DNA from: an uncultured bacterium
GTDB taxonomy: Bacteria > Patescibacteriota > Saccharimonadia > Saccharimonadales > Saccharimonadaceae
Length of the DNA: 64,000 bases
NCBI GenBank assembly: GCA_903899655.1
Contig: CAIUKF010000010.1
Span: 62,001 to 126,000, forward strand
Direction: 5' to 3'
Numbering within the stretch: the first letter of the stretch is position 1; each line of letters starts with the position of its first letter. The position numbers and the translations under genes were made by a program. Under the pieces are notes generated by a model, which saw only the letters and a list, made by a program, of their open reading frames with translations, was not told where the DNA came from and ran no database searches. This document shows, piece by piece, positions 1 to 64,000 of the stretch.

Positions 1-1
1 T

Positions 2-394
2 ATTGGTGAAACCTTTGGATTTGTTGGTTTGTTGACAGTTTTGGCGCTATTTACGGCTTTGTTGATGCGACTTTTAAAATTAATGGATCATCTGGTTGAT
101 GTCAGATTGAAATTATTGATTGCAGGCACTTTCGGTTGGTTTGGTTCTCATGTTATGCTAAATGTAGCATCGATGGTCGGAGTGATTCCATTAACTGGGA
201 TTACGCTACCTTTGCTAAGTTTTGGTGGTACTAGTTTGATATTCATTGCAGCAGCGCTTGGACTAGTCTTCCAGTTATCACATTACACTGTTCATCCATC
301 AAGTTTAAAGGAGGCACGATATGAAGATTCTAGCAGTCGGCGGGGGATCGGGCGGTCACGTCACACCGGTCGTAGCGGTTTTACGCGAAATTAA
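2..394 (+). CDS. ftsW: FtsW/RodA-family lipid II polymerase, C-terminal part (5' end outside window)
   Basis: Last part of a SEDS-family membrane protein; the reading frame is already open at base 2. The stretch IPLTGITLPLLSFGGTSL, near the middle of what is visible, is the conserved periplasmic loop before the final transmembrane helix of FtsW/RodA. SEDS proteins polymerise lipid II glycan strands in the cytoplasmic membrane. The murG and FtsQ-like genes just downstream make the division member FtsW more likely than RodA. The tail after the last helix is rich in Ser and Arg (SSSRRGIGRSRHTGRSG) because the frame runs 74 nt into murG, an unusually long overlap. The identity is well supported; FtsW versus RodA rests on context. 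Confidence 0.9.
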   Translation: MGETFGFVGLLTVLALFTALLMRLLKLMDHLVDVRLKLLIAGTFGWFGSHVMLNVASMVGVIPLTGITLPLLSFGGTSLIFIAAALGLVFQLSHYTVHPSSLKEARYEDSSSRRGIGRSRHTGRSGFTRN

Positions 395-1472
395 GAAAGT
401 GCATCCAAAAGCTGAAATTAGATTTTGGTGCGACAGTAAGTTTGCTGGTCAATCAAGAGCTATTATGGGTCATTTTGATCAAGATTTGCCAGTCCAAACT
501 ATTATTGGTGGCAAATTTAGACGCTATAATCACGTTTCGATGTGGCGTCAATTATTATGGCCATCAGTCGTATTGATGAACATTCGCGATGGCTTTTTAG
601 TTGGAATCGGCTTTTTACAAAGCATCGTAAAACTAATTATTTGGCGCCCAGACGTCGTTTTTACTAAGGGTGGATATGTTTGCTTGCCAGTTGGTATTGC
701 AGCGCGATTATTGGGCATCCCCCTAGTAATTCATGATTCTGATGCTCATCCAGGGCTAACGAATCGTATACTTGGCAAATGGGCGACGTTAATTGCGACT
801 GGCGCACCACTTGAATATTATTCATATCCAATTGAAAAAGCTCGATATGTTGGGATTCCAATAGCACCAGAATTTCATGAGTTTTCAGATGCAGAGCGTT
901 TAGTAGCCAAGCAAAAGTGGGGGATTAGCCCTAGCAATCCCCTAATTGTGATTACGGGTGGTGGACTGGGTGCTGGGCGTATTAATAACACAACGGCGTT
1001 AGTATTGAACGACTTATTAAAATTGGGTTCGGTTGTGTTAATATCGGGCACTAGTCAATATGACGAACTAAGATCATTGACGCCACCTGACAGTGATAGG
1101 TTTCAACTTCATTCATTTATTTCTAAGGACATGGCGTTGCTTTTGGGGGCGGCTGATGTGGTTGTGACGCGAGCTGGAGCAACGACAATACTTGAACTAG
1201 CAGCACTGGAAAAACCGACTATCTTAATACCAAATGGCAAATTAACCGGCGGGCACCAATTAAAAAATGCCGATGTTTATGTCAAAGCTAATGCGGTTAT
1301 TGTTGTCGATGAGAATAAAATGTTGGAAGAACCTGCTATTTTGGTTGATGCCATAGACGAGATTTTATCAAATCCAAACATGTCAAAAGCTATGGCTCAT
1401 AGGTTTTCAAATTTCGTGCGTCCAAATGCCGCCAAAGATGTTGCCAATATGATTATTTCAAGCGCCAAGTAG
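321..1472 (+). CDS. murG: UDP-N-acetylglucosamine--MurNAc-(pentapeptide)-PP-undecaprenol GlcNAc transferase
   Basis: Adds GlcNAc to lipid I to make lipid II on the inner face of the membrane. The N-terminal glycine loop GGGSGGH (residues 7-13) is the classic MurG signature, and the C-terminal half carries GGGLGAGRINN (about 211) and a nucleotide-sugar region RAGATTILELAALEKP (about 284-300). The length of 383 aa is slightly above the usual 350-370. The start is set by a strong Shine-Dalgarno AAAGGAGG 5 nt upstream, inside the end of ftsW, so the two genes are translationally coupled. Together with the upstream ftsW and the downstream FtsQ-like gene this is a compact dcw-type cluster. Confidence 0.96.
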   Translation: MKILAVGGGSGGHVTPVVAVLREIKKVHPKAEIRFWCDSKFAGQSRAIMGHFDQDLPVQTIIGGKFRRYNHVSMWRQLLWPSVVLMNIRDGFLVGIGFLQSIVKLIIWRPDVVFTKGGYVCLPVGIAARLLGIPLVIHDSDAHPGLTNRILGKWATLIATGAPLEYYSYPIEKARYVGIPIAPEFHEFSDAERLVAKQKWGISPSNPLIVITGGGLGAGRINNTTALVLNDLLKLGSVVLISGTSQYDELRSLTPPDSDRFQLHSFISKDMALLLGAADVVVTRAGATTILELAALEKPTILIPNGKLTGGHQLKNADVYVKANAVIVVDENKMLEEPAILVDAIDEILSNPNMSKAMAHRFSNFVRPNAAKDVANMIISSAK

Positions 1473-1493
1473 TCTATAATAGACATAAGTAAT

Positions 1494-2423
1494 ATGAATC
1501 TGTTAAAAAAGAAAAAGTCTGATATTCCCAGACGAAGATTAGTCGAAACTGACATTAAAACGTCAGCTTCTTCATCAGATATTTTTCGACGGAATCGAAC
1601 TTTAACAGGTACAACGTCAAATAATTTCGGCAGTGTTAATGCTAAAACTGACCTGGAATCATCCAGAAAACACGCGCATCATTTGGTTCGTCATCGCCGT
1701 AAAGTCTTAAGTGTACTTACGATAGTGTTGTTGTCGGCCGCAATTCTATGGATGTTGATTAGTAACTTTACGGCGACAGTGATTATTAGTGTGTCGAATG
1801 TTAAACTTGCAAAACCGATTAATTCGTCTAGGTATGTAAAGGTTATCCAGGACTATCTGGACGCTAACCCAATCAGTCGGCTGCATTTTAATCTTGATCA
1901 GGTGGCATTAACTAACTATGTATCGACAAAGTTACCAGAGGTGTCAAACGTTACCCAGCAGTATATGCTTGGGATTGGTGAAACTGGATTTGCTGTGACG
2001 CTACGTACCCCTGTCGCAGGCTGGAAAATAGGGGACAAGCAATACTACGTTGATTCAAAAGGTGTTTCGTTCGATCAAAATTATTTAGCTGCGCCAGACG
2101 TTCAGATTATCGATAACAGCGGTGCATCGCCACAGGGGAGTACTGCAATTATCAGTAACCGCTTTTTGAGCTTTGTGGGTCGTGTAGTGTCTCTTTCGGC
2201 CACCAATGGGTATACTGTTAGCCAAGCTGTCTTACCTGCTAATACGACGCGTGAGCTGGTGATAAGTGTTAAAGAGAGCAGTACCCTGGTGAAACTCTCA
2301 ATCGACCGCTCAGCAGGGGAGCAAATAGAGGATATGAGTAAGGCGCTTAAATATTTTGCAAGCCATGGTCAATCGCCCGAGTATATAGACATACGTGTCA
2401 GCGGTAAAGCATTCTACAAATAG
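1494..2423 (+). CDS. FtsQ/DivIB-like cell-division membrane protein
   Basis: A 309-aa bitopic membrane protein: a basic cytoplasmic N-terminus of about 65 residues, one transmembrane helix at about 68-90 (VLSVLTIVLLSAAILWML), and an extracellular domain of about 215 residues. Architecture and position directly after murG fit FtsQ/DivIB, the divisome scaffold that binds FtsB/FtsL. The external part lacks an obvious canonical POTRA signature, so the sequence is diverged. The gene starts 21 nt after the murG stop without a clear Shine-Dalgarno. Function is inferred from topology and gene order rather than from a diagnostic motif. Confidence 0.7.
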   Translation: MNLLKKKKSDIPRRRLVETDIKTSASSSDIFRRNRTLTGTTSNNFGSVNAKTDLESSRKHAHHLVRHRRKVLSVLTIVLLSAAILWMLISNFTATVIISVSNVKLAKPINSSRYVKVIQDYLDANPISRLHFNLDQVALTNYVSTKLPEVSNVTQQYMLGIGETGFAVTLRTPVAGWKIGDKQYYVDSKGVSFDQNYLAAPDVQIIDNSGASPQGSTAIISNRFLSFVGRVVSLSATNGYTVSQAVLPANTTRELVISVKESSTLVKLSIDRSAGEQIEDMSKALKYFASHGQSPEYIDIRVSGKAFYK

Positions 2424-3143
2424 GGCATCCCCGCTCTCCTATTTCTTGTTCTAAATTTGTTCGTAATTATTATAATATTATGCAATATGAAATAGGGTAA
2501 AAAAACATACTAAAATATACAAATAACAAAAAAGCAAATGGCATAGGCTGGGTAAGTAGGAGGGTGACAAAAAATATATCATGCTGTGGAAAACTATGAA
2601 TGTCAAATATAGCTGGTTTGGCTAATGGAATTTAGCTGTATTAATATAGCAAGGTTGTTTAGCAGTTGCGGCGTGACAATGCTAAATAAATAATTAGATG
2701 TATACAGTTACGCGTAAGTGTTTAATATATACTACCCCTACTTTTAAGTAGAAGTGCTGAATTAGCTATAAGATAAGACACATGTTAATACCTGTTTGGA
2801 TGATATATCTAATGTCGTAAAAGATATATTGTGCGACGTAAAGACTGTGTGTAGATCATGAATGTAGTTACTATTCTTTTTGTTATTTATGACCACCAAT
2901 TTTTGATTTTTAACAACCACTTTCCTGTGACTTACCCGTGCCTGGCTTCCGCGTCGTTTTGTATGCCATTGTCCTGTTTGTGTATTAATTATTGATAATT
3001 TGTAAATCATTGCATTATGCATGTTAACGGCTAATCATTGTACTGCGGCATAGTATCTACGAACTATGCGTATATTTACGCTGTTCTATATTTGTTCGTA
3101 TATTATTAAATACCCTTTTGTATATGCGTTGCCACAACTCCAC
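2424..3143. other. AT-rich gene-free stretch
   Basis: No convincing gene in about 700 bases. Two similar words, ttgttcta(a/t)atttgttcgta, occur near 2449 and 3083 in direct orientation, about 630 bp apart, suggesting a decayed insertion or duplication. A small open frame on the minus strand at 2762-3022 has no ribosome binding site and no recognisable composition and is not called as a gene. Confidence 0.5.
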
Positions 3144-3144
3144 C

Positions 3145-3692
3145 CCCCTCATTCCTCTGAATGTCCTGTTTATTTTTCACCACCGTCCACCATTCCAACA
3201 CTAATCCAACATCCTGTTTGTCTGACGCGGCAATAATAAAGTTTAGTACGCTTTGTATCCTGCGTAACTCGTTACCACTCAAACATACTCGGATAGCAAG
3301 GTGTCCTAAACTTTATTCTTCCGGTCATACAAAGGGATATTGTATTAGTATTGTTCATGTTGAACGGCTAGCGACACATCGACGCAATTCTATTGCAACT
3401 ATAGCCTTTAAAAAGTATATTTTGAGGCATCGCCAGCCACCACTACATCCCATCGTTCATCTGAGTGTCCCTTTGGCTGACCGTAAAACTAAATTACTTT
3501 ATTCATTGCTAGTCGAGGACCACCTGAACCCAATTGTTTGCTGTTCAGCAAAACAATTGGCGTGAAGGCGATCTTCACTTTATGGTACCGTCCACGCGTA
3601 CCATACAGGAAGGTCGTTCCGCAGACTACAAAGAATAAACGTAATTTAGTTTTAGCGCGTCAGACAAACAGGACATTCAGAGGAATGAGGGG
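3145..3692. repeat. ~550-bp structured element with 27-bp perfect terminal inverted repeats
   Basis: Bases 3145-3171 and 3666-3692 are perfect reverse complements (27 bp, beginning CCCCTCATTCCTCTG). A second pair containing CCTGTTTGTCTGACGCG lies just inside. The interior holds further paired words: AATAAAGTTTAG at 3235 with its complement at 3306, TAAAACTAAATTAC at about 3487 with its complement at about 3638, and local hairpins near 3535-3560 (around AATTGTTT) and 3577-3606 (around ATGGTAC). No transposase-like frame is present; the open frame at 3161-3565 looks incidental. It could be a non-autonomous (MITE-like) element or a gene for a large structured RNA. The terminal conserved blocks of RNase P RNA and tmRNA were looked for and not seen. 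Confidence 0.65.
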
Positions 3693-3737
3693 ATGGAGGG
3701 GTGGTGTATGAGATAAAAAGGATATTTGTTGACTTCC

Positions 3738-6470
3738 CTAGTGCTTTATCTGTAACGAACCGTCAGGTTCGATAGTTGCAGCGGGTTGAGTTGGTCTTGC
3801 CTGTTGGACGGGTTGAGGTGTCAGTTGAGGGTTAATTTGCGGTACATTATTATCTGTCGTCACAGCGCCAGTTGGTTTTTTGCGACGGCGGGTGCGTTTG
3901 CGTTTTGGCTTAACTACTAATTCCCCATCTGTTATAACTGTGGTGGGTAATTCACCCTGACTCTGCCCTGCTGGCTGAATGATAGTGCTGGCAATTGGGT
4001 GCATGCCGATAGGCCATTTAATAGCCTGAGCGCGCGATACAGGGGGTTTAACGCTGTCAGGTGGCCTTATTGCGGCGGCAATCTCTTGTTCGACTTCAAC
4101 ACGACTACGGCTGTAATTACGGCGAGTATTTTCGATAATCAGGGCGGTATTGTCCAATTGTGGTGTTGGTAATGTCAAGGTTGTGGCGTTGAAGGCTGGG
4201 GTTTTTTCGCCACCAATAACCATGTTGATAATAAAGTTTCGATTGTGCATTTGTAACAGATCATTTGGTTCGAATTGAGGTTCAAATTGTTTCGATAGAA
4301 TTGGAGCATCGTCAGCTGACACACGGAATGAAATGATTGTGCCGACGTTACCAAAGACGGCGTCACGGACGTTTTCGCCCATTTGGCTGATGTATTGATT
4401 GGCGACGGTTAAATTGAGGCCGTATTTGCGGGCTTCAGACAGAATTGTAGCAAATGAATCGGTCGCAAAATTTTGGAATTCGTCGACATACAGATAGAAT
4501 GGGCGGCGGTCTTCGATGCGTTCGATATCGCTGCGGCTCATTGAGGCCAACTGAATTTTAGTCACCAAAAAGGCGCCTAAAATGGCGGCGTTATCTTCAC
4601 CGATTAGGCCTTTAGATAGGTTGACGATTAATATCTTGCCTTCATCCATGATCTTGCGAATATCGAAGGTCGATTTAGGTTGGCCGATGATATTACGGAT
4701 GATTGGGTTGGCCGTAAAGGCGCCAACTTTGTTTAAGACTGGTGAAATTGCTTCGGTGACAAATTTATCGTTCCAGCTGGCAAATTCGATGTTCCAAAAG
4801 TTCAAAACGACAGTATCTTGGCAATAACCCAAGGTTTCGGCGCGGAACTTCTTATCTGTTAACATGCGTGTAATATCTAGCATAGTAGTTGATGGACGAT
4901 CCAGCAGTGCCAAAATGGTATAACGCAAAATGTATTCCAAACGTGGGCCCCAACTTTCGCCAAACATGCGTTTTAAGACGCCGATAACTTCGCTGCTGAT
5001 ATTGGTTTTTTGGCTTGGATTGGTGACTTCAAGTGGATTAAATCCAAGTGGGAAAGCGGTATCGGCCGGGTTGAAGTAAATGACATCTTTTAAGCGACTA
5101 CCAGGGATGAAACGCATGTTGTCGACGGCGAAATCTCCGTGTGGGTCGATAATGGCATAGCCATGGCCGTGGAATATGTCGCTTAGGGCTAGTAAGGCTA
5201 ACGTACCAGTTTTGCCGGCACCAGTTTGGCCGATAATATAAACGTGTCTGGATCGGTCGGATCGTAGCATGCCGAATTGTTGATTAACGCCGCGGAAGTT
5301 GGTCATGCCAAAGGCACTGATATTTTCGTCAATAGCTGGATTACCAGTGATAATTGGTAATTTTGTAGGTGGTTCGGCGCTTTTACTGCTGGCCCAGACG
5401 ACATTTGGTGTTTCGACGTTGGTGTGTGGCAAGTGAAATACACTGGCAAGCTCGGCAATATTCAGGATATAACCTTCGTCTTTGAAATCGCGTTTGCGGT
5501 ATTCAACCAAATCTTCTTTTGAAAAACTTGGAGCTGACATCTTAAAGCCATTTAGATTAGTGCTGTTGAATTGTTTGAAAGTACCAACAATCGCTTGCAT
5601 CCGCAAACGAGCATTAACGGCACTCTCCCCCAGATAAACTAGGCGAATTTTGACCTGATAACCCAATTTTGTGGCCTTTTTTTCGGCTTCGGCGATGCGG
5701 GTTTTGTCGCGTTCGGATATTTCTTTGACAGCGGTTATACCTTTTCCAGCCTCGGGTGGTTGCCACAAGGCTTGCAATAGTCCAGCAATCCAGGTTAGTC
5801 CCCCGCCATTGGTAATAATGGATGAAGATCGGCCTAGTCGGACATTTTTAATCCAACGATCTGACCATTTATGCCAATCATCGGCAATTGGACGAGCCAA
5901 GATTTGAATCCAAACCTCTTCACCGGTTGATTCAAGTTTTGCTAGAGCGCCGGTAATCCCCGCCAGTGGGTCGACTTCAAAATTTACGAAAGTTTTGATC
6001 GGTAGCATTTCGTTAACAGTCAGTGTTATCTCGGAAGAGTAAGCGATGCTATGTTGATGTTCGTGGTTAACATAATCGTCGTCGGCTAATCTGATTTGGA
6101 CGCTTGGGTATTGTGAATATATTTGGCCTTCGACGAAACTTCGTAAGCTGCGTGGCACCCAGACATAAAAACGAATTTGACCATTAATTGAGGCAATCTC
6201 AAAACTAAGGTGTTCTTGGACGCCTTCATTCAGTTTAAGCTCGTTTTTATCGCGTAAAATACCATGAAGGCTGGCAAAAAGTTGCTCGGCGGCCAACTCG
6301 CTTTTATCATTAGTCTTTGGAATTTCAAGTACAAGTAGGTCGCTGTCGACGTTTTGCATCGAATCGACGCGGCGATAATTACGCCACGTTAAGTATGACA
6401 GAATAAGTACGACTGGTAGCCAGACATACCACTGAAGAAGAAAACTAATTATAGACGATATTATGCCCAT
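3738..6470 (-). CDS. VirD4/TraD-like conjugative DNA-transfer ATPase
   Basis: A 910-aa membrane-anchored ATPase. A transmembrane segment spans about residues 7-25. A large N-terminal domain follows that is common in Patescibacteria. Walker A GQTGAGKT lies near 411 and a Walker B-type LYVDEF near 661, followed by an SEARKYGLNLTVANQY motif typical of VirD4/TraG/TrwB-family and VirB4-like ATPases. The C-terminus is proline- and lysine-rich with a basic patch (KPKRKRTRRRKK, about 855-868). Family members pump DNA or protein through type IV secretion or pilus-like machines. No relaxase or other conjugation gene is nearby, so a housekeeping role in DNA uptake or secretion is possible. It is followed by the sigma4-HARE gene in the same orientation, 48 nt away. 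Confidence 0.82.
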   Translation of the reverse strand: MGIISSIISFLLQWYVWLPVVLILSYLTWRNYRRVDSMQNVDSDLLVLEIPKTNDKSELAAEQLFASLHGILRDKNELKLNEGVQEHLSFEIASINGQIRFYVWVPRSLRSFVEGQIYSQYPSVQIRLADDDYVNHEHQHSIAYSSEITLTVNEMLPIKTFVNFEVDPLAGITGALAKLESTGEEVWIQILARPIADDWHKWSDRWIKNVRLGRSSSIITNGGGLTWIAGLLQALWQPPEAGKGITAVKEISERDKTRIAEAEKKATKLGYQVKIRLVYLGESAVNARLRMQAIVGTFKQFNSTNLNGFKMSAPSFSKEDLVEYRKRDFKDEGYILNIAELASVFHLPHTNVETPNVVWASSKSAEPPTKLPIITGNPAIDENISAFGMTNFRGVNQQFGMLRSDRSRHVYIIGQTGAGKTGTLALLALSDIFHGHGYAIIDPHGDFAVDNMRFIPGSRLKDVIYFNPADTAFPLGFNPLEVTNPSQKTNISSEVIGVLKRMFGESWGPRLEYILRYTILALLDRPSTTMLDITRMLTDKKFRAETLGYCQDTVVLNFWNIEFASWNDKFVTEAISPVLNKVGAFTANPIIRNIIGQPKSTFDIRKIMDEGKILIVNLSKGLIGEDNAAILGAFLVTKIQLASMSRSDIERIEDRRPFYLYVDEFQNFATDSFATILSEARKYGLNLTVANQYISQMGENVRDAVFGNVGTIISFRVSADDAPILSKQFEPQFEPNDLLQMHNRNFIINMVIGGEKTPAFNATTLTLPTPQLDNTALIIENTRRNYSRSRVEVEQEIAAAIRPPDSVKPPVSRAQAIKWPIGMHPIASTIIQPAGQSQGELPTTVITDGELVVKPKRKRTRRRKKPTGAVTTDNNVPQINPQLTPQPVQQARPTQPAATIEPDGSLQIKH

Positions 6471-6518
6471 GGTTACTCTTTTATTGTCTCATTGCAGGGG
6501 CAAATTGGCAAACGATTA

Positions 6519-7568
6519 TTATTTGGATTCAAGAGCGTATGTTGCCTTGGCGACACGCTTGAATTGTGGTTTGCTTTGCAAATTCAACAAAATAGTTGTT
6601 TCTTTGACTTGGCGGCTTTTTAGAACGCGTTTGACGATTTCATCACGATGTAATGGTGTATCTGATTGCTTTAAAACATCAGCGATAATGTCAGCGACTG
6701 TGCCGCGGTCAAATCCCCAACTGTTTAGAGCATAGATACCACGGCCGATTAAGACAAAGCGTGAATCTTTGATTAATTCGTTGTGGATAGCCTGAGTTGT
6801 AACGTTTTTACGCTTGAAACTACTGTCTTTGATGGATTCAGCGATTTCAGAAAAGTGCATAGGTTTGCCATTTTCAGCTAAAATAACGTAGATTTTGTCG
6901 CGAATGTTTTTTGGGTTGACGGTTGGCCATTTGACCAGTCCCCAACTGTCTTTTAGGTGTGCTAGAAGTTTTGAAACGCTAGCCAAAGCGCGGACGTGAT
7001 CGGGGTGTTCGTATGATAATTTATCGTGCAAAGCCTCGATTGTCAGTGGTTCGCCATGTTTTTTAATCGTTGTAACAATTACGTCAACTTCACCTTTTAT
7101 CTTTTTGTCATCGCCGTAATCAGCAATACCAATACTGTGATGGTAATTGTCGTTTTCGTCAATTACGGTTAGTCCAGGTGCTAGCTCGGCAATAAATGCG
7201 ACATGAGCACGTTCGCGTTGGTCGCTAGTGTTATTTAGTAAGTGGTTGGTCAGGTCTTGGACACGAGCAATACGGCCTAATTCAACCAAATTACGTACCA
7301 AAACTTTTTCAAGGCTGTTGACTGTTTGAACTTTGCCACTGGCAGTAGCTGCCTTTAGTTTAGTTAAGATAGCTTTTTCAAGTTGGCGAACACGCTCGCG
7401 GGTAATACCTAATAACTCGCCGATTTGTTCGAGTGTTTCACGGCGATCATACAGACCGAAACGACGAGTGATAATCTCGCGTTCACGCTCTTGATCAATG
7501 ATGTTTAGAATTTCTTTGACACTGGCCTGTAGGTCAATCTTTGGTTCGTTTTCGGTTGTATTGTTCAT
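6519..7568 (-). CDS. sigma-70 region 4 / HARE-HTH domain transcription regulator
   Basis: 349 aa. Residues about 30-80 (DQEREREIITRRFGLYD...ITRERVRQLE) form a sigma-70 region-4 helix-turn-helix with the characteristic TRERVRQLE. The C-terminal half has two winged-helix units, about 222-282 (RDKIYVILAENGKPMHFSEI...GRGIYAL) and about 288-348. The first matches the HARE-HTH fold known from the RNA polymerase delta subunit. Sigma region 2 is absent, so it cannot act as a complete sigma factor. A role as an RNA polymerase-associated or DNA-binding regulator is inferred. It lies upstream of, and co-oriented with, the TraD-like ATPase and downstream of topA. Confidence 0.75.
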   Translation of the reverse strand: MNNTTENEPKIDLQASVKEILNIIDQEREREIITRRFGLYDRRETLEQIGELLGITRERVRQLEKAILTKLKAATASGKVQTVNSLEKVLVRNLVELGRIARVQDLTNHLLNNTSDQRERAHVAFIAELAPGLTVIDENDNYHHSIGIADYGDDKKIKGEVDVIVTTIKKHGEPLTIEALHDKLSYEHPDHVRALASVSKLLAHLKDSWGLVKWPTVNPKNIRDKIYVILAENGKPMHFSEIAESIKDSSFKRKNVTTQAIHNELIKDSRFVLIGRGIYALNSWGFDRGTVADIIADVLKQSDTPLHRDEIVKRVLKSRQVKETTILLNLQSKPQFKRVAKATYALESK

Positions 7569-7721
7569 AGCTTAATTTACTCTCTGCCCACTGGTAACAT
7601 GTATTTCTATAAGATATACATTAGATTATAAAATAATATTTTTAAAATGTCAAACATTTTGTATACTGCACTCATTATAGCATGAAGTAGACATGTTATG
7701 TAAATAGTGGTCTGAGACTTT

Positions 7722-10118
7722 TTAGGCTTTTTTGCGACGAGTTTTGACGGCGCGTTTAGTGACACGCTTGACGGTCTTTTTAGGTGAAGACTTGGCGCTT
7801 TTACGGACAAAACGACCTTTTTTAGCGGCTGGAGCATCTCTTAATAAATCGATTGCTTGTTGATGTGTGATACTGGCAGGTTCGGTGTCTTTGGGGATTT
7901 TAGCATTTTTGACGCCATCAGTAATATATGGTCCAAAACGGCCTTTTAGGACTTTAACACCATCGCCAAAGTCAGCGATATTTTTTTCGGCATCAGCTTG
8001 TTTTTTAGCACTGAACAATCCCAAAGCTTCATCAAGGGTTATAGTATGAGGGTCAAGCGGTTTAATGCTGACAAAAGTTTTATCAATCTGAATATATGGT
8101 CCAAAACGGCCAATGTTAGCCTTAATGACGGCGCCTTCGGGTGTTTGACCGACGATACGTGGTAGTTTAAAGGCATATAGGGCTTCTTCCAGGGTGACGG
8201 TTTCGATTTTGCGTCCAGCTGGAATTGGTGCAAATTGTGGTTTGTCGTCGTCACCTTCACTACCACCCAGTTGTAACATTGGGCCAAAACGACCAAAGCG
8301 GGCCAAAACTGGTTTACCGGTCTTGGGGTCGACGCCGATTTCGCGAGCTTTGGCGACTGAACTGCGGTCGATACCACCTGATCCCTCGATTAATTTATGG
8401 AATGGGATGTAAAAACCGTCTAACATCGTGTTACGTGCCAAAGCACCAGCGGCGATTTTGTCGAACCCTAATTCAACAGTGGCGGTAAAGCCGTAATCAA
8501 CGATTTGTTCAAAGTGGTTCGATAAAAAGTCACTGACAACCTCACCGGCGGCAGTTGGTACTAATTTACCTCGGTCAGATCCGGTTTTTTCTTGGACTAT
8601 TTTGCGTTCGATGCTGTTATTTTGCAAATTCAAGTTAATAATATCGCGTGGTGTACCTTCAGCTTCACCTTTTTCGGCGTAACCGCGGACTTGGACGGTG
8701 TTGATGATTGTGGCGTAGGTTGATGGACGGCCGATACCTAGGTCTTCTAGTTTTTTAACCAAACTACCTTCGCTGTAACGGGCTGGTGGTCGGGCAAAGA
8801 CTTGGCGAGCATTAGCGGACGCTAAATCTAGCGTGTCGCCCGAGGTGACGGCTGGCAAAATTTCGGCGTCTTTTTTGCTGCCACCATAGACTTTCAAAAA
8901 GCCATCAAAGAGAATTACCTCTCCCTTTGCTTCAAAGTTGGCTATTGGAAGGTGGCTATTGGAAGGTGGCGTTTTAATCGCAATTGTAATTACGGTTTTT
9001 TCTAGTTTAGCGGCGGCCATTTGGCTGGCTAGGGTGCGACGACGGATTAGGTCGTATAATTTTTGCTCGTATTCATTACTGCTGGCGCGTTCGACGCGCA
9101 TATCTGTTGGGCGAATGGCTTCGTGAGCTTCCTGAGCGCTGGCACTTTTGGTTTTAAAAGCTCGAACTTGACTGTAATTATCGCCCCAAGTTGATTTGAT
9201 GTAATCGGCTGACATGGCGATGGCTTGGCCACTTAATGTGACGCTGTCGGTTCTCATATATGTGATCTTGCCCTCTTGATACAGTTTTTGAGCGCTGGAC
9301 ATAGTTGATTTGGCGCTGAACCCTAATCGGCTGTTAGCTTCTTGTTGCAAGGTACTGGTGGTAAAAGGTGCGCCAGGATTGCGAACGGCTGGGCTGGTGG
9401 TGACATCAGATACGGAAAAGGTTGACCCGATTAGACTCTCCAAAAAAGCCTGAGCATCTGATTCAGTGTCAAATTTATTTGGTAGTTCGGCCTTAATTAC
9501 GTCACCATTATGAGTAAATTCTGCGACAACTTTGAACGAAAATGATCCGTTAAAAGCATCAATTTCGTGCTCGCGCTCGACTAGCAACCTAACGGCTGGT
9601 GACTGAACACGGCCAGCAGATTTGCCACCAGGTACTTTGCGCCAGACAACTGGTGATAGTTCAAATCCAACCAATCGGTCTAAAATTTGGCGAGCTTGTT
9701 GAGCGGCCACCAAATCCATATCGATTGTTCGAGGGTGCTTAATTGCTTCTTCGATGGCGCCTTTGGTGATTTCGTGAAAAACAATGCGTTTGGTGGTTTT
9801 TGGGTCAAGTTTTAAAACTTCGCATAAATGCCAAGCAATTGCCTCCCCTTCGCGGTCTTCATCGGTTGCGAGCCAAACTGTGTCGGCGGCTGAAACGGCT
9901 TTTTTAAGACCAGTGATGATTTTCTTTTTATCAGGATCGACTTCATAAGTTGTTTTGTAGCCATTTTTGACATCAATCGGTGGCGTACTGTCTTTGGTTT
10001 TTTTGACTATACTACGAATATGCCCAACGCTGGACAGTACAGTAAAGTCACTACCAAGGTATTTTTCAATGGTTTTGGCTTTGGCTGGTGACTCGACGAT
10101 GACTAAGTTCTTGCTCAT
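7722..10118 (-). CDS. topA: DNA topoisomerase I (type IA)
   Basis: 798 aa; relaxes negative supercoils by passing one strand through a transient 5'-phosphotyrosine break. The N-terminal Toprim domain (MSKNLVIVESPAKAKTIEKYLG, DEDREGEAIAWHL) and the catalytic TYMRTDS motif (Tyr near 288) are intact. The C-terminus has repeated GRFGP-containing Toprim-C-like modules (PKTGKPVLARFGRFGP, KANIGRFGPYIQ, LKGRFGPYI) instead of four-cysteine zinc fingers, then a Lys/Arg-rich tail. Near residues 382-395 the protein carries TPPSNSHLPIA, encoded by two copies of a 14-bp dispersed repeat (8941-8968), apparently inserted in frame in a loop. dprA lies immediately upstream in the usual CPR/Firmicute order dprA-topA. 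Confidence 0.97.
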   Translation of the reverse strand: MSKNLVIVESPAKAKTIEKYLGSDFTVLSSVGHIRSIVKKTKDSTPPIDVKNGYKTTYEVDPDKKKIITGLKKAVSAADTVWLATDEDREGEAIAWHLCEVLKLDPKTTKRIVFHEITKGAIEEAIKHPRTIDMDLVAAQQARQILDRLVGFELSPVVWRKVPGGKSAGRVQSPAVRLLVEREHEIDAFNGSFSFKVVAEFTHNGDVIKAELPNKFDTESDAQAFLESLIGSTFSVSDVTTSPAVRNPGAPFTTSTLQQEANSRLGFSAKSTMSSAQKLYQEGKITYMRTDSVTLSGQAIAMSADYIKSTWGDNYSQVRAFKTKSASAQEAHEAIRPTDMRVERASSNEYEQKLYDLIRRRTLASQMAAAKLEKTVITIAIKTPPSNSHLPIANFEAKGEVILFDGFLKVYGGSKKDAEILPAVTSGDTLDLASANARQVFARPPARYSEGSLVKKLEDLGIGRPSTYATIINTVQVRGYAEKGEAEGTPRDIINLNLQNNSIERKIVQEKTGSDRGKLVPTAAGEVVSDFLSNHFEQIVDYGFTATVELGFDKIAAGALARNTMLDGFYIPFHKLIEGSGGIDRSSVAKAREIGVDPKTGKPVLARFGRFGPMLQLGGSEGDDDKPQFAPIPAGRKIETVTLEEALYAFKLPRIVGQTPEGAVIKANIGRFGPYIQIDKTFVSIKPLDPHTITLDEALGLFSAKKQADAEKNIADFGDGVKVLKGRFGPYITDGVKNAKIPKDTEPASITHQQAIDLLRDAPAAKKGRFVRKSAKSSPKKTVKRVTKRAVKTRRKKA
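8937..8969. repeat. Two copies of GCTATTGGAAGGTG inside topA
   Basis: The 14-bp word GCTATTGGAAGGTG occurs twice back to back (8941-8954 and 8955-8968), preceded by TTG. The same word appears in the intergenic repeats at 19.3 kb, and its CTATTGG core at 15.8 and 48.7 kb. Here it is translated on the minus strand as part of topA and keeps the frame open. Confidence 0.75.
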
Positions 10119-10162
10119 TAATGCCTTATACTACTTAACTTATTACGATTTGTAAACCTAGG

Positions 10163-11020
10163 CTAGCGCAAAGTCCATTGATTGCCACCGAGGGCGCGAA
10201 TCGTGCCAGATATTTCCATCATAGTGATGGCGCGCGAAAATTCGACGATATCCACCTCTGATAAAACTTGTAATTCTTCGCCGTCGCGGATGCCAGATTG
10301 TAATAGACTGATAATTTTCGATTCCAGTGGCGTCGATCCAAGCGGTAATAATGACTGTGGTCGCAATAATTCAGGCGCAATAATTTCCAACACGTCTTCG
10401 GCGCAAGTGATGGGATGGGCGCCTTGTTTTATTAGGTTATTGCAGCCGGCTGACAACGGACTGGTAATATTACCAGGGACAACAAAGACTTCCCGACCCT
10501 GTTCAAGGGCGTGAGCGGCGGTTGATAACGTGCCACTGCGGGCGGCAGCTTCGGTGACGATAATGGCGTCGGATAATCCGCTGACGATTCGATTGCGTTC
10601 AAGGAACTGAAAGTCTCTGGCTTCGGTTCCGGGTTCGTATTCGCTTATGATTGCGCCTTCGTGGGCTAAAACGTCATACGCGAGGTCTCTGTTGGTCGCA
10701 GGGTATATTATATCGACACCATTAGCCAGAACGGCGAGTGTTTTACCGCCAGCGTCCAATGCAGCCCGATGAGCGATAGCGTCAACGCCTAATGCCAGAC
10801 CACTGACGATTACGACGCCACGTTTAGCGATATCGAATGCCAGTTGGTATGTCACCTCTTTGCCATAGGCTGTTGGTTTACGTGATCCGACAATCGCGAC
10901 GGTTGGAATGCGCTTGTCCGGTATTTTTCCTATAAAATGTAACTTTTTGGGTGGAATAGCAATAGTAGTAATAATCTGTAAGTATTTACTGTCTTGGGGT
11001 GATATACTATTGATTTTCAT
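10163..11020 (-). CDS. dprA: DNA-processing protein DprA (Smf)
   Basis: 285 aa. Loads RecA onto incoming single-stranded DNA during natural transformation. The Rossmann-like DprA core is clear: VGSRKPTAYG (about 45-54), SGLALGVDAIAH (about 76-87), NGVDIIYPATN, and RSGTLSTAAHALEQGREVF. A C-terminal winged-helix-like segment follows (EVDIVEFSRAITMMEISGTIRAL). The N-terminal SAM-like domain of longer DprA proteins is missing or reduced. The gene sits 44 nt upstream of topA on the same strand, so the two are probably co-transcribed. It fits the competence reported for Saccharibacteria-like bacteria. Confidence 0.95.
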   Translation of the reverse strand: MKINSISPQDSKYLQIITTIAIPPKKLHFIGKIPDKRIPTVAIVGSRKPTAYGKEVTYQLAFDIAKRGVVIVSGLALGVDAIAHRAALDAGGKTLAVLANGVDIIYPATNRDLAYDVLAHEGAIISEYEPGTEARDFQFLERNRIVSGLSDAIIVTEAAARSGTLSTAAHALEQGREVFVVPGNITSPLSAGCNNLIKQGAHPITCAEDVLEIIAPELLRPQSLLPLGSTPLESKIISLLQSGIRDGEELQVLSEVDIVEFSRAITMMEISGTIRALGGNQWTLR

Positions 11021-11042
11021 ATAATTTTATTACTAAAAGTAT

Positions 11043-11070
11043 TGACTTATATACGATTACGTGCTATTAT
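11043..11070 (+). promoter_or_regulatory. Strong sigma70-type promoter for the candidate RNA
   Basis: TTGACT, 17 bases, then TATTAT preceded by TGC (extended -10), on the plus strand in the dprA-pth gap. No plus-strand coding frame follows; the next feature is a series of hairpins ending in a terminator. Confidence 0.7.
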
Positions 11071-11076
11071 CGGAAA

Positions 11077-11401
11077 CGATTGGTTATATTGCGAGATTAA
11101 CCAAACGCACCTTATACCCCCTATTCTAATAGTGAACTTACCGCTTGGCAATGTAATTTTATAATTACAGGCTAAGTGGTAAGTTCACAAATGTTAGATT
11201 ATATACAATGTGTTTTTAAGGTAGACTACCCTCCATCCTTAAGAAATGACACTTCGAGTGTAAGGCATTGTATATATACTAATCCCTTTAACCAGCGGGC
11301 TTCTGCAATTATTATTGAGAATGCTGCGCATACCCTTGGGTGGGTTAAAGGGTAAAATAGCGCTCCCAGCGATGCCCACCCTTGCTGAGAGCGCTTTTTT
11401 A
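11077..11401 (+). ncRNA. Candidate structured non-coding RNA (~325 nt), family not recognised
   Basis: Between a good promoter and a Rho-independent terminator lie consecutive hairpins: TTGGTTA/TTAACCAA (11080-11104); an 11-bp perfect stem GTGAACTTACC/GGTAAGTTCAC (11132-11188) enclosing GTAATT/AATTAC; TTAAGG/CCTTAA (about 11216-11242) inside ACAATG/CATTGT; ACACT-TCG-AGTGT (about 11250); and a 10-bp perfect stem CCCTTTAACC/GGTTAAAGGG (11284-11352). No open frame of useful size is present. The size would suit 6S RNA, RNase P RNA or tmRNA, but their hallmark sequences (including a 3' CCA end for tmRNA) were not seen. Its identity is left open. Confidence 0.6.
11358..11401 (+). terminator. Rho-independent terminator of the candidate RNA
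   Basis: AGCGCTC ... GAGAGCGCT stem followed by six T residues, on the plus strand. The flanking genes are both on the minus strand, so it can only serve the RNA above, or act in reverse orientation without a U tract. Confidence 0.75.
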
Positions 11402-11405
11402 GTGT

Positions 11406-11975
11406 CTAAATGTCAGTTTTTAGACTGGTGATTTTTATAGTGCCGCCACAAAAGTGTTCAATTAATTGAATGACGTGTGGGGTGATTTCAGTTGCAAGGT
11501 GTTTTGATTCGTCGGCGCTGAATTTTGCTAGGACAAAATCAGTGTCGCCTATTTGTTGGCGCTTGTCATTGTCGATGCCGATGCGGATGCGGTGAAAATC
11601 GGTGCCAAGGTGAGAATTTAATGATTTTATGCCATTATTACCAGCGTCACGGCCTTGGTTGCGAACACGAATTGTGCCAAATGGCAGCGCTAAATCGTCA
11701 TGAATAACCAGTAAATCGCTGCTTGTATTTAATTTATAAAAGTCGACTAGATTTCGAGCACTGTCCCCTGTTTCATTGTAAAAAGTCGTTGGTTTAACCA
11801 GTAATACCTTTTCGCCATTTATCGTTGTTTCGGCAATATGGGCGTGAAATTTAGTTTTGTTGGTCCAATTGGCGCCTAATTGGTCAGCCAAGGCATTAAT
11901 CATCGCAAAGCCGACATTATGGCGTGTTGACGTATAATCTGGTTCGGGATTGCCTTGAGCGAATATTAACTTCAT
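11406..11975 (-). CDS. pth: Peptidyl-tRNA hydrolase
   Basis: 189 aa. Cleaves peptidyl-tRNA released by stalled ribosomes. Canonical active-site elements are visible: Asn9 in GNPEPDY (usually GNPG), His19 in STRHNVGF, and the Asp of VIHDDLALPFG (about 92), followed by RDAGNNGIKS. The chosen start (MKLIFAQGN) matches the family. The frame stays open for another 36 codons upstream, but that part overlaps the promoter region of the divergent protease gene and is not family sequence. Confidence 0.95.
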   Translation of the reverse strand: MKLIFAQGNPEPDYTSTRHNVGFAMINALADQLGANWTNKTKFHAHIAETTINGEKVLLVKPTTFYNETGDSARNLVDFYKLNTSSDLLVIHDDLALPFGTIRVRNQGRDAGNNGIKSLNSHLGTDFHRIRIGIDNDKRQQIGDTDFVLAKFSADESKHLATEITPHVIQLIEHFCGGTIKITSLKTDI

Positions 11976-12033
11976 TAACACTAAGTATATACTATTTGCC
12001 AATATTATTAAAAGTGTTATTGTATAGTTTGAT

Positions 12034-13251
12034 ATGACGGAGCAATTGGGACCTAAGCAAAAGGAAATAAAAAACAGCAACACCTTAGATATAGGTCATT
12101 TTGAGCGTTTTCGTAACGTATATTTAATGTTAGGCGAAATAGTTTTATATGTAGTCATATTTGCTGTTGCAGACGGTGCAGTGAAAGAGTATTTTAAAAT
12201 AAAGTCACTGTCTAATGCTGTGAATGAAAACTCCGTTAGTATTGCTACTTTGCCACAAGCTACATTGCCAGAAAACCCAAAAGCTAAAACACCAGAGGTG
12301 GTGCAACTTAAAGGTTCGGATTATATCCCAGATTGTTATAATCCAGATGGAATTAATGAATTGGTCCAAATTGATGTTGCTACTTCGTCACCAATAGATA
12401 ATAAGGAAATAAATTTAAAAGTAAATGCTAAGCACACTCAATTAGATGTTGTTCCGACTGAATCGCCAGGCTATGCTGAAAAAGTAGCAAGCTCAATTGT
12501 GCGAATCGCTATATATAACGGCGAGCATAAAAGCTATGGAACGGGTTTTGTGGCTATGGATAATAACGGTGGAAAGGTTGTTGTCACTGCGGGCCATGCT
12601 GTTATTGGTAACATGATAGATACTATTAAAGTCATATCATTTGACGATAAAGTGTTTGATGTCGTTAGTGGCTGTAAAATATATGGACATATTGATGATA
12701 AGGGACAATATATTCCAGTAAAACTTTATGAAGAGTTTGGTGGCAATAATTTCGACGTAGCCGTTTTAAGGCTTAAAGATTCGGATAAGCTGTCAGCGCC
12801 TTTGCCTATATCAACCAGAGTATTAAATAAAGGTGAACTGGTGTATGCAATTAACCACCAAATAACAACCGACGGTAGTATCCCGCCGATGAATAAAATG
12901 AGCAAATTTTATATGATTGTTGGCGAGCCTAGTCTTGGTTTTGGCTTTGTTGTGATGCTAGATGGATTGAAGGCTGAAAATGTGGTGTTTAGGACAAAAT
13001 TTAGCGACAGAAATCTTCCTGGTGCCAGTGGTGGGCCAGCTTTTGATAGTGATGGTGCTGTAGTTGGGATAACTTATTCAACCGAAGAACGATGGCATTA
13101 TTTAAATAAAACTGATTTGTTGCAGCAGTATAATACAAGCATTTCCAGCCAAGATGATAAGTTGATTAAACCAGTCGATACGGTTTTCTCTAGTAGGCAA
13201 ATAATAAAAGAAGCTATTGACTCGCCAGTGTTATACAATCAGTCGAATTAA
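12034..13251 (+). CDS. Membrane-anchored trypsin-like serine protease
   Basis: 405 aa with a cytoplasmic N-terminus, one transmembrane helix (about 30-50), a Pro/Thr-rich linker and a chymotrypsin-fold domain outside the membrane. The catalytic triad is visible: His in TAGHAV (about 188), Asp in FDVAVLRL (about 240), Ser in GASGGPAF (about 332). There is no PDZ domain, unlike the HtrA protein at 25.6 kb. Divergent from pth with a gap of about 58 nt, and its stop overlaps the end of der by 4 nt. Substrates are unknown; a role in surface-protein processing or in attacking the host cell is only a possibility. Confidence 0.8.
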   Translation: MTEQLGPKQKEIKNSNTLDIGHFERFRNVYLMLGEIVLYVVIFAVADGAVKEYFKIKSLSNAVNENSVSIATLPQATLPENPKAKTPEVVQLKGSDYIPDCYNPDGINELVQIDVATSSPIDNKEINLKVNAKHTQLDVVPTESPGYAEKVASSIVRIAIYNGEHKSYGTGFVAMDNNGGKVVVTAGHAVIGNMIDTIKVISFDDKVFDVVSGCKIYGHIDDKGQYIPVKLYEEFGGNNFDVAVLRLKDSDKLSAPLPISTRVLNKGELVYAINHQITTDGSIPPMNKMSKFYMIVGEPSLGFGFVVMLDGLKAENVVFRTKFSDRNLPGASGGPAFDSDGAVVGITYSTEERWHYLNKTDLLQQYNTSISSQDDKLIKPVDTVFSSRQIIKEAIDSPVLYNQSN

Positions 13252-14633
13252 TCTTGTAAGTTTTTAGCGGATTGTTCTTTTTCGCGTTCCAGTTGTTCTT
13301 TTTCGCGGTTTGCTTTGATCTGTTTTTCGTCGCGGAAACTGAATTTAATTGGCGTACCAGTGTAGTTGTATGTTTCGCGTAATTGACGTTCCAAATAACG
13401 TTTGTAACTCCAGTGTAGGAATTTAAGGTTTGATCCAAAGATAACAAACCATGGCGGTGTAGTGTCGGTTTGAACGATGTAACGCAATTTTGGATGAGTG
13501 TTTTTAAGACCTGCTGGTGGATGGCTGTGGACGCATTTTTGTAACAAATCATTTAAGACGCGAGTTTTGGTTTGTTGTTTGCGGCGGTCATCAATATCGA
13601 TGGCTAAATCAAATAATTTTGTAACGTTTTGACCAGTTACGCTGCTGGTAAAGATTAATGGTGCCCAAGGTGTAAAGTCAAAGGTTCGAGCAATTTTTGG
13701 CGCAATATCATCGCGCGTATAGGCATCTTTGCCTTCAACACTGTCCCATTTACTGATGACAATCGCCATGCCTTTGCCGGCTTCGTCAATTATACCAGCG
13801 ATACGTTGGTCAAGCTGGGTATTTAATTGGTTGGCATCCATGACTAACAGACAAACATCAGATTCTTCAATAGCCTGCAATGTTCGTAGTACGCTAAACT
13901 TTTCGATGCCGACTTCTTGTTTGCCGGGTTTACGCATACCAGCGGTGTCCAAAAGTTCAATATCACGATCACCGTAACGGACGGCGATGCGGTTGATGTC
14001 ACGAGTTGTGCCGGCGACGTTGGCAACAATCGCCTGTTGTTTGCCAGCCAAAGTGTTGAACAAAAAGCTTTTGCCAACGTTTGGACGGCCGATTAGTGAA
14101 ATACGCAAAATTTCATCAGGCACATATTCGCTGGCGGCAGGAATTAATTCGGTGATGGCTTCAAGCACTTCAATCATGCCTTGATTGTGTTCGGCGCTGG
14201 TACGGATAATTTGTTTGACACCAAGGCGTTTAAATTCATCGATTGGCAAGCTGTCTTTTAGGTCAGATTTGTTGGTTAGCAATATAACTGGTTTTTTACT
14301 GCGCAAAGCTTTTTTGGCAACAAAACGGTCTGAATCGCTTGGGTATTGGCTGCTGTCAACGACGACTAAAATAACATCAGCAGCCACAGCGGCCTCTTCG
14401 ATTTGTTCTTGGATTAGGGCTTCAAAGTCGTCATCTGGGTCTTTAAGTCCAGCGGTATCAACTAACCAAAAGCTGTGTTTATGGTATTCGACGCGGCCTA
14501 GGACGTTGTCGCGAGTTGTGCCGGCTTCACGGGCCACAATCGCCTGTTGAGAACGCACCAAACGGTTAAAAAGCGAACTTTTGCCGACGTTCGCTTGACC
14601 AATAATTGCAACTGTGGGTAGTTTTGATGCCAT
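13248..14633 (-). CDS. der: Ribosome-assembly GTPase Der (EngA)
   Basis: 461 aa with the unique tandem arrangement of two Era-like GTPase domains: G1 motifs GQANVGKSSLF (about 12) and GRPNVGKSFLF (about 182), G3 DTAGLKD and DTAGMRK, G4 TNKSD and SKWDS. A KH-like C-terminal domain follows (PPAGLKNTHPKLRYI...PPWFVIFGSN). Der is needed for 50S subunit maturation. The C-terminus ends in a charged coiled tail (REKEQLEREKEQ). Single-gene unit with a short AT-rich leader before the next plus-strand gene. Confidence 0.97.
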   Translation of the reverse strand: MASKLPTVAIIGQANVGKSSLFNRLVRSQQAIVAREAGTTRDNVLGRVEYHKHSFWLVDTAGLKDPDDDFEALIQEQIEEAAVAADVILVVVDSSQYPSDSDRFVAKKALRSKKPVILLTNKSDLKDSLPIDEFKRLGVKQIIRTSAEHNQGMIEVLEAITELIPAASEYVPDEILRISLIGRPNVGKSFLFNTLAGKQQAIVANVAGTTRDINRIAVRYGDRDIELLDTAGMRKPGKQEVGIEKFSVLRTLQAIEESDVCLLVMDANQLNTQLDQRIAGIIDEAGKGMAIVISKWDSVEGKDAYTRDDIAPKIARTFDFTPWAPLIFTSSVTGQNVTKLFDLAIDIDDRRKQQTKTRVLNDLLQKCVHSHPPAGLKNTHPKLRYIVQTDTTPPWFVIFGSNLKFLHWSYKRYLERQLRETYNYTGTPIKFSFRDEKQIKANREKEQLEREKEQSAKNLQD

Positions 14634-14770
14634 AATTACGATAATTATAACAGAGAAAGGCCAAGATTACGAACATAAGCTTTATAAATGCCAGCTAGCG
14701 GCTCTATTGACTTTGTTTATTAATTGATACAGAATAAGCTTAAGATTAAATAAAATAAAAAAGGTAAAAA

Positions 14771-15082
14771 ATGGATAATAATCAAAACAACGATCAGTTA
14801 CCAACGGAAAATGCTCAACCAATTAACCCTGAAGTAGTAAATTTTAATGCCCCAGTCACTCCACCGGCTCAGAGTTATCCTAGCCAAGAATCCCCTGTTT
14901 TGCAACCAGTTGCACCACAGCCTGTTCAACCTGAAGCTGTTGCACCTGTTGTCGCGACTGAACCAGTCGTTGCTGAACAGCCAGTCAAACCAAAAAAGAG
15001 CCATAAATTAGTAATAGTCGCAATCATAGTAGTAGTTGTTTTAGCTGGACTGGTTGCCGGGTATTTATTAATCAATAAATAA
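14771..15082 (+). CDS. Small tail-anchored proline/valine-rich membrane protein
   Basis: 103 aa. Residues 1-75 are disordered and rich in Pro, Gln, Val and Ala (repeated PVxxQPV patterns). A short basic segment PKKSHK follows, then a single C-terminal transmembrane helix (LVIVAIIVVVVLAGLVAGYLL, about 80-100). Such short proteins with a low-complexity domain and one helix are frequent in CPR genomes; no function is assignable. A purine-rich AAAAAAGGTAAAAA precedes the ATG. Confidence 0.65.
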   Translation: MDNNQNNDQLPTENAQPINPEVVNFNAPVTPPAQSYPSQESPVLQPVAPQPVQPEAVAPVVATEPVVAEQPVKPKKSHKLVIVAIIVVVVLAGLVAGYLLINK

Positions 15083-15088
15083 TTGTTA

Positions 15089-15796
15089 CTAGATTTTATC
15101 AACAATTTCAAATTTACCGGGTTTTATATCACCCAGCGTATAATTACCAAAATTTGTTCGATGTAATTTCAATACGGTGTAACCTAGGGCGCCGAAAGTT
15201 CGGCGAATCTGGCGATTGCGGCCTTCGTGCATGGTGACAATCCAGCTTTTGCGGTCGACGTCATTCATGCGTTCTAGCTGCAATTTACTAGGGCCGTCCT
15301 CTAGTTGAACACCGTAATCGCTAATCATCTGTTGGTGAAGTGGTGCTAAGGCGCTTTCAAGCCGGACATTATAGATCTTAGTCTTAAAAAAGCTAGGATG
15401 AGTCATGTGATATGTAAAATCGCCGTCATTTGACAGTATTATTAGCCCACTACTGTTGCGGTCCAGGCGCCCAACAGTTTTTAGTTGATGTAGTGACTCG
15501 GGCAGTAACTCATAAATAGTTGGGCTGTCACCTTGTTGGCGGCGTGAACAGACATAGCCGATTGGTTTATTTAGAGCGATGTATTGGTATTTAGTTTTAG
15601 CGGCAATTTCTTTGCCGTCAACAGCGACTTTGTCGCCTTCGTTAAATCTAGTGCCTAGTGTGGTGATAGCCCCATTAATTGTAACGTTTCCCCTGTCGAT
15701 TAGATTGTCGGCTTCACGACGAGAAATACCCAGATTAAGAGCCAGGTGTTTATTTAAGCGGACGGTTGTTGATGGTTTTTCTATCATTTCGTTCAT
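15089..15796 (-). CDS. RluB/RsuA-family rRNA pseudouridine synthase
   Basis: 235 aa: an N-terminal S4 RNA-binding domain (about 12-60, LNKHLALNLGISRREADNLI) and a catalytic domain with the RsuA/RluB motif GRLDRNSSGL, whose Asp (about 112) is the nucleophile. The RQIRRTFGALGY motif near the C-terminus is also typical. Isomerises a uridine in rRNA; which position cannot be told from sequence. Its 5' end directly abuts a dispersed CTATTGG-type repeat that fills the gap to the response-regulator gene. Confidence 0.92.
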   Translation of the reverse strand: MNEMIEKPSTTVRLNKHLALNLGISRREADNLIDRGNVTINGAITTLGTRFNEGDKVAVDGKEIAAKTKYQYIALNKPIGYVCSRRQQGDSPTIYELLPESLHQLKTVGRLDRNSSGLIILSNDGDFTYHMTHPSFFKTKIYNVRLESALAPLHQQMISDYGVQLEDGPSKLQLERMNDVDRKSWIVTMHEGRNRQIRRTFGALGYTVLKLHRTNFGNYTLGDIKPGKFEIVDKI

Positions 15797-16010
15797 TATA
15801 ACAGATTAAGGTGACTATTAGAATTTGGCTATTGGAATATGGCGGGAAGTGGCTAATAGCTATTGGAATATGGAAGATAGCGGGAAATGGAATATAGCTA
15901 TTGGAATATGGAATATGGCGAATTACAATAACGCCAATAGCCAATAGCCAATAGCCAATAGCCAATAGCCAATAGCCAATAGCCAATAGCCAATAGCCAA
16001 TAGCCAATCT
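15797..16010. repeat. Dispersed CTATTGG-type repeat with a 10-unit CCAATAG tandem array
   Basis: Fills the whole gap between two minus-strand genes. The left end (ATAACAGATTAAGGTGAC then TATTAGAATTTGG) is almost identical to the repeat at 48.68 kb. The middle is a patchwork of GGCTATTGGAATATGG words. From 15934 to 16003 there are ten exact head-to-tail copies of the heptamer CCAATAG. The array ends within the stop codon region of the response regulator. The left and right ends are inverted with respect to each other (TTGGCTATTGG versus CCAATAGCCAA). Confidence 0.85.
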
Positions 16011-17055
16011 ATTGTTGAGGTGTTTGTTCGTGATTGCTAAGTTCTTGAGCCATCAAGGCTGACATATCTGGAATGCCTGATGGGATTGGCTGAGGTGCAA
16101 TTACTTGACGTGGTTGAGTAACGCTTGGTGATGCAACTGGGGTAGGCTCGGTTGTAACGACTTCAATAGGTATCGCGACAGGCTCAACTGCTGGTGTGGC
16201 AATAGGTTCAGCCGCTGGTATATCGATAGCCTCTGTTGTGGGTGTAGGCGCATAATCAGCAACAGATGGAGCAATTGGTTCGACGACAGGTTGTTGCGGC
16301 ATTTCTACTTCTACTTCAGGTGCAGTCTCGAATTGGGGCTGAGCTGGCAAATTGAAGTGTAGTGGTGCAAATTCGGCTTCGGTTGGCGTAGGTTCGACAA
16401 CTGGTTGTTGAATAGGCTCGACGGGTTTGACTGGATTCATAAAGCTATCACCAAGTGATGCTGGAGCTGGTGACGAAAAAGGCGCAGTTGGTTGTGGCAT
16501 GGCTGAAGTTGTTTCTTGCGGAGCTGGCACTGGTGCTGGCGCAGGAATTGGTTGTGGCGCATAGGCCGGTACAGGTGCTGGTTGTGGTGGTAATGCAAAT
16601 GCGCGAGGAGTAATAATTGAAGACGAAGCTGGTTCACCAAAAGCAGGTTCTGGTGCTGGTTGAGGAGCTGCAGATACAGCACTAGGTGTATCTGATAAGA
16701 CGTCATGAACGGTTCGAACGACATCTTCGATACCAACTTGTGATTTTACTAAATAGCGATTTGCACCTAACGATTCACCGCGGGCTCGTTGGTCTTCGCT
16801 GCTGAGAGCTGTCATCATGATTACTTTGACGTCTTTGGTCTCTGGAGTGGCTCGTAGAATGTCCAGCATATCAAAGCCACTAATTTTAGGCATCATAACG
16901 TCGCTGATGATTAGATCAGGCTTTTCTTTGATGGCCATAGCCAGGGCTTCTTCGCCGTCGCCGGCTGATTTAATTTCGTAGCCTTCGGCAAGTAAACGGA
17001 TGCCGTAAATCTCACGTAAGCTTTTGTCGTCTTCAACTAGCATTATTTTAGTCAT
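16009..17055 (-). CDS. Response regulator with long Pro/Ala/Val-rich C-terminal tail
   Basis: 348 aa. Residues 1-120 form a receiver domain with the acidic pocket (VEDD), phosphoacceptor Asp52 in ISDVMMP, a conserved Thr (MMTALSS) and Lys (YLVKSQ). The remaining 225 or so residues are low-complexity (PAP, PVE, QPV, TTE patterns) with no DNA-binding domain, so output is probably by protein interaction. The start is set by AAGGATAA upstream of MTKIMLVEDD; the frame is open further upstream but without family similarity. It lies 61 nt downstream of the histidine kinase, which it presumably serves. Confidence 0.9.
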   Translation of the reverse strand: MTKIMLVEDDKSLREIYGIRLLAEGYEIKSAGDGEEALAMAIKEKPDLIISDVMMPKISGFDMLDILRATPETKDVKVIMMTALSSEDQRARGESLGANRYLVKSQVGIEDVVRTVHDVLSDTPSAVSAAPQPAPEPAFGEPASSSIITPRAFALPPQPAPVPAYAPQPIPAPAPVPAPQETTSAMPQPTAPFSSPAPASLGDSFMNPVKPVEPIQQPVVEPTPTEAEFAPLHFNLPAQPQFETAPEVEVEMPQQPVVEPIAPSVADYAPTPTTEAIDIPAAEPIATPAVEPVAIPIEVVTTEPTPVASPSVTQPRQVIAPQPIPSGIPDMSALMAQELSNHEQTPQQ

Positions 17056-17116
17056 ATTTATCCTTATTGTACTATAACTATAGTGAAAAATACTATAGTA
17101 TTTATGTTTATTGATT

Positions 17117-19180
17117 TCATGGTCGTGGTCCCCTGGCTGGAACAGCAACCGATTGAGGTCGGCCAAGTTGTTGTGTAGCTTGTTGCATAGCGAGGGCTCG
17201 CTGTTTGGCGACATAGGCAGCAATTTGTTCCGGCGTTAATGCTTGACCGCGAGGTACGTTGTTGGCTGGTTGAACAGTTGGTTTTGTTTGCATTGGTTGG
17301 TTAATTATTCTTGTAGTTGGTGCGGCAGGTGTGACTTGACGCATCTGTGGGGCAAATTGCTGGGGCGCTAGTGTTACACCCTGAGGTCTAACGACGTTTT
17401 GAACCGGCTGTGGTTGAGGCACAACTTGAAAACTAGGCCTAGAAACAGCCTGTTGAATAACTGCCTGGTTTTGAAGAAAGGTTTCTTGGGTTTTTTGACT
17501 AGCTATCATTTGAGCTACTTGATTAGCTTCCTGCTGAGCTTTAAAGGCCTCTTGTTCGACTAACATAGCTGCGTCTTTACTGCTAATTCTGGGTAATTCA
17601 ACATAAAAGGTGCTACCGCTAGTGTAGATACTTTCAGCCCAGATACGGCCCCCCATAATTTCAGATAAGCGACGGCATAAATACAATCCTAATCCCGTGC
17701 CACCGATTTCGCGCGTATTTTTATCATCAACTCGATAAAATTTCTGGAAAAGATGTGGCATGTCTTCGGCTGGTATGCCGATACCACTGTCTTTAATGCT
17801 GATAACGACATGATCATCGTCGCCATTAATGTCAACTATAACCTCACCTGTCGGAGTGTATTTAATGGCATTTTCAATTAAATTGTCAACGATTTCACGG
17901 ATATGGTCGTTATCTAGGTTGACGGAATATACTGGAGCAATATGTTTTTCTCTGGTATTTTCGGGTTCGGGTTTGAATGTCAGACGCAAACCCTTTTCGA
18001 TGGCTTTTTGTTCTAGGCCTTCAGTAATTTCTTTGACAAATTTGACTATGTCAACAACTTTTGGATTATTGGCTATTCGGCCATCGTCAGCTTTGGATAC
18101 GTCTAATAAGTCTTGGAATAGACTACCAAGGTGTTGAGCTGAACCGTGAGCTTTCAAAATAAAGTCTCGGGCTCGATTGTCAATTGATGCCGTCTGGGGG
18201 TTTAGGGCGAGTCCTAAATAACCTTCAATCGAAGCGACAGGTGTGCGCATTTCATGGCTGGCGGTGCTGATAAATTCGGCTTGTTCGCGTTCTTCAGCTT
18301 TTTCTTTGGTGACGTCGTGAAAAACAGCAATCACACCTGAACCAAGTTCGTTAACTGGTGATACGACTAGTGAAATCATAATTTTTTTATCACTTTTTGT
18401 CATTAATGTCAGGTTGTTGGTCCGTATCTGTTGATTTATGTTGAGTGCTTGTTGAATTGGGTCGCTTTCTGGGTCTAGCGCAGCGTCTTTTTGGTCGACA
18501 AGTTTTAAGACCGATTTGTAATTCAATGTCATGGCATCTTGTTTGCCCCAGCCAATAATTATTTGAGCAGCCGGGTTTATTAGCTGGATAATACCTTGGC
18601 CGTCAATCATTACAACGCCATCGCCAATAGCGTTAATGACGGCTTCGGATTTGTTAGCAACTTCGCTTAACTCGTTTGCTAGATTGCGAAAGGCTTTATT
18701 ATCATTATTTATTTCATCTTTTTCGGTTTTAGGACGCCAGATTAGAGCGCTAGCTATTAACGGCACAATAGTACTGAAAATCGTTACAACTATTACTTCG
18801 GTTTTGAAGTTTCCATTAACGAACTGTGCGGCAGCAAATATACCGGCAGCGATTAATACTGGTAATAATCCCCAGAGTCCAAAAACGGCGGCAAATAGAA
18901 CAACTAGCATCCAGATAGCAACAAATGGTGAGGCTGCGTTACCTGTACTTAGAATTAATGTAATTGTTATCCCCATGATTAACAGATATATAACGATGTC
19001 TGTTAACATTAAATATTTTTTGGGAACTACTAAGTATGTTGTTAGACAAATAATTGCCGTTATACTGGCTGCAATAAGAATTGGGACACTGATAATAAAT
19101 GATTTATCAATGTTAATTGTGTCTGAATATGATGTCCAAAAGTAAAGCGCAATAATTGCGGCCGCTAATAAAAAAGCCAC
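17117..19180 (-). CDS. Membrane sensor histidine kinase with PAS domain and Gln/Pro-rich tail
   Basis: 687 aa. Several transmembrane helices (about 1-150), a PAS domain (about 175-290), HisKA with the phospho-accepting His in STASHEMRTP (about 311), and a HATPase domain with the N box DNLIENAIKYTP and G boxes DSGIGIP and GGTGLGLYL. After about residue 533 comes a 150-residue Gln/Pro/Ala-rich tail unusual for a kinase, parallel to the tail on its response regulator. The start is uncertain: a GTG at 19180 gives the shown frame, but in-frame codons continue upstream to an ATT preceded by AGGGGG, so the real protein may be slightly longer. The signal sensed is unknown. Confidence 0.9.
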   Translation of the reverse strand: MAFLLAAAIIALYFWTSYSDTINIDKSFIISVPILIAASITAIICLTTYLVVPKKYLMLTDIVIYLLIMGITITLILSTGNAASPFVAIWMLVVLFAAVFGLWGLLPVLIAAGIFAAAQFVNGNFKTEVIVVTIFSTIVPLIASALIWRPKTEKDEINNDNKAFRNLANELSEVANKSEAVINAIGDGVVMIDGQGIIQLINPAAQIIIGWGKQDAMTLNYKSVLKLVDQKDAALDPESDPIQQALNINQQIRTNNLTLMTKSDKKIMISLVVSPVNELGSGVIAVFHDVTKEKAEEREQAEFISTASHEMRTPVASIEGYLGLALNPQTASIDNRARDFILKAHGSAQHLGSLFQDLLDVSKADDGRIANNPKVVDIVKFVKEITEGLEQKAIEKGLRLTFKPEPENTREKHIAPVYSVNLDNDHIREIVDNLIENAIKYTPTGEVIVDINGDDDHVVISIKDSGIGIPAEDMPHLFQKFYRVDDKNTREIGGTGLGLYLCRRLSEIMGGRIWAESIYTSGSTFYVELPRISSKDAAMLVEQEAFKAQQEANQVAQMIASQKTQETFLQNQAVIQQAVSRPSFQVVPQPQPVQNVVRPQGVTLAPQQFAPQMRQVTPAAPTTRIINQPMQTKPTVQPANNVPRGQALTPEQIAAYVAKQRALAMQQATQQLGRPQSVAVPARGPRP

Positions 19181-19296
19181 CTCGCAGATACGGCGATGCC
19201 AAAAAATGGTTAAAGTAACTGGCTTAATGTTGCCCCCTAATTTTTATGCTTGTCTGGTGTTTATTATGATGATTATGGTTTTATTTTGCAAGGGGT

Positions 19297-19397
19297 TAAG
19301 TTGGCTATTGGAATATGGCTATTGGAAGGTGGCAGAATATGGCTATTGGCTATTGGCTATTGGCTATTGGCTATTAGAATATGGAATATGGCAATGA
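19297..19397. repeat. Dispersed CTATTGG-type repeat between histidine kinase and FKBP genes
   Basis: TTGGCTATTGGAATATGG, GGCTATTGGAAGGTGGC and then five successive (C)TATTGG-spaced heptamers, ending in TAGAATATGGAATATGGC. Same building blocks as at 15.8 kb and 48.7 kb and, for the AAGGTGGC variant, as inside topA. Lies in the divergent gap upstream of the FKBP gene. Confidence 0.8.
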
Positions 19398-19440
19398 GTT
19401 TTGGTTTCATGTTTTTGCTTGTTTATGACAAAATAGATAT

Positions 19441-19827
19441 ATGAATACAACAAATACCCCACTTGAAGGAACGAAATTAATTGGATTTGACCCTAGTGGT
19501 CCAGTTACGCAATTACAAATACTCGATTTAGTTGAAGGAACCGGCGCAACTGTCGAACCGAATGCGACAATCACAGCTCATTACACTGGTGCATTAGTGG
19601 CAGATGGGACAATATTTCAAAGTTCACTGGATTTTGGTCAGCCAGCGACATTTGGTCTCAATCAAGTTATCAGTGGCTGGACGCAAGGTGTTCCAGGTAT
19701 GAAAATTGGCGGCAAACGCCGTTTGATTATTCCGTCTGCCATGGCCTACGGATCACAACGCGCTGCCGCCAATATTCCATCAAATTCAGATTTGGTCTTT
19801 GATATTGAACTTATAGCGATTAAATAG
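19441..19827 (+). CDS. FKBP-type peptidyl-prolyl cis-trans isomerase
   Basis: 128 aa. A single FKBP domain: TITAHYTGALVADGTIFQSS, FGLNQVISGWTQGVPGMKIGGKR, and RRLIIPSAMAYGSQ...IPSNSDLVFDIELI. These include the conserved core positions (Y, D, W, and the Y of MAYG). No signal peptide or anchor is seen, so it is cytoplasmic unless the first 20 residues are misassigned. It accelerates prolyl isomerisation during folding. Convergent with the small membrane protein downstream (they abut at 19827/19828). Confidence 0.92.
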   Translation: MNTTNTPLEGTKLIGFDPSGPVTQLQILDLVEGTGATVEPNATITAHYTGALVADGTIFQSSLDFGQPATFGLNQVISGWTQGVPGMKIGGKRRLIIPSAMAYGSQRAAANIPSNSDLVFDIELIAIK

Positions 19828-20064
19828 TTATTTTTTCTCGCTGTATATTGTGATAGCAATACTTAATGAGACAACTATTAATAGTGTCAAAAACGCTGCT
19901 GCTGCGATTGATAAAGCGGCGTTGAATTCGACTAATGCTACACCCATGTATAGAAGTGCGATTGAGATACCAGCAAGGATAGCTACAATTAAATGTGCAC
20001 GAGCTAATTCGTGGCGAACTTCGCTAATATTTTTTTTGGATGATTTTTTAAACAGTTTACTCAC
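19828..20064 (-). CDS. Small two-helix membrane protein
   Basis: 78 aa. A basic amphipathic N-terminus (MSKLFKKSSKKNISEVRHELARAH) followed by two transmembrane helices (about 26-47 and 51-73) and a short tail. No recognised family. The last base of the neighbouring FKBP gene directly precedes its stop codon. The hydrophobic pattern and intact frame support a real gene; the function is unknown. Confidence 0.6.
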   Translation of the reverse strand: MSKLFKKSSKKNISEVRHELARAHLIVAILAGISIALLYMGVALVEFNAALSIAAAAFLTLLIVVSLSIAITIYSEKK

Positions 20065-20165
20065 TTTTTCGTTTCCTTCGTTAAGTTAATAAATCTAGAT
20101 TAACGTGCTTATGTCTTGTTGTCAATTAAAAACAACGTTTGGCTTGATGGCGACGGCTTTTTTAT

Positions 20166-20789
20166 TTATTTTGTTTGTTCGTGCAGCCAATTATTTAATG
20201 ATAAGGCAAAATCAGCAAAGTTTTTGGCGTCGACGGCCATGTCTTCGTCTGCAGTTAGTTCAGAGTATGGCTTGCCGGCCGGGTATGGCGACATAAATGA
20301 TGACATTGGATAGCCGTTTGGTATTGTGTCTGAAAAATACTTTGCGACATAAGAAATTTGATTGACGTAATCGACACCTTCGGTATCATTAGTCGGGTTG
20401 TAATAAGCAATCGCAAAACTCCAAATGAACTGTTTATCATCCTGAGGATATATTTGAAAAATTTGTTTCCAGGCATCAATAACGCCAGTATCGGTAAGTT
20501 CGGATTTGTCCTTGGTAAACCGCCTGGCATAAACCCCAGGTTGTTCATTATCAGGTAAAAAGTTAGTCATCAAGGCCTCGTCGGCTGCCACGGTGATTAG
20601 CCCGGATAATTTGCCATAAACGTGAGCTTTTTTAAGGGCATTTTCGGCATTTGTGGCGCAATCTTCCTCGACCTTTTCGGTGATGTTTAAATCAGTTAAT
20701 GAAACTAATTCAATAAAATCAATTGCTTTTAGAATCTGCTGATAACGTTTCAACTTAGACTGGTTGTGAGTGGCGATAAGTATTTTCAT
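20166..20789 (-). CDS. RdgB/HAM1-like non-canonical purine NTP pyrophosphatase (divergent)
   Basis: 207 aa. The N-terminal MKILIATHNQSKLKRYQQIL matches the Ham1 signature (ATxNxxKxxE) and PGVYARRF matches the family PGVYSARY region. The usual ADDSGL metal-binding motif appears as AADEAL, so Ser/Gly are replaced while an acidic residue is kept. Family members hydrolyse dITP/XTP to keep them out of DNA. The changed motif and acidic insertions suggest altered specificity or reduced activity. A standalone gene with an AT-rich leader. Confidence 0.75.
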   Translation of the reverse strand: MKILIATHNQSKLKRYQQILKAIDFIELVSLTDLNITEKVEEDCATNAENALKKAHVYGKLSGLITVAADEALMTNFLPDNEQPGVYARRFTKDKSELTDTGVIDAWKQIFQIYPQDDKQFIWSFAIAYYNPTNDTEGVDYVNQISYVAKYFSDTIPNGYPMSSFMSPYPAGKPYSELTADEDMAVDAKNFADFALSLNNWLHEQTK

Positions 20790-20865
20790 ATGCTTCCTTT
20801 TATGCTGATATGTTGACTGCTATATTATCATTTGTTATAATCATTTCAAAGACGCGTGCGAGACC

Positions 20866-21717
20866 TTATGGCTCAACCGCGTTTTTCTTTTTGCTAATTT
20901 TTTTGCGAATTACTTTTTTCTTTGGTTTTATATCAACAGGAGTAATTAAATCGTAAAATATTTTTTTGTCTTTACTCATAGACGGAATTGGTTTTATGAG
21001 TTTAGAATTGGCTATATTCGTAATCTTATCTTCATAGGAATGTTTGTCAAAAATTATACCATTATCCTTTTCCATCTGGCACTTTATTCCATATACTAAT
21101 AGATCCGCAACTTGTGATTCGATATCGTGATTTTGCTTGGTAACAAAATTTATTGAAGTTAAATGATTACGTATATCAATAAAATGTGGATTAGCGCGCT
21201 TAAAGCTCGGCGACAGTATGTGGTTGAAAGCTTCCAGATATATACCGTCTCGTTGAGCGCTTGAAGCTTCAATTATTATGTGGCCCTTGCAAGGTCGTTT
21301 TGTGTATATAAATGCTAGAAAATTAAATAATACAACTTCGGCTGTTTGTCTGATAACAGTTTTTTCTGACCATGAGTTTTGATGTGCTTTTTGTTTATTT
21401 ATGACTGATGCCGTAATAGTAACGGGTGTTTTGCTGAGCAATTCTAATAAGTCATCTATAAATTCATCTCGTTTGTTGGAGTTATTGTTAAATATAGAAA
21501 AGTCGTTTAAATTGCGCGCAATTTCCGCTGAGTGAAATATAACATCTGTTCTTCCCCAGTATTTAAATTTTATATGGTTTGCATAATCTGATAAATTTCG
21601 TTGGTAGTTCTCGTCGATTATACAACCCAAGAGTATGTAATATGGTGATATGTTATAGCTTTTTGGGTGTGACATGCCAAGCTCATCAACGTATAGTTTA
21701 AATGTTGATTTGCTCAT
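20866..21717 (-). CDS. DUF3800-family protein
   Basis: 283 aa. Early YVDELG, a central HIIIEASSAQRDG and a late IESQVADLLVYGIKCQ are the acidic signatures of DUF3800, a family thought to have an RNase H-like fold and often found near phage or defence genes. The C-terminus is basic (KPKKKVIRKKISKKK). It starts 3 nt after the stop of the LexA/S24-type gene, so the two are co-transcribed; a link between repressor and nuclease-like protein is plausible but not shown. Confidence 0.75.
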   Translation of the reverse strand: MSKSTFKLYVDELGMSHPKSYNISPYYILLGCIIDENYQRNLSDYANHIKFKYWGRTDVIFHSAEIARNLNDFSIFNNNSNKRDEFIDDLLELLSKTPVTITASVINKQKAHQNSWSEKTVIRQTAEVVLFNFLAFIYTKRPCKGHIIIEASSAQRDGIYLEAFNHILSPSFKRANPHFIDIRNHLTSINFVTKQNHDIESQVADLLVYGIKCQMEKDNGIIFDKHSYEDKITNIANSKLIKPIPSMSKDKKIFYDLITPVDIKPKKKVIRKKISKKKNAVEP

Positions 21718-21720
21718 CTA

Positions 21721-22386
21721 TTATTCCGCCTCGCTGTTGATTATTTGACTGTGATTACTAATGCCTTTTATTACGTCTACTACTTTACCGTCAACCTGAA
21801 AGTCATCACTATCGGATATGATAATCGGCGCGAAGTCGTTTGGTCGGTACGAATCAGACAGTAATAAAATACGCTTGTTAGCATTGTCGCGGCGCAAGCG
21901 TTTAATGTTGGCTAGTCCACTGATAATAGAGGTGACTATTTCGCCATCAACTGGGACGTAATTGTCCTTTTTTTCGATGATAATGTAATCACCGTCGCAG
22001 ATTTCTTTGCCGTTAATTTTGGCGTGATTCATTGAATCGCCGCGGGCAATCAGGGCGTATAACCTGTTGCCGATGTTTTTTATATTTAAAATCGATGGCG
22101 ATACAGCCAAGTTGTCGACAATTCGCCCATCAGCAAATTTAGTTGCTTCGCCACAGTCGGCCTCACCCATCACAGGAATACGGATTAATCCAGCATTGGT
22201 TTTGATGGCTGGCGTTAATCGATTATTGATACGTACTAAATCGCCGTGTTTCATTAATTGGTTCAAATGATGTGTGATCTGAGATGGATACTCGCAGTTA
22301 ACCATCTGGACTAGATCGACACGACGAATTTGTTCAATATCTTGAATCTTGGCAATGTCTAATAATTTTTGTTGTACCCCGTTCAT
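21721..22386 (-). CDS. LexA-like S24 peptidase / repressor
   Basis: 221 aa. The C-terminal S24 domain has the Ser-Lys dyad: Ser in ARGDSMNHA (about 117) and Lys in GLANIKRL (about 160). A possible self-cleavage region precedes it (PVMGEADCGEA). The N-terminal 65 residues have a winged-helix-like segment (YPSQITHHLNQLMKHGDLVRI), not the canonical LexA HTH. Likely an autocleaving, DNA-damage-responsive repressor controlling itself and the DUF3800 gene. Its own upstream region has the inverted repeat ACACAAA-N8-TTTGTGT. Confidence 0.82.
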   Translation of the reverse strand: MNGVQQKLLDIAKIQDIEQIRRVDLVQMVNCEYPSQITHHLNQLMKHGDLVRINNRLTPAIKTNAGLIRIPVMGEADCGEATKFADGRIVDNLAVSPSILNIKNIGNRLYALIARGDSMNHAKINGKEICDGDYIIIEKKDNYVPVDGEIVTSIISGLANIKRLRRDNANKRILLLSDSYRPNDFAPIIISDSDDFQVDGKVVDVIKGISNHSQIINSEAE

Positions 22387-22398
22387 ATATTAATAATA

Positions 22399-22420
22399 AC
22401 ACAAACGTTTTGTTTTGTGT
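22399..22420. promoter_or_regulatory. Putative operator upstream of the S24 repressor
   Basis: Inverted repeat ACACAAA (22399-22405) and TTTGTGT (22414-22420) with an 8-base spacer, 12 nt upstream of the repressor start. A natural candidate for autoregulation by the LexA-like protein. Inference from symmetry and position only. Confidence 0.4.
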
Positions 22421-22448
22421 CTTTTTTGTGTTTATTTATTATTACAAA

Positions 22449-23564
22449 TTACCTTATTGATTTATATCCGCCAGGTATGCCGTTTTTAGACATTACTATT
22501 TGCCAAAGTTGAAGGTTGCGGGTACGAAAACCAGCGGCGCAAGATAACAGATAATATCGCCACATGCGGTGGAAACGCTCGTCGTAGTTGTCTTTTAATG
22601 TGTCCCAGTTCGATTCAAAATTATGATGCCATGCCATCAAGGTTTTGTCATAATCTGGTCCAAAATTATGCCAATCTTCAACCACAAACAAGCCTTCAAT
22701 TGACTTACCGATTTGGGTGATTGACGGAATCATGCCGCCTGGGAAAATGTATTTTTCCATCCATGGGTCGACATTGGTTGTCGATACGTTGCCACCGATT
22801 GTATGTAGTAAAAACAAGCCATCATTAGATAACGATCGGTTGACCACCTTCATGTATTGACGGTAATTCTTGTAATTAACGTGTTCAAACATGCCGAGTG
22901 ATACGATGTGGTCAAATTGTTGGTTTATATCGCGGTAATCTTGCAGAATTATTTTAGTCGGCAGGCCTTTACTGAGTTTGTCGGCTAACTTTTTTTGTTC
23001 GATTGAGACTGTGACGCCGGTTGTAATTGCGCCATATTTTTCGGCGGCAAATTTTGTAAAACTACCCCATCCGCAACCAATATCTAGGACGGTTTGGCCT
23101 TTTTTGAGGCCAATTTTTTTACAGACTAAGTCTAATTTTGCTTCTTGGGCGGCATCAAGATTTTTGGCATCTTTCCAGTATCCACAGGTGTAAACAAGTC
23201 GTTTATCTAGCATAGCGTGGAATAAATCATTGCCGGTGTCATAGTGGTGTTGGCCGACTTTAAAGGCTTTTGATTTGCGGCCAGCATTTAGGACAACATT
23301 TAATGCGCCATTTAATAACATGCCGATGTCACCGCGTATTTGTTTGTCCAAATTAGCTGACAAAATATGGCAGAAAAACTCGTCTAAATTATCACAATCC
23401 CACCAACCGTCCATATATGATTCGCCCAACCCTAAGGCTCCTTGGCGTAGAACGCGTCGGTATAAATTTTCGTTTTTAACCTGAATATCGTAATCGTGGT
23501 CGCCATTAATTGTAATGCCAGCGCTGGCAAGTAATTTTTTGGCGATATTTTTATCGGTCCTCAT
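22449..23564 (-). CDS. cfa: Cyclopropane-fatty-acyl-phospholipid synthase
   Basis: 371 aa. Transfers a methylene group from SAM to unsaturated acyl chains of membrane phospholipids. SAM motif I VLDIGCGWGSF (about 156-166), the conserved QHHYDTGNDLF and YTCGYW segments, and LGMFEHVNYKNY are all typical of Cfa. The start at MRTDKNIAKK was chosen because it matches Cfa N-termini; the open frame extends upstream. It lies 41 nt after the DUF92 gene in a three-gene run devoted to lipid or isoprenoid alcohol metabolism. Confidence 0.94.
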   Translation of the reverse strand: MRTDKNIAKKLLASAGITINGDHDYDIQVKNENLYRRVLRQGALGLGESYMDGWWDCDNLDEFFCHILSANLDKQIRGDIGMLLNGALNVVLNAGRKSKAFKVGQHHYDTGNDLFHAMLDKRLVYTCGYWKDAKNLDAAQEAKLDLVCKKIGLKKGQTVLDIGCGWGSFTKFAAEKYGAITTGVTVSIEQKKLADKLSKGLPTKIILQDYRDINQQFDHIVSLGMFEHVNYKNYRQYMKVVNRSLSNDGLFLLHTIGGNVSTTNVDPWMEKYIFPGGMIPSITQIGKSIEGLFVVEDWHNFGPDYDKTLMAWHHNFESNWDTLKDNYDERFHRMWRYYLLSCAAGFRTRNLQLWQIVMSKNGIPGGYKSIR

Positions 23565-23604
23565 GTCTTGATAATACAACTTAATGGAGTATATAGACAG
23601 ATAG

Positions 23605-24417
23605 TTATTTTGAAATTGCAGCAAAGACGCCGTATGCAATTAGTGATGTCAAAATACTGGTGGTTAGATTAACCATATTATTGGTCATGTATTGCCAACC
23701 GCTAATTCGTACATTGCTTCTTTTTTTACTTTTTCTTTCTTCGGTCATTTTATTATCGTTGTCGCGATATCTGGCTTGTAATGTTAGACCTAAAATACTG
23801 TCGATAAATGATCCAATTAGGCCAATAATTGTAATGGCAATAAAATATATAATAATTGTTTGTACGGCAAGTTTGCTGTTAATTAACAGATTGATTGAAT
23901 AAAGCAACGCAATTAAGGCTGATCCCATGGCAGCAGCTATTGTACCCCACAAGCTAACACCACCAGATTCGCCGCGTGGGATTGGTTTGAAAGTTAAAAT
24001 TGAGATATTCTTGCCTTTGCTAAGTACTCCCAGCTCAGACGCCCAAGTATCAGAACAATTAGCGGCAATTGTGGCAATAACTGTCAATAATGCAGCTTGA
24101 GAATTGGTATAAAAATATATGATTGAAAATATTGCTGGCACTGCTCCGTTGGCTATGACTTGGATGTAATCACGGCGAGATTTTTTATATTCTGATGATA
24201 ATTTTGATTTATAAGACTTTTTGATATGCGTAATTATGCTGGATGATATAAAAAAGACGGTCAATAATATCCAGCTAAAACCGCCGGCACCAACAAAAAT
24301 AACTAGGCCAATAATAACCGCTGTTAGTGATCCATATAATGTTAGTGATTTTCGACTGTGAGCAATTATTGCCACAATAGTATTCAATATTAAACCTATA
24401 ATTATTTGTTGAATCAT
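23605..24417 (-). CDS. DUF92/VTE6-like membrane protein (candidate isoprenyl-phosphate kinase)
   Basis: 270 aa with about six transmembrane helices. The motif NCSDTWASELGVLSKGKNISI and ...PRGESGGVSLWGT identify the DUF92 (TMEM19) family. The plant and cyanobacterial member VTE6 converts phytyl phosphate to phytyl diphosphate. Its start overlaps the stop of the phytol-kinase-like gene by 4 nt (ATGA), so the two are translationally coupled, matching the two successive steps of the phytol salvage pathway. The substrate here is unknown. Confidence 0.82.
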   Translation of the reverse strand: MIQQIIIGLILNTIVAIIAHSRKSLTLYGSLTAVIIGLVIFVGAGGFSWILLTVFFISSSIITHIKKSYKSKLSSEYKKSRRDYIQVIANGAVPAIFSIIYFYTNSQAALLTVIATIAANCSDTWASELGVLSKGKNISILTFKPIPRGESGGVSLWGTIAAAMGSALIALLYSINLLINSKLAVQTIIIYFIAITIIGLIGSFIDSILGLTLQARYRDNDNKMTEERKSKKRSNVRISGWQYMTNNMVNLTTSILTSLIAYGVFAAISK

Positions 24418-25067
24418 TTAGCCACCAATGTTAATAAATAATAAACCGCAGACGACCCAAGCGGAACTGACAGATTATCCAGGCCGTAAGGTGTTAGTAA
24501 CTCGACGGTGGTTGCAAAGCTGGCGATGGTTAGACTGCCGATATATTGAATCTTGGGCGTAAAAATTGACAAAATAATGAATGAGACGACTAATGAAAAG
24601 ATAAACATAGTTGCCGAGCCTTGGACGCTTTTGTTTAATATAATTTTGTTTTTACCAAATTTTGTACCGATAACTGCGGCCATTCCATCGCCATAGCCCA
24701 AGACCAATATGCCAAGGGCGCCAATATATAGCAAGTGTGAATTGAAAGTTACTAAGATTAAGATAGCCAAGGATATTGGATAATAGACGGTCCCCAAATT
24801 ACTTCTGGACCCACCTTCCATGGCTTTTATTAAGCTAAATTTATATGATAAATAATTTAGCGCGATGAACAAAATCGGCGGAATAATTGCAAACCAAATA
24901 TTGTCAAAAAATATCATAGCGATAATCCACCAATTAGATACACCGATATGGACAAACTTTCTGGCGCCTTCGTCACCGACGTAACCTGCTTTTTGTAAGA
25001 TAGTCGATATAAAAATAACACCTCCGGTTAACAGAAGTGATAAGATTAGACCGATAATATTATTCAT
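24414..25067 (-). CDS. Phytol/dolichol kinase-like membrane protein (VTE5/SEC59-type)
   Basis: 217 aa with about seven transmembrane helices. GARKFVHIGVSNWW near the N-terminus and GYGDGMAAVIGTKFGKNKI plus NKSVQGSATMF in the middle are the signatures of the phytol kinase / CTP-dependent dolichol kinase family, which phosphorylates long-chain isoprenoid alcohols. The start was chosen at the second ATG because GTGGGGGAT lies 6 nt upstream of it. The gene leads the operon with the DUF92 gene and cfa. Confidence 0.82.
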   Translation of the reverse strand: MNNIIGLILSLLLTGGVIFISTILQKAGYVGDEGARKFVHIGVSNWWIIAMIFFDNIWFAIIPPILFIALNYLSYKFSLIKAMEGGSRSNLGTVYYPISLAILILVTFNSHLLYIGALGILVLGYGDGMAAVIGTKFGKNKIILNKSVQGSATMFIFSLVVSFIILSIFTPKIQYIGSLTIASFATTVELLTPYGLDNLSVPLGSSAVYYLLTLVAK

Positions 25068-25260
25068 TTTAATCCCCCACAGCATTTTTTGTATATTTTA
25101 TTAGCAATTTGTTGCAAACATCAATTACTACTATATAGCTTCGTATGCTAATTTAACATAACCAAAATATAATAAATTAGTCCCTGATTTGGGATGGGTT
25201 AAATCAGATTGTTCTTTTTTGTGCATGAGTTACGTAATCATGGCAGAGAGCCTAAGTCAA
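25068..25260. other. Gene-free stretch with two hairpins
   Basis: Contains CTGATTT...AAATCAG followed by ATTGTTCTTTTTT (about 25185-25220), which resembles a plus-strand terminator although no plus-strand gene precedes it, and GAGAGCCTAA/TTAGGCTCTC (about 25245-25270) overlapping the end of the small minus-strand frame below. Nothing else recognised. Confidence 0.45.
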
Positions 25261-25440
25261 TTAGGCTCTCTTACGTTTTAATAGCTTTTTTACCAATTTC
25301 ATGATTTTCGAAATCGTAAAAAATGCTATATGACTAGCCGAGCCTACTGGCGTGGGTTTGATCCCAACCATGGCTTCACCTAAAATGGTGCCAGCCTCGT
25401 TGGCTAATCTTTTTACGTGTTTTTTCATAATCTTCGTCAT
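25261..25440 (-). CDS. Possible small basic protein (59 aa)
   Basis: Open frame MTKIMKKHVKRLANEAG...ending KKLLKRKRA. Strongly basic, with one moderately hydrophobic segment in the middle (GSASHIAFFTISKIM). The stop codon lies in a perfect 10-bp hairpin. No clear ribosome binding site and no recognised family. It is the only candidate gene in the 25.07-25.62 kb gap. Confidence 0.4.
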   Translation of the reverse strand: MTKIMKKHVKRLANEAGTILGEAMVGIKPTPVGSASHIAFFTISKIMKLVKKLLKRKRA

Positions 25441-25623
25441 TCTACTAATTTTGCGAGGTGTTACCCTGCAAATCTGCAGAATATAAAATTAAATATAGAT
25501 TAACGCTTCATGCACAAGAATAATCCGACTTATTAAAGAACGTTTGGCATTAGATTGTTTTGTCGCAATAACTAATCATAAGACAATAACATTAAGTGGT
25601 TTGGGTGTCAAAGTGATGTAGTT
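25441..25623. other. Gene-free stretch upstream of the small basic protein
   Basis: AT-rich, with a short hairpin CTGCA-AATC-TGCAG near 25472. No promoter or gene can be supported. Confidence 0.4.
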
Positions 25624-26862
25624 CTAGCTGGTTGGGGCTTGTACAAGTTTGACTTGAACGGTTTTTTCGGTGCCGTCGTGCGAAATTTTTACGGTTATAG
25701 TTTGACCGATTTGTTTTTGAGCGATAATTGACGACAAAGAGTGATTTGAATCTAATTTAGTACCGTCGATTTCAAGAATAATGTCGTTTTCGACAATACC
25801 GGCTTTGTCGGCTGGCGAACCAGGTATAACTGCCAAATCTGACGAGGTGCTGCCACGAGATATCAAAGCACCGTAATCAACTGACAGGTTGTTGGCCTTT
25901 TTTATGGTGTCGGTAATTTGCGTAAAACGTACGCCTAAATATGGCTTAATTATTTTTCCGTTTTTGATGACTGAATCGGCGATTGATTTAACCATATTGC
26001 CTGGCAACGCAAAACCTATACTGTTGGCGCTGTCTTCGATAGCGACGTTGACTCCTATGACATTGCCATTGATATCTAGTAGTGGTCCGCCTGAATTACC
26101 TGGATTAATAGCGGCATCGGTTTGGATGACGTTATCGAGTGTTTCAGTGGCGCCAGACGTGTTAGTACCAGCTGTGATTGAACGTGATAGCCCAGATATA
26201 ATGCCGAGTGAAATTGAATTTTGGAATTCAGCCAGGGCATTGCCAATGGCAATGGCGGATTGGCCTAATTGTAATTTGTCGGAGTTAGCAAATGTTAAGT
26301 ATTTGAATCCAGTACCTTCGACTTTCAATATAGCAACGTCCAAAGTTGAATCTTTGGCTAGGACCTTGGCATCGTATTTTTTGCCGTCATTTGTGATGAC
26401 AGTGTACGAAGCGGTTGTGTCTTCGACGACATGGTTGTTGGTGACGATATAACCGTCAGATGTGACGAAAAATCCCGATCCGCCGCCAATTTGTTGAGTT
26501 TGGGTGCCAGTTTGGTTTTGAGTTGTATTACCAAACAAACTGCTGAATGGATTATATTGTTGATAGTATTGTTCGTAAACTGGTACATCTTTGGATATGA
26601 TGATTGATATCACCGCTGGGTTGGCTTTGGCGACAGCGTTAATGACGTTAGATTGTTCGACTGATGAGTCAATGACGGTTGTTCGCGATTGGGTTGTAAA
26701 GCTGGTAAAAGCGCTATTAAGTGACCCAAATCGAGCGATTAATATTATGCCAGTGGCGATAACTAGAATGGCGAAAGTAAGCATACTAGCGCCAACACTG
26801 ACAACGATTGCGGATTTGTTGTTTTTGATGATGGTTATAATACGTTTATGCATATTAACCAT
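25624..26862 (-). CDS. HtrA/DegP-family serine protease with PDZ domain
   Basis: 412 aa. Membrane-anchored by an N-terminal helix (about 18-43). Trypsin-like domain with His in NNHVVED (about 144), Asp in STLDVAIL (about 174) and Ser in NPGNSGGPLLD (about 259), followed by one PDZ domain (about 300-405: YLGVRFTQI, GSPADKAGIVENDIILEIDG). Extracytoplasmic quality control of misfolded proteins. ATG codons at 26862 and 26853 are both possible starts; neither has a good Shine-Dalgarno. A terminator for the preceding minus-strand gene lies about 90 nt upstream. Confidence 0.94.
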   Translation of the reverse strand: MVNMHKRIITIIKNNKSAIVVSVGASMLTFAILVIATGIILIARFGSLNSAFTSFTTQSRTTVIDSSVEQSNVINAVAKANPAVISIIISKDVPVYEQYYQQYNPFSSLFGNTTQNQTGTQTQQIGGGSGFFVTSDGYIVTNNHVVEDTTASYTVITNDGKKYDAKVLAKDSTLDVAILKVEGTGFKYLTFANSDKLQLGQSAIAIGNALAEFQNSISLGIISGLSRSITAGTNTSGATETLDNVIQTDAAINPGNSGGPLLDINGNVIGVNVAIEDSANSIGFALPGNMVKSIADSVIKNGKIIKPYLGVRFTQITDTIKKANNLSVDYGALISRGSTSSDLAVIPGSPADKAGIVENDIILEIDGTKLDSNHSLSSIIAQKQIGQTITVKISHDGTEKTVQVKLVQAPTS

Positions 26863-26950
26863 TTTAAAGAAGTACGGCCGATGGTGTCAAGATTGACATC
26901 CGGAATTCTCAGTTTCGGTGAGTTTGTATCTGTCAAATATGTATTTTTTA

Positions 26951-26982
26951 TAAAAAAACACCCAACTGCTAAGGTTGGGTGT
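26951..26982 (-). terminator. Rho-independent terminator downstream of the 121-aa membrane protein gene
   Basis: ACACCCAAC (26958-26966) pairs with GTTGGGTGT (26974-26982). On the minus strand the stem is followed by a run of seven T. A second stem, AGGGGG-type at about 27047-27073, lies closer to the gene's stop codon. Confidence 0.75.
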
Positions 26983-27078
26983 CGGGTAAAAATCAAATCA
27001 TTTATATAGCGCACAACGAGGTGTGCTGTTGGTAGGTAAAAGCCTAGGGGGCGCTGTTTAGAGCACCCCCTCAAAGGA

Positions 27079-27444
27079 TTACCAAACTTTGCAGTTGGTA
27101 ACCTTTGCACTAGGATTGTAAGGATTCAGATGTTTCCCTGCCTCGATTTTCTTGTTATCTTCTTTGACCTTATTAAGGTCAATTGTAATATCACAAGAAA
27201 ACTCACCGAGACGGCTAACGTTATCAGTTGTTTCCTTATTAGCAATCCCAAGTCGGTATCCTTCGTCGGTCAACAGTGTATCTGGATCTCCGTGGCTAGC
27301 GTAGCCCACTTCGATAACCTTGATGTGTTGTCTCACCGTTGTAGTATTCAAGTCTTTATTGGCTTGAATAAATAACAATATAGCAAACACAATCACTAGA
27401 CCGACTACGACGACTTTTAGGCCGTCAATAAAATTCTCTTTCAT
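27079..27444 (-). CDS. Membrane-anchored hypothetical protein
   Basis: 121 aa. One N-terminal transmembrane helix (GLKVVVVGLVIVFAILLFI, about 9-27) and an extracellular domain of about 90 residues with two Cys (FSCDITIDL and VTNCKVW) that may form a disulfide. No recognised family. A single-gene unit with its own terminator, located between htrA and the pilin-propeller gene. Confidence 0.55.
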   Translation of the reverse strand: MKENFIDGLKVVVVGLVIVFAILLFIQANKDLNTTTVRQHIKVIEVGYASHGDPDTLLTDEGYRLGIANKETTDNVSRLGEFSCDITIDLNKVKEDNKKIEAGKHLNPYNPSAKVTNCKVW

Positions 27445-27613
27445 ACGATTACGTATTTATTGATATGAATTATAGAAACTACTATGAGCACTCACCCGCT
27501 GTGCGCATAAATGATTTGACTTTTTAACTTTCGAAAGTTCCCAAAAAGAAAACTTTGATTACAATATTAGCATAAAAAGTATAAAATGTCAATAGTAAGG
27601 GGCATGAATAGGA

Positions 27614-28594
27614 TTAATTGCGGCTGTATAACGAGATGGTGTTGGAGTTGACGTTGGCAGCGTAGATCGATGTTCCGTCGGCTGAAATGGCAATACCGCG
27701 TGGGTTGGTGCCGGTTGCGATTGTACCGTTAGCGGTCAACACGCCTGTGCTGGTATTGCGACTGTAGATTGATATATTACTGGATGTGTAGTTGGTAGCA
27801 TATACCGATGTACCGTCGGCTGTTATCGCTAAGCGATATGGGTTTGTGCCAGTAGCAATCGTAGGTGTAGCAAGCGCTGTCAGAACGCCTGTGCTGGTGT
27901 TGCGGCTGTACATCGAAATAGTATTAGATCCGTTATTTGTAGCGTACACAGAAGTTCCGTTAGCAGATATAGCTAGACGGTAAGGGCTAGTGCCAGTTGC
28001 AATTGTAGGTGTGGCAAGCGCCGTCAAGATTCCTGTACTGGTGCTACGCTTGTACATCGATATCGTGTTAGAAGTTGCGTTTGTAGCATAAACTGATGTT
28101 CCGTCGGATGATATGACGATACCATATGGGTTAGTGCCAGCAGCGATTGTAGGTGTTGCAGAAGCGACCAAAGTTCCTGTATGGAGCATTGGTGTAAAGC
28201 TTTCAGTAGCTGTGTAAACTGTGCCATTAGTATTAGTCTCTGTTAAGCTGAAAGTTTGTGGGGATGAGTTGCTGTAGATATAGCTGTTGCCGTTACTCTT
28301 TTTAAGACAATATGCAGGATCTGGCGACGGAGCTGTACCCAATGGACAGTTGTTGGCGTCTAAACTAGTTGGATATGTACCATGGTATACGTTATACATT
28401 TTAAGTTGGTTTGTCGCGTTTGAAAGATCGGATTGCATGCTGGCACTAACGGCACGTTTGCTGATACCTGTGAAAGCGACGATTGTAATAGCAGCTAGGA
28501 TGCCTATGACGACTACGACTATTAAAAGCTCTACGATAGTGAAACCGTTCGATTTATTACGGTTTATGATTTGTTTTGTTGATAGTTTATTCAT
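27614..28594 (-). CDS. Type IV pilin-like protein fused to YVTN-type beta-propeller repeats
   Basis: 326 aa. Prepilin motif SNG|FTIVELLIVVVVIG starting at residue 15, the pilin helix, and a short pilin globular part with two Cys. Then four repeats of about 45 residues, each containing GTNPYGIVISSDGTSVYATN-like and NTISMYxRNTSTG-like segments, typical of beta-propeller blades. Four blades are too few to close a propeller alone, so it may pair with another subunit or be incomplete. The start at ATG 28594 has AGGT 9 nt upstream; the open frame extends further upstream but overlaps another gene. Unlike the six pilins at 32-40 kb it has no dinucleotide tract. Confidence 0.85.
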   Translation of the reverse strand: MNKLSTKQIINRNKSNGFTIVELLIVVVVIGILAAITIVAFTGISKRAVSASMQSDLSNATNQLKMYNVYHGTYPTSLDANNCPLGTAPSPDPAYCLKKSNGNSYIYSNSSPQTFSLTETNTNGTVYTATESFTPMLHTGTLVASATPTIAAGTNPYGIVISSDGTSVYATNATSNTISMYKRSTSTGILTALATPTIATGTSPYRLAISANGTSVYATNNGSNTISMYSRNTSTGVLTALATPTIATGTNPYRLAITADGTSVYATNYTSSNISIYSRNTSTGVLTANGTIATGTNPRGIAISADGTSIYAANVNSNTISLYSRN

Positions 28595-28685
28595 AAGTTG
28601 ATACCTAAACATTATATTAATATTTTTTGCCAATATGTAACGTATCATAGGACTAGCGGGATGAGATGTACAATAGAGAGTAAAA

Positions 28686-28868
28686 ATGGCAATCCGGTTT
28701 CGATTCGCCGTAGAGTTCACCAAATTAAAAACGCCACCTGTGGGTGACGTACTTAATTTGGTGAACTCGTGGAAAAGCGCCTGGAAATCTTTTGAGGTGT
28801 TAAGTGACAGGCTTGAAAAGCTTGGCATTGACGATTTGATGGAGGCTGGCAATGTTTCTAAGAAATAA
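28686..28868 (+). CDS. Possible 60-aa protein upstream of the PLD gene
   Basis: MAIRFRFAVEFTKLKTPP...SFEVLSDRLEKLGIDD. A GAGAG sequence precedes the ATG and the frame overlaps the next gene by 17 nt, as coupled genes do. However, half of the frame lies in a large perfect inverted repeat (16-bp arms), so it could equally be a leader region. No family recognised. Confidence 0.4.
   Translation: MAIRFRFAVEFTKLKTPPVGDVLNLVNSWKSAWKSFEVLSDRLEKLGIDDLMEAGNVSKK
28713..28768. repeat. 16-bp perfect inverted repeat with 24-nt loop
   Basis: GAGTTCACCAAATTAA (28713-28728) and its exact complement (28753-28768), with an inner CACC/GGGTG pairing. It sits upstream of the PLD-domain gene and could be an operator, an attenuator, or a hairpin recognised by a mobile element. 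Confidence 0.7.
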
Positions 28869-29310
28869 AACCTACCCCAAATCCCAGTTGTTCAATGAGA
28901 ATACGTTTTATGAGGCATTCGCAAAAGATTTAAAGCGAGCAAAGCGCCGTGTAATTATTGAAAGTCCGTTTATTACCACAAAACGATTTTCCGTTATATA
29001 TCCACTACTTCAAAAAGCCGCGAAGCACAAAGTTAAAGTTATCGTCAATACACGCAACCCAATCGAGCACGAATTTTTTATGAAAAATCAGGCACTTGAA
29101 TGCGTATCTTTATTGCAAGATATTGGGGCTGACGTGTTTTATACTTCCAGCTTACATCGCAAGCTGGCTATTATAGATGACAGCGCCTGGGAAGGTAGTT
29201 TGAATATCCTATCACAATCGAACAGTTGCGAGATAATGCGACGCACGGAATCGCTCGAATACGCAAATCGTTTGATAAAATTCGTTAAGATGTCGAAGTG
29301 GTATAATTAG
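28852..29310 (+). CDS. Phospholipase D-like domain protein
   Basis: 152 aa. One PLD domain: RRVIIESPFITTKRF in the first half and the HKD-type motif LHRKLAIIDDSAWEGSLNIL near residue 103 (H-x-K-x4-D). One HKD motif means it would act as a dimer, like Nuc or the BfiI nuclease domain. A ribosome binding site TGGAGG lies 6 nt upstream. It begins the small gene group that leads into the AbiL/RloAB-like pair; a nuclease role in defence is inferred from context. Confidence 0.8.
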   Translation: MFLRNKTYPKSQLFNENTFYEAFAKDLKRAKRRVIIESPFITTKRFSVIYPLLQKAAKHKVKVIVNTRNPIEHEFFMKNQALECVSLLQDIGADVFYTSSLHRKLAIIDDSAWEGSLNILSQSNSCEIMRRTESLEYANRLIKFVKMSKWYN

Positions 29311-29317
29311 GATAATT

Positions 29318-29524
29318 ATGAGCGATTTTCAAATTACCGAAGAAATCATTGACGCAGTTGTTCGATATATGAAGATATATCATCCAGAACGTGCCAATCG
29401 TGAGTATGTACGTTCAATGTTGGAGCATTTAAAATCTGGTTTGCATCAAATTGCACACAAAAATCCTGACGATATCGAATCGATGTATGAAAATTACGAG
29501 AAGTCACTCAAAAAACAGATATAG
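29318..29524 (+). CDS. Small hypothetical protein downstream of PLD protein
   Basis: 68 aa, alpha-helical and soluble (MSDFQITEEIIDAVVRYMKIYHPERANREYVRSML...). It follows the PLD gene by 7 nt with an AGGA ribosome binding site, so it belongs to the same operon. It might be a partner or inhibitor of the PLD protein. No recognised family. Confidence 0.65.
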   Translation: MSDFQITEEIIDAVVRYMKIYHPERANREYVRSMLEHLKSGLHQIAHKNPDDIESMYENYEKSLKKQI

Positions 29525-29737
29525 CTAAAACGGCAAAACGTCGGACGATTTTATGCTGAGAACTTTGACAATTTTTTCTAGCATTTTTAATGATGGAACT
29601 GATTCACCGCGTTCAAGCTTTGCATAGTAGTTGACATTGGTGTTAGCTTGTTTAGCTACTTCACCTTGAGTCAGGCCACTCCTTTTGCGCGCTAAATGTA
29701 ATCTTTTTCCGATATATAATGGGGTCTTGCTTGGCAT
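29525..29737 (-). CDS. XRE-family helix-turn-helix regulator
   Basis: 70 aa. A single Cro/C1-type HTH: LHLARKRSGLTQGEVAKQANTNVNYYAKLERGESVPSLKMLEKIVKVL. Its stop abuts the convergent small gene and it lies 36 nt downstream of the RloB-like gene on the same strand. It is likely the regulator of this defence-like cluster. Confidence 0.88.
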   Translation of the reverse strand: MPSKTPLYIGKRLHLARKRSGLTQGEVAKQANTNVNYYAKLERGESVPSLKMLEKIVKVLSIKSSDVLPF

Positions 29738-29772
29738 ATGAAACTATTATATACCAGACCCACAGGGCTTTT

Positions 29773-30273
29773 CTAAAAGATATCTATCAAATCCTTAAGT
29801 TCAGGCAGTCGGTTCTTCGCCTCATCAAGTATCTCTTTAGTAAAAATTACCTTATATGCACGAACATCCGTTCTTTTATTCTCCGGTATATGATGTCTCT
29901 CAAAATATCGCTTTAGCCTTAGCGAGTTCCATGAATTCACTACACGACTTGGCTCCAGTATGTTGATGAGTATTCTCTCAATGCACGGTATTGTTTTCAA
30001 TACTATCAATCCGTTGCCACTGGCGTATCGTTCTGCTTCATCCATCTCCTCAGCATCTCGATCACCGTCAATCTTTAGGTATTTCATATCATATGAATAA
30101 CCTCTGCGAACAGCCTCTTCCGCTAGATGAATTTGGTCGCCACCGGCTCCACGCTTTATATCCACATTACATGCATAACTAGCATATATAGACTTCAAAC
30201 AATCAAGAAACGTTTTATCATGTGCACCTTCGCAATAGATAAGTCGAGTCTTTTTTGTCTGACGTCGCGGCAT
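29773..30273 (-). CDS. RloB / AbiLii-like protein
   Basis: 166 aa. TRLIYCEGAHDKTFLDCLKS at the N-terminus and YLKIDGDRDAEEMDEAER near 70-88 give the Glu and Asp-x-Asp arrangement of the RloB family (a TOPRIM-like nuclease fold). It is the second gene of the RloA/RloB or AbiLi/AbiLii pair, starting 3 nt after the ATPase stop. Such pairs act as abortive-infection defence. Only half the length of some RloB proteins, so diverged. Confidence 0.72.
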   Translation of the reverse strand: MPRRQTKKTRLIYCEGAHDKTFLDCLKSIYASYACNVDIKRGAGGDQIHLAEEAVRRGYSYDMKYLKIDGDRDAEEMDEAERYASGNGLIVLKTIPCIERILINILEPSRVVNSWNSLRLKRYFERHHIPENKRTDVRAYKVIFTKEILDEAKNRLPELKDLIDIF

Positions 30274-30276
30274 AAG

Positions 30277-31506
30277 CTAGCTCTCAATCCTTGGTCTTGC
30301 ACCATAAGCGCCAGTTATATATTTAGTGTAATAATTGTCTGTTGATTTTACGTCTCTCACTTCGTCTAGCCGCCAAGATTCCGTTTTGCCCTCATCGTTC
30401 TTTTCAGTTAAGGTTATCTGTTGCTTATCGAACGATTCCAGCAGTCTGTGGTTGTGTGTACTAAATAGAAGCTGTGCATGATGCGGGTTAGTCTCTGGAT
30501 ATATGAATAAATCAACTAAAGCCTCCACAATATCTGGGTGCAAAAAGGCATCTATCTCATCAACAACGGCAATACCGCCCTTTTCTATTAATAGAGCGTT
30601 GACGATACTAGTAAGAATACTAATAAGTCGCTTCGTTCCAGATGACTCCATTTCTAGACGCACAAGAAAATCAGAACCCGTAAATTTATGGCTTATGTAG
30701 TATATCGAAAAGTTTTCGTTATTTGGCAGCGTAACTACTTGTTCATTGAAATCATCAAAACCTATATCGTAATGTTGCAATATATCTTTAACCCTGTCTC
30801 TTATTGCATTGTTACCGTCACTAAGCATCTCTTTTAATTTTTTTCGCAACAGTCTGTCGCCGGTATCTGCGTCTTCACGATTGCCGCCAATCCACAAGTT
30901 ATGAACCACAACACAGTCAGACCAATAATCAGAAATTAATTTGGCCAATTCAGCTGGATCATCTTTTTGCATAGCCGAAGCAATCATGCTGGCATTACGA
31001 CGCAGTTCACTAGCGCTATTTATTCCAAATGCTTTATCTGTATAGGTATATTTATTGTCTTTATCGTTCCACTCTCGTGACGAAATAGTCTTACCGGTAA
31101 CCCGTTCATTCGTCTTGCTGTATTCTTTCAGTTCTTCTTTGAGAATTTTTTGCCTATTGAACACAAGTAGGTATCCAAATACTCGCTTATCGACAGCAAA
31201 GCGAACAGATATCTCAGATGGAGATTCAGATAACCCAAGGTGTGGCTCAAACAACATAGGAGATGTGGGATCCTCTTGATAGGACGATGTTACTAGATAA
31301 TGTATAAACGCCAGCCCTTTCAAAAGTTGCGTCTTACCGGATGCGTTGGCGCCAATCACGGTTTCAATTAGCGAAACGCGGCCAGCGACATCACCGGCAT
31401 CAATATATAAATTAGTTTTGGGCGCATTACCGTTCACGGCAAAATCAATCGTTGATCCTTTTTCGCCGATAGAGTAGAAGTTCTTTACGCTGTAGTTGAG
31501 TATCAT
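30277..31506 (-). CDS. RloA / AbiLi-like AAA ATPase
   Basis: 409 aa SMC/ABC-type ATPase of the AAA_15/AAA_21 group: MILNYSVKNFYSIGEKGSTIDF N-terminus, Walker A ANASGKTQ (about 52-59), signature ESSGTKRLISIL (about 288-299), Walker B GIAVVDEIDAFLHP (about 312-325), and a final FSTHNH D-loop/His segment. This is the architecture of RloA, AbiLi and OLD-like defence ATPases. Coupled to the RloB-like gene. Confidence 0.82.
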   Translation of the reverse strand: MILNYSVKNFYSIGEKGSTIDFAVNGNAPKTNLYIDAGDVAGRVSLIETVIGANASGKTQLLKGLAFIHYLVTSSYQEDPTSPMLFEPHLGLSESPSEISVRFAVDKRVFGYLLVFNRQKILKEELKEYSKTNERVTGKTISSREWNDKDNKYTYTDKAFGINSASELRRNASMIASAMQKDDPAELAKLISDYWSDCVVVHNLWIGGNREDADTGDRLLRKKLKEMLSDGNNAIRDRVKDILQHYDIGFDDFNEQVVTLPNNENFSIYYISHKFTGSDFLVRLEMESSGTKRLISILTSIVNALLIEKGGIAVVDEIDAFLHPDIVEALVDLFIYPETNPHHAQLLFSTHNHRLLESFDKQQITLTEKNDEGKTESWRLDEVRDVKSTDNYYTKYITGAYGARPRIES

Positions 31507-31582
31507 AATACTTAAATTGTATAAAAAATGTGTACATAAGTCAATAGTGATATGATTATTTTTGCGTTTTCGAGTTACAGAC

Positions 31583-31610
31583 TTGACTTTTTAAACATTT
31601 TCGCTATAAT
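31583..31610 (+). promoter_or_regulatory. sigma70-type promoter of the DUF1508 gene
   Basis: TTGACT, 16 bases, TATAAT. Divergent from the RloA-like gene and about 170 nt upstream of the DUF1508 start, leaving a long structured leader. Confidence 0.75.
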
Positions 31611-31617
31611 GGACAGT

Positions 31618-31732
31618 AGCCTGGTTCAATTTGGACCAAGGGTATAAGGTGTATAAAATTAGAAAAGCGCCCTTCGAAAAGGCGCTCCCCTGTAAAATTT
31701 GATTGGTTTTACTTTCTAATTTTACCACAACA
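31618..31732 (+). promoter_or_regulatory. Structured 5' leader upstream of the DUF1508 gene
   Basis: Nested pairings: TGGT(TC)...GACCA near 31622-31640, then TAAAATTAGAAA near 31655 pairing with TTTCTAATTTTA near 31718, enclosing an AGCGCC/GGCGCT hairpin at about 31670-31690. It could be a cis-regulatory leader or a short separate RNA. No known riboswitch consensus was recognised. Confidence 0.5.
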
Positions 31733-31778
31733 CAAACATAACGTGTCAAATGAGGGAATACGGCACGGAGAAAAGCCG

Positions 31779-31967
31779 ATGGCTACCTATCTGATCCGCA
31801 AGGACAATAAAGGTGAGTACTACTGGGTTCTACGTTCTGACGAGAACTACAAGACAGTCGCTATGAGCAGCGAGTCTTACGACACAAAGCAAGGCGCCAA
31901 GCAATCAATTGTTTGGACTCAAGCAAACGCCAAAACTACCAGTGTCAGTGATGATACTGGTGAGTAA
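31779..31967 (+). CDS. DUF1508 (YegP-like) protein
   Basis: 62 aa. MATYLIRKDNKGEYYWVLRSDENYKTVAMSSESYDTKQGAKQSI contains one complete DUF1508 unit (YegP of E. coli has two). The start at 31779 has GGAG 9 nt upstream; a GTG further upstream in frame is less likely. Function unknown; family members are small beta-rich proteins. A GC-rich hairpin follows the stop. Confidence 0.82.
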   Translation: MATYLIRKDNKGEYYWVLRSDENYKTVAMSSESYDTKQGAKQSIVWTQANAKTTSVSDDTGE

Positions 31968-32306
31968 AAAAGCTAGCCGAGCCTTCGGGCTCGGCTGCAC
32001 AAAGCACTTTAAATATTTAGCTGCGCCAGTATAGCTCTGTTCCTTGCAGTCGCAAACACTATTAGTGTAAAAGGATGTCGACCAATAAACCGATGGAAAG
32101 AGGTGCTGTATATGATAGAGAACACGGTCACATTCGTGACATTCGTAAATATCTTCGTAAACGTAAATACTATCTCACAACTATTACTGGCCTGCGGCTA
32201 AGTACTTAAAATTATTTAAACAATAGGCTGAGGCTTTTTTAATAAATTTAGTCAAATAACCTAAGATTTCATTATCCTCGGACTTAATATAAAAAGCTCA
32301 ATAAAA
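31968..32306. other. Gene-poor gap with a terminator-like hairpin
   Basis: GCCGAGCC-TTCG-GGCTCGGC at about 31979-31998 is flanked on its left by an A-run, so it can terminate transcription arriving from the pilin array on the minus strand. A short plus-strand frame near 32115 (about 29 codons, MIENTVTF...) has an AAAGG sequence in front of it but is too short to call. Confidence 0.5.
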
Positions 32307-33384
32307 CTACGGCGTAGCTTGAGAGTACAATGTTTGTATTTCACCAGTAGTTAACGAACGATTATATATACGCACATCATCAAAACTTCCAATATAATTA
32401 CCAGTACCAATCTGCCCCGATGATGCATCTGCGTTTGTTTTTAAATTTGTATTCAAACCACCAACACTAACTCCATCCATATATACATCCGCTCTTGTAG
32501 CGGTTTTATTGACAATAATATGATGCCAGTTACCATTCATATAGCTTGCATCGGGCGACTTCCAGACCAGGTTATTCGTACCGGTTGAATCGTAATTAAA
32601 GACAAAAATATTTTTTGACCCAGTTTCGAAATTAGTGTCGAGTCTTGTTGTACCCGGATCAAACATAAGTAAGTTGGATGCGTAGCTACAAGAAGATTTA
32701 AACCAGAATGAGTATGCACCTTGTAAATTATTGGCAAAACTCCAAGCTCGAGGTATTGTCGCATATTGATTTGCCCCATTTAAATATATAGCTTGACCCA
32801 TGTTATCGCTTACATGTGATGCCCCATTCTGCGCGGTGCCACTAAATCCATTGCCGCTTGAATCAACAATCGTAGTGCCTGTGTCATTATTGAACGTGTA
32901 ATATGCAACCAGACCGCTATCAAGGCTTGAGGCCACCGTCGGAGCGCTATCATTGGTAATTTTATAATAAGTAGAATTAGAACTATTAGTTTCCACTAGA
33001 CTAAAAGCGCTAGCGCTGCCATTGTAGCTAATAGTATTACTACTGCTAATTGGTAAACAATAGTTAGTATCAGCGGTTGGTGCGGTTGGACAGTTGCTGG
33101 CGTTTAGAGCTGTCGGATAAGAGCCGTATAGCGTGTAGTACATCTTTAGTTTTTTTGAGGCATTATCCAAATCGGATTGTAATGCTGCTACGGTAGCTTT
33201 TTGGGTTACGCCAGTGTATGACACGATGGTAATGGCTGCCAGAATGCCAATAACCACAATAACTACCAAAAGTTCAACAATAGTGAACCCACGGTCAGAC
33301 TGATATTTACTTCGTTGTCTCTCTAAGCCGGAGATTTGTGGCTTATCGAGAGAGAGAGAGAGAGTAATTGTTACGCTTTTGCAT
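32307..33384 (-). CDS. Pilin-like LamG adhesin, gene 1 of 6 (phase-variable; frame closed here)
   Basis: ATG at 33384 is followed by M-Q-K-R-N-N-Y and the (TC)8 tract, but the frame then hits TAA within the sequence after the tract. The pilin frame (K-Y-Q-S-D-R-G|FTIVELLVVIVVIG, then pilin helix and globular part with CPTAP...NYCLP) is offset by one. A gain of one TC unit, or loss of two, would restore it. The C-terminal half is a LamG/concanavalin-like jelly-roll ending DDVRIYNRSLTTGEIQTLY. The -10 box TATATT (preceded by TGC) lies 6 nt before the ATG. Intact downstream of the tract, so a switched-off gene rather than a decayed one. Confidence 0.85.
33348..33364. repeat. Dinucleotide tract, pilin gene 1: C(TC)8 on the coding strand
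   Basis: 17 uninterrupted bases, located 7 codons after the ATG of the gene. Slipped-strand mispairing here changes the reading frame. Confidence 0.95.
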
Positions 33385-33441
33385 GTGTTTAATATAGCAT
33401 GAGCGGTATTTTGTTAGCAATAGAAATAGTACGAAGCCGTC

Positions 33442-34568
33442 CTATAACCCATACCTTGATTTTGTGTCGTTAAATCTTTGGCTAATATCACTTCCTGACA
33501 AAGCTCGATTATATAGACGCAATTCTCCGATTTGTCCAGTTAATGATGCCCTTGGCGCGTTCCATTGGCCTCCTCCAACTCTTGTATTTGCCACCTCCGG
33601 CTCGATTGGAGAATATGTTGTGCTATTCTTTAACACACCATCGACATATATCTTTGCACCAGTACCATCGTAAACGCCAACTATATGATGCCAGGTATTA
33701 GTGGTGATTGTAGTTGGACTAACCGACCAGCTGTCTGACGAGGTGCTTTGGCGACCAATTCTAAATAATGGATTACCACTTGTACCAACGCCAAGAATGT
33801 ATCCTTTCCAGTTACCATTATAATTACCAATGATTATACTAGCGCCTTCGCCACCATTAGTTACGAAGGTCGATAAGCTAGCCCAGCCCTCAGCCGTAAA
33901 ATTACCTGATGTGTTGATAATTGGACCAGGAACCGTAACATAATCGTTTCCTCCACCAAAGCTCAAGACACCGGAATTGCCCGCACTGTACGTCACATTA
34001 TTAACCAGACTGCCGTTATGACCACCTCCACTTATGTCATTCCAGCCTAAACCACTACCTGGGTAGGATGCGCTATTACTGACATCTAAATTAGAGATAA
34101 GCCCCCAGTCCAAGTTGTTGCCAACTGTAGGAGCAGAGCTATTAGTGATTTTGTAATATGTTGTACCATTTGTTTCTACTAAGCCAAAGGCGTCAGTGTT
34201 GCCATTGTAATTGATAGTATTACCATTACTAATTGGCAAACAATAGTTGGTATCTGAGGTTGGCGCAGTTGGACAATAACTAGCATTCAGGGCTGTCGGG
34301 TAAGAGCTGTACAGGGTGTAATACATCTTCAATTTTTTAGACGCGTTATCCAAATCGGATTGTAAGGCGGCGACGGTGGCTTTTTGAGAGATGCCGGAAT
34401 ACGAAATAATCGTAATAGCCGCCAATATACCGATGACGACGATAACTACGAGCAGCTCAACAATAGTAAAGCCAGTGTTAATTTGATGCTTTCTTTGTTT
34501 TGCTAAGCCAGAGATTTGTGGCTTACGAGAGAGAAAGAGAGAGAGAGAGAAATGTCACGCTTTTTCAT
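33442..34568 (-). CDS. Pilin-like LamG adhesin, gene 2 of 6 (phase-variable; frame closed here)
   Basis: ATG at 34568 gives MKKRDISLSLSLSL then runs out of frame to a TAG shortly after the tract. The pilin frame (N-T-G|FTIVELLVVIVVIGI, CPTAPTSDTNYCLP) is offset by two; loss of one TC unit or gain of two would open it. Its ectodomain is LamG-like (AEGWASLSTFV..., ending GELRLYNRALSGSDISQRF). The tract is interrupted by one TTT, which should lower its slippage rate, so this gene may be locked off more often. Extended -10 TGCTATACT 7 nt before the ATG. Confidence 0.85.
34527..34550. repeat. Dinucleotide tract, pilin gene 2: 24 bases of TC with one interruption
   Basis: Reads GAGAGAGA-AA-GAGAGAGAGAGAGA on the plus strand. 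The only interrupted tract of the six. Confidence 0.9.
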
Positions 34569-34639
34569 AAAACTTAGTATAGCATGAGCATTATTATATT
34601 TACAACAAAAAGTATGAATAGCCTAGAGCTTACTACTAT

Positions 34640-35701
<1,062 letters not shown>

Positions 35702-35783
35702 AAAACTTAGTATAGCATGAGCATTATTATATTTACAACAAGATGTCATTAAACACTCAGCACCGTTCTGCGAAGTGTTCTAT

Positions 35784-36842
35784 TTACTGGGAGACCGAAA
35801 TATCATCAAAGTAAAAATCACCAGTATACGTTCCTGAAGCATTTACGCGATACTCTGGATGGAACCAAGCGACGGATGCGCCTGTTGTGAATGATCCCGT
35901 ATATTGTGTCCAGACCTTATTGGTAGCAATGCTACCAGTTGTATCAAACTCCGGCGCTGAACCATTACCAGCGGGACTAGCATAGGTTACAGTTGCGTTA
36001 ATACCGCTGCTATCTGAAAATAAGAACTGAACATTTTGATATCCAGAAACACCGGACACATTTTCTGACTTCATCCAAATCGAATATTTATATGAAGTGT
36101 TCGGTAACACTTTTATTCCATCGGCTGCCCAATATCCGTTAGCGTTAACTCGACATTGCGACCACACGCCATTAGTTGCGTGAATTTTTAATGAATAACT
36201 ACCAGTATGGGCATTGCTAGGATCAAATCGGGCGCTATTACCGCCATTGATATTCTCGGCGTGTATCGCATATGGCTGTCGTGTTGTCGATCCGCCCACA
36301 GTTCCGTCCATCCAGTTATCAGTCGTCTGTACTCCCACGAAAGTCGGAGCGTATTCAAAGTCGCCGTTCGGAACAATACCACCTGGGTTAACTGCTGCTG
36401 GACTGCTGTCGGTTATCTTATAGTATATTGAACCGTTAGTCGTATTCAGCGAGAAGCTATTACCGCCAGATGCGTACGCAGCGATACTGCTGTTGCCACT
36501 GAATTTTAGGCAGTAGTTAGTATCAGTATTTGGAGTTGTTGGACAGTTACTGGCGTCTAATGCCGTTGGGTAAGAACCATAAAGCGTGTAGTAGAGCTTG
36601 AGTTTCTTACTAGCGTTATCCAAATCTGATTGTATAGCGGCAATGTTAGCTTTTTGAGTGACACCTGTATAACTGACAATGGTTATCGCAGCCAGTATAC
36701 CGATAACCACAATTACAACCAACAACTCGACGATGGTAAAACCGCGACGAGATTGAGTCTTTTGTTTTTTTAATAAACTAGGGATTTGTGACTTATCGAG
36801 AGAGAGAGAGAGAGAGAGAGTAATTTGCCACGCTTTTTCATA
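35784..36842 (-). CDS. Pilin-like adhesin with carbohydrate-binding-like ectodomain, gene 4 of 6 (frame closed here)
   Basis: ATG at 36842 reads MKKRGKLLSLSL...SISHKS and stops at TAA before the pilin domain. The pilin frame (Q-S-R-R-G|FTIVELLVV, CPTTPNTDTNYCLK) is offset by two, so n-1 or n+2 units would open it. The ectodomain differs from the others: NGDFEYAPTF, GSYSLKIHATNG, YKYSIWMKSENVSG, FYFDDISVSQ resemble CBM4/9-type carbohydrate-binding modules rather than LamG. TGC-TACAAT is the extended -10, 7 nt before the ATG. Confidence 0.85.
   Translation of the reverse strand, partial: YEKAWQITLSLSLSLDKSQIPSLLKKQKTQSRRGFTIVELLVVIVVIGILAAITIVSYTGVTQKANIAAIQSDLDNASKKLKLYYTLYGSYPTALDASNCPTTPNTDTNYCLKFSGNSSIAAYASGGNSFSLNTTNGSIYYKITDSSPAAVNPGGIVPNGDFEYAPTFVGVQTTDNWMDGTVGGSTTRQPYAIHAENINGGNSARFDPSNAHTGSYSLKIHATNGVWSQCRVNANGYWAADGIKVLPNTSYKYSIWMKSENVSGVSGYQNVQFLFSDSSGINATVTYASPAGNGSAPEFDTTGSIATNKVWTQYTGSFTTGASVAWFHPEYRVNASGTYTGDFYFDDISVSQ
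36799..36821. repeat. Dinucleotide tract, pilin gene 4: C(TC)11 on the coding strand
   Basis: 23 uninterrupted bases a few codons after the ATG. Confidence 0.95.
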
Positions 36843-36895
36843 GTTGTTATTGTAGCATGAGCATTATTATATTTACAACAAAATAATTTGAATGA

Positions 36896-38660
36896 TTAAG
36901 GATATTGCAACCCAGAACCTGAATTATAGATCGTCGTTACCTCTGCTTGAGTTATTGCTCTTGACCAGAGACCTATTTCATCGTATCTGCCTCGACTACC
37001 TTCGAATAAACTCCAAGAGCTTAGGTTGATTTTCAAAGGCTGCGTACCATCGCCATTGTCGACAAATGCCCCAATATTATGCGTATATGTATTTGAACCA
37101 TTCACGTATACTTTAATATTTGTGCCATCATAAGTAAGAACTATATGATCCCACTGATCTAACGGGGCAGATCCTGCGGAAAAACCAAAATTACTTGAGC
37201 TACCAGTGGTATTTCCTTGACCAATAGTTACCCCAATGTTGCCATCATTATAGACACCCATGAGAACTCCTTTATAATTTCCTCCATACCAACCAATATT
37301 TTTCTCGCTTGCACTACTTGAACCTGATGACCTATACATCCAGTACGAAATAGTGAATGGTGTAGCCACTCCGTGCACAGCCTGGTTAAATCCCGTGCCC
37401 ATATCAATATATGAACAGGTACTATCGTTAGCCCAAGAAGCGTATCCCCACAAATCAAAACCCTTGTTAACTCTACCTGTAACTGAGGGTTTATTCATAT
37501 CATGAGCGTTGGTTAGTGTGTATAATTTTGCAATATCACCGTCAGTAGGATTATTACCAGATGTTTGACCGATCAATACCTCATCAATTGAACCATTAAA
37601 AACCTCTGACCCCCCACCGCCATCACGACCAATTGTTATTGACGCAGGGCTGTATCCAGCATAAGCAGAAATACTTGCGGTTGTAGCATCGGCAACTCCA
37701 TTGATATAGAATTTTGCGATTGAACCATCATATGCCAGTGCAACATGTGTCCAAACTCCTGTTGATATGGCGCTTGTGCTATCAACCGTATGCCAGCCAG
37801 AATCTGACCATTGAACCCGTAATTTATTTGAAGAAGTTACCTTAAATTGGAGCGCTCCATCGATTACCGTATTCGCTCCAGTTGAAGCAATTTTTACCCA
37901 AGCAGAATAAAATCTTTTGTTAGATCCGAAAGATATTGAAGAAGTAGCTATATGATTGTTTGAGCCATTAAAGCTATACGCACTGTTTGCATTTCCAAAC
38001 CTGTCAGTCGTCAGTGTCGCTCCAGAAACCGTTCCATTTTTGTTACTCGTACTAGCGTCATTGGCATTACCATCAAATGGATAATAAGCGGTGGCGTTGA
38101 CTTTAATAATACCGTTGTTCGCACTATAAACATCAGCAACCGTATTTCCCGTATCTTCGGCACTATAATAAGAAACCATACCATAGCCCATACTATTGAC
38201 AGCAACCGGAGAACTGTTGTCTGTCACTTTGTAATAAGTCGTACCAGCACTATTGGCTTCAACGGCACTAAAGGTAGTCGCTGAGCCATTATAACTCAAG
38301 GTGTTGCTGCCACTAAGTTTTAGGCAATAGTTAGAGTCGGCGTTGGGTGCAGTCGGACAATTATTGCCATCAAGCGCTGTTGGATAAGAGCTATATAAAG
38401 TGTAATACATCTTTAATCTTTGAGAGATACTTGATAAATCAGATTGCATAGCAGCTACGTTTGCTCTTTGAGCAATGCCTGTATAACTTACTATGGTTAT
38501 CGCAGCCAAAATACCAATAACAACAATGACGACCAACAGCTCAACAATAGTAAAACCACGATCGTGGCTATTATTGATTACTGGCAGTCCTTGTTTATTG
38601 AATTTAGATTTTAGTTGGCATCGAGAGAGAGAGAGAGAGTAATTTGCCACGCTTTTTCAT
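36896..38660 (-). CDS. Pilin-like adhesin with two LamG domains, gene 5 of 6 (closed from ATG, open from GTG 38650)
   Basis: ATG 38660 reads MKKRGKLLSLSL and stops at a TAA after the tract. A GTG ten bases downstream (38650) gives an open frame of 584 aa (MANYSLSLSRC...DRG|FTIVELLVV). Gain of one TC or loss of two would put the ATG in frame. It is the largest of the set: pilin domain, a first LamG domain (FYSAWVKIAS...SIDEVLIGQ) and a second (FTISYWMYRSS...YDEIGLWSRAITQAEV). Whether the GTG is used in a leaderless context is unknown. Confidence 0.87.
38623..38639. repeat. Dinucleotide tract, pilin gene 5: C(TC)8 on the coding strand
   Basis: 17 uninterrupted bases a few codons after the ATG. 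Confidence 0.95.
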
Positions 38661-38735
38661 AGTTGTTATTTTAACATAAGCTGTATTTATTTTACAAGCA
38701 AGTTTTAATGTACAGAATGTCTCAACTGTAAATTA

Positions 38736-39870
<1,135 letters not shown>

Positions 39871-39909
39871 AGCTTTTATATTAACATAAGCTAGATTGAA
39901 AATAAACAG

Positions 39910-40698
39910 CTAGACGGATAACTCTGTCGATAACCCACCCCTTACTGATTCTTCATATTCATCCAAATATACATCCTCTGGTCGTAACCAGATATCATTC
40001 TCGCCACTAATCAGCCTATCTAGGGAAGTAGTAAATATATCAAAACCGGCATATAGATCAGCCGTCATCTTAATAATTCGCTTCTCGGTGCTGATATTTC
40101 CGGCAATCAGTAGCAGATGCGGATAAGTGAATTCGGAATCATTAGCCATCTCACAGTGCATATTAATTCGTTTTCTAATCCGCCAGCTCATAGTGAAGGC
40201 TGGGAATACTTCAACCAGATAATCTGGTATTTTGTTAGTTTTGCCTTCAAGCTTGAGGTGTGGTGTTGGCTTGATGTAATCACTAGGATTAAGCTGGTAT
40301 TTGGTATAGCCGTAAAACTTATCCGGATAGTGTTGGCGGAGTATTAACCAGATTTTTATATACAGCAGCTGGATGTCGATTTGCTCGTCAGTGAAGTTTT
40401 TATTCTTGTAGTGTAGCTGTGTACGTTCGTAGTCATGATGTTTTAAATAGCGAATACCTGCCGGAGCTAGACAGTAAGTTGCCGATCTGCCTCTTAATCT
40501 AAAGGTGCTATCGTATTGCTTAGCTATATAACCTTGCTTTACTAATACCGATAATCTTTCATATATTGTCGATCTATCTTTCTTTAGTACTTCTGCTAAT
40601 AAATCACTATTAATAAATCGATACTTAAGTAAATACAACATCAACTCTATTTGAGACTTAGAAATATGATATCTTGTTTTAGGCTCTTGACTTCTCAT
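39910..40698 (-). CDS. Replication-relaxation family protein
   Basis: 262 aa. N-terminal winged helix (ISKSQIELMLYLLKYRFINSDLLAEVLKKDRSTIYERLSVLVKQGYI...) followed by a mixed domain with PDYLVEVFPAF; this matches the replication-relaxation family found on plasmids, integrative elements and in CPR genomes. The start is fixed by GTAGGAG 6 nt upstream of MRSQEPKTRY. It stands between the pilin array and the divergent recombinase unit and may belong to the same integrated element. Confidence 0.72.
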   Translation of the reverse strand: MRSQEPKTRYHISKSQIELMLYLLKYRFINSDLLAEVLKKDRSTIYERLSVLVKQGYIAKQYDSTFRLRGRSATYCLAPAGIRYLKHHDYERTQLHYKNKNFTDEQIDIQLLYIKIWLILRQHYPDKFYGYTKYQLNPSDYIKPTPHLKLEGKTNKIPDYLVEVFPAFTMSWRIRKRINMHCEMANDSEFTYPHLLLIAGNISTEKRIIKMTADLYAGFDIFTTSLDRLISGENDIWLRPEDVYLDEYEESVRGGLSTELSV

Positions 40699-40837
40699 CC
40701 TTGCTCCTACTATTTTGTGCCTATATGTATATATAAAGAAGGGAGAAAATAATGCAAGCACTAACAGATGAAAAAATGTAAATAATATGACATTTCGTTA
40801 GTGGGGTTTTTGTGGGCAATTTTACATCAAAAAAGCC

Positions 40838-40887
40838 TTGCAACTATCCCTATTTAGGTGCTATACTATCCTTATAAAGGATAGTAT
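40838..40887 (+). promoter_or_regulatory. Promoter with overlapping 11-bp palindromic operator
   Basis: TTGCAA (40838-40843), 18 bases, TGC-TATACT (40862-40867). A perfect palindrome ATACTATCCTT / AAGGATAGTAT with a 3-nt centre (40863-40887) covers the -10 and the expected start site, the classic layout for repression. It drives the small ORF and the recombinase. Confidence 0.7.
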
Positions 40888-40898
40888 AAATTACAATC

Positions 40899-41036
40899 AT
40901 GGGTAGAATAAAGGGTGCGCAAAACAAAGAAATCATACTTCCAGAAGTCTATTCTCTATCACCAGAAGAACGTATTGAAATGCTTGCTGCAATATTGGTG
41001 GATATTATAAGCGAGGATTTATGCAAAACGAGATAA
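40899..41036 (+). CDS. Small protein preceding the serine recombinase
   Basis: 45 aa: MGRIKGAQNKEI, then LPEVYSLSPEERIEMLAAIL. It overlaps the recombinase start by 16 nt, so the two are translationally coupled. Possibly a recombinase accessory or the repressor that binds the palindrome upstream; that is inference from position only. Confidence 0.6.
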   Translation: MGRIKGAQNKEIILPEVYSLSPEERIEMLAAILVDIISEDLCKTR

Positions 41037-42733
41037 AGCGTCCAAATGCAGTTATTGCTATACGCGTCTCTACTACCAAACAAGGCACTGATGGTGATTC
41101 GCCTGAAGCTCAGCGCGAACAGCTATTACGCTACGCCGAAACGCACAATCTAAACGTCAAGGAACAATTCGTCTTCCTGGAGTCAGGATCCAAAGTAGAG
41201 CAGCCAATGCAGCTGGTTATTAACTATTGCAAGGATGCTAAAAACGACATTCAATTCTTTGTCATTAAATCCATCGACCGTTTTACGCGTGGTGGTGGAT
41301 CGCCATATGATCAGCTTAAATTACAGCTTGAGCAGTTAGATGTCACTCTTGTCGACATTTATGGCGTCATTAGCTCTCAAAAAGTAAACACGCTTGAACA
41401 TTTAGGCATCGAATACTCGTGGAGTAAATACTCACCAAGCAAGAAGGCTGAATACCTAGAGGCCGAAAGAGCTAAAGATGAGCTACGAGACATCTTGAGC
41501 CGTATGATAGGCGCAGAAGTACGCTATACGCGTCTAGGCTATTGGATGCGCCAAGCACCATACGGTTTTGTCAGCGAAAAGATAGAGACCAGAAATGGCA
41601 AACGCACCATATTAAAACCTCACCCAACTGAAGCACCGTTAGTTAAAAAGATGTTTGAACTAAGAGCGGCTGGAATATATAGCGATCAGCAGATATGCGA
41701 TAAGTTAAATGCACTAGGTTTCAAGACTAGGGTTCGCTATCAAAGAAGCAAACAAGATCGCACTAGAGTCATCTCACAGTCTGGTGGAGGCCCATTAACC
41801 GTAACAGCCTTATGGAAATTAGCTCGCCATCCTATCTATGCGGGCGTAAATGTCGAAAAATGGACCGATAACAAACCAGTTCGCTGCGTTTTTGAAGGAA
41901 TTGTGAATATCGATCTGTTTAATCGTGCCCATAAAGGTAAATTTGGAATTATCGAAAATGGTGATGAGTTTGAAGTTTATACTAAACAAGCGCCGCCATA
42001 TCTAGCCAATAAAGGCGTACATAATCAGGATTACCCATACCGTAAATATATTGGCTGTCCGATTTGTAATCGCCCGTTACTTGGGAGCGCTTCTCGTGGC
42101 AAGAATGGCAAACTCTATCCGGCATATCACTGCAGTAATCACGGTCACTACTTTCGTGTGCCCAAAGATGAGCTGGAAGCTAATGTCGCTGAGTTTATCG
42201 GTCATATAACAGTATCTCAGGAGCAAATAGACATGGTAGTGAGTGCGGTTGCTAAAGAATGGGAAAAGCGTCAGATTGACGTCATTAAGGTCGTCGAAAA
42301 CTATGACGAACGCATTAAAGAACTAAAGGATGAAGCTATGATGACAGTGCGAAGTATGAAGTCGCTTACATCTCAGACGGCATTAAAATATATGGAGGAA
42401 GACCTAATGCGCATAGAAAATGAGATACAAACATTAGAAGCTGATAAAAAGAATACTCACGAGTCTCAACCTAAAAACGCCGAAAAAGTCATCGCCAGGG
42501 TCAAATACTTCCTGGAAAACATGGATAAACTACTGTTGCAACAGATAGACCCAATCAAAAAAGCCCAGTTCTTTGGAGTGATTTTTGACAAAATGCCTAG
42601 GTACTCAGAAATATGTCCTGGAAAACAAAATTCACCCCTTGTAACAGAGGTGAATTCATTGTTTCGAGCTTTACACTCGGATAATTTCCGTTTGGTGATC
42701 TCACCGGGAATCGAACCCGGATTGCCAGGATGA
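41021..42733 (+). CDS. Large serine recombinase (site-specific integrase)
   Basis: 570 aa. Resolvase domain with the catalytic Ser in AIRVSTTKQG (about 17) and SIDRFTRGG; recombinase domain (APYGFVSEK...); a zinc ribbon with CPIC...YHCSNHG (about 346-368); a coiled-coil region, then a C-terminal part. The last codons (VISPGIEPGLPG) are read through the antisense strand of tRNA-Glu, so the stop codon lies inside the tRNA gene. This is what one expects if the element sits against a tRNA attachment site. It probably mobilises an integrative element that includes neighbouring genes. Confidence 0.93.
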   Translation: MQNEIKRPNAVIAIRVSTTKQGTDGDSPEAQREQLLRYAETHNLNVKEQFVFLESGSKVEQPMQLVINYCKDAKNDIQFFVIKSIDRFTRGGGSPYDQLKLQLEQLDVTLVDIYGVISSQKVNTLEHLGIEYSWSKYSPSKKAEYLEAERAKDELRDILSRMIGAEVRYTRLGYWMRQAPYGFVSEKIETRNGKRTILKPHPTEAPLVKKMFELRAAGIYSDQQICDKLNALGFKTRVRYQRSKQDRTRVISQSGGGPLTVTALWKLARHPIYAGVNVEKWTDNKPVRCVFEGIVNIDLFNRAHKGKFGIIENGDEFEVYTKQAPPYLANKGVHNQDYPYRKYIGCPICNRPLLGSASRGKNGKLYPAYHCSNHGHYFRVPKDELEANVAEFIGHITVSQEQIDMVVSAVAKEWEKRQIDVIKVVENYDERIKELKDEAMMTVRSMKSLTSQTALKYMEEDLMRIENEIQTLEADKKNTHESQPKNAEKVIARVKYFLENMDKLLLQQIDPIKKAQFFGVIFDKMPRYSEICPGKQNSPLVTEVNSLFRALHSDNFRLVISPGIEPGLPG

Positions 42734-42767
42734 GAACCTGGTGTCCTAACCGTTAGACGATGGGACC
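42693..42767 (-). tRNA. tRNA-Glu (anticodon CTC)
   Basis: Cloverleaf on the minus strand with 3' CCA encoded. The anticodon arm CCAGG-TTCTCAT-CCTGG gives CTC, and the T arm has GGGTTCGATTCCC. One mismatch in the acceptor stem. It overlaps the last 41 bases of the recombinase gene on the other strand. Its first 22 bases (minus-strand 5' end) occur again at 42941-42962. Confidence 0.93.
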
Positions 42768-42839
42768 ATATGAGTATTATAACGAACTTCTGTGTTGGTT
42801 CCCTAATTTTCTGTTATTGATCGGATAGCCTTGGTGCCC

Positions 42840-42962
42840 TGTCATGATAATTTTCTTCCAGAAAATTTCGCGACCCCGCCTCAGTCGGTGACGTTCGTCA
42901 TCCGGCTTCCGGCCTTGCAGACTGCCGACTGGCAGTCTTCACCGTTAGACGATGGGACCATA
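42840..42962 (-). repeat. tRNA-Glu 5' fragment fused to the tRNA-linked structured element (copy C)
   Basis: Bases 42941-42962 repeat the 5' end of tRNA-Glu (42749-42770). Read on the minus strand, the tRNA sequence breaks in the D loop after AACGG and continues as TGAAGACTGCC-AGTC-GGCAGTCTGCAAGG, further hairpins, then GCGGGGTCGCG (42869-42880). The same blocks occur at 52.7 and 52.9 kb downstream of tRNA-Leu. This gives a truncated tRNA copy joined to a mobile-looking structured repeat. Confidence 0.75.
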
Positions 42963-43018
42963 GACTCAGCTACTTTATCAAATAACAGTGGTAATGTACA
43001 GTAGTTGTTACTGATGAT

Positions 43019-43372
43019 TTAAAGATTTTCTAGTGGAATGCCGGTTTTTTTAGATACTTTACGTGCCCATTCAAGTAATTTTTCGAATTGGCTGTCGCGA
43101 GCTGCTTGCTCGGTTTCGTAATTATCAATTCGTCCGACAAATTTATCCAAAGTCGTCATAAAATGGTCCAAAGTCTTTTTCAGATCGACAATTTCTAGTT
43201 CGATTTTATTGAACCTAGTATCGATATTGAAAGTCAATATTTCAAAGCGATCATCCATCTTGTCGAATCGATCATTCACTTCGCTAAATTGTTCACTTGT
43301 TTGTTGAACAAAACTCTTTAGGACGTTTAAAACGTCATCTATATCTTTGCGAGTTGCTGGTTTGTCGCTCAT
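43019..43372 (-). CDS. Coiled-coil protein
   Basis: 117 aa, almost entirely predicted coiled coil (heptads with F/I/L at a/d positions: FVQQTSEQFSEVNDRFDKMDDRFEILTFNIDTRF...). Similar in style to the 134-aa coiled-coil protein at 55.8 kb. Soluble, no other domain; function unknown. Confidence 0.6.
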   Translation of the reverse strand: MSDKPATRKDIDDVLNVLKSFVQQTSEQFSEVNDRFDKMDDRFEILTFNIDTRFNKIELEIVDLKKTLDHFMTTLDKFVGRIDNYETEQAARDSQFEKLLEWARKVSKKTGIPLENL

Positions 43373-43418
43373 ATATTAATTTTAGCACAAAAATAATGCA
43401 AAAATATTATATTAATGT

Positions 43419-43826
43419 CTAGGCTTTTACTTCAGCCGTCGCTGCTGCTGGTCCATCAAGTTGTTGTAATACCGAGATTAATTTTTTAGGTGTAATTTCA
43501 GCCTTAATTAAATAGGCGTCGGCGTTTTGTTCCATAGCGGTGCGTGATTCGTCGTCTTGTTCGAAATTGGTTAGGACGATAACGCGTGATTTTGGTATCA
43601 AATCTTCGCTGCCGCGTAGGGCCTCTAAAATTTCGGTGCCACGGCGTTCAGGCAACATAACGTCTAGCAATATGGCGTCATAAGTTTTGTTGCGGGCGGC
43701 AATTAAACCGTCATTGCCGTCGACAACCCAGTCGACGTCGTAACCAGCTTTTTTAAGACTGCGGACATACATTTCGCCGATAAATCGGTCGTCTTCGATG
43801 CATAGAACTGTGTGAATTGCTGACAT
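43419..43826 (-). CDS. Single-domain response regulator
   Basis: 135 aa receiver domain: acidic pair in CIEDDRF, phosphoacceptor Asp in AILLDVMLPE (about 55), Thr in IVLTNF, Lys in YLIKAE. No output domain. It follows the histidine kinase by 5 nt and is its probable partner, acting by phosphotransfer or protein contact. Confidence 0.92.
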   Translation of the reverse strand: MSAIHTVLCIEDDRFIGEMYVRSLKKAGYDVDWVVDGNDGLIAARNKTYDAILLDVMLPERRGTEILEALRGSEDLIPKSRVIVLTNFEQDDESRTAMEQNADAYLIKAEITPKKLISVLQQLDGPAAATAEVKA

Positions 43827-43831
43827 ATTTA

Positions 43832-45403
43832 TTAACCCCTATACATTGAATGATTTTTAATCCAACCCCTGCCCTCGGATATTAGGCCTTCGTTACTATT
43901 ATCACCTGCTTTCAACTTATCCGCAACTGTAGAATAGATTGGAATCGAAACTACAAAGGTTGATCCATGGCCATCTTCGCTTCGAACGCTGATGGTGCCA
44001 CCGTGGGATTCGACAATAGCTTTGCTGATGTACAGGCCTATACCAGTACCAGCAACAGTTTCGCGCGAACGATGTGATCGATAGAATTTTTGGAATAATT
44101 GGCTGACGACGCTTTCGGGCATACCGATGCCATGGTCTTCGAATATTACATCGACAAAGTCACCAGTGACGCGGGCGGTTACGTTAATGGCGCCGCCTTC
44201 GTTACTATATTTAATAGCGTTATCGATTAAGTTACCAAAGACTTCACTTAGGCTGGCACGATCGGCAGCGATTGTTGGTAGATCTGTTGGAAATTGAATA
44301 GCAAGTAATCTGTTTTGGGCTTTGGCGCGCAGATTCATGTCGTCATTGATGACGTCATAAACACCAGCGACAGTATCTTCAACTAAGTGTATCTTCAGAT
44401 GGCGGCGATCATAACGTGATGTGTTAAGAATGTTATTGATATATCCAGACAAACGGTTAGATGACACAATTAGGCGACGGAATAATTCGTGCTGGTCGTC
44501 TTTTAAAACATCATCAAGTTCATCATTTAAAACATCCAAATAGCCACGGATAACGGTGATTGGACCACGTAACTCGTGAGCAGCAAACGAAATGAAATCC
44601 AGGTTCTCTTCGTCAACGATGTATATACTAGTGCGGTCGATTAATGTTAGGACAGTTTCGGTTGAAGCACCTTTTTGATACGAAGCGATAACGTCGAATA
44701 AACGGCGGCCTTCTTGGTTTGGCAAACGATCTGGAACGCGTGTCCAAACGTGTTCGGCGTGGACGGCATGTTCTTCACATTCGTCCAACCAAGCGTTTAA
44801 CGTGTCAGCACCATTAAAAATCAAATCAAGTGAACGAATGCCAACGTTATCGATGTGGATTGGGGCTGATTTGTTGGAATACATAACTTGGCGTTTATGG
44901 TCAAGGGCGACGAAACCACAAATCGTGATATCGAGAGCGTTAGTCAAAGCTGAAGCTGGTGGTTGTTGAACCATAATTTGGCCTTGTGAATTTGGATTGA
45001 CGTGGACTGTTTCGGTTTTAACTATTTCTTTGCGACTGGCAAGCTCGTAAATTGTTTGCAAAGCGTCACGAAAACCACTAACTTCATTTTTGGTGGTATT
45101 GGGATTTGGCAATTTAAGATTAGATTGCTCACCCGAGACGTGCATTATGGCTGCTAGTAATTCTTTGGTTGGGCGTACAGCACCAGTAAAAATCAATATA
45201 CTAACTATTAGGTTGATGACAAGTAGGCCGCCAACTATACCCCAAAACAAGATTGAGTTGAACGATAATGTGTTTGTTAATATCAAAGTTGCAGCAATAG
45301 CGGCTGATATGAAGATTTGCGATAAAATTACGGCCGTTAATGTTTTTCGATAAAATGAAGGCCAAAATTCATTCGCTAGTCTGGGCGGTTCTTTTACTTC
45401 CAT
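43832..45403 (-). CDS. Membrane sensor histidine kinase
   Basis: 523 aa. Two transmembrane helices (about 20-42 and 50-73), a PAS-like domain (about 155-260), HisKA with the His in FAAHELRGPI (about 275), and HATPase boxes DNAIKYSNEG, DHGIGMPE and GTGIGLYISK. Its start overlaps the end of the DUF3048 gene by 10 nt and it leads directly into the receiver-only regulator. The order DUF3048 gene - kinase - regulator suggests an envelope-related signal. Confidence 0.93.
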   Translation of the reverse strand: MEVKEPPRLANEFWPSFYRKTLTAVILSQIFISAAIAATLILTNTLSFNSILFWGIVGGLLVINLIVSILIFTGAVRPTKELLAAIMHVSGEQSNLKLPNPNTTKNEVSGFRDALQTIYELASRKEIVKTETVHVNPNSQGQIMVQQPPASALTNALDITICGFVALDHKRQVMYSNKSAPIHIDNVGIRSLDLIFNGADTLNAWLDECEEHAVHAEHVWTRVPDRLPNQEGRRLFDVIASYQKGASTETVLTLIDRTSIYIVDEENLDFISFAAHELRGPITVIRGYLDVLNDELDDVLKDDQHELFRRLIVSSNRLSGYINNILNTSRYDRRHLKIHLVEDTVAGVYDVINDDMNLRAKAQNRLLAIQFPTDLPTIAADRASLSEVFGNLIDNAIKYSNEGGAINVTARVTGDFVDVIFEDHGIGMPESVVSQLFQKFYRSHRSRETVAGTGIGLYISKAIVESHGGTISVRSEDGHGSTFVVSIPIYSTVADKLKAGDNSNEGLISEGRGWIKNHSMYRG

Positions 45404-46500
45404 GTGACATCTCCTTCATTATTTGGTACAGCTGCAATCCACGTTTGTCCGCGAACTAACGGAATATCTTTGCCATCTGAATCTCTAAACTTAATTTGCT
45501 CGGTTTTGCTTGATTTAGACCAAGTGGCTGCGGTTGCAGTGCCGTTTTGGAAAATTGTGGCGGCTCCACTACCGATGGTTGTAATGCTTTCGCGATAGCC
45601 GTCTTGCATAACAGTTGACTCATCGACGCGCAGAGCGATGACGACGCTTGGAGTGATTTGGCCGTCTTCGCGGTCTGTATGAGGTTCGCCAGCTTGGGAC
45701 CGAGCATAATTATTAGCCTCGGCGTTATATTTATAATTGCTGTTGTAAAGGTAGCTGCTGATTGTTATATCGATATCAGTGGCATTTGGTGTATCACTTT
45801 TTTTACCATCAACCCGCGTAAAGCCAGTGAATGATGATGAAGTGTAGCCTTTGGCTGTATTTAACGCGTCAAGGTTGGCAAAGCTGGTATACACATTATG
45901 TGGTGCGTTTCGATCGTTTGATCGCCAGTAAGTGTTTGGATTAAAGAATTGATCAATATCGCGATAACTGCCATTGCGGATTTCATTCAATGCATACAAA
46001 CTGCCACCAACATGGCCAATGCTTGAATTAAAAGCTGCCAGCCAGTCGATATCATAAAGTCGCAAACTGCGAACAGGTCCAATTAACTGAGGTTGTTCGG
46101 CTTGGTATAAGACCAAAAATCGAGTAATACCGCCTTCGGCAATGGCCTCAAATACAACGCCGCTATTTTTGAGTCCAGATTGCGGGCGAGCATCGGGGCT
46201 GTTTTCGATCATAATGCCAGTTACGGGTCGTTTTGTTAGCGACTCGTCACTATAAGCAGCGCCTGTTAGCGGAGAATAATATGTGGGCGGTATAACTGGT
46301 TTTGGTTTTGATACGAATAATTTTGATAATGGGATGGCTGTGGTTGACGCATCACCTTGAGTTGCAAGGACGATTATAATATTTCCACCTACAAAAATTA
46401 TTAAAACTATAGTTGCGATAAAAATTATTGGATTATGTTTTGAAAACCACTTATTAAAGTGTAATAACGGTTTTTTGAATAGTTCTTGTATTTTTTTCAT
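45394..46500 (-). CDS. DUF3048 (YerB-like) membrane-anchored protein
   Basis: 368 aa. One N-terminal transmembrane helix (about 24-46), then the DUF3048 domain: LTKRPVTGIMIENSPDARPQSGL, VVFEAIAEGGITRFL, PQLIGPVRSLRLYDIDW and a C-terminal half ending RGQTWIAAVPN. In Firmicutes YerB is an extracytoplasmic lipoprotein of unknown role. First gene of a run with a histidine kinase and regulator. Confidence 0.9.
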   Translation of the reverse strand: MKKIQELFKKPLLHFNKWFSKHNPIIFIATIVLIIFVGGNIIIVLATQGDASTTAIPLSKLFVSKPKPVIPPTYYSPLTGAAYSDESLTKRPVTGIMIENSPDARPQSGLKNSGVVFEAIAEGGITRFLVLYQAEQPQLIGPVRSLRLYDIDWLAAFNSSIGHVGGSLYALNEIRNGSYRDIDQFFNPNTYWRSNDRNAPHNVYTSFANLDALNTAKGYTSSSFTGFTRVDGKKSDTPNATDIDITISSYLYNSNYKYNAEANNYARSQAGEPHTDREDGQITPSVVIALRVDESTVMQDGYRESITTIGSGAATIFQNGTATAATWSKSSKTEQIKFRDSDGKDIPLVRGQTWIAAVPNNEGDVTWK

Positions 46501-46672
46501 AGGCTTAAGCGTTATTATAGCAGAATTTGATATTAAATATTATATTATTGTTGGTTGTAAAAACTACTTGGAATATTGAAGAATCATGTTGTAGAATAGT
46601 AATTAGATAACAGACATTATTATTAACAAAACCGTAATCCCAATAGAAAGTCGGTGTTTTATAATAGAGCAA

Positions 46673-47176
46673 ATGCCTGCCAAGATAGAGTATCCTACGA
46701 TAAACGGTATACCTCTGTCCCCTCAAAATATTGATTTGCCAGAGTCTGAACTTAAATTAAACCGTCCATGGAATAAACATCTTCATCATGATTGTTGGCC
46801 AAAAGCGGCCTTTACGAAGAATGCGTTGTTTAAAGCAGTGCGCGATTTGGCTTCACATCAAACAAACATGCCAATTGATACACATGTCTATTTGCATAAA
46901 AGATATCTAGCACCTAAACCACCAACACCCGAGCAAGCATTAATTGAAATTCAGCGAGCGTTTAAAGATGGCGAGGAGCGTCAATATAAAAAAGGCGGAA
47001 TTATTATTCGACGAAAACTTGGCAAGAAAACCCTCAAGCAAATAATGGAGTGTTACGAAGAGATTAAAGACAAAAATCCGGAAGAAATATATGATCAACA
47101 GGGCGACAATCAGTCGCCTTTTTTATTGGTTGTCAATAAATCAGTACAACTTCGAATTTTTGACATAGCGGAATAA
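46673..47176 (+). CDS. Hypothetical soluble protein
   Basis: 167 aa, no signal peptide or membrane helix. It has a Pro-rich N-terminus and a basic central segment (YKKGGIIIRRKLGKKTLKQIM). No recognised family. A TATAAT box lies 7 nt before the ATG (46660-46665), so the transcript is probably leaderless, like the pilin genes. Convergent with gltX. Confidence 0.65.
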   Translation: MPAKIEYPTINGIPLSPQNIDLPESELKLNRPWNKHLHHDCWPKAAFTKNALFKAVRDLASHQTNMPIDTHVYLHKRYLAPKPPTPEQALIEIQRAFKDGEERQYKKGGIIIRRKLGKKTLKQIMECYEEIKDKNPEEIYDQQGDNQSPFLLVVNKSVQLRIFDIAE

Positions 47177-47189
47177 AATTGTATTTCAG

Positions 47190-48665
47190 CTAGGCAGCGT
47201 CGATGGCGGTTTGCAATCTAGATTGGACTGTGTCGTGGCCTAGGGTGGCCAAAGTGTCGTTAAGGGCTGGGCTGAATGGTGCCCAAGATACGGCCAGACG
47301 GATTAAGCTGAACAATACACCGGGTTTTTGCCCTGTTGTATCAATCAATGCATTTAGAGTAATTTGGATTGATTCGGCATCAAAATCACTGTTTTCAAGT
47401 GCACTTTTGGCGCTAATGAGTAAGTCATTTAATTCTTCACGAGGTATTTTTGCGAGCTGTTTATTGTCACTTGTCATTGTCCAGTCAGGTGTTGGTTCGG
47501 CAAAAAAGTAAGCTGTTAGTAGCGGCAAATCAGCCAAAGTTTTTAAACGGTCCTGAACTAATGACAGTACTTGTTTTTTGGCGTTATCACTTGCCTGTGC
47601 GGCCGATTCAGGCCAAAAATTAGCACAGCGTTTATACAAATCATCCAATGATAATTTGCGAATCCATTGGCCATTTAGCCATAGTAAGCGCTTTTCATCA
47701 AACCTAGCCGGGCTACGTTGAACTCGGTCCAATGAAAATTTAGCAATTAATTCTTCGGCTGAAAATATTTCTTGCTCGGTGCCGTCGTTCCAGCCGAGTG
47801 TCGCCAAAAAGTTCATCATGGCTTCGGGTAAATAGCCGTCGTAGCCGTATTCCAAAATATTTTTGGCGCCGTCGCGTTTGCCTAATTTCTTTTTGCCATC
47901 AATCGCCATAACATATGGCAAAGTCGCTAAAATTGGACGGTCGATGCCTAGGGCTTCATATAAATTTAAAAATTTTGGCGTGGTGCTGATGAATTCTTGG
48001 CTGCGCAAAACGTGAGTAATGCCCATTAACATGTCATCGATAATGTGGCAAAAATTATAGGTTGGATAACCGTCACTTTTGATTAAAATGAAGTCATCAA
48101 TCGCTTCGGGGCCAGTTGATAAATCACCCATAACCACATCGGTCCATTGATAATCTTTGGGGTCAGATTTAAAGCGGAGTGGTAAAGTTCCATCCCAAAC
48201 TGGTGGGTTTTCAGGGCGATGATCACGATACAAAAATGGTTTTTTGTTGGCAATGGCGCTGTTACGAAAGTCCTCGAGTTCTTCTTTGGAGTATGGATCG
48301 GCGTATGCCCTGCCGCTGTCAACTAATTTATGCGCCCACTCAGTGTAAATATCCAAACGTTCAGATTGTTTGTATGGAGCATATGGGCCGCCAACGTCAA
48401 CACCTTCAGTCCATTCAATACCTAACCAACGTAGGCTTTTTTCGATTTGTTCGATGCTGCCCGGTACTTCACGGACTTTGTCGGTATCTTCGATGCGTAA
48501 AATAAAGGTTCCACCGTCTTTTTGGGCAACTAACCATGCAAAAAGTGCTGTTCGGACACCACCGACGTGCATATAACCAGTTGGACTAGGCGCAAAACGA
48601 GTTCGAGGCGTTATGGTAGTTGGCGTCTGGTAGTTGGTAGTTGGTGTATTAGTCTCTTCGCTCAT
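47190..48665 (-). CDS. gltX: Glutamyl-tRNA synthetase
   Basis: 491 aa class I synthetase. HIGH-type motif FAPSPTGYMHVGG (about 24-36) and KMSKS-type motif KKLGKRDGA (about 256-264), with the Glx Rossmann insert and a C-terminal anticodon-binding domain. Whether it is discriminating or also charges tRNA-Gln (with GatCAB) cannot be told from the sequence alone. A dispersed CTATTGG repeat begins right upstream of its start codon. Confidence 0.96.
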   Translation of the reverse strand: MSEETNTPTTNYQTPTTITPRTRFAPSPTGYMHVGGVRTALFAWLVAQKDGGTFILRIEDTDKVREVPGSIEQIEKSLRWLGIEWTEGVDVGGPYAPYKQSERLDIYTEWAHKLVDSGRAYADPYSKEELEDFRNSAIANKKPFLYRDHRPENPPVWDGTLPLRFKSDPKDYQWTDVVMGDLSTGPEAIDDFILIKSDGYPTYNFCHIIDDMLMGITHVLRSQEFISTTPKFLNLYEALGIDRPILATLPYVMAIDGKKKLGKRDGAKNILEYGYDGYLPEAMMNFLATLGWNDGTEQEIFSAEELIAKFSLDRVQRSPARFDEKRLLWLNGQWIRKLSLDDLYKRCANFWPESAAQASDNAKKQVLSLVQDRLKTLADLPLLTAYFFAEPTPDWTMTSDNKQLAKIPREELNDLLISAKSALENSDFDAESIQITLNALIDTTGQKPGVLFSLIRLAVSWAPFSPALNDTLATLGHDTVQSRLQTAIDAA

Positions 48666-48672
48666 AATTGAT

Positions 48673-48787
48673 ATTATTATAACAGATTAAGGTGACTATT
48701 AGAATTTGGCTATTGGAATATGGCTGGAAATGGCTAATAGCTATTGGAATATGGAATATGGCAAATTACAATAACACCAATAGCCAA
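48673..48787. repeat. Dispersed CTATTGG-type repeat upstream of gltX
   Basis: Shares its left end (ATAACAGATTAAGGTGAC...) and right end (AATTACAATAAC-CCAATAGCCAA) with the repeat at 15.8 kb but lacks the long heptamer array. Like that copy it fills a gap between two minus-strand genes and ends in the stop-codon region of the downstream one. Confidence 0.85.
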
Positions 48788-49681
48788 CTAAAGGCTTGTA
48801 GCTATTCGTCGAATTTGGTCTACTGAGAGCGGTGCTTCACTTGAAGAGTTAATTGTATACATTATGCCGCCGTTCACCCAAGACGCACTGCCGCCACCGT
48901 TATTAGTATAGGTATAAATAGATAAACCGCTTTCTTCGAACGTACTTACGACAGCATTGCCGGCATCTTTAGCGACTTGATTTTTTACAGCACTAGAGTC
49001 CCATGAGCTTTTCTTTTGAATAATGTCGTACTTTCCATTGCCGGTATTAGCATGAAAACCAACCGTTACTTGTCCATCACTGAATGATACTGGTCCATTT
49101 GGGCTGTAACCATCAGGGTGATAATTTGGGTAAGAAGCGTTGATGCCGGATTGGGCGCTGGCGATGCTGACAGATAAACTTGGTATATTAAGATAAATAA
49201 ATAAACCAATGACTATAATAACAATTAGGCCGATAAGATAGCTAATTAATCGAATTATCTTTGACTGTTTTCTTGAGTTTTCAATTTCTTTGGCTTTTTC
49301 GGCCTCTAATTGGTTAAAGGCTTCAGCGATTGCTTCTTCCTTGATGGTTTTGGCTGTTTTTTGGGCAATAGCTGGTTGGATGTGTGCAGGATGTACTGGA
49401 GCAGAAGCACGGATAGCGGCAACTTTTACAGCAAGTGGATGTCTGGTTGGGCTAACGTCAAGTTGTGGTTTAGTGATTACTGTTGGTTTAGCTGGTTTAG
49501 CAATAACATGTGGCGTAAAATGTGTAATTCGATTGCTGCGAGCAATATCCATACTACGACCAATTTTACGCGGTTGAGGGGTGTTTTGGCTGGCTGGCTT
49601 TTGAGTAGCGTGCCGATAAAGTGTTTTTGATTTTTGAGTTAAGGAGTGAACCTTAGTTGCGTCAATTTTGTCAGTGCTCAT
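48788..49681 (-). CDS. Membrane-anchored hypothetical protein
   Basis: 297 aa. A long basic, Pro/Ala/Thr-rich cytoplasmic part (1-140), a transmembrane helix at about 143-166 (IRLISYLIGLIVIIVIGLFIYL), and an extracellular domain of about 130 residues with YTNNGGGSASWVNGGIMYTI. The C-terminal part resembles DUF4367-like domains of surface proteins but this is uncertain. Its stop codon lies at the edge of the dispersed repeat. Confidence 0.6.
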   Translation of the reverse strand: MSTDKIDATKVHSLTQKSKTLYRHATQKPASQNTPQPRKIGRSMDIARSNRITHFTPHVIAKPAKPTVITKPQLDVSPTRHPLAVKVAAIRASAPVHPAHIQPAIAQKTAKTIKEEAIAEAFNQLEAEKAKEIENSRKQSKIIRLISYLIGLIVIIVIGLFIYLNIPSLSVSIASAQSGINASYPNYHPDGYSPNGPVSFSDGQVTVGFHANTGNGKYDIIQKKSSWDSSAVKNQVAKDAGNAVVSTFEESGLSIYTYTNNGGGSASWVNGGIMYTINSSSEAPLSVDQIRRIATSL

Positions 49682-49815
49682 AATACCCCTCGCAGGTCTT
49701 TAGTTATTATTATGCCTTTTTCGACATAAGTAATATCACTATATTAGGTATTTTTTGCGAATTTTACAAGGTGCTCGTAGAAAATGTCGACAACTTGTAT
49801 AATAGTACATAAATT

Positions 49816-51276
49816 ATGCGCAAATTAACTACAAAACGAAAAGCCCTTGTTAAATTAATAACCGTCTATGCTTTTATGACTTTAGCTGTGGTCACAATTG
49901 TAGCCATTATTTCCCTGTTTGTATTAGGTTTTAGATTTAATGCTGATGATGGTCGGATTGAACAATATGCCTTTTTGCAGTTTGCAACTAGCCCTAAAAA
50001 CGCAACCGTAACAGTTGATGGTGAAGTTATAAGCTCAAAAACGCCAAATAAGAGTACGGTCCGCGAAGGTCGACATAATGTCGTAATGTCGCTGGATGGT
50101 TATCAAACTTGGTCCAAGTCGGTTGACGTTAAGTCTGGCACGATTACTTGGCTGAATTATGTTATTTTGGTTCCAGATACCAATGTTGCTGAATCGGTTG
50201 CTAATTATGAATCGATCTACTCCACTCTAACAGCACCAAAAAGTCGTAATATGTTGGTTCAGCTTAAGTCTGACACGCCGACTTATAACTTGGTTGACAT
50301 TAGCTCAGACGCAATTAAGACAACCAAAATTACCATTCCTGCGGATACCTACAGCCAATCAGGTGTTGCTGGCGTGGCTCATACTTTTAATAGTTATAAG
50401 TGGGATGATGGCGGTCGCTATGTATTGATTAACCATATTTATGGTGACAAGAATGAATGGCTGGTATTAGACACTCAAGATGTGGCTGTGACAAAAAACA
50501 TTACACGATTATTGAATGTTTCAATCAGTAGTATTAGTTTTTCAGGTACTAGTGGAAATGATTTTTATGCTTTGAACGGAAGCGATATCCGCAAGTTAGA
50601 TCTGGCAGCGGGTACATTGTCAAAGGCGCTGGTCAGTAATGTTGATAGTTTTGAAGTTTATAATTCGAACATTATTACATATACCGGCACTGGCGCAAAT
50701 GGTAATCGAGTGGCTGGATTGTACCGTGAGGGCGACAGTAGTTTGCATATCTTAAAGACTACTTCGTCAACAGATTCAACTTTGCATATCACAACGACAA
50801 ATTATTATAATGAAAATTACATTGCAATTTCGGATGGTAAAAAAGTTGAAATAACTAGCGGCAATTACCCAAATACGGTTGCCGAAAATACTACTAGTAT
50901 GAAGCCATTTGCTTCTTTTGATTCAACGGTTGATGTGCAAAATTTATCGTTTAGTTTAACTGGCGAATACATTTTAGCTCAATCGGGAGCGTATTTTGCT
51001 AGCTTTGATTTAGAAAATAAACACCTTACATCGTCGAATATTGATGGTGCTGGTGATGTCTCGACAATAAAATGGCTTGATAATAGTAATTTATGGTCAG
51101 ACAAAGGTGGAAATCTAGTTGTACGTGACTTTGATGGCATTAATAGTCATATCATTAATTCTGTTGTTTCAGGCCAAGATGTAGCGTTGACGACAAGCAA
51201 AAAATATCTATATAGCATCGGCAAAACCAATACAGGCTATCAGTTACAACGCGTTTTGATGATTACTAAATCTTAG
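49816..51276 (+). CDS. Membrane-anchored PEGA-domain protein
   Basis: 486 aa. N-terminal transmembrane helix (about 12-36), then a PEGA domain (about 52-118: SPKNATVTVDGEVISSKTPNKSTVREGRHNVVMSLDGYQTWSK) and a long beta-rich region of about 350 residues that may be a propeller. PEGA domains are common in surface proteins. A TATAAT box lies 12 nt before the ATG, leaving a very short leader. Its stop overlaps the convergent sortase gene by 4 nt. Confidence 0.78.
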   Translation: MRKLTTKRKALVKLITVYAFMTLAVVTIVAIISLFVLGFRFNADDGRIEQYAFLQFATSPKNATVTVDGEVISSKTPNKSTVREGRHNVVMSLDGYQTWSKSVDVKSGTITWLNYVILVPDTNVAESVANYESIYSTLTAPKSRNMLVQLKSDTPTYNLVDISSDAIKTTKITIPADTYSQSGVAGVAHTFNSYKWDDGGRYVLINHIYGDKNEWLVLDTQDVAVTKNITRLLNVSISSISFSGTSGNDFYALNGSDIRKLDLAAGTLSKALVSNVDSFEVYNSNIITYTGTGANGNRVAGLYREGDSSLHILKTTSSTDSTLHITTTNYYNENYIAISDGKKVEITSGNYPNTVAENTTSMKPFASFDSTVDVQNLSFSLTGEYILAQSGAYFASFDLENKHLTSSNIDGAGDVSTIKWLDNSNLWSDKGGNLVVRDFDGINSHIINSVVSGQDVALTTSKKYLYSIGKTNTGYQLQRVLMITKS

Positions 51277-52478
51277 TTGGCGCCGAATAGACGTTCGAGT
51301 AAGGTTGGAGAATTACCTGGAATCGTTGCAACCGATGTGGCGTTATTATTTGGAGCAACAGCTGATTGACTTGGGTCGGGGCTGATTTGTTCAGCTATGA
51401 CCAGCAATCGATATTTGGCTGTGCCTAGTGGCGTGCAAGTAAGTAGGGTTAGTATCGGTTTGGTTGTTGAATAAACCAGTTTGCTGACATCAGTTGGGTT
51501 AACAGTTTCTTTTTGGGTGACAGTATAAGTGTAACGTTTGGAATTGTAGTTGGCATAGACAGTATCGCCGATATTTAGTCTGTCTAGTTGGGCAAAAATA
51601 AATTTGTAATCACCGCCACCGAACAGGTCGTTACTGCTGTGACCGGCTAGCACCGTATTGCCAACTTGGCCTGGATGGCTGCTGGCGCCGGGAATTGCAA
51701 AATGCGCCAAACCACTATTCATGGCCGCCATCTGAGATTTATAATCATTGCCAATATCATACGATACAGGTACGTCGATATTGATTTTTGGAATGATTAG
51801 TTTTGGGTCTGGGCTGACAGTGATATCAGTAATTGGACTGATGACTATATTTTGAGGGTCGATATTGCCAGGGCTGATATAAGCGACGACATTTGATACT
51901 AGCACCTGGTTGTATTGGACAAATATCAATATTAGTACAGCAATTAATCCTGAAAATAGTGGCCAAAAATGTCGGCTTTTTTTAACCTTGGTGGCGGATT
52001 GTTTAACTTTACCAATCAATCTTTGACGTAAATCGAACATTATTTCTTCATCAGTTGTAGCTGTTGTCGGTTCGGGATTGTGGCTAAAATAGTTTTTCTT
52101 TTCGGTTGGACTTAGTTTTTCAGTTTGAGCATTAATAGACTGTTGCTGGGCTGCAAGTTTAACGTGGTGTTTGTAATAACCCTCGTAATATTTTTGGTAA
52201 TAATCTTGCCATGCGCTGTGATATTTTTTCCATTCCTCACGTTGAATAGTTGTATGTTCGGTGTGAGTTTTATTGTACGGATCAGAGTCTGGATTTGTGG
52301 TCGTTGTGTTGGTCGTGTTTGATTGATTGGTATATAGATTATCAATCTGTGAACGAATAATTTGGGCGGCCGCCTCATTGTTTTGTAGGTATGACCTTCC
52401 CTCAGTACTACTAGATACTGGCCCCTGCACTGGCGGTGGCGGTAAGATTTGACCGTTATCAGGCTGATTTGGCTTCAT
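51273..52478 (-). CDS. Sortase (class D/E-like) with long cytoplasmic N-terminus
   Basis: 401 aa. A Gln/Thr/Asn-rich cytoplasmic N-terminus, a transmembrane helix at about 172-190 (FWPLFSGLIAVLILIFV), then a sortase domain with catalytic His in VLAGHSSND (about 279), Cys in LTLLTCTPLG (about 347) and the following Arg (KYRLL). Sortases link surface proteins to the cell wall or build pili, which fits a monoderm envelope. No obvious LPxTG substrate is encoded nearby. The tail after the domain is short. Confidence 0.9.
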   Translation of the reverse strand: MKPNQPDNGQILPPPPVQGPVSSSTEGRSYLQNNEAAAQIIRSQIDNLYTNQSNTTNTTTTNPDSDPYNKTHTEHTTIQREEWKKYHSAWQDYYQKYYEGYYKHHVKLAAQQQSINAQTEKLSPTEKKNYFSHNPEPTTATTDEEIMFDLRQRLIGKVKQSATKVKKSRHFWPLFSGLIAVLILIFVQYNQVLVSNVVAYISPGNIDPQNIVISPITDITVSPDPKLIIPKINIDVPVSYDIGNDYKSQMAAMNSGLAHFAIPGASSHPGQVGNTVLAGHSSNDLFGGGDYKFIFAQLDRLNIGDTVYANYNSKRYTYTVTQKETVNPTDVSKLVYSTTKPILTLLTCTPLGTAKYRLLVIAEQISPDPSQSAVAPNNNATSVATIPGNSPTLLERLFGAN

Positions 52479-52580
52479 TTGTATAGATTCCTAATGTAAT
52501 CTATTGTACAATATATTATTAGTTACTACTACTTAAAGCGTAAGTAGTATCAATAGTTTTATATATTTTATCAATTTGTT

Positions 52581-52666
52581 GGGCGAGTGGCGGAATGGTA
52601 GACGCGTTAGACTCAAAATCTGGTATCCGCAAGGATGTGGGGGTTCAAGTCCCCCCTTGCCCACCA
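52581..52666 (+). tRNA. tRNA-Leu (anticodon CAA)
   Basis: 86-nt class II tRNA with an encoded CCA. The anticodon loop CTCAAAA gives CAA, and the variable arm ATCC-GCAA-GGAT and T arm GGGGGTTCAAGTCCCCC are perfect. Two further partial copies of its 3' half follow within 330 bp, each interrupted by a structured repeat. Confidence 0.95.
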
Positions 52667-52686
52667 AATTAATATAATATATATAA

Positions 52687-52807
52687 AGGACGTGGGAGTG
52701 AGGATTGCCAGTGGCAATCCGCAAGGAAACATTCCGATGCAAACTATGTTTGCAATCGTGAATTTTCGGGGTCGCGCTTGCGTGACCAAGTCCCCCTCTG
52801 CCCACCA
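52687..52807 (+). repeat. tRNA-Leu fragment with inserted structured element (copy A)
   Basis: AGGACGTGGG of the variable/T arm, then the element, then AAGTCCCCC...GCCCACCA of the tRNA 3' end. Element hairpins: GGATTGCC-AGT-GGCAATCC (52702-52720), then GCAAGG, CGATGCAAAC/GTTTGCAATCG (52735-52758), and GGTCGC...GTGACC (52770-52787). No anticodon arm, so not a functional tRNA. Confidence 0.8.
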
Positions 52808-52828
52808 AACAGTTTAAATTTTTCGTTA

Positions 52829-52991
52829 GGGCGCGCCTTTTAGGCGCACTACGTTCAAAATCTGGTATTCGCAAGGACGTTGGGGTGAGGATTGCCAGTG
52901 GCAATCCGCAAGGCAATGTCACAAATGAATTATATTCATTTGACTGACTTGCGGGGTCGCTGAAAGTGACCAAGTCCCCCCTTGCCCACCA
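52829..52991 (+). repeat. Longer tRNA-Leu-like copy with inserted structured element (copy B)
   Basis: GGGCG acceptor start, a hairpin GCGCC-TTTTA-GGCGC in place of the D arm, a TTCAAAATCTGGTATTCGCAAGGACG stretch matching the anticodon and variable arms of tRNA-Leu (CAA), then an insertion in the T arm and the normal 3' end with CCA. The insertion carries GGATTGCC-AGT-GGCAATCC (52889-52907), CCGCAAG/CTTGCGG (52906-52954), AAATGAAT/ATTCATTT (52923-52941) and GGTCGCT-GAA-AGTGACC. Either a decayed tRNA or an unusual tRNA-like gene. Confidence 0.75.
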
Positions 52992-53020
52992 AATACATAA
53001 AATTTAATTAGTAGTTGATT

Positions 53021-53401
53021 TTATAAATGCGCACGGTTTCTAGCGATAGATAATCTTACATAACCTATCGTCATACCAACGACTAAGCCAAAAAAAGGCA
53101 CAGCGCCTAATAACGGTCCGTATTGAACAAAAACAACCCAACTTGGTAAAGCTGCGATTAATAAGCCTACAACAAGAATCAATGGCCAATTTTCTGGTTT
53201 TTGTGTGATACCGATACCAAAAACTACGCAGCTTATTGTTGTTAAGTTATAGGCATAAAATAACCCACCATATCCGGCAAATAATGCTAATACGAAGCTA
53301 ATTATTAGAGCTATTATTCCTTGTGATGCTAAATCAAGGCTTCGATTTTTATCCTGATTCCCTGTGTTGACTGGTGATGTGTTTTTAGTGTCATTCTGCA
53401 T
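53021..53401 (-). CDS. Small multi-helix membrane protein
   Basis: 126 aa. An N-terminal polar segment, then four hydrophobic helices (about 28-50, 52-66, 73-90, 95-115). No recognised family; it resembles the many small DUF-type integral membrane proteins of CPR genomes. Stands alone between the tRNA-Leu repeats and the next operon. Confidence 0.6.
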   Translation of the reverse strand: MQNDTKNTSPVNTGNQDKNRSLDLASQGIIALIISFVLALFAGYGGLFYAYNLTTISCVVFGIGITQKPENWPLILVVGLLIAALPSWVVFVQYGPLLGAVPFFGLVVGMTIGYVRLSIARNRAHL

Positions 53402-53480
53402 TATTAATCCTTTTGATATAAATTTATCTAGACTATGCTTGTTTGCAATTTACTATCTACAATATACCATATACCATATA

Positions 53481-54275
53481 CTATTTACTAACTAGACTCG
53501 CCGTCACGCTTTCAAGAGGTTTATTTGGATTCCAAGCCCAATAAACGCTGGCATTTGCGGCGGTGTTGCCACGCCAGATGCGCATTGGTTGGTCCCATGG
53601 AGTGGTTGTGACTTGCCCGCCACTGGCGACTAATATCATGTCTTGATGAAAAACGGCGATGCTGGCGGGATACGTGATGGTAAATTTATGTAAGGCTTCG
53701 ACCAGATTGGTCAGTTGCATACTGAATGTTAAAACTTTTGGATAATAGACGGCTGAAAAGATTTTTTGCAACTGCGCAAATGACGCTACAATTAGCGTAT
53801 TTGGACGTTCTACCATTGTTGAACTGCTGTTTTTGAGTAAGTCGATTGAATCACGGGTAATTGTAATTGGCCCGCTGTAATCACGGATAAAATCTTCGTA
53901 TAAAATAGCAGTTTCGCTGTTGCGGCCGGCGTCACCGATTAATAAAATTGACGTTGCCCAGTTCCCGACTGCTTTCATGTCGATCAGTGCTTCGCGCGAC
54001 AAACCACCAGATGGATTAGTCGGTCCATAAATTACCTCGGTCATAATACTGGGGATATTTTTTTTCAGAGCGTCGGGTAATAATACGCGAACAGCGCCGG
54101 CACCGGTTTTCAATGTCGTTTGGTAAGCTTCGGCGACGCCAGCAAAACCTAGGCTGTTGCCGCCAATAATACCGATTCGGCCAGCCTGCGACTTTTGTTC
54201 GGGTTTAGACCATTCAATATCTGGATAAAGTGGTTTGTCGGCGGTTTGTTTATGCCAATATGAATGAGTTTCCAT
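53481..54275 (-). CDS. NnrD/YjeF-C-like (ribokinase-fold) protein
   Basis: 264 aa. RIGIIGGNSLGFAGVAEAYQTTLKTGAGAVRVLLP matches the N-terminal part of ADP/ATP-dependent NAD(P)H-hydrate dehydratases, and LLIGDAGRNSETAILYEDFI aligns with the family's Gly/Asp segment. The C-terminal signature GTGDxLAG of the catalytic site is not preserved (GNTAANASVYWAW instead), so the activity is doubtful. It overlaps the upstream HAD phosphatase gene by 26 nt; the two are followed by xth, all on the minus strand. Confidence 0.6.
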   Translation of the reverse strand: METHSYWHKQTADKPLYPDIEWSKPEQKSQAGRIGIIGGNSLGFAGVAEAYQTTLKTGAGAVRVLLPDALKKNIPSIMTEVIYGPTNPSGGLSREALIDMKAVGNWATSILLIGDAGRNSETAILYEDFIRDYSGPITITRDSIDLLKNSSSTMVERPNTLIVASFAQLQKIFSAVYYPKVLTFSMQLTNLVEALHKFTITYPASIAVFHQDMILVASGGQVTTTPWDQPMRIWRGNTAANASVYWAWNPNKPLESVTASLVSK

Positions 54276-54972
54276 TTGGTTCCAATCTGTAAATCATATT
54301 TTTGCGCTCGACAACGACCGACCAGTTGTTTTGGTGGGCGGTTTCAAATAATTCCCTGTCGGGATTAAATGCAATCGGATGATCGACTAACGACAGCATG
54401 CCTATATCGCCTCGAGTGTCGCCTACGCCAATACTGCCAGCAAAATCAAGGCCATGTTCGGCCACGATTTTTTTCAAAATTATGTCTTTGCCATCGTGCG
54501 ATTTGATAATTTCGCCAGTGTAAAATTCGTCACCGCGTTTGTAATGTTGGCCAATCCAAATGTCAAATCCGTATTTGTCGGCGAATGGTTTGACTAATTC
54601 GTCTTGGTATCCAGATATGGCGATTAATGTGTAGCCTTTTTGTTTAAGGTCGACAATTAAATCTCGCGTATAGACATAGACATATTCAGATAAACGTTCA
54701 AATACATTGGCAGCGGCGGTTTCAAAATCAGCAATGCGAATTTGCGGCAAAGCGGCGTCAAAAGCTTTGGCCATGACTTTAACGTATTCTTCAAAGGCCT
54801 GATCGGATTGGCGTTTTTTCCACTTTATTTCAAACGGTTTATAGGCATCGGTGACGCTGGATGGCAATTGATTAGCTGTAATTAATTCAAAGATAGCTTC
54901 GCGGTATAATCCTGATCGAAAAACAGTGCCATCGATGTCAAATACAGCAAACGGTTTGCTGGTGTCGATCAT
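54250..54972 (-). CDS. HAD-superfamily phosphatase (subfamily IB type)
   Basis: 240 aa. Motif I VFDIDGTVFRS (about 10-20), motif II IAISGYQDE (about 116-124), motif III/IV GVGDTRGDIGML (about 182-193). This arrangement is that of SerB-like HAD-IB phosphatases, with an alpha-helical cap between motifs I and II. The substrate is unknown. Stop and start codons overlap with the neighbours (4 nt with xth). Confidence 0.85.
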   Translation of the reverse strand: MIDTSKPFAVFDIDGTVFRSGLYREAIFELITANQLPSSVTDAYKPFEIKWKKRQSDQAFEEYVKVMAKAFDAALPQIRIADFETAAANVFERLSEYVYVYTRDLIVDLKQKGYTLIAISGYQDELVKPFADKYGFDIWIGQHYKRGDEFYTGEIIKSHDGKDIILKKIVAEHGLDFAGSIGVGDTRGDIGMLSLVDHPIAFNPDRELFETAHQNNWSVVVERKNMIYRLEPNGNSFILA

Positions 54973-55769
54973 AATGTAACCTCGATACTGATTGGACAGT
55001 GGTCCGAGCCCATGACATCAGGGTGAATTTGGGCATCTGTAACGGCGTTAATGATTGACTTGCTGGCTAACCAGTAATCAATACGCCATCCGACGTTACG
55101 AGCTCTAGCGTTGGCCCAGTGAGTCCACCATGTGTAAGCATCGGCTCTGGCGGGATTCATGCTGCGAAATACGTCAACAAAACCAGCGGATTCAAACGCA
55201 TCGAAGCCAGACCGCTCTTCATCTGTAAAACCATGTTTGCCAATGTTAGGTTTAGGGTTTTTCAGGTCCATTTTGGTGTGAGCGACATTTAAGTCACCAC
55301 AAAACAGGACGGGTTTGGACTTTTCAAGGTCTTGGATGTGTTCTAAAAAGGCTGGGTCCCATTGTTGGTGGCGTAGTTTTAATCGCGACAAATCATCTTT
55401 GGAATTGGGAGTATAAACTGTTACAACCCAAAAATCGTCAAACTCGGCTGAAATCACCCGACCTTCTTTGGCTGGGTCGCCATAACTGTCCCCTGACAGA
55501 CCGTATTTTTCGGCAATAGCATCGGTAAAACCGTTAATAATTGACAGTGGTTTGATTTTGCTGAATATCGCTGTACCGCTGTAGCCGGCTTTGTCGGCAC
55601 TATTCCAATATTCGTGATAATTGGGCAAATCGATATCGGCCTGACCTTGTTTAGCTTTGGTTTCCTGTAAGCATAAAATATCTGGTTGATGATCATTAAT
55701 AAACTTTTGAAAAGTACCTTTATTAATGACTGATCTGATGCCGTTGACGTTCCAAGAATATAATCTCAT
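54969..55769 (-). CDS. xth: Exodeoxyribonuclease III / AP endonuclease
   Basis: 266 aa. EEP-fold nuclease for base-excision repair. Conserved WNVNGIRS, CLQETKAK (Glu about 36), GDLNVAHTKMDLKNP, a Tyr/Trp region, and the terminal GSDHCPISIEV with the catalytic His. Full length and ungapped. Overlaps the HAD gene by 4 nt and the coiled-coil gene upstream by 4 nt, so a four-gene operon. Confidence 0.96.
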   Translation of the reverse strand: MRLYSWNVNGIRSVINKGTFQKFINDHQPDILCLQETKAKQGQADIDLPNYHEYWNSADKAGYSGTAIFSKIKPLSIINGFTDAIAEKYGLSGDSYGDPAKEGRVISAEFDDFWVVTVYTPNSKDDLSRLKLRHQQWDPAFLEHIQDLEKSKPVLFCGDLNVAHTKMDLKNPKPNIGKHGFTDEERSGFDAFESAGFVDVFRSMNPARADAYTWWTHWANARARNVGWRIDYWLASKSIINAVTDAQIHPDVMGSDHCPISIEVTL

Positions 55770-56170
55770 GCAATCTTTTTTTCTAAGAATCCAATTCGAT
55801 TTTCGTGAAATTCAATTGTTTCGTCCTGTTGAACCTCGTGTCGACTAATCTCGGAAAGTTTTTCGTTGTTTGGTACTAATTGCTCAAATATATCTTGAAT
55901 TGTGTCATCGGTTTCTTCGTGCAATACTTCTAGTCGACGAACGTCAGTTTTTAGTTCACCAACATCTTTTTTTAAGATTGCAACATCGGTTTTTATATCA
56001 CCTAAATCGGTTTGCATAGCTTTAGTGTGCGTTTCGTTAATTCTAAGGCGCAAGTTAATCATCTTTAGGTCGGCTTTTGTCGAGCTGGTATCACTCCTAA
56101 GAGCCTTGACTTCAGTAATCAGGCTATCAAGTTTACTTAAAACATTGATATTAAGTTCATCTTGTTTCAT
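55766..56170 (-). CDS. Coiled-coil protein
   Basis: 134 aa with heptad repeats over most of its length (LDSLITEVKALRSDTSSTKADLKMINLRL...IKTDVAILKKDVGELKTDVRRLEVL). First gene of the xth operon by order of transcription. No domain of known function; likely forms a parallel coiled coil. Confidence 0.65.
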   Translation of the reverse strand: MKQDELNINVLSKLDSLITEVKALRSDTSSTKADLKMINLRLRINETHTKAMQTDLGDIKTDVAILKKDVGELKTDVRRLEVLHEETDDTIQDIFEQLVPNNEKLSEISRHEVQQDETIEFHENRIGFLEKKIA

Positions 56171-56215
56171 ATGACTATTATACCATTTTGCGGATAATTT
56201 TAGAATTTAGGAGAT

Positions 56216-56503
56216 CTATTTTTTGTGGCGATTTATCATTATATAAAAATAAAACCAAACAGCAGATATAGCGACGGTTGATATTGCGGCATTCAAACTC
56301 CCCTTGCCAAGTTCAGGCCAAAGCATGTCAAAGCCTAATATGTGAAACATATTGGCTTGGTTGACGTCACCATTACGGACGGCGTTAAACAGCGCGATTG
56401 TTAAGTGTAATGCCGCTGAAAGCAACATTGTGTAAAAAAGCGCCATCGATGAAGCACTGTAATATTGAGGTAAAAGTTTTGATATTTTTCGTATTCTGTT
56501 CAT
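56216..56503 (-). CDS. Small two-helix membrane protein
   Basis: 95 aa with two hydrophobic helices (about 18-42 and 70-90) and a short polar loop. No recognised family. Divergently placed from the glycosyltransferase gene, 38 nt apart. Confidence 0.55.
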   Translation of the reverse strand: MNRIRKISKLLPQYYSASSMALFYTMLLSAALHLTIALFNAVRNGDVNQANMFHILGFDMLWPELGKGSLNAAISTVAISAVWFYFYIMINRHKK

Positions 56504-56541
56504 TAAACAATAATATCACGTGTGCTACAATAAAGGATATT

Positions 56542-57723
56542 ATGAGGATATTGATTGCTAATGATCAACACTGGCCAATGCGTAGCGGTGTGGCAACTGC
56601 CGTCCGAACATTGGCGCAGGGCTTGTCAAGATTGGGTTATGAAGTACTGGTTGTGGCGCCATCACAAAACAGTAAAAGTAGTACTGAAAAGGACGTAAAT
56701 TATACGATTCGACGGATTCGTTCGTTGCCACTTTTCTTTCGTAAAAATTTGCGTGTCGCAGCGACTTATGACCGTGAAATACGCAAAATAATCCAAGATT
56801 TTAATCCCGATATCGTTCACGTCCATACTCAACTGACAGTTGGTCTGTCGGTGCTTAAAATGGCAAACAGTTTAGGGATTCCGGTTGTGGCGACTAACCA
56901 CGTTATGCCTGACAATATTATCAAAAATGTCAAAGCTTTAAAGCCTGTATCACGTCCAATATCACATATCTTAAGCGAGTACGGGCTGTTGCTGTACAAA
57001 GGTGTCAAGCGAATTATCTTCCCGACTGAATCAGTTTTAGGACTGTTCAACTTGGAAAGAATTGAAGCGCCAGCGGTAGCGATATCTAACGGTATTGATT
57101 TGTCGATTTACACTCCCCGAAAACCAAAAAAATATATTTATGACAAATTTGACATCCCAACTGACAAAAAAATAATTGCTTGGATTGGTCGTTTGGATGT
57201 TGAAAAGCATTTGGATGTGGCAGTAAAATCGTTTGCAAAATTATGTGCAGATTACGCTGACGTTCATATGTTGATTGTTGGTATGGGCAATGATGAAAGT
57301 CGATTGTTGGATTTGGTGGAAGAACTAGATATTGCTGATCGTGTCACTTTTACAGGACTAGTATCGGACGAAGATAAATACGAATTGCACCGCGTAACGA
57401 CAATTTTTGCAGTGCCATCACCAAACGAATTGCAATGTTTGTCGATGTTGGAATCAATGGCTTGCGGTAAACCAATTGTGGCAGTCAATGCTGGGGCTTT
57501 GGCTGAACTTTGTTTGAATGATGACGATGGATATTTGGTGTCAGTTGATGATGTCGATGGATTTACCAGGTCATACCAAATGTTATTGGATAATCCAGAT
57601 CGATTGAAAAAGTTTGGTCAGCGCGCCCGCGAAGTAGCTGAAACTCATGACACAGCGGTTGTGATGCCACGATTTGCTAAATTATATGCTGAAGTTATTG
57701 CAGAAAGTCGCGCAGATTCTTAG
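56542..57723 (+). CDS. GT4-family glycosyltransferase
   Basis: 393 aa. GT-B fold: N-terminal acceptor domain starting MRILIANDQHWPMRSGVATAV, and C-terminal donor domain with AWIGRLDVEKHLDVAVKSF, GLVSDEDKYEL and the GT4 EX7E region NELQCLSMLESMACGKPI. Closest in style to diacylglycerol glucosyltransferases and mannosyltransferases that make glycolipids, but the substrate cannot be set from sequence. The start is fixed by AAAGGA 7 nt upstream. Its 3' end overlaps the convergent hydrolase by 29 nt. Confidence 0.9.
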   Translation: MRILIANDQHWPMRSGVATAVRTLAQGLSRLGYEVLVVAPSQNSKSSTEKDVNYTIRRIRSLPLFFRKNLRVAATYDREIRKIIQDFNPDIVHVHTQLTVGLSVLKMANSLGIPVVATNHVMPDNIIKNVKALKPVSRPISHILSEYGLLLYKGVKRIIFPTESVLGLFNLERIEAPAVAISNGIDLSIYTPRKPKKYIYDKFDIPTDKKIIAWIGRLDVEKHLDVAVKSFAKLCADYADVHMLIVGMGNDESRLLDLVEELDIADRVTFTGLVSDEDKYELHRVTTIFAVPSPNELQCLSMLESMACGKPIVAVNAGALAELCLNDDDGYLVSVDDVDGFTRSYQMLLDNPDRLKKFGQRAREVAETHDTAVVMPRFAKLYAEVIAESRADS

Positions 57724-58531
57724 CAATTAATTCAGGCTTTTCGTAATGCGCCAGATGTCCGACGTTTGGCAAAACGACCAACTTGGCATTCAAAGCTTTG
57801 GCGGCTTTACGTTCTTGTTTAAGTGGCGATACGTTATCTTTTTCGCCCGAGATAATTAATATGTCATAATTTGTAAGTTTGTGGGCAAACTGGTTAATGC
57901 CACGATTGCTAATCTCTTCGTGTAATTTACGATAAAGTGTAATACTGCTGATGTAATCAAGATTTTTGTAGTGGTGATTAATCATGTCGTTATTTAATTT
58001 AGCGTCATCAGTCGTTGACATTAATTTAGTTAATAGCCGTGATAAAAATTTGCTTTTGACGATTTTTTCGCCAAAAACTGGGACGTGTTCGCCAATTCTA
58101 TAATGTAAACTACCTAGTAATGCGCCAGCTTTGCGGTTGTCGGTTATGGTGATTGGTGTTGGAACGGGGCTGATTAAAACGGTTTTTTGAGCGTAAATAT
58201 CTTTGCCATATTCCAACATTACGGCTGCCACTAGGCCGCCCATTGAATGGCCAATTAAATATGGTCGGTTTAGTTTTAGACTGACGGCTAATTCATTAGT
58301 TAGTTTGGCGATACCTTCGACGCTAGAGTTTTTTTGGTTGATAGTACTTTCGCCAAAACCAGGCAAATCCGGGATAATTAATCGATAATTTTGAAGTAGT
58401 GGTGTCAGATATTGAAAGCCTTCGTGGCTGCCGGTGATACCGTGAACCATGAATATAGTTGGTTTTTTGTCGGTATGATATTCCCAATACAGGATTACTT
58501 CGCCATCGTTTGATACCCACTCTTTTTTCAT
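57695..58531 (-). CDS. Alpha/beta-hydrolase
   Basis: 278 aa. Nucleophile Ser in LIGHSMGGLVA (about 94-104), oxyanion VHGITGSH (about 30-37), Asp in ISGEKDNVSP (about 227) and His in VGHLAHYEKP (about 257). A short helical cap separates the two halves. Esterase or lipase-like; the substrate is unknown. Its start overlaps the smpB stop by 4 nt. Confidence 0.88.
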   Translation of the reverse strand: MKKEWVSNDGEVILYWEYHTDKKPTIFMVHGITGSHEGFQYLTPLLQNYRLIIPDLPGFGESTINQKNSSVEGIAKLTNELAVSLKLNRPYLIGHSMGGLVAAVMLEYGKDIYAQKTVLISPVPTPITITDNRKAGALLGSLHYRIGEHVPVFGEKIVKSKFLSRLLTKLMSTTDDAKLNNDMINHHYKNLDYISSITLYRKLHEEISNRGINQFAHKLTNYDILIISGEKDNVSPLKQERKAAKALNAKLVVLPNVGHLAHYEKPELIAKNLRDFLQ

Positions 58532-59004
58532 CGATTCCCTTTCAAAATGCTTTTGTTCTCTCGTTCAATATCGCGACGTTTTAAAGTTTCGCGCTTGTCG
58601 TAATTCTTTTTACCTTTACCGACGGCAATAACAACTTTAATAAATCGGCCGTTGGTTAATAATTTAGTTGGGATAATACTCATTCCAGATTGTTTGCGGG
58701 CGATTAAATCATCAATTTGTTTGCGCTTAGCCAGTAATTTGCGGGGTGAAGTATCAATCGACCTGGCATTAGTGTTGCCTTTTTCATTCAATTTAAGGCT
58801 GAAACTGGCGTTATTTAGCCATAATTCATTGTCGCGGATGGTTACAAACGAACCCTTTAATTGGACGTGCCCATCGCGGGCGGCGCGAGTTTCCATGCCA
58901 GTTAAGGCAATGCCAACAACTAAATCCTCTTCCAAAGCATAGTCAAAAGACGCACGACGATTTGTGATTGCGTTTGGTTTTTTGATTTTTGCTTTTTTAA
59001 CCAT
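58528..59004 (-). CDS. smpB: SsrA-binding protein SmpB
   Basis: 158 aa. Partner of tmRNA in rescuing stalled ribosomes. NRRASFDYALEEDLVVGIALTGMETRAARDG, KLLAKRKQIDDL and the basic C-terminal tail (GKGKKNYDKRETLKRRDIERE) are diagnostic; the YDKRE...KRR tail enters the mRNA channel. The start at MVKKAKIKK matches the family. Its presence implies an ssrA gene elsewhere. Confidence 0.95.
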   Translation of the reverse strand: MVKKAKIKKPNAITNRRASFDYALEEDLVVGIALTGMETRAARDGHVQLKGSFVTIRDNELWLNNASFSLKLNEKGNTNARSIDTSPRKLLAKRKQIDDLIARKQSGMSIIPTKLLTNGRFIKVVIAVGKGKKNYDKRETLKRRDIERENKSILKGNR

Positions 59005-59097
59005 GCTATATATTGTACCAGAGGTTAGATACATTTTATTGTTTTCCCTTTTGCTATTATCTGTCAATTTCACCTCTGTTATGATACACTGTTACAA

Positions 59098-60729
59098 ATG
59101 ATTGCTGATATTATTGTTACCGAAAAAAGCTTTGGCCCTAAAATACTTATGAGTAATATTAAGTTTAGTATTGATGATGGCGAAAAAGTTGGTGTTGTTG
59201 GACGCAATGGTGTCGGCAAATCGACGTTGTTTGGGATATTGGCTGGCGCCGACAAAGATTTTACCGGTGAGATTATTTACAAACGTGGCGTGGTTGTTGT
59301 TTCGACCGCCCAGGAGCACCATGATATGGGCGATACGACGGTGTTGCAGTATGTCTTGTCGGGGTTACCTGAGTACACCGAACTCAGTCGAATTATCGAA
59401 ACTTACCCTGAAACTATGGGCGAAGACATGAAAAAGATTGACGAATATACTCAGGCTTTGATGCGGTTTGACGATAAAGGTTTTTATCAAATCGAAGAAA
59501 AAATTGAGCGTGAATTGGATAATTTTCAGTTGCCTGGTATCGCCCACCGCGCCTTTTCGACCCTGTCTGGTGGTCAAAAACGACTGGTAGAAGTTGTTAA
59601 AGTCATGCATAGCGACGCCAGTTTGGCACTGGTGGATGAGCCGACTAACCACATGGATTACATTGCCAAAGCCCAATATGTGGAATGGATGAAAAACGCC
59701 CATGAAGCAATGTTGGTTATTACTCACGACCGTGATGTATTGAACGAAGTTGATCGTATTATCGAATTAAAAGACGGCGAAAATGCCAGTTATAAGGGTA
59801 ATTATGATGCATATTTAAAGCAAAATGCCGTTTCGACTGGTACACAAATGAACGATTTTGAAATGGCTGAAAAGCGAATTGTTAATTTAAAGCAAAAAGT
59901 TATCGATTATCAGCGACTAAAAGAAAAATCACGTAACCCTGGCACTATTCAAAAGTTTAAACGATTGGAAAATAATTCACGAGCTGAACTGGCCGAGTTA
60001 CAGGCCAAAGAAAAACCAACTTTTTGGATTGATAAAGAATCAGCTGCTAATTTGAATTACAAAGTCGCTGCTCAATATGACAAATTCAAGGCTAAAAACA
60101 TTCGGATGAATTTGAGAAACGAAGAGTCACGCAGCAAACACGTTTTATTGGCAGCTCGTGATGTATCGCTAGGTTATGATAAGCCCCTGTTTAAAGGTGT
60201 TAATATCGATTTGCGCGAGGGTGAAGCGTTGGAATTTCGAGGACGCAATGGTTGCGGCAAAACAACATTAATTAAGGCGATTTTGGGTGATACATCGCCT
60301 AAATTCTTTGGCGGTGAGATTACTCTGGATAAACATGTTCGAATTGGCGTTTACGAACAAGAAGTCTCGCCTGTTTATTTTGATTTAACACTAGAAGACG
60401 CGATTGAACGCATGTATTTAGATCGCAAATTGTCGATATCGACGACTAAAATTCGCAGTCTAATGAGCGATTATTTGTTTATTGAAAGTGACGGCAAAAC
60501 ACCAATTTCACGACTTTCGGGTGGTCAAAAAGCCCGTTTTCAGTTAATTACGATGTTGGCTAATAACCCACAACTGCTGATTTTGGACGAGCCGACAAAC
60601 CACTTGGATTTGCCAAGTATTGAAGAGTTAGAGACAGCGCTGGCAAAGTATAGCGGTGCGATTGTTTACGTCAGTCACGATGGATATTTTCGTCAAGCAA
60701 TTGGTGGCGAAGTCTTGTTAATAAGTTAA
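59098..60729 (+). CDS. ABC-F family ATPase (ribosome-associated)
   Basis: 543 aa with two ABC ATPase cassettes in tandem and no membrane domain: Walker A GRNGVGKST (about 35) and GRNGCGKTT (about 380), signatures LSGGQKRL (about 157) and LSGGQKAR (about 470), Walker B VDEPTNH and LDEPTNH, and a charged linker between. ABC-F proteins act on the ribosome in translation control or antibiotic protection. The paralogue cannot be set. It ends 24 nt before the start of the glycine-rich giant. Confidence 0.94.
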   Translation: MIADIIVTEKSFGPKILMSNIKFSIDDGEKVGVVGRNGVGKSTLFGILAGADKDFTGEIIYKRGVVVVSTAQEHHDMGDTTVLQYVLSGLPEYTELSRIIETYPETMGEDMKKIDEYTQALMRFDDKGFYQIEEKIERELDNFQLPGIAHRAFSTLSGGQKRLVEVVKVMHSDASLALVDEPTNHMDYIAKAQYVEWMKNAHEAMLVITHDRDVLNEVDRIIELKDGENASYKGNYDAYLKQNAVSTGTQMNDFEMAEKRIVNLKQKVIDYQRLKEKSRNPGTIQKFKRLENNSRAELAELQAKEKPTFWIDKESAANLNYKVAAQYDKFKAKNIRMNLRNEESRSKHVLLAARDVSLGYDKPLFKGVNIDLREGEALEFRGRNGCGKTTLIKAILGDTSPKFFGGEITLDKHVRIGVYEQEVSPVYFDLTLEDAIERMYLDRKLSISTTKIRSLMSDYLFIESDGKTPISRLSGGQKARFQLITMLANNPQLLILDEPTNHLDLPSIEELETALAKYSGAIVYVSHDGYFRQAIGGEVLLIS

Positions 60730-60752
60730 CGTACTTATGCTATAATTTAGCT

Positions 60753-63700
60753 ATGAAATCTCGCCGTTTAAGTGGTTTTGCATTGCCTACTGTTTTGATC
60801 GCATCCATCGTCATGCTAACCGTTCTATTGGTGTCAGTTACCTCTACTGCAGCTGTTAGGGTTGCCTTACAAACTCAGTATTACAGTCAACTATCTCAAA
60901 CCGCCAGTGATGCTGGTGTAGTCTATGCTAAAGCTTGCCTAGCTGCTAACAATGGTGTCCCACTATGGACTGATGCTAATCCATTAACTCCCTACACTGA
61001 CTGCTCAGGACTTCAAACCCTTGGCTTTACCTGTCTAACTGGGCAAACCCTATCAACTGACACTCGTTGTTCAGTCACAACTACTGACAGCGGTACAGGT
61101 ATTCAAGCTTCCTTTTCAGTTAAACGTCCAGCCACTGACTCTAACGGTAAAGCTACTAACGTTGATGCCGCTGGTTCGGTAAAAGTACTACGTACATCAG
61201 ACAACAGCATCTGGCGTCAATATAATCAAGAAAATGTGTCAAAAGTTTCCAATTCACCTACCATTCAAGTTTTAGTTGTGGGTGGTGGTGGTGGTGGTGG
61301 GTCAGATTCATATTCAGGTGGTGGTGGCGGCGGTGGTGAGTATCGATACATTAGTTCATTTAGTGTAGCGTCTCAATCGTATCCAGTAGTTATTGGTAGC
61401 GGTGGTAGTGGTAGTCGTGTAACAGCTTCAGGTGCAACATCTGGTGGAATTTCATCTTTTTCAACTATTATTGCAGATGGAGGTGGACCTGGTGGGGATG
61501 GTTATGCAGTATCTCGTAATGGTGCTTCAGGTGGTGGAGGTGGCTATGGAGCCTCTGTGGGCGGTACTGGTTCTCAAGGTAACAATGGCGGAAGCGGTAC
61601 GAGTAGCGGAAATTATCCTTCAGGTGGTGGTGGTGGTTCTGGCGCAGCAGGCTCAAATGGATCTGGCTCAGTATCTGGTAACGGAGGAATAGGTACGATG
61701 AATACTATATCAGGTACAGCTACTTATTATGCTGGTGGTGGCGGTGGAAGTGGTAGTGTTTCGTGGGGGTCTACGCCTGGCTCAGGTGGCTTAGGTGGTG
61801 GCGGAAATGGCACTACTTCTGCAAACGGTAATGCTGGCACAGCTAATACTGGTGGCGGTGGTGGTGCAGCTGGCAATAATGCCAATGCTGGTGGTGCAGG
61901 TGGTTCTGGGGTTGTTATTGTCTCTTATCCTACTGGTTCAATGACAGCAACTGGTGGCACAATTACTACGGCAGGATTAAACACAGTGCATACTTTTACT
62001 GGAAGTGGTGTATTCTCTGTTGTTCCGAATGTATCATCAGTAAAAGTTTTGGTTGTTGGCGGTGGCGGTGGCGGTGGAACTTCAGGTGGTGGCGGGGCTG
62101 GTGGAGTTATTTATCAAGGTGCTTTCGCTGTAAGTAATGCCAGTTATTCTATTGTCGTCGGAACAGGTGGTGCATCCCAAAATAACGGTTCTAATTCAAC
62201 CTTCTCAACTCTTACTGCTATTGGTGGTGGTCGAGGTAATAATGGTGGTGCAAACGGGTATGATGGTGGATCTGGTGGTGGTGGCGGAGAAAATAGTGGC
62301 GGTCCAACGTATGGTGGTGGTGTAAATTATGTAGCCAATCAACTAGGTTACAGTGGTGGTGGCAACGGTTCATATGTTGCTAGTCCCTATCCATCTGGCG
62401 GTGGTGGCGGTGCTGGTGGACTGGGCGGTTCGGGTACAGGTGCTGCAATATCAGGAAACGGCGGTATTGGTTTGTCATACAGTATTACTGGTGCTAGTGT
62501 TTGTTATGCAGGCGGCGGCGGCGGCGGTATCCGAGCAGGTGGAACTGCAGGTACAGCAACTTGTGGCGGCGGTGCGGGCAGCAATAATAGTAGTAATGCT
62601 GGAACGGCGGCGACAGCTAATACTGGCGGTGGTGGCGGTGGTGGCTCGTCTACTTCTGCTGGTGGACAAGGTGGTTCTGGGGTTGTTATTATTTCTTATC
62701 CAAATGGGTCATTAATTGCAACCGGCACGGGCGGCGATGCTGTTACATATACAGATTCAAATAATCTAAATCCAAGGTCTGGAACGTCTTATGTAGGGGG
62801 TTATACTATCCATACATTTACAAGTAATGGAAACTTTGTGATAGGTAGGCCCATAAGTGTTTTAGTCGTTGGTGGCGGTGGTGGCGGTGGTGGTGGTGAA
62901 TCAAATCCTGCTGGCGATGCTCCTGGCGGTGGTGGTGCCGGTGGATATGTCTATAGTCCTTCATATTCTATATCTGGTTTGCCGCAATTTTATCCAGTAA
63001 CTGTTGGCTATGGTGGTAGCGGTGCTGCTGCAAATACTGGAGGTAATCCTGGCATTAAAGGTGGCGATTCTATTTTTGACACTCTGTATGCTTTTGGTGG
63101 AGGCTATGGTGCTGGCCAAGAGGGCAATGGTGGTTTTGGTGGCTCTGGCGGCGGTGCTGGTGGAAATTGTAATTCTGGCAACAAAGTCGGTGGGTTGGGT
63201 GTGAACGGCCAAGGTTATAAAGGCCAAGATAATATAGATTCGGCTTGTACATATCGTGGCGGGTCAGGTGGTGGTGGTGCCGGTGGTGCCGCTGGGTATA
63301 ATTTAAGCAATGGCGGTGGTGGTGGCGGTGGTGGCGGTCTTTCAAATAGTATTTCTGGTTTATCTGTAACTTATGCTGGTGGCGGTGGCGGTGGCGCTGG
63401 TAGAAACGTTGGTGCTCTTGGCGGTGCTGGCCAAGCTGGTGGTGGTTCTGGTGGCTCGTCTCCAAGTGGTAATGGTGGTAATGCAACAGCAAATACAGGT
63501 AGTGGCGGTGGTGGATCGGGTTCTGGCGTAGGCACTGGTGGTAATGGTGGTTCGGGTATAGTAATTATTTCTTATCCTACTGGTTCTATATCTGCAACTG
63601 GCGGTACAATAACTATTTCAGGCGGAAACACTATCCACACTTTTACTAGCAGTGGAAACTTTATAGTCGGCCCATCTGCGCCTGTTAAAATCTTAGTAGT

Positions 63701-64000
63701 TGCTGGTGGTGGCAATGGCGGCGGTGGCGGTGCTGGTGTAGCTGGTGCTGGTGGTGGTGCAGGTGGATATATTTATAATTCTTCATTCGCGGTATCAACA
63801 TCTTCGTCCTATGGAATAGTTGTTGGTGGAAGTGCTCAAAATTCGTCATTTAGTTCAATGACGGCACTTGCCGGCGGTGGCGGCAGTAGTGTTGGAGGTA
63901 ATTATGGTTACAACGGCGCCTCTGGCGGTGGCGGGACTGGTAATCTTGCTAGTGGAACAGGTATTTTTGGTATGGGTTATAGTGGTGGAACTGGGTATGG
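60753..64000 (+). CDS. Giant glycine-rich surface protein with pilin-like N-terminus (3' end outside window)
   Basis: At least 1082 aa and still open at the window end. The N-terminus MKSRRLSG|FALPTVLIAS resembles the prepilin-type motif of PilX/minor pilins, followed by a hydrophobic helix and a pilin-like region with two Cys pairs (about residues 65-130). From residue 171 come four glycine-rich modules of about 260 residues, each opening with VLVVGGGGGGG-like sequence (residues about 171, 430, 702, 978) and most closing with GGSGVV(I)ISYPTGS. This glycine-rich domain is common in CPR proteins. The ATG follows an extended TATAAT by 7 nt, so it is probably leaderless. An adhesin or fibre role is inferred. 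Confidence 0.85.
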   Translation, partial: MKSRRLSGFALPTVLIASIVMLTVLLVSVTSTAAVRVALQTQYYSQLSQTASDAGVVYAKACLAANNGVPLWTDANPLTPYTDCSGLQTLGFTCLTGQTLSTDTRCSVTTTDSGTGIQASFSVKRPATDSNGKATNVDAAGSVKVLRTSDNSIWRQYNQENVSKVSNSPTIQVLVVGGGGGGGSDSYSGGGGGGGEYRYISSFSVASQSYPVVIGSGGSGSRVTASGATSGGISSFSTIIADGGGPGGDGYAVSRNGASGGGGGYGASVGGTGSQGNNGGSGTSSGNYPSGGGGGSGAAGSNGSGSVSGNGGIGTMNTISGTATYYAGGGGGSGSVSWGSTPGSGGLGGGGNGTTSANGNAGTANTGGGGGAAGNNANAGGAGGSGVVIVSYPTGSMTATGGTITTAGLNTVHTFTGSGVFSVVPNVSSVKVLVVGGGGGGGTSGGGGAGGVIYQGAFAVSNASYSIVVGTGGASQNNGSNSTFSTLTAIGGGRGNNGGANGYDGGSGGGGGENSGGPTYGGGVNYVANQLGYSGGGNGSYVASPYPSGGGGGAGGLGGSGTGAAISGNGGIGLSYSITGASVCYAGGGGGGIRAGGTAGTATCGGGAGSNNSSNAGTAATANTGGGGGGGSSTSAGGQGGSGVVIISYPNGSLIATGTGGDAVTYTDSNNLNPRSGTSYVGGYTIHTFTSNGNFVIGRPISVLVVGGGGGGGGGESNPAGDAPGGGGAGGYVYSPSYSISGLPQFYPVTVGYGGSGAAANTGGNPGIKGGDSIFDTLYAFGGGYGAGQEGNGGFGGSGGGAGGNCNSGNKVGGLGVNGQGYKGQDNIDSACTYRGGSGGGGAGGAAGYNLSNGGGGGGGGGLSNSISGLSVTYAGGGGGGAGRNVGALGGAGQAGGGSGGSSPSGNGGNATANTGSGGGGSGSGVGTGGNGGSGIVIISYPTGSISATGGTITISGGNTIHTFTSSGNFIVGPSAPVKILVVAGGGNGGGGGAGVAGAGGGAGGYIYNSSFAVSTSSSYGIVVGGSAQNSSFSSMTALAGGGGSSVGGNYGYNGASGGGGTGNLASGTGIFGMGYSGGTGY

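Follow-up and report, generated by a model that had tools for sequence, protein, structure and literature searches.

The region between dprA and pth in the window (the whole stretch of DNA analysed, 64,000 nucleotides) raises the question of what is transcribed there and what the product does. The initial annotation had placed in it an RNA gene of about 325 nt belonging to no recognised family, on the strand opposite to both neighbours, with an extended TTGACT-17-TATTAT promoter, a terminator with six T residues and no coding frame. These points stood up well. Both dprA and pth lie on the minus strand and the RNA on the plus strand (Table 1), the promoter is present and conserved throughout the genus, the 3' end is a hairpin followed by six T, and the only sizeable open reading frame (59 amino acids, plus strand) is not kept among relatives, whose insertions and deletions are not multiples of three. 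The gene is supported by its fold and its conservation, and no Rfam family matches it. The extent first given, 11043-11401, held as far as a real plus-strand gene is concerned, but its 5' part is promoter; the RNA begins at about 11077, a position inferred from the -10 box and the onset of conservation.

Structure and distribution of the RNA gene

The plus strand folds with -122.7 kcal/mol (z = -8.4), and none of 100 shuffled sequences folded equally well. Promoter matches of this quality are found at seven sites against 4.6 expected by chance, so that the match alone is not beyond chance; the promoter is convincing because it is conserved, the box reading TTGAC[AT]...TGCTAATAT across the genus, and not because of the quality of the match. 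With a promoter and an intrinsic terminator of its own, the RNA would be made from a separate gene, which is one mark of a trans-acting base-pairing small RNA.

Table 1. Features of the RNA locus in the window, and copies of the RNA in viral contigs (last two lines)
Feature	Position	Strand	Basis or remark
dprA, divergent neighbour (DNA_processg_A)	10163..11020	-	conserved neighbour across the order
Promoter TTGACT-17 nt-TATTAT, TG extension	11042..11070	+	22 nt from the dprA start codon; conserved genus-wide
RNA gene	11077..11401	+	length 325 nt; most relatives 250-270 nt
P1, 5' hairpin TTGGTTA..TAACCAA	11080..11104	+	alifold; order-wide alignment, double-sided changes at 10/10 pairs
Single-stranded C-rich module ACCTTATACCCCC, then TATTCTAA	11109..11121	+	conserved
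Insertion with 11-bp perfect stem GTGAACTTACC/GGTAAGTTCAC	11130..11191	+	alignment; missing from most relatives
P2/P3, closing stem GTTAG..CTAAT and long hairpin exposing TACCCTCCA (11227-11235)	11193..11282	+	alifold; 15/17 pairs with double-sided changes
P4, CCCTTTAACC (11284-11293) with GGTTAAAGGG (11343-11352)	11284..11352	+	alifold, order-wide alignment
P5, intrinsic terminator hairpin and T-run	11359..11401	+	covariation in the stem, not in the loop
Terminator loop GATGCCCACCCTT	11371..11383	+	putative antisense seed for AAGGGTGGG(CATC) at the ribosome-binding sites of pilus genes and pgk; also in phage hairpins
pth, convergent neighbour (Pept_tRNA_hydro)	11406..11975	-	ORF list, Pfam
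Full-length RNA copy, viral contig L195 (IMGVR_UViG_3300049064_000004)	7977-8368	+	
Shortened RNA copy, viral contig L194 (IMGVR_UViG_3300025875_000066)	537-641	+	

Within the genus, BLAST detects the RNA in all 17 good-quality genomes and in 26 of the 28 overall; across the order, 306 of 393 Saccharimonadales genomes, from about 37 families, have a match to a covariance model, nearly always as a single copy. In a sample of the phylum, the model recovers it from 31 of 32 Saccharimonadales genomes and from none of about 350 other Patescibacteria genomes, and the family is therefore restricted to Saccharimonadales. The divergent dprA start lies about 55 nt upstream in 24 of 26 genus copies and at 34 of 43 loci across the order, where pth often follows the RNA. 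In the stretch that separates dprA from the RNA (11021-11076), the -35 box of most relatives is covered by an inverted repeat, TTGACAT.ATGTCAA, possibly an operator or a -35 element shared by both genes; dprA itself has nearly no room for a leader.

An Rfam scan and a search for covariation across related genomes had been proposed as checks by the initial annotation. In the scan, run against Rfam 15, no family matched the gene at the gathering threshold and only chance matches appeared down to E = 10; 20 distant homologues likewise matched no family. The covariation is strong: among 58 pairs, 51 show double-sided changes in an alignment of 43 diverse copies, amounting to 506 cells where shuffled controls give 153. 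These counts are inflated by an order-wide alignment fitted to the model structure; the signal is lost when the pairing partners are slid.

The consensus structure is a row of separate stems. Common to 26 aligned copies are the promoter, the 5' hairpin, the module ACCTTATACCCCC-TATTCTAAC, the loop TACCCTCCA, the helix CCCTTTAACC/GGTTAAAGGG and the terminator loop GATGCCCACCCTT, and three C-rich loops are invariant across the order. These loops are probably the functional parts of the RNA, and not the error-free 11-bp stem that the initial annotation had singled out. That stem does exist (11132-11142 with 11178-11188), but it belongs to a local insertion of 50-60 nt inside the loop of a small CTAAC/GTTAG hairpin, which most relatives lack; it is recent and restricted to the source species and its close kin.

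Depending on the species, the CTAAC/GTTAG and P3 loops tolerate inserts of 30-160 nt, of which some are self-complementary (in the window, at 11130-11191, and at loci L004 and L019). For GTTAG there is a CTAA(C/T) partner on each side (11109-11135; 11193-11197 and 11279-11283), which makes the 5' module and the P2 stem alternative partners, and a conformational switch is possible. Within P4, GGGTGGG (11338-11344) could also pair with the terminator loop; as a pseudoknot this attractive pairing was not supported by covariation, the loop being constant where GGGTGGG changes.

Complementarity of the terminator loop to pilus genes and pgk

The terminator loop GAUGCCCACCCUU is complementary to AAGGGUGGG(CAUC), a sequence located some 8 nt ahead of the coding start in pgk and in type IV pilus genes, namely pilA1, a second major-type pilin gene, pilT and pilM2. 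In the source genome, the sites are AAAGGGTGGGACAGATC followed by GTG in pilA1, and GAAGGGGTGGAATAAA and AGCGGGCATC, each followed by ATG, in pilT and pilM2, respectively. A search of 393 genomes for AAGGGTGGGCA-N(3-12)-ATG returned 12 pilin genes and one other gene, matches inside the RNA gene or without an open frame being left out of the count. The loop was also considered as a widespread host mRNA element and rejected as such, because TGCCCACCC occurs once in the complete 1.04 Mb genome G223, within the RNA gene, and extra copies in other host genomes are mostly not in hairpins; several of these are the reverse complement, AAAGGGTGGGCA, 7-9 nt before type IV pilin starts.

The targets were examined in the leaders of G223 and in regions from about 30 genomes of some 20 families, with start codons assigned by homology and gene names supported by Pfam. 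In an unbiased ranking of the 1069 G223 leaders against the loop, pgk came first, pilM2 second, pilB1 fifth and pilA1 eleventh, and in a rank test the pilus gene set did better with the true loop than with 142 of 150 shuffled ones, a moderate result. Across genomes, a leader was counted when it had 6 nt or more of exact complement no farther than 28 nt from the start codon. Such sites were present in 11/17 pilA1, 11/14 second pilin, 12/20 pilT, 11/20 pilM2 and 12/26 pgk leaders, each set being compared with 37 of 771 other genes (Fisher p 4e-9 to 4e-12, values that overstate independence since the leaders are kin by descent, although mostly one genome was taken per family); pooled, they make 57 of 97 target genes. 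Measured to their centre, the sites lie at a median of 8.5 nt upstream of the start codon. About 40% of the candidate target leaders have no 6-nt match, and the neighbouring pilus genes pilB1, pilC1, pilB2 and pilC2 have one in 7 of 77 cases. Triosephosphate isomerase was tried as a further target and dropped, with 2-4 of 26 leaders and no enrichment.

All 471 permuted loops scored below 57/97 (mean 12, maximum 51). Some of those that keep a GGGTGG-like word came near, so that part of the signal is accounted for by a G-rich variant of the ribosome-binding site. The outer bases of the loop vary by lineage, and in the few cases available the targets vary with them: they read GGGCATC in genomes with a GATGCCC loop (G000, G062 and G223) and GGGCACC in those with a GGTGCCC loop (G050, G037 and G047; also G064, whose loop was not read). 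The complementarity is to mRNAs from other loci and is conserved, a further mark of trans-acting small RNAs.

Taken together, the gene is likely to encode a structured, trans-acting regulatory antisense RNA whose terminator loop targets the ribosome-binding sites of pilus genes and pgk, and it probably controls the pili with which these tiny parasitic Saccharibacteria, living as episymbionts, catch their hosts. Pairing of GAUGCCCACCCUU with these sites would mask them, block ribosome binding and repress translation, which would lower the synthesis of pilin, the pilus motor and phosphoglycerate kinase, and the cell could in this way switch lower glycolysis along with its pili. Extra seeds may be provided by the C-rich 5' module and the P3 loop. 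A complement of at least 6 nt to the 5' module ACCTTATACCCCC occurs in 11 of 17 pilA1 leaders, so that the module is a possible second pairing site for pilin mRNA; as seeds in G223, neither it nor the P3 loop had clear targets, and both showed partial matches to pilins.

Pili are important for attachment to hosts in this group. N. lyticus has two, one of them essential and serving in twitching, the other binding the host (PMC12206443). Glycolysis sustains the host-free phase (PMC12815258), and common control of pili and glycolysis would make sense. The RNA may thus suggest how a genome of less than 1 Mb switches between attached and searching states. As N. lyticus TM7x is transformable and pilus mutants exist, the idea is directly testable.

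Loop hairpins in phage contigs

Two viral contigs carry the 5' module, one (L195) in a full-length RNA and the other (L194) in a shortened form in which the P3 hairpin doubles as terminator. A further short form (4717-4825, minus strand) and a separate loop hairpin (4214-4239, minus strand) lie on contig 1 of Antrihabitans sp. YC2-6 (L111, NZ_JAEMNW010000001.1), among phage-like genes at 49.5% GC in the isolate record of an unrelated bacterium; this location is possibly contamination or an assembly error. In the phage collection, a DNA search with the RNA gave no matches and a search with short hairpins gave chance matches only.

The terminator loop alone is far commoner in viral contigs, 53 of which contain GYGATGCCCACCCTTRC and 37 GYGGTGCCCACCCCCTC. 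In 71 loop-bearing phage contigs the flanks extend the stem by at least six pairs, with unrelated stem sequences; for a permuted loop the corresponding figure is 0 of 5. Of 73 phage loop hairpins, a T-run follows 18 (1% expected) and a -10-like box immediately precedes 19 (6% expected); at least three combine the two, a promoter followed directly by the hairpin and T-run.

The contigs with these hairpins encode terminase, tape measure, portal and endolysin proteins. Some of them share proteins with contigs that carry the RNA, and their two loop dialects are those of the hosts, from which we infer that the phages infect Saccharibacteria. Most simply, the phage hairpins would be mimics of the seed of the RNA, copying its control; as an alternative, they may be decoys capturing either a protein or the GGGUGGG of the RNA itself. 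It is conceivable, though we would put it somewhat below an even chance, that Saccharibacteria phages carry minimal mimics of the RNA, in some cases no more than a promoter, a stem and the 13-nt loop, and that by pairing with pilin ribosome-binding sites these mimics shut off pili during infection. Such a shut-off, if true, might for example exclude other phages or detach the infected cell, and the copying of the loop would be an unusual case of RNA mimicry that points to pili as a phage receptor.

Alternative explanations and known systems

The phage hairpins also bear on the strongest competing explanation, namely that the RNA is a scaffold or decoy for a protein recognising C-rich loops, the GGGTGG sites at pilus genes being a separate feature. 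The invariance of the three C-rich loops across the order, and a 13-nt loop kept on unrelated stems as a protein site would be, fit this. It leaves unexplained, however, both the exact complement at pilus starts and the matched change from GATGCCC/GGGCATC to GGTGCCC/GGGCACC, and we regard it as unlikely.

Somewhat less probable still is that the loop matches by coincidence, GGGTGG being no more than a common Shine-Dalgarno variant in this lineage. G-rich motifs are expected near starts, and permuted loops do reach 51/97. Yet the usual form in G223 is GGAGG, with GGUGG in 4 of 18 pilus genes against 17 of 1051 others; the pilB and pilC neighbours in the same operons lack the site, and the matches extend into CATC or CACC in step with the loop dialect.

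A divergent housekeeping RNA beyond the reach of the Rfam models, 6S or SRP, is a much weaker candidate. The initial annotation had judged that the housekeeping RNAs it considered do not match, and indeed the 6S, SRP, RNase P and tmRNA models give nothing at the locus. RNase P RNA (RF00010) and tmRNA (RF00023) were located elsewhere, on contig C8 of the same genome. The models for 6S (RF00013) and small SRP (RF00169) found nothing in 28 genomes of the genus, nor did that for large SRP (RF01854) in 61 genomes of the order (G000 and 60 others); the SRP RNA of these genomes is thus unaccounted for by Rfam models, and so is 6S, which leaves a place for such an RNA. The RNA nevertheless has neither the GGAA-capped helix of SRP nor the single long bulged hairpin of 6S, being instead a row of separate stems, and its distant homologues match no family either.

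Least probable of all is a role at dprA, whether as a cis element or as an antisense RNA to that gene: the divergent start in most of the order does bring both promoters into one short stretch, but there is no overlap between the RNA and dprA, and at two loci (L068 and L078) the RNA persists although dprA has been lost and topA stands in its place, so it does not serve dprA.

The preferred reading remains that of a trans-acting antisense RNA. Such RNAs are already known; the novelty lies in the family, in its spread through an order of Patescibacteria, in the terminator-loop seed and in the phage copies. For the Patescibacteria, a very large bacterial group, no described regulatory RNA was found in the literature searched. 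The C-rich-loop RNAs of Gram-positive bacteria, RsaE/RoxS and LhrC, present several C-rich unpaired loops aimed at G-rich ribosome-binding sites; the Saccharimonadales RNA is much larger, multi-helix, order-wide and single copy, and occurs in a different lineage. Like 6S and bacterial SRP RNA it is a conserved, single-copy non-coding RNA, but its secondary structure differs from theirs and it has no Rfam match. The raiA-motif RNA (ModT, RF03072) is also large, structured and widely conserved, and its function long went unexplained (PMC11706538); the RNA described here is, by contrast, restricted to Saccharimonadales, and RF03072 does not match the gene even at E up to 10. The nearest functional parallel may be RocR of Legionella pneumophila, a trans-acting, FinO/ProQ-dependent RNA that, with RocC, pairs with the 5' UTRs of genes for DNA uptake, a pilus-like system (PMC7973641, PMC9674577). 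Both RNAs would act in trans, end in an intrinsic terminator and control a related kind of machine, whereas here the predicted seed is the terminator loop and the predicted targets are type IV pili and pgk; a sequence relation between the two is not expected.
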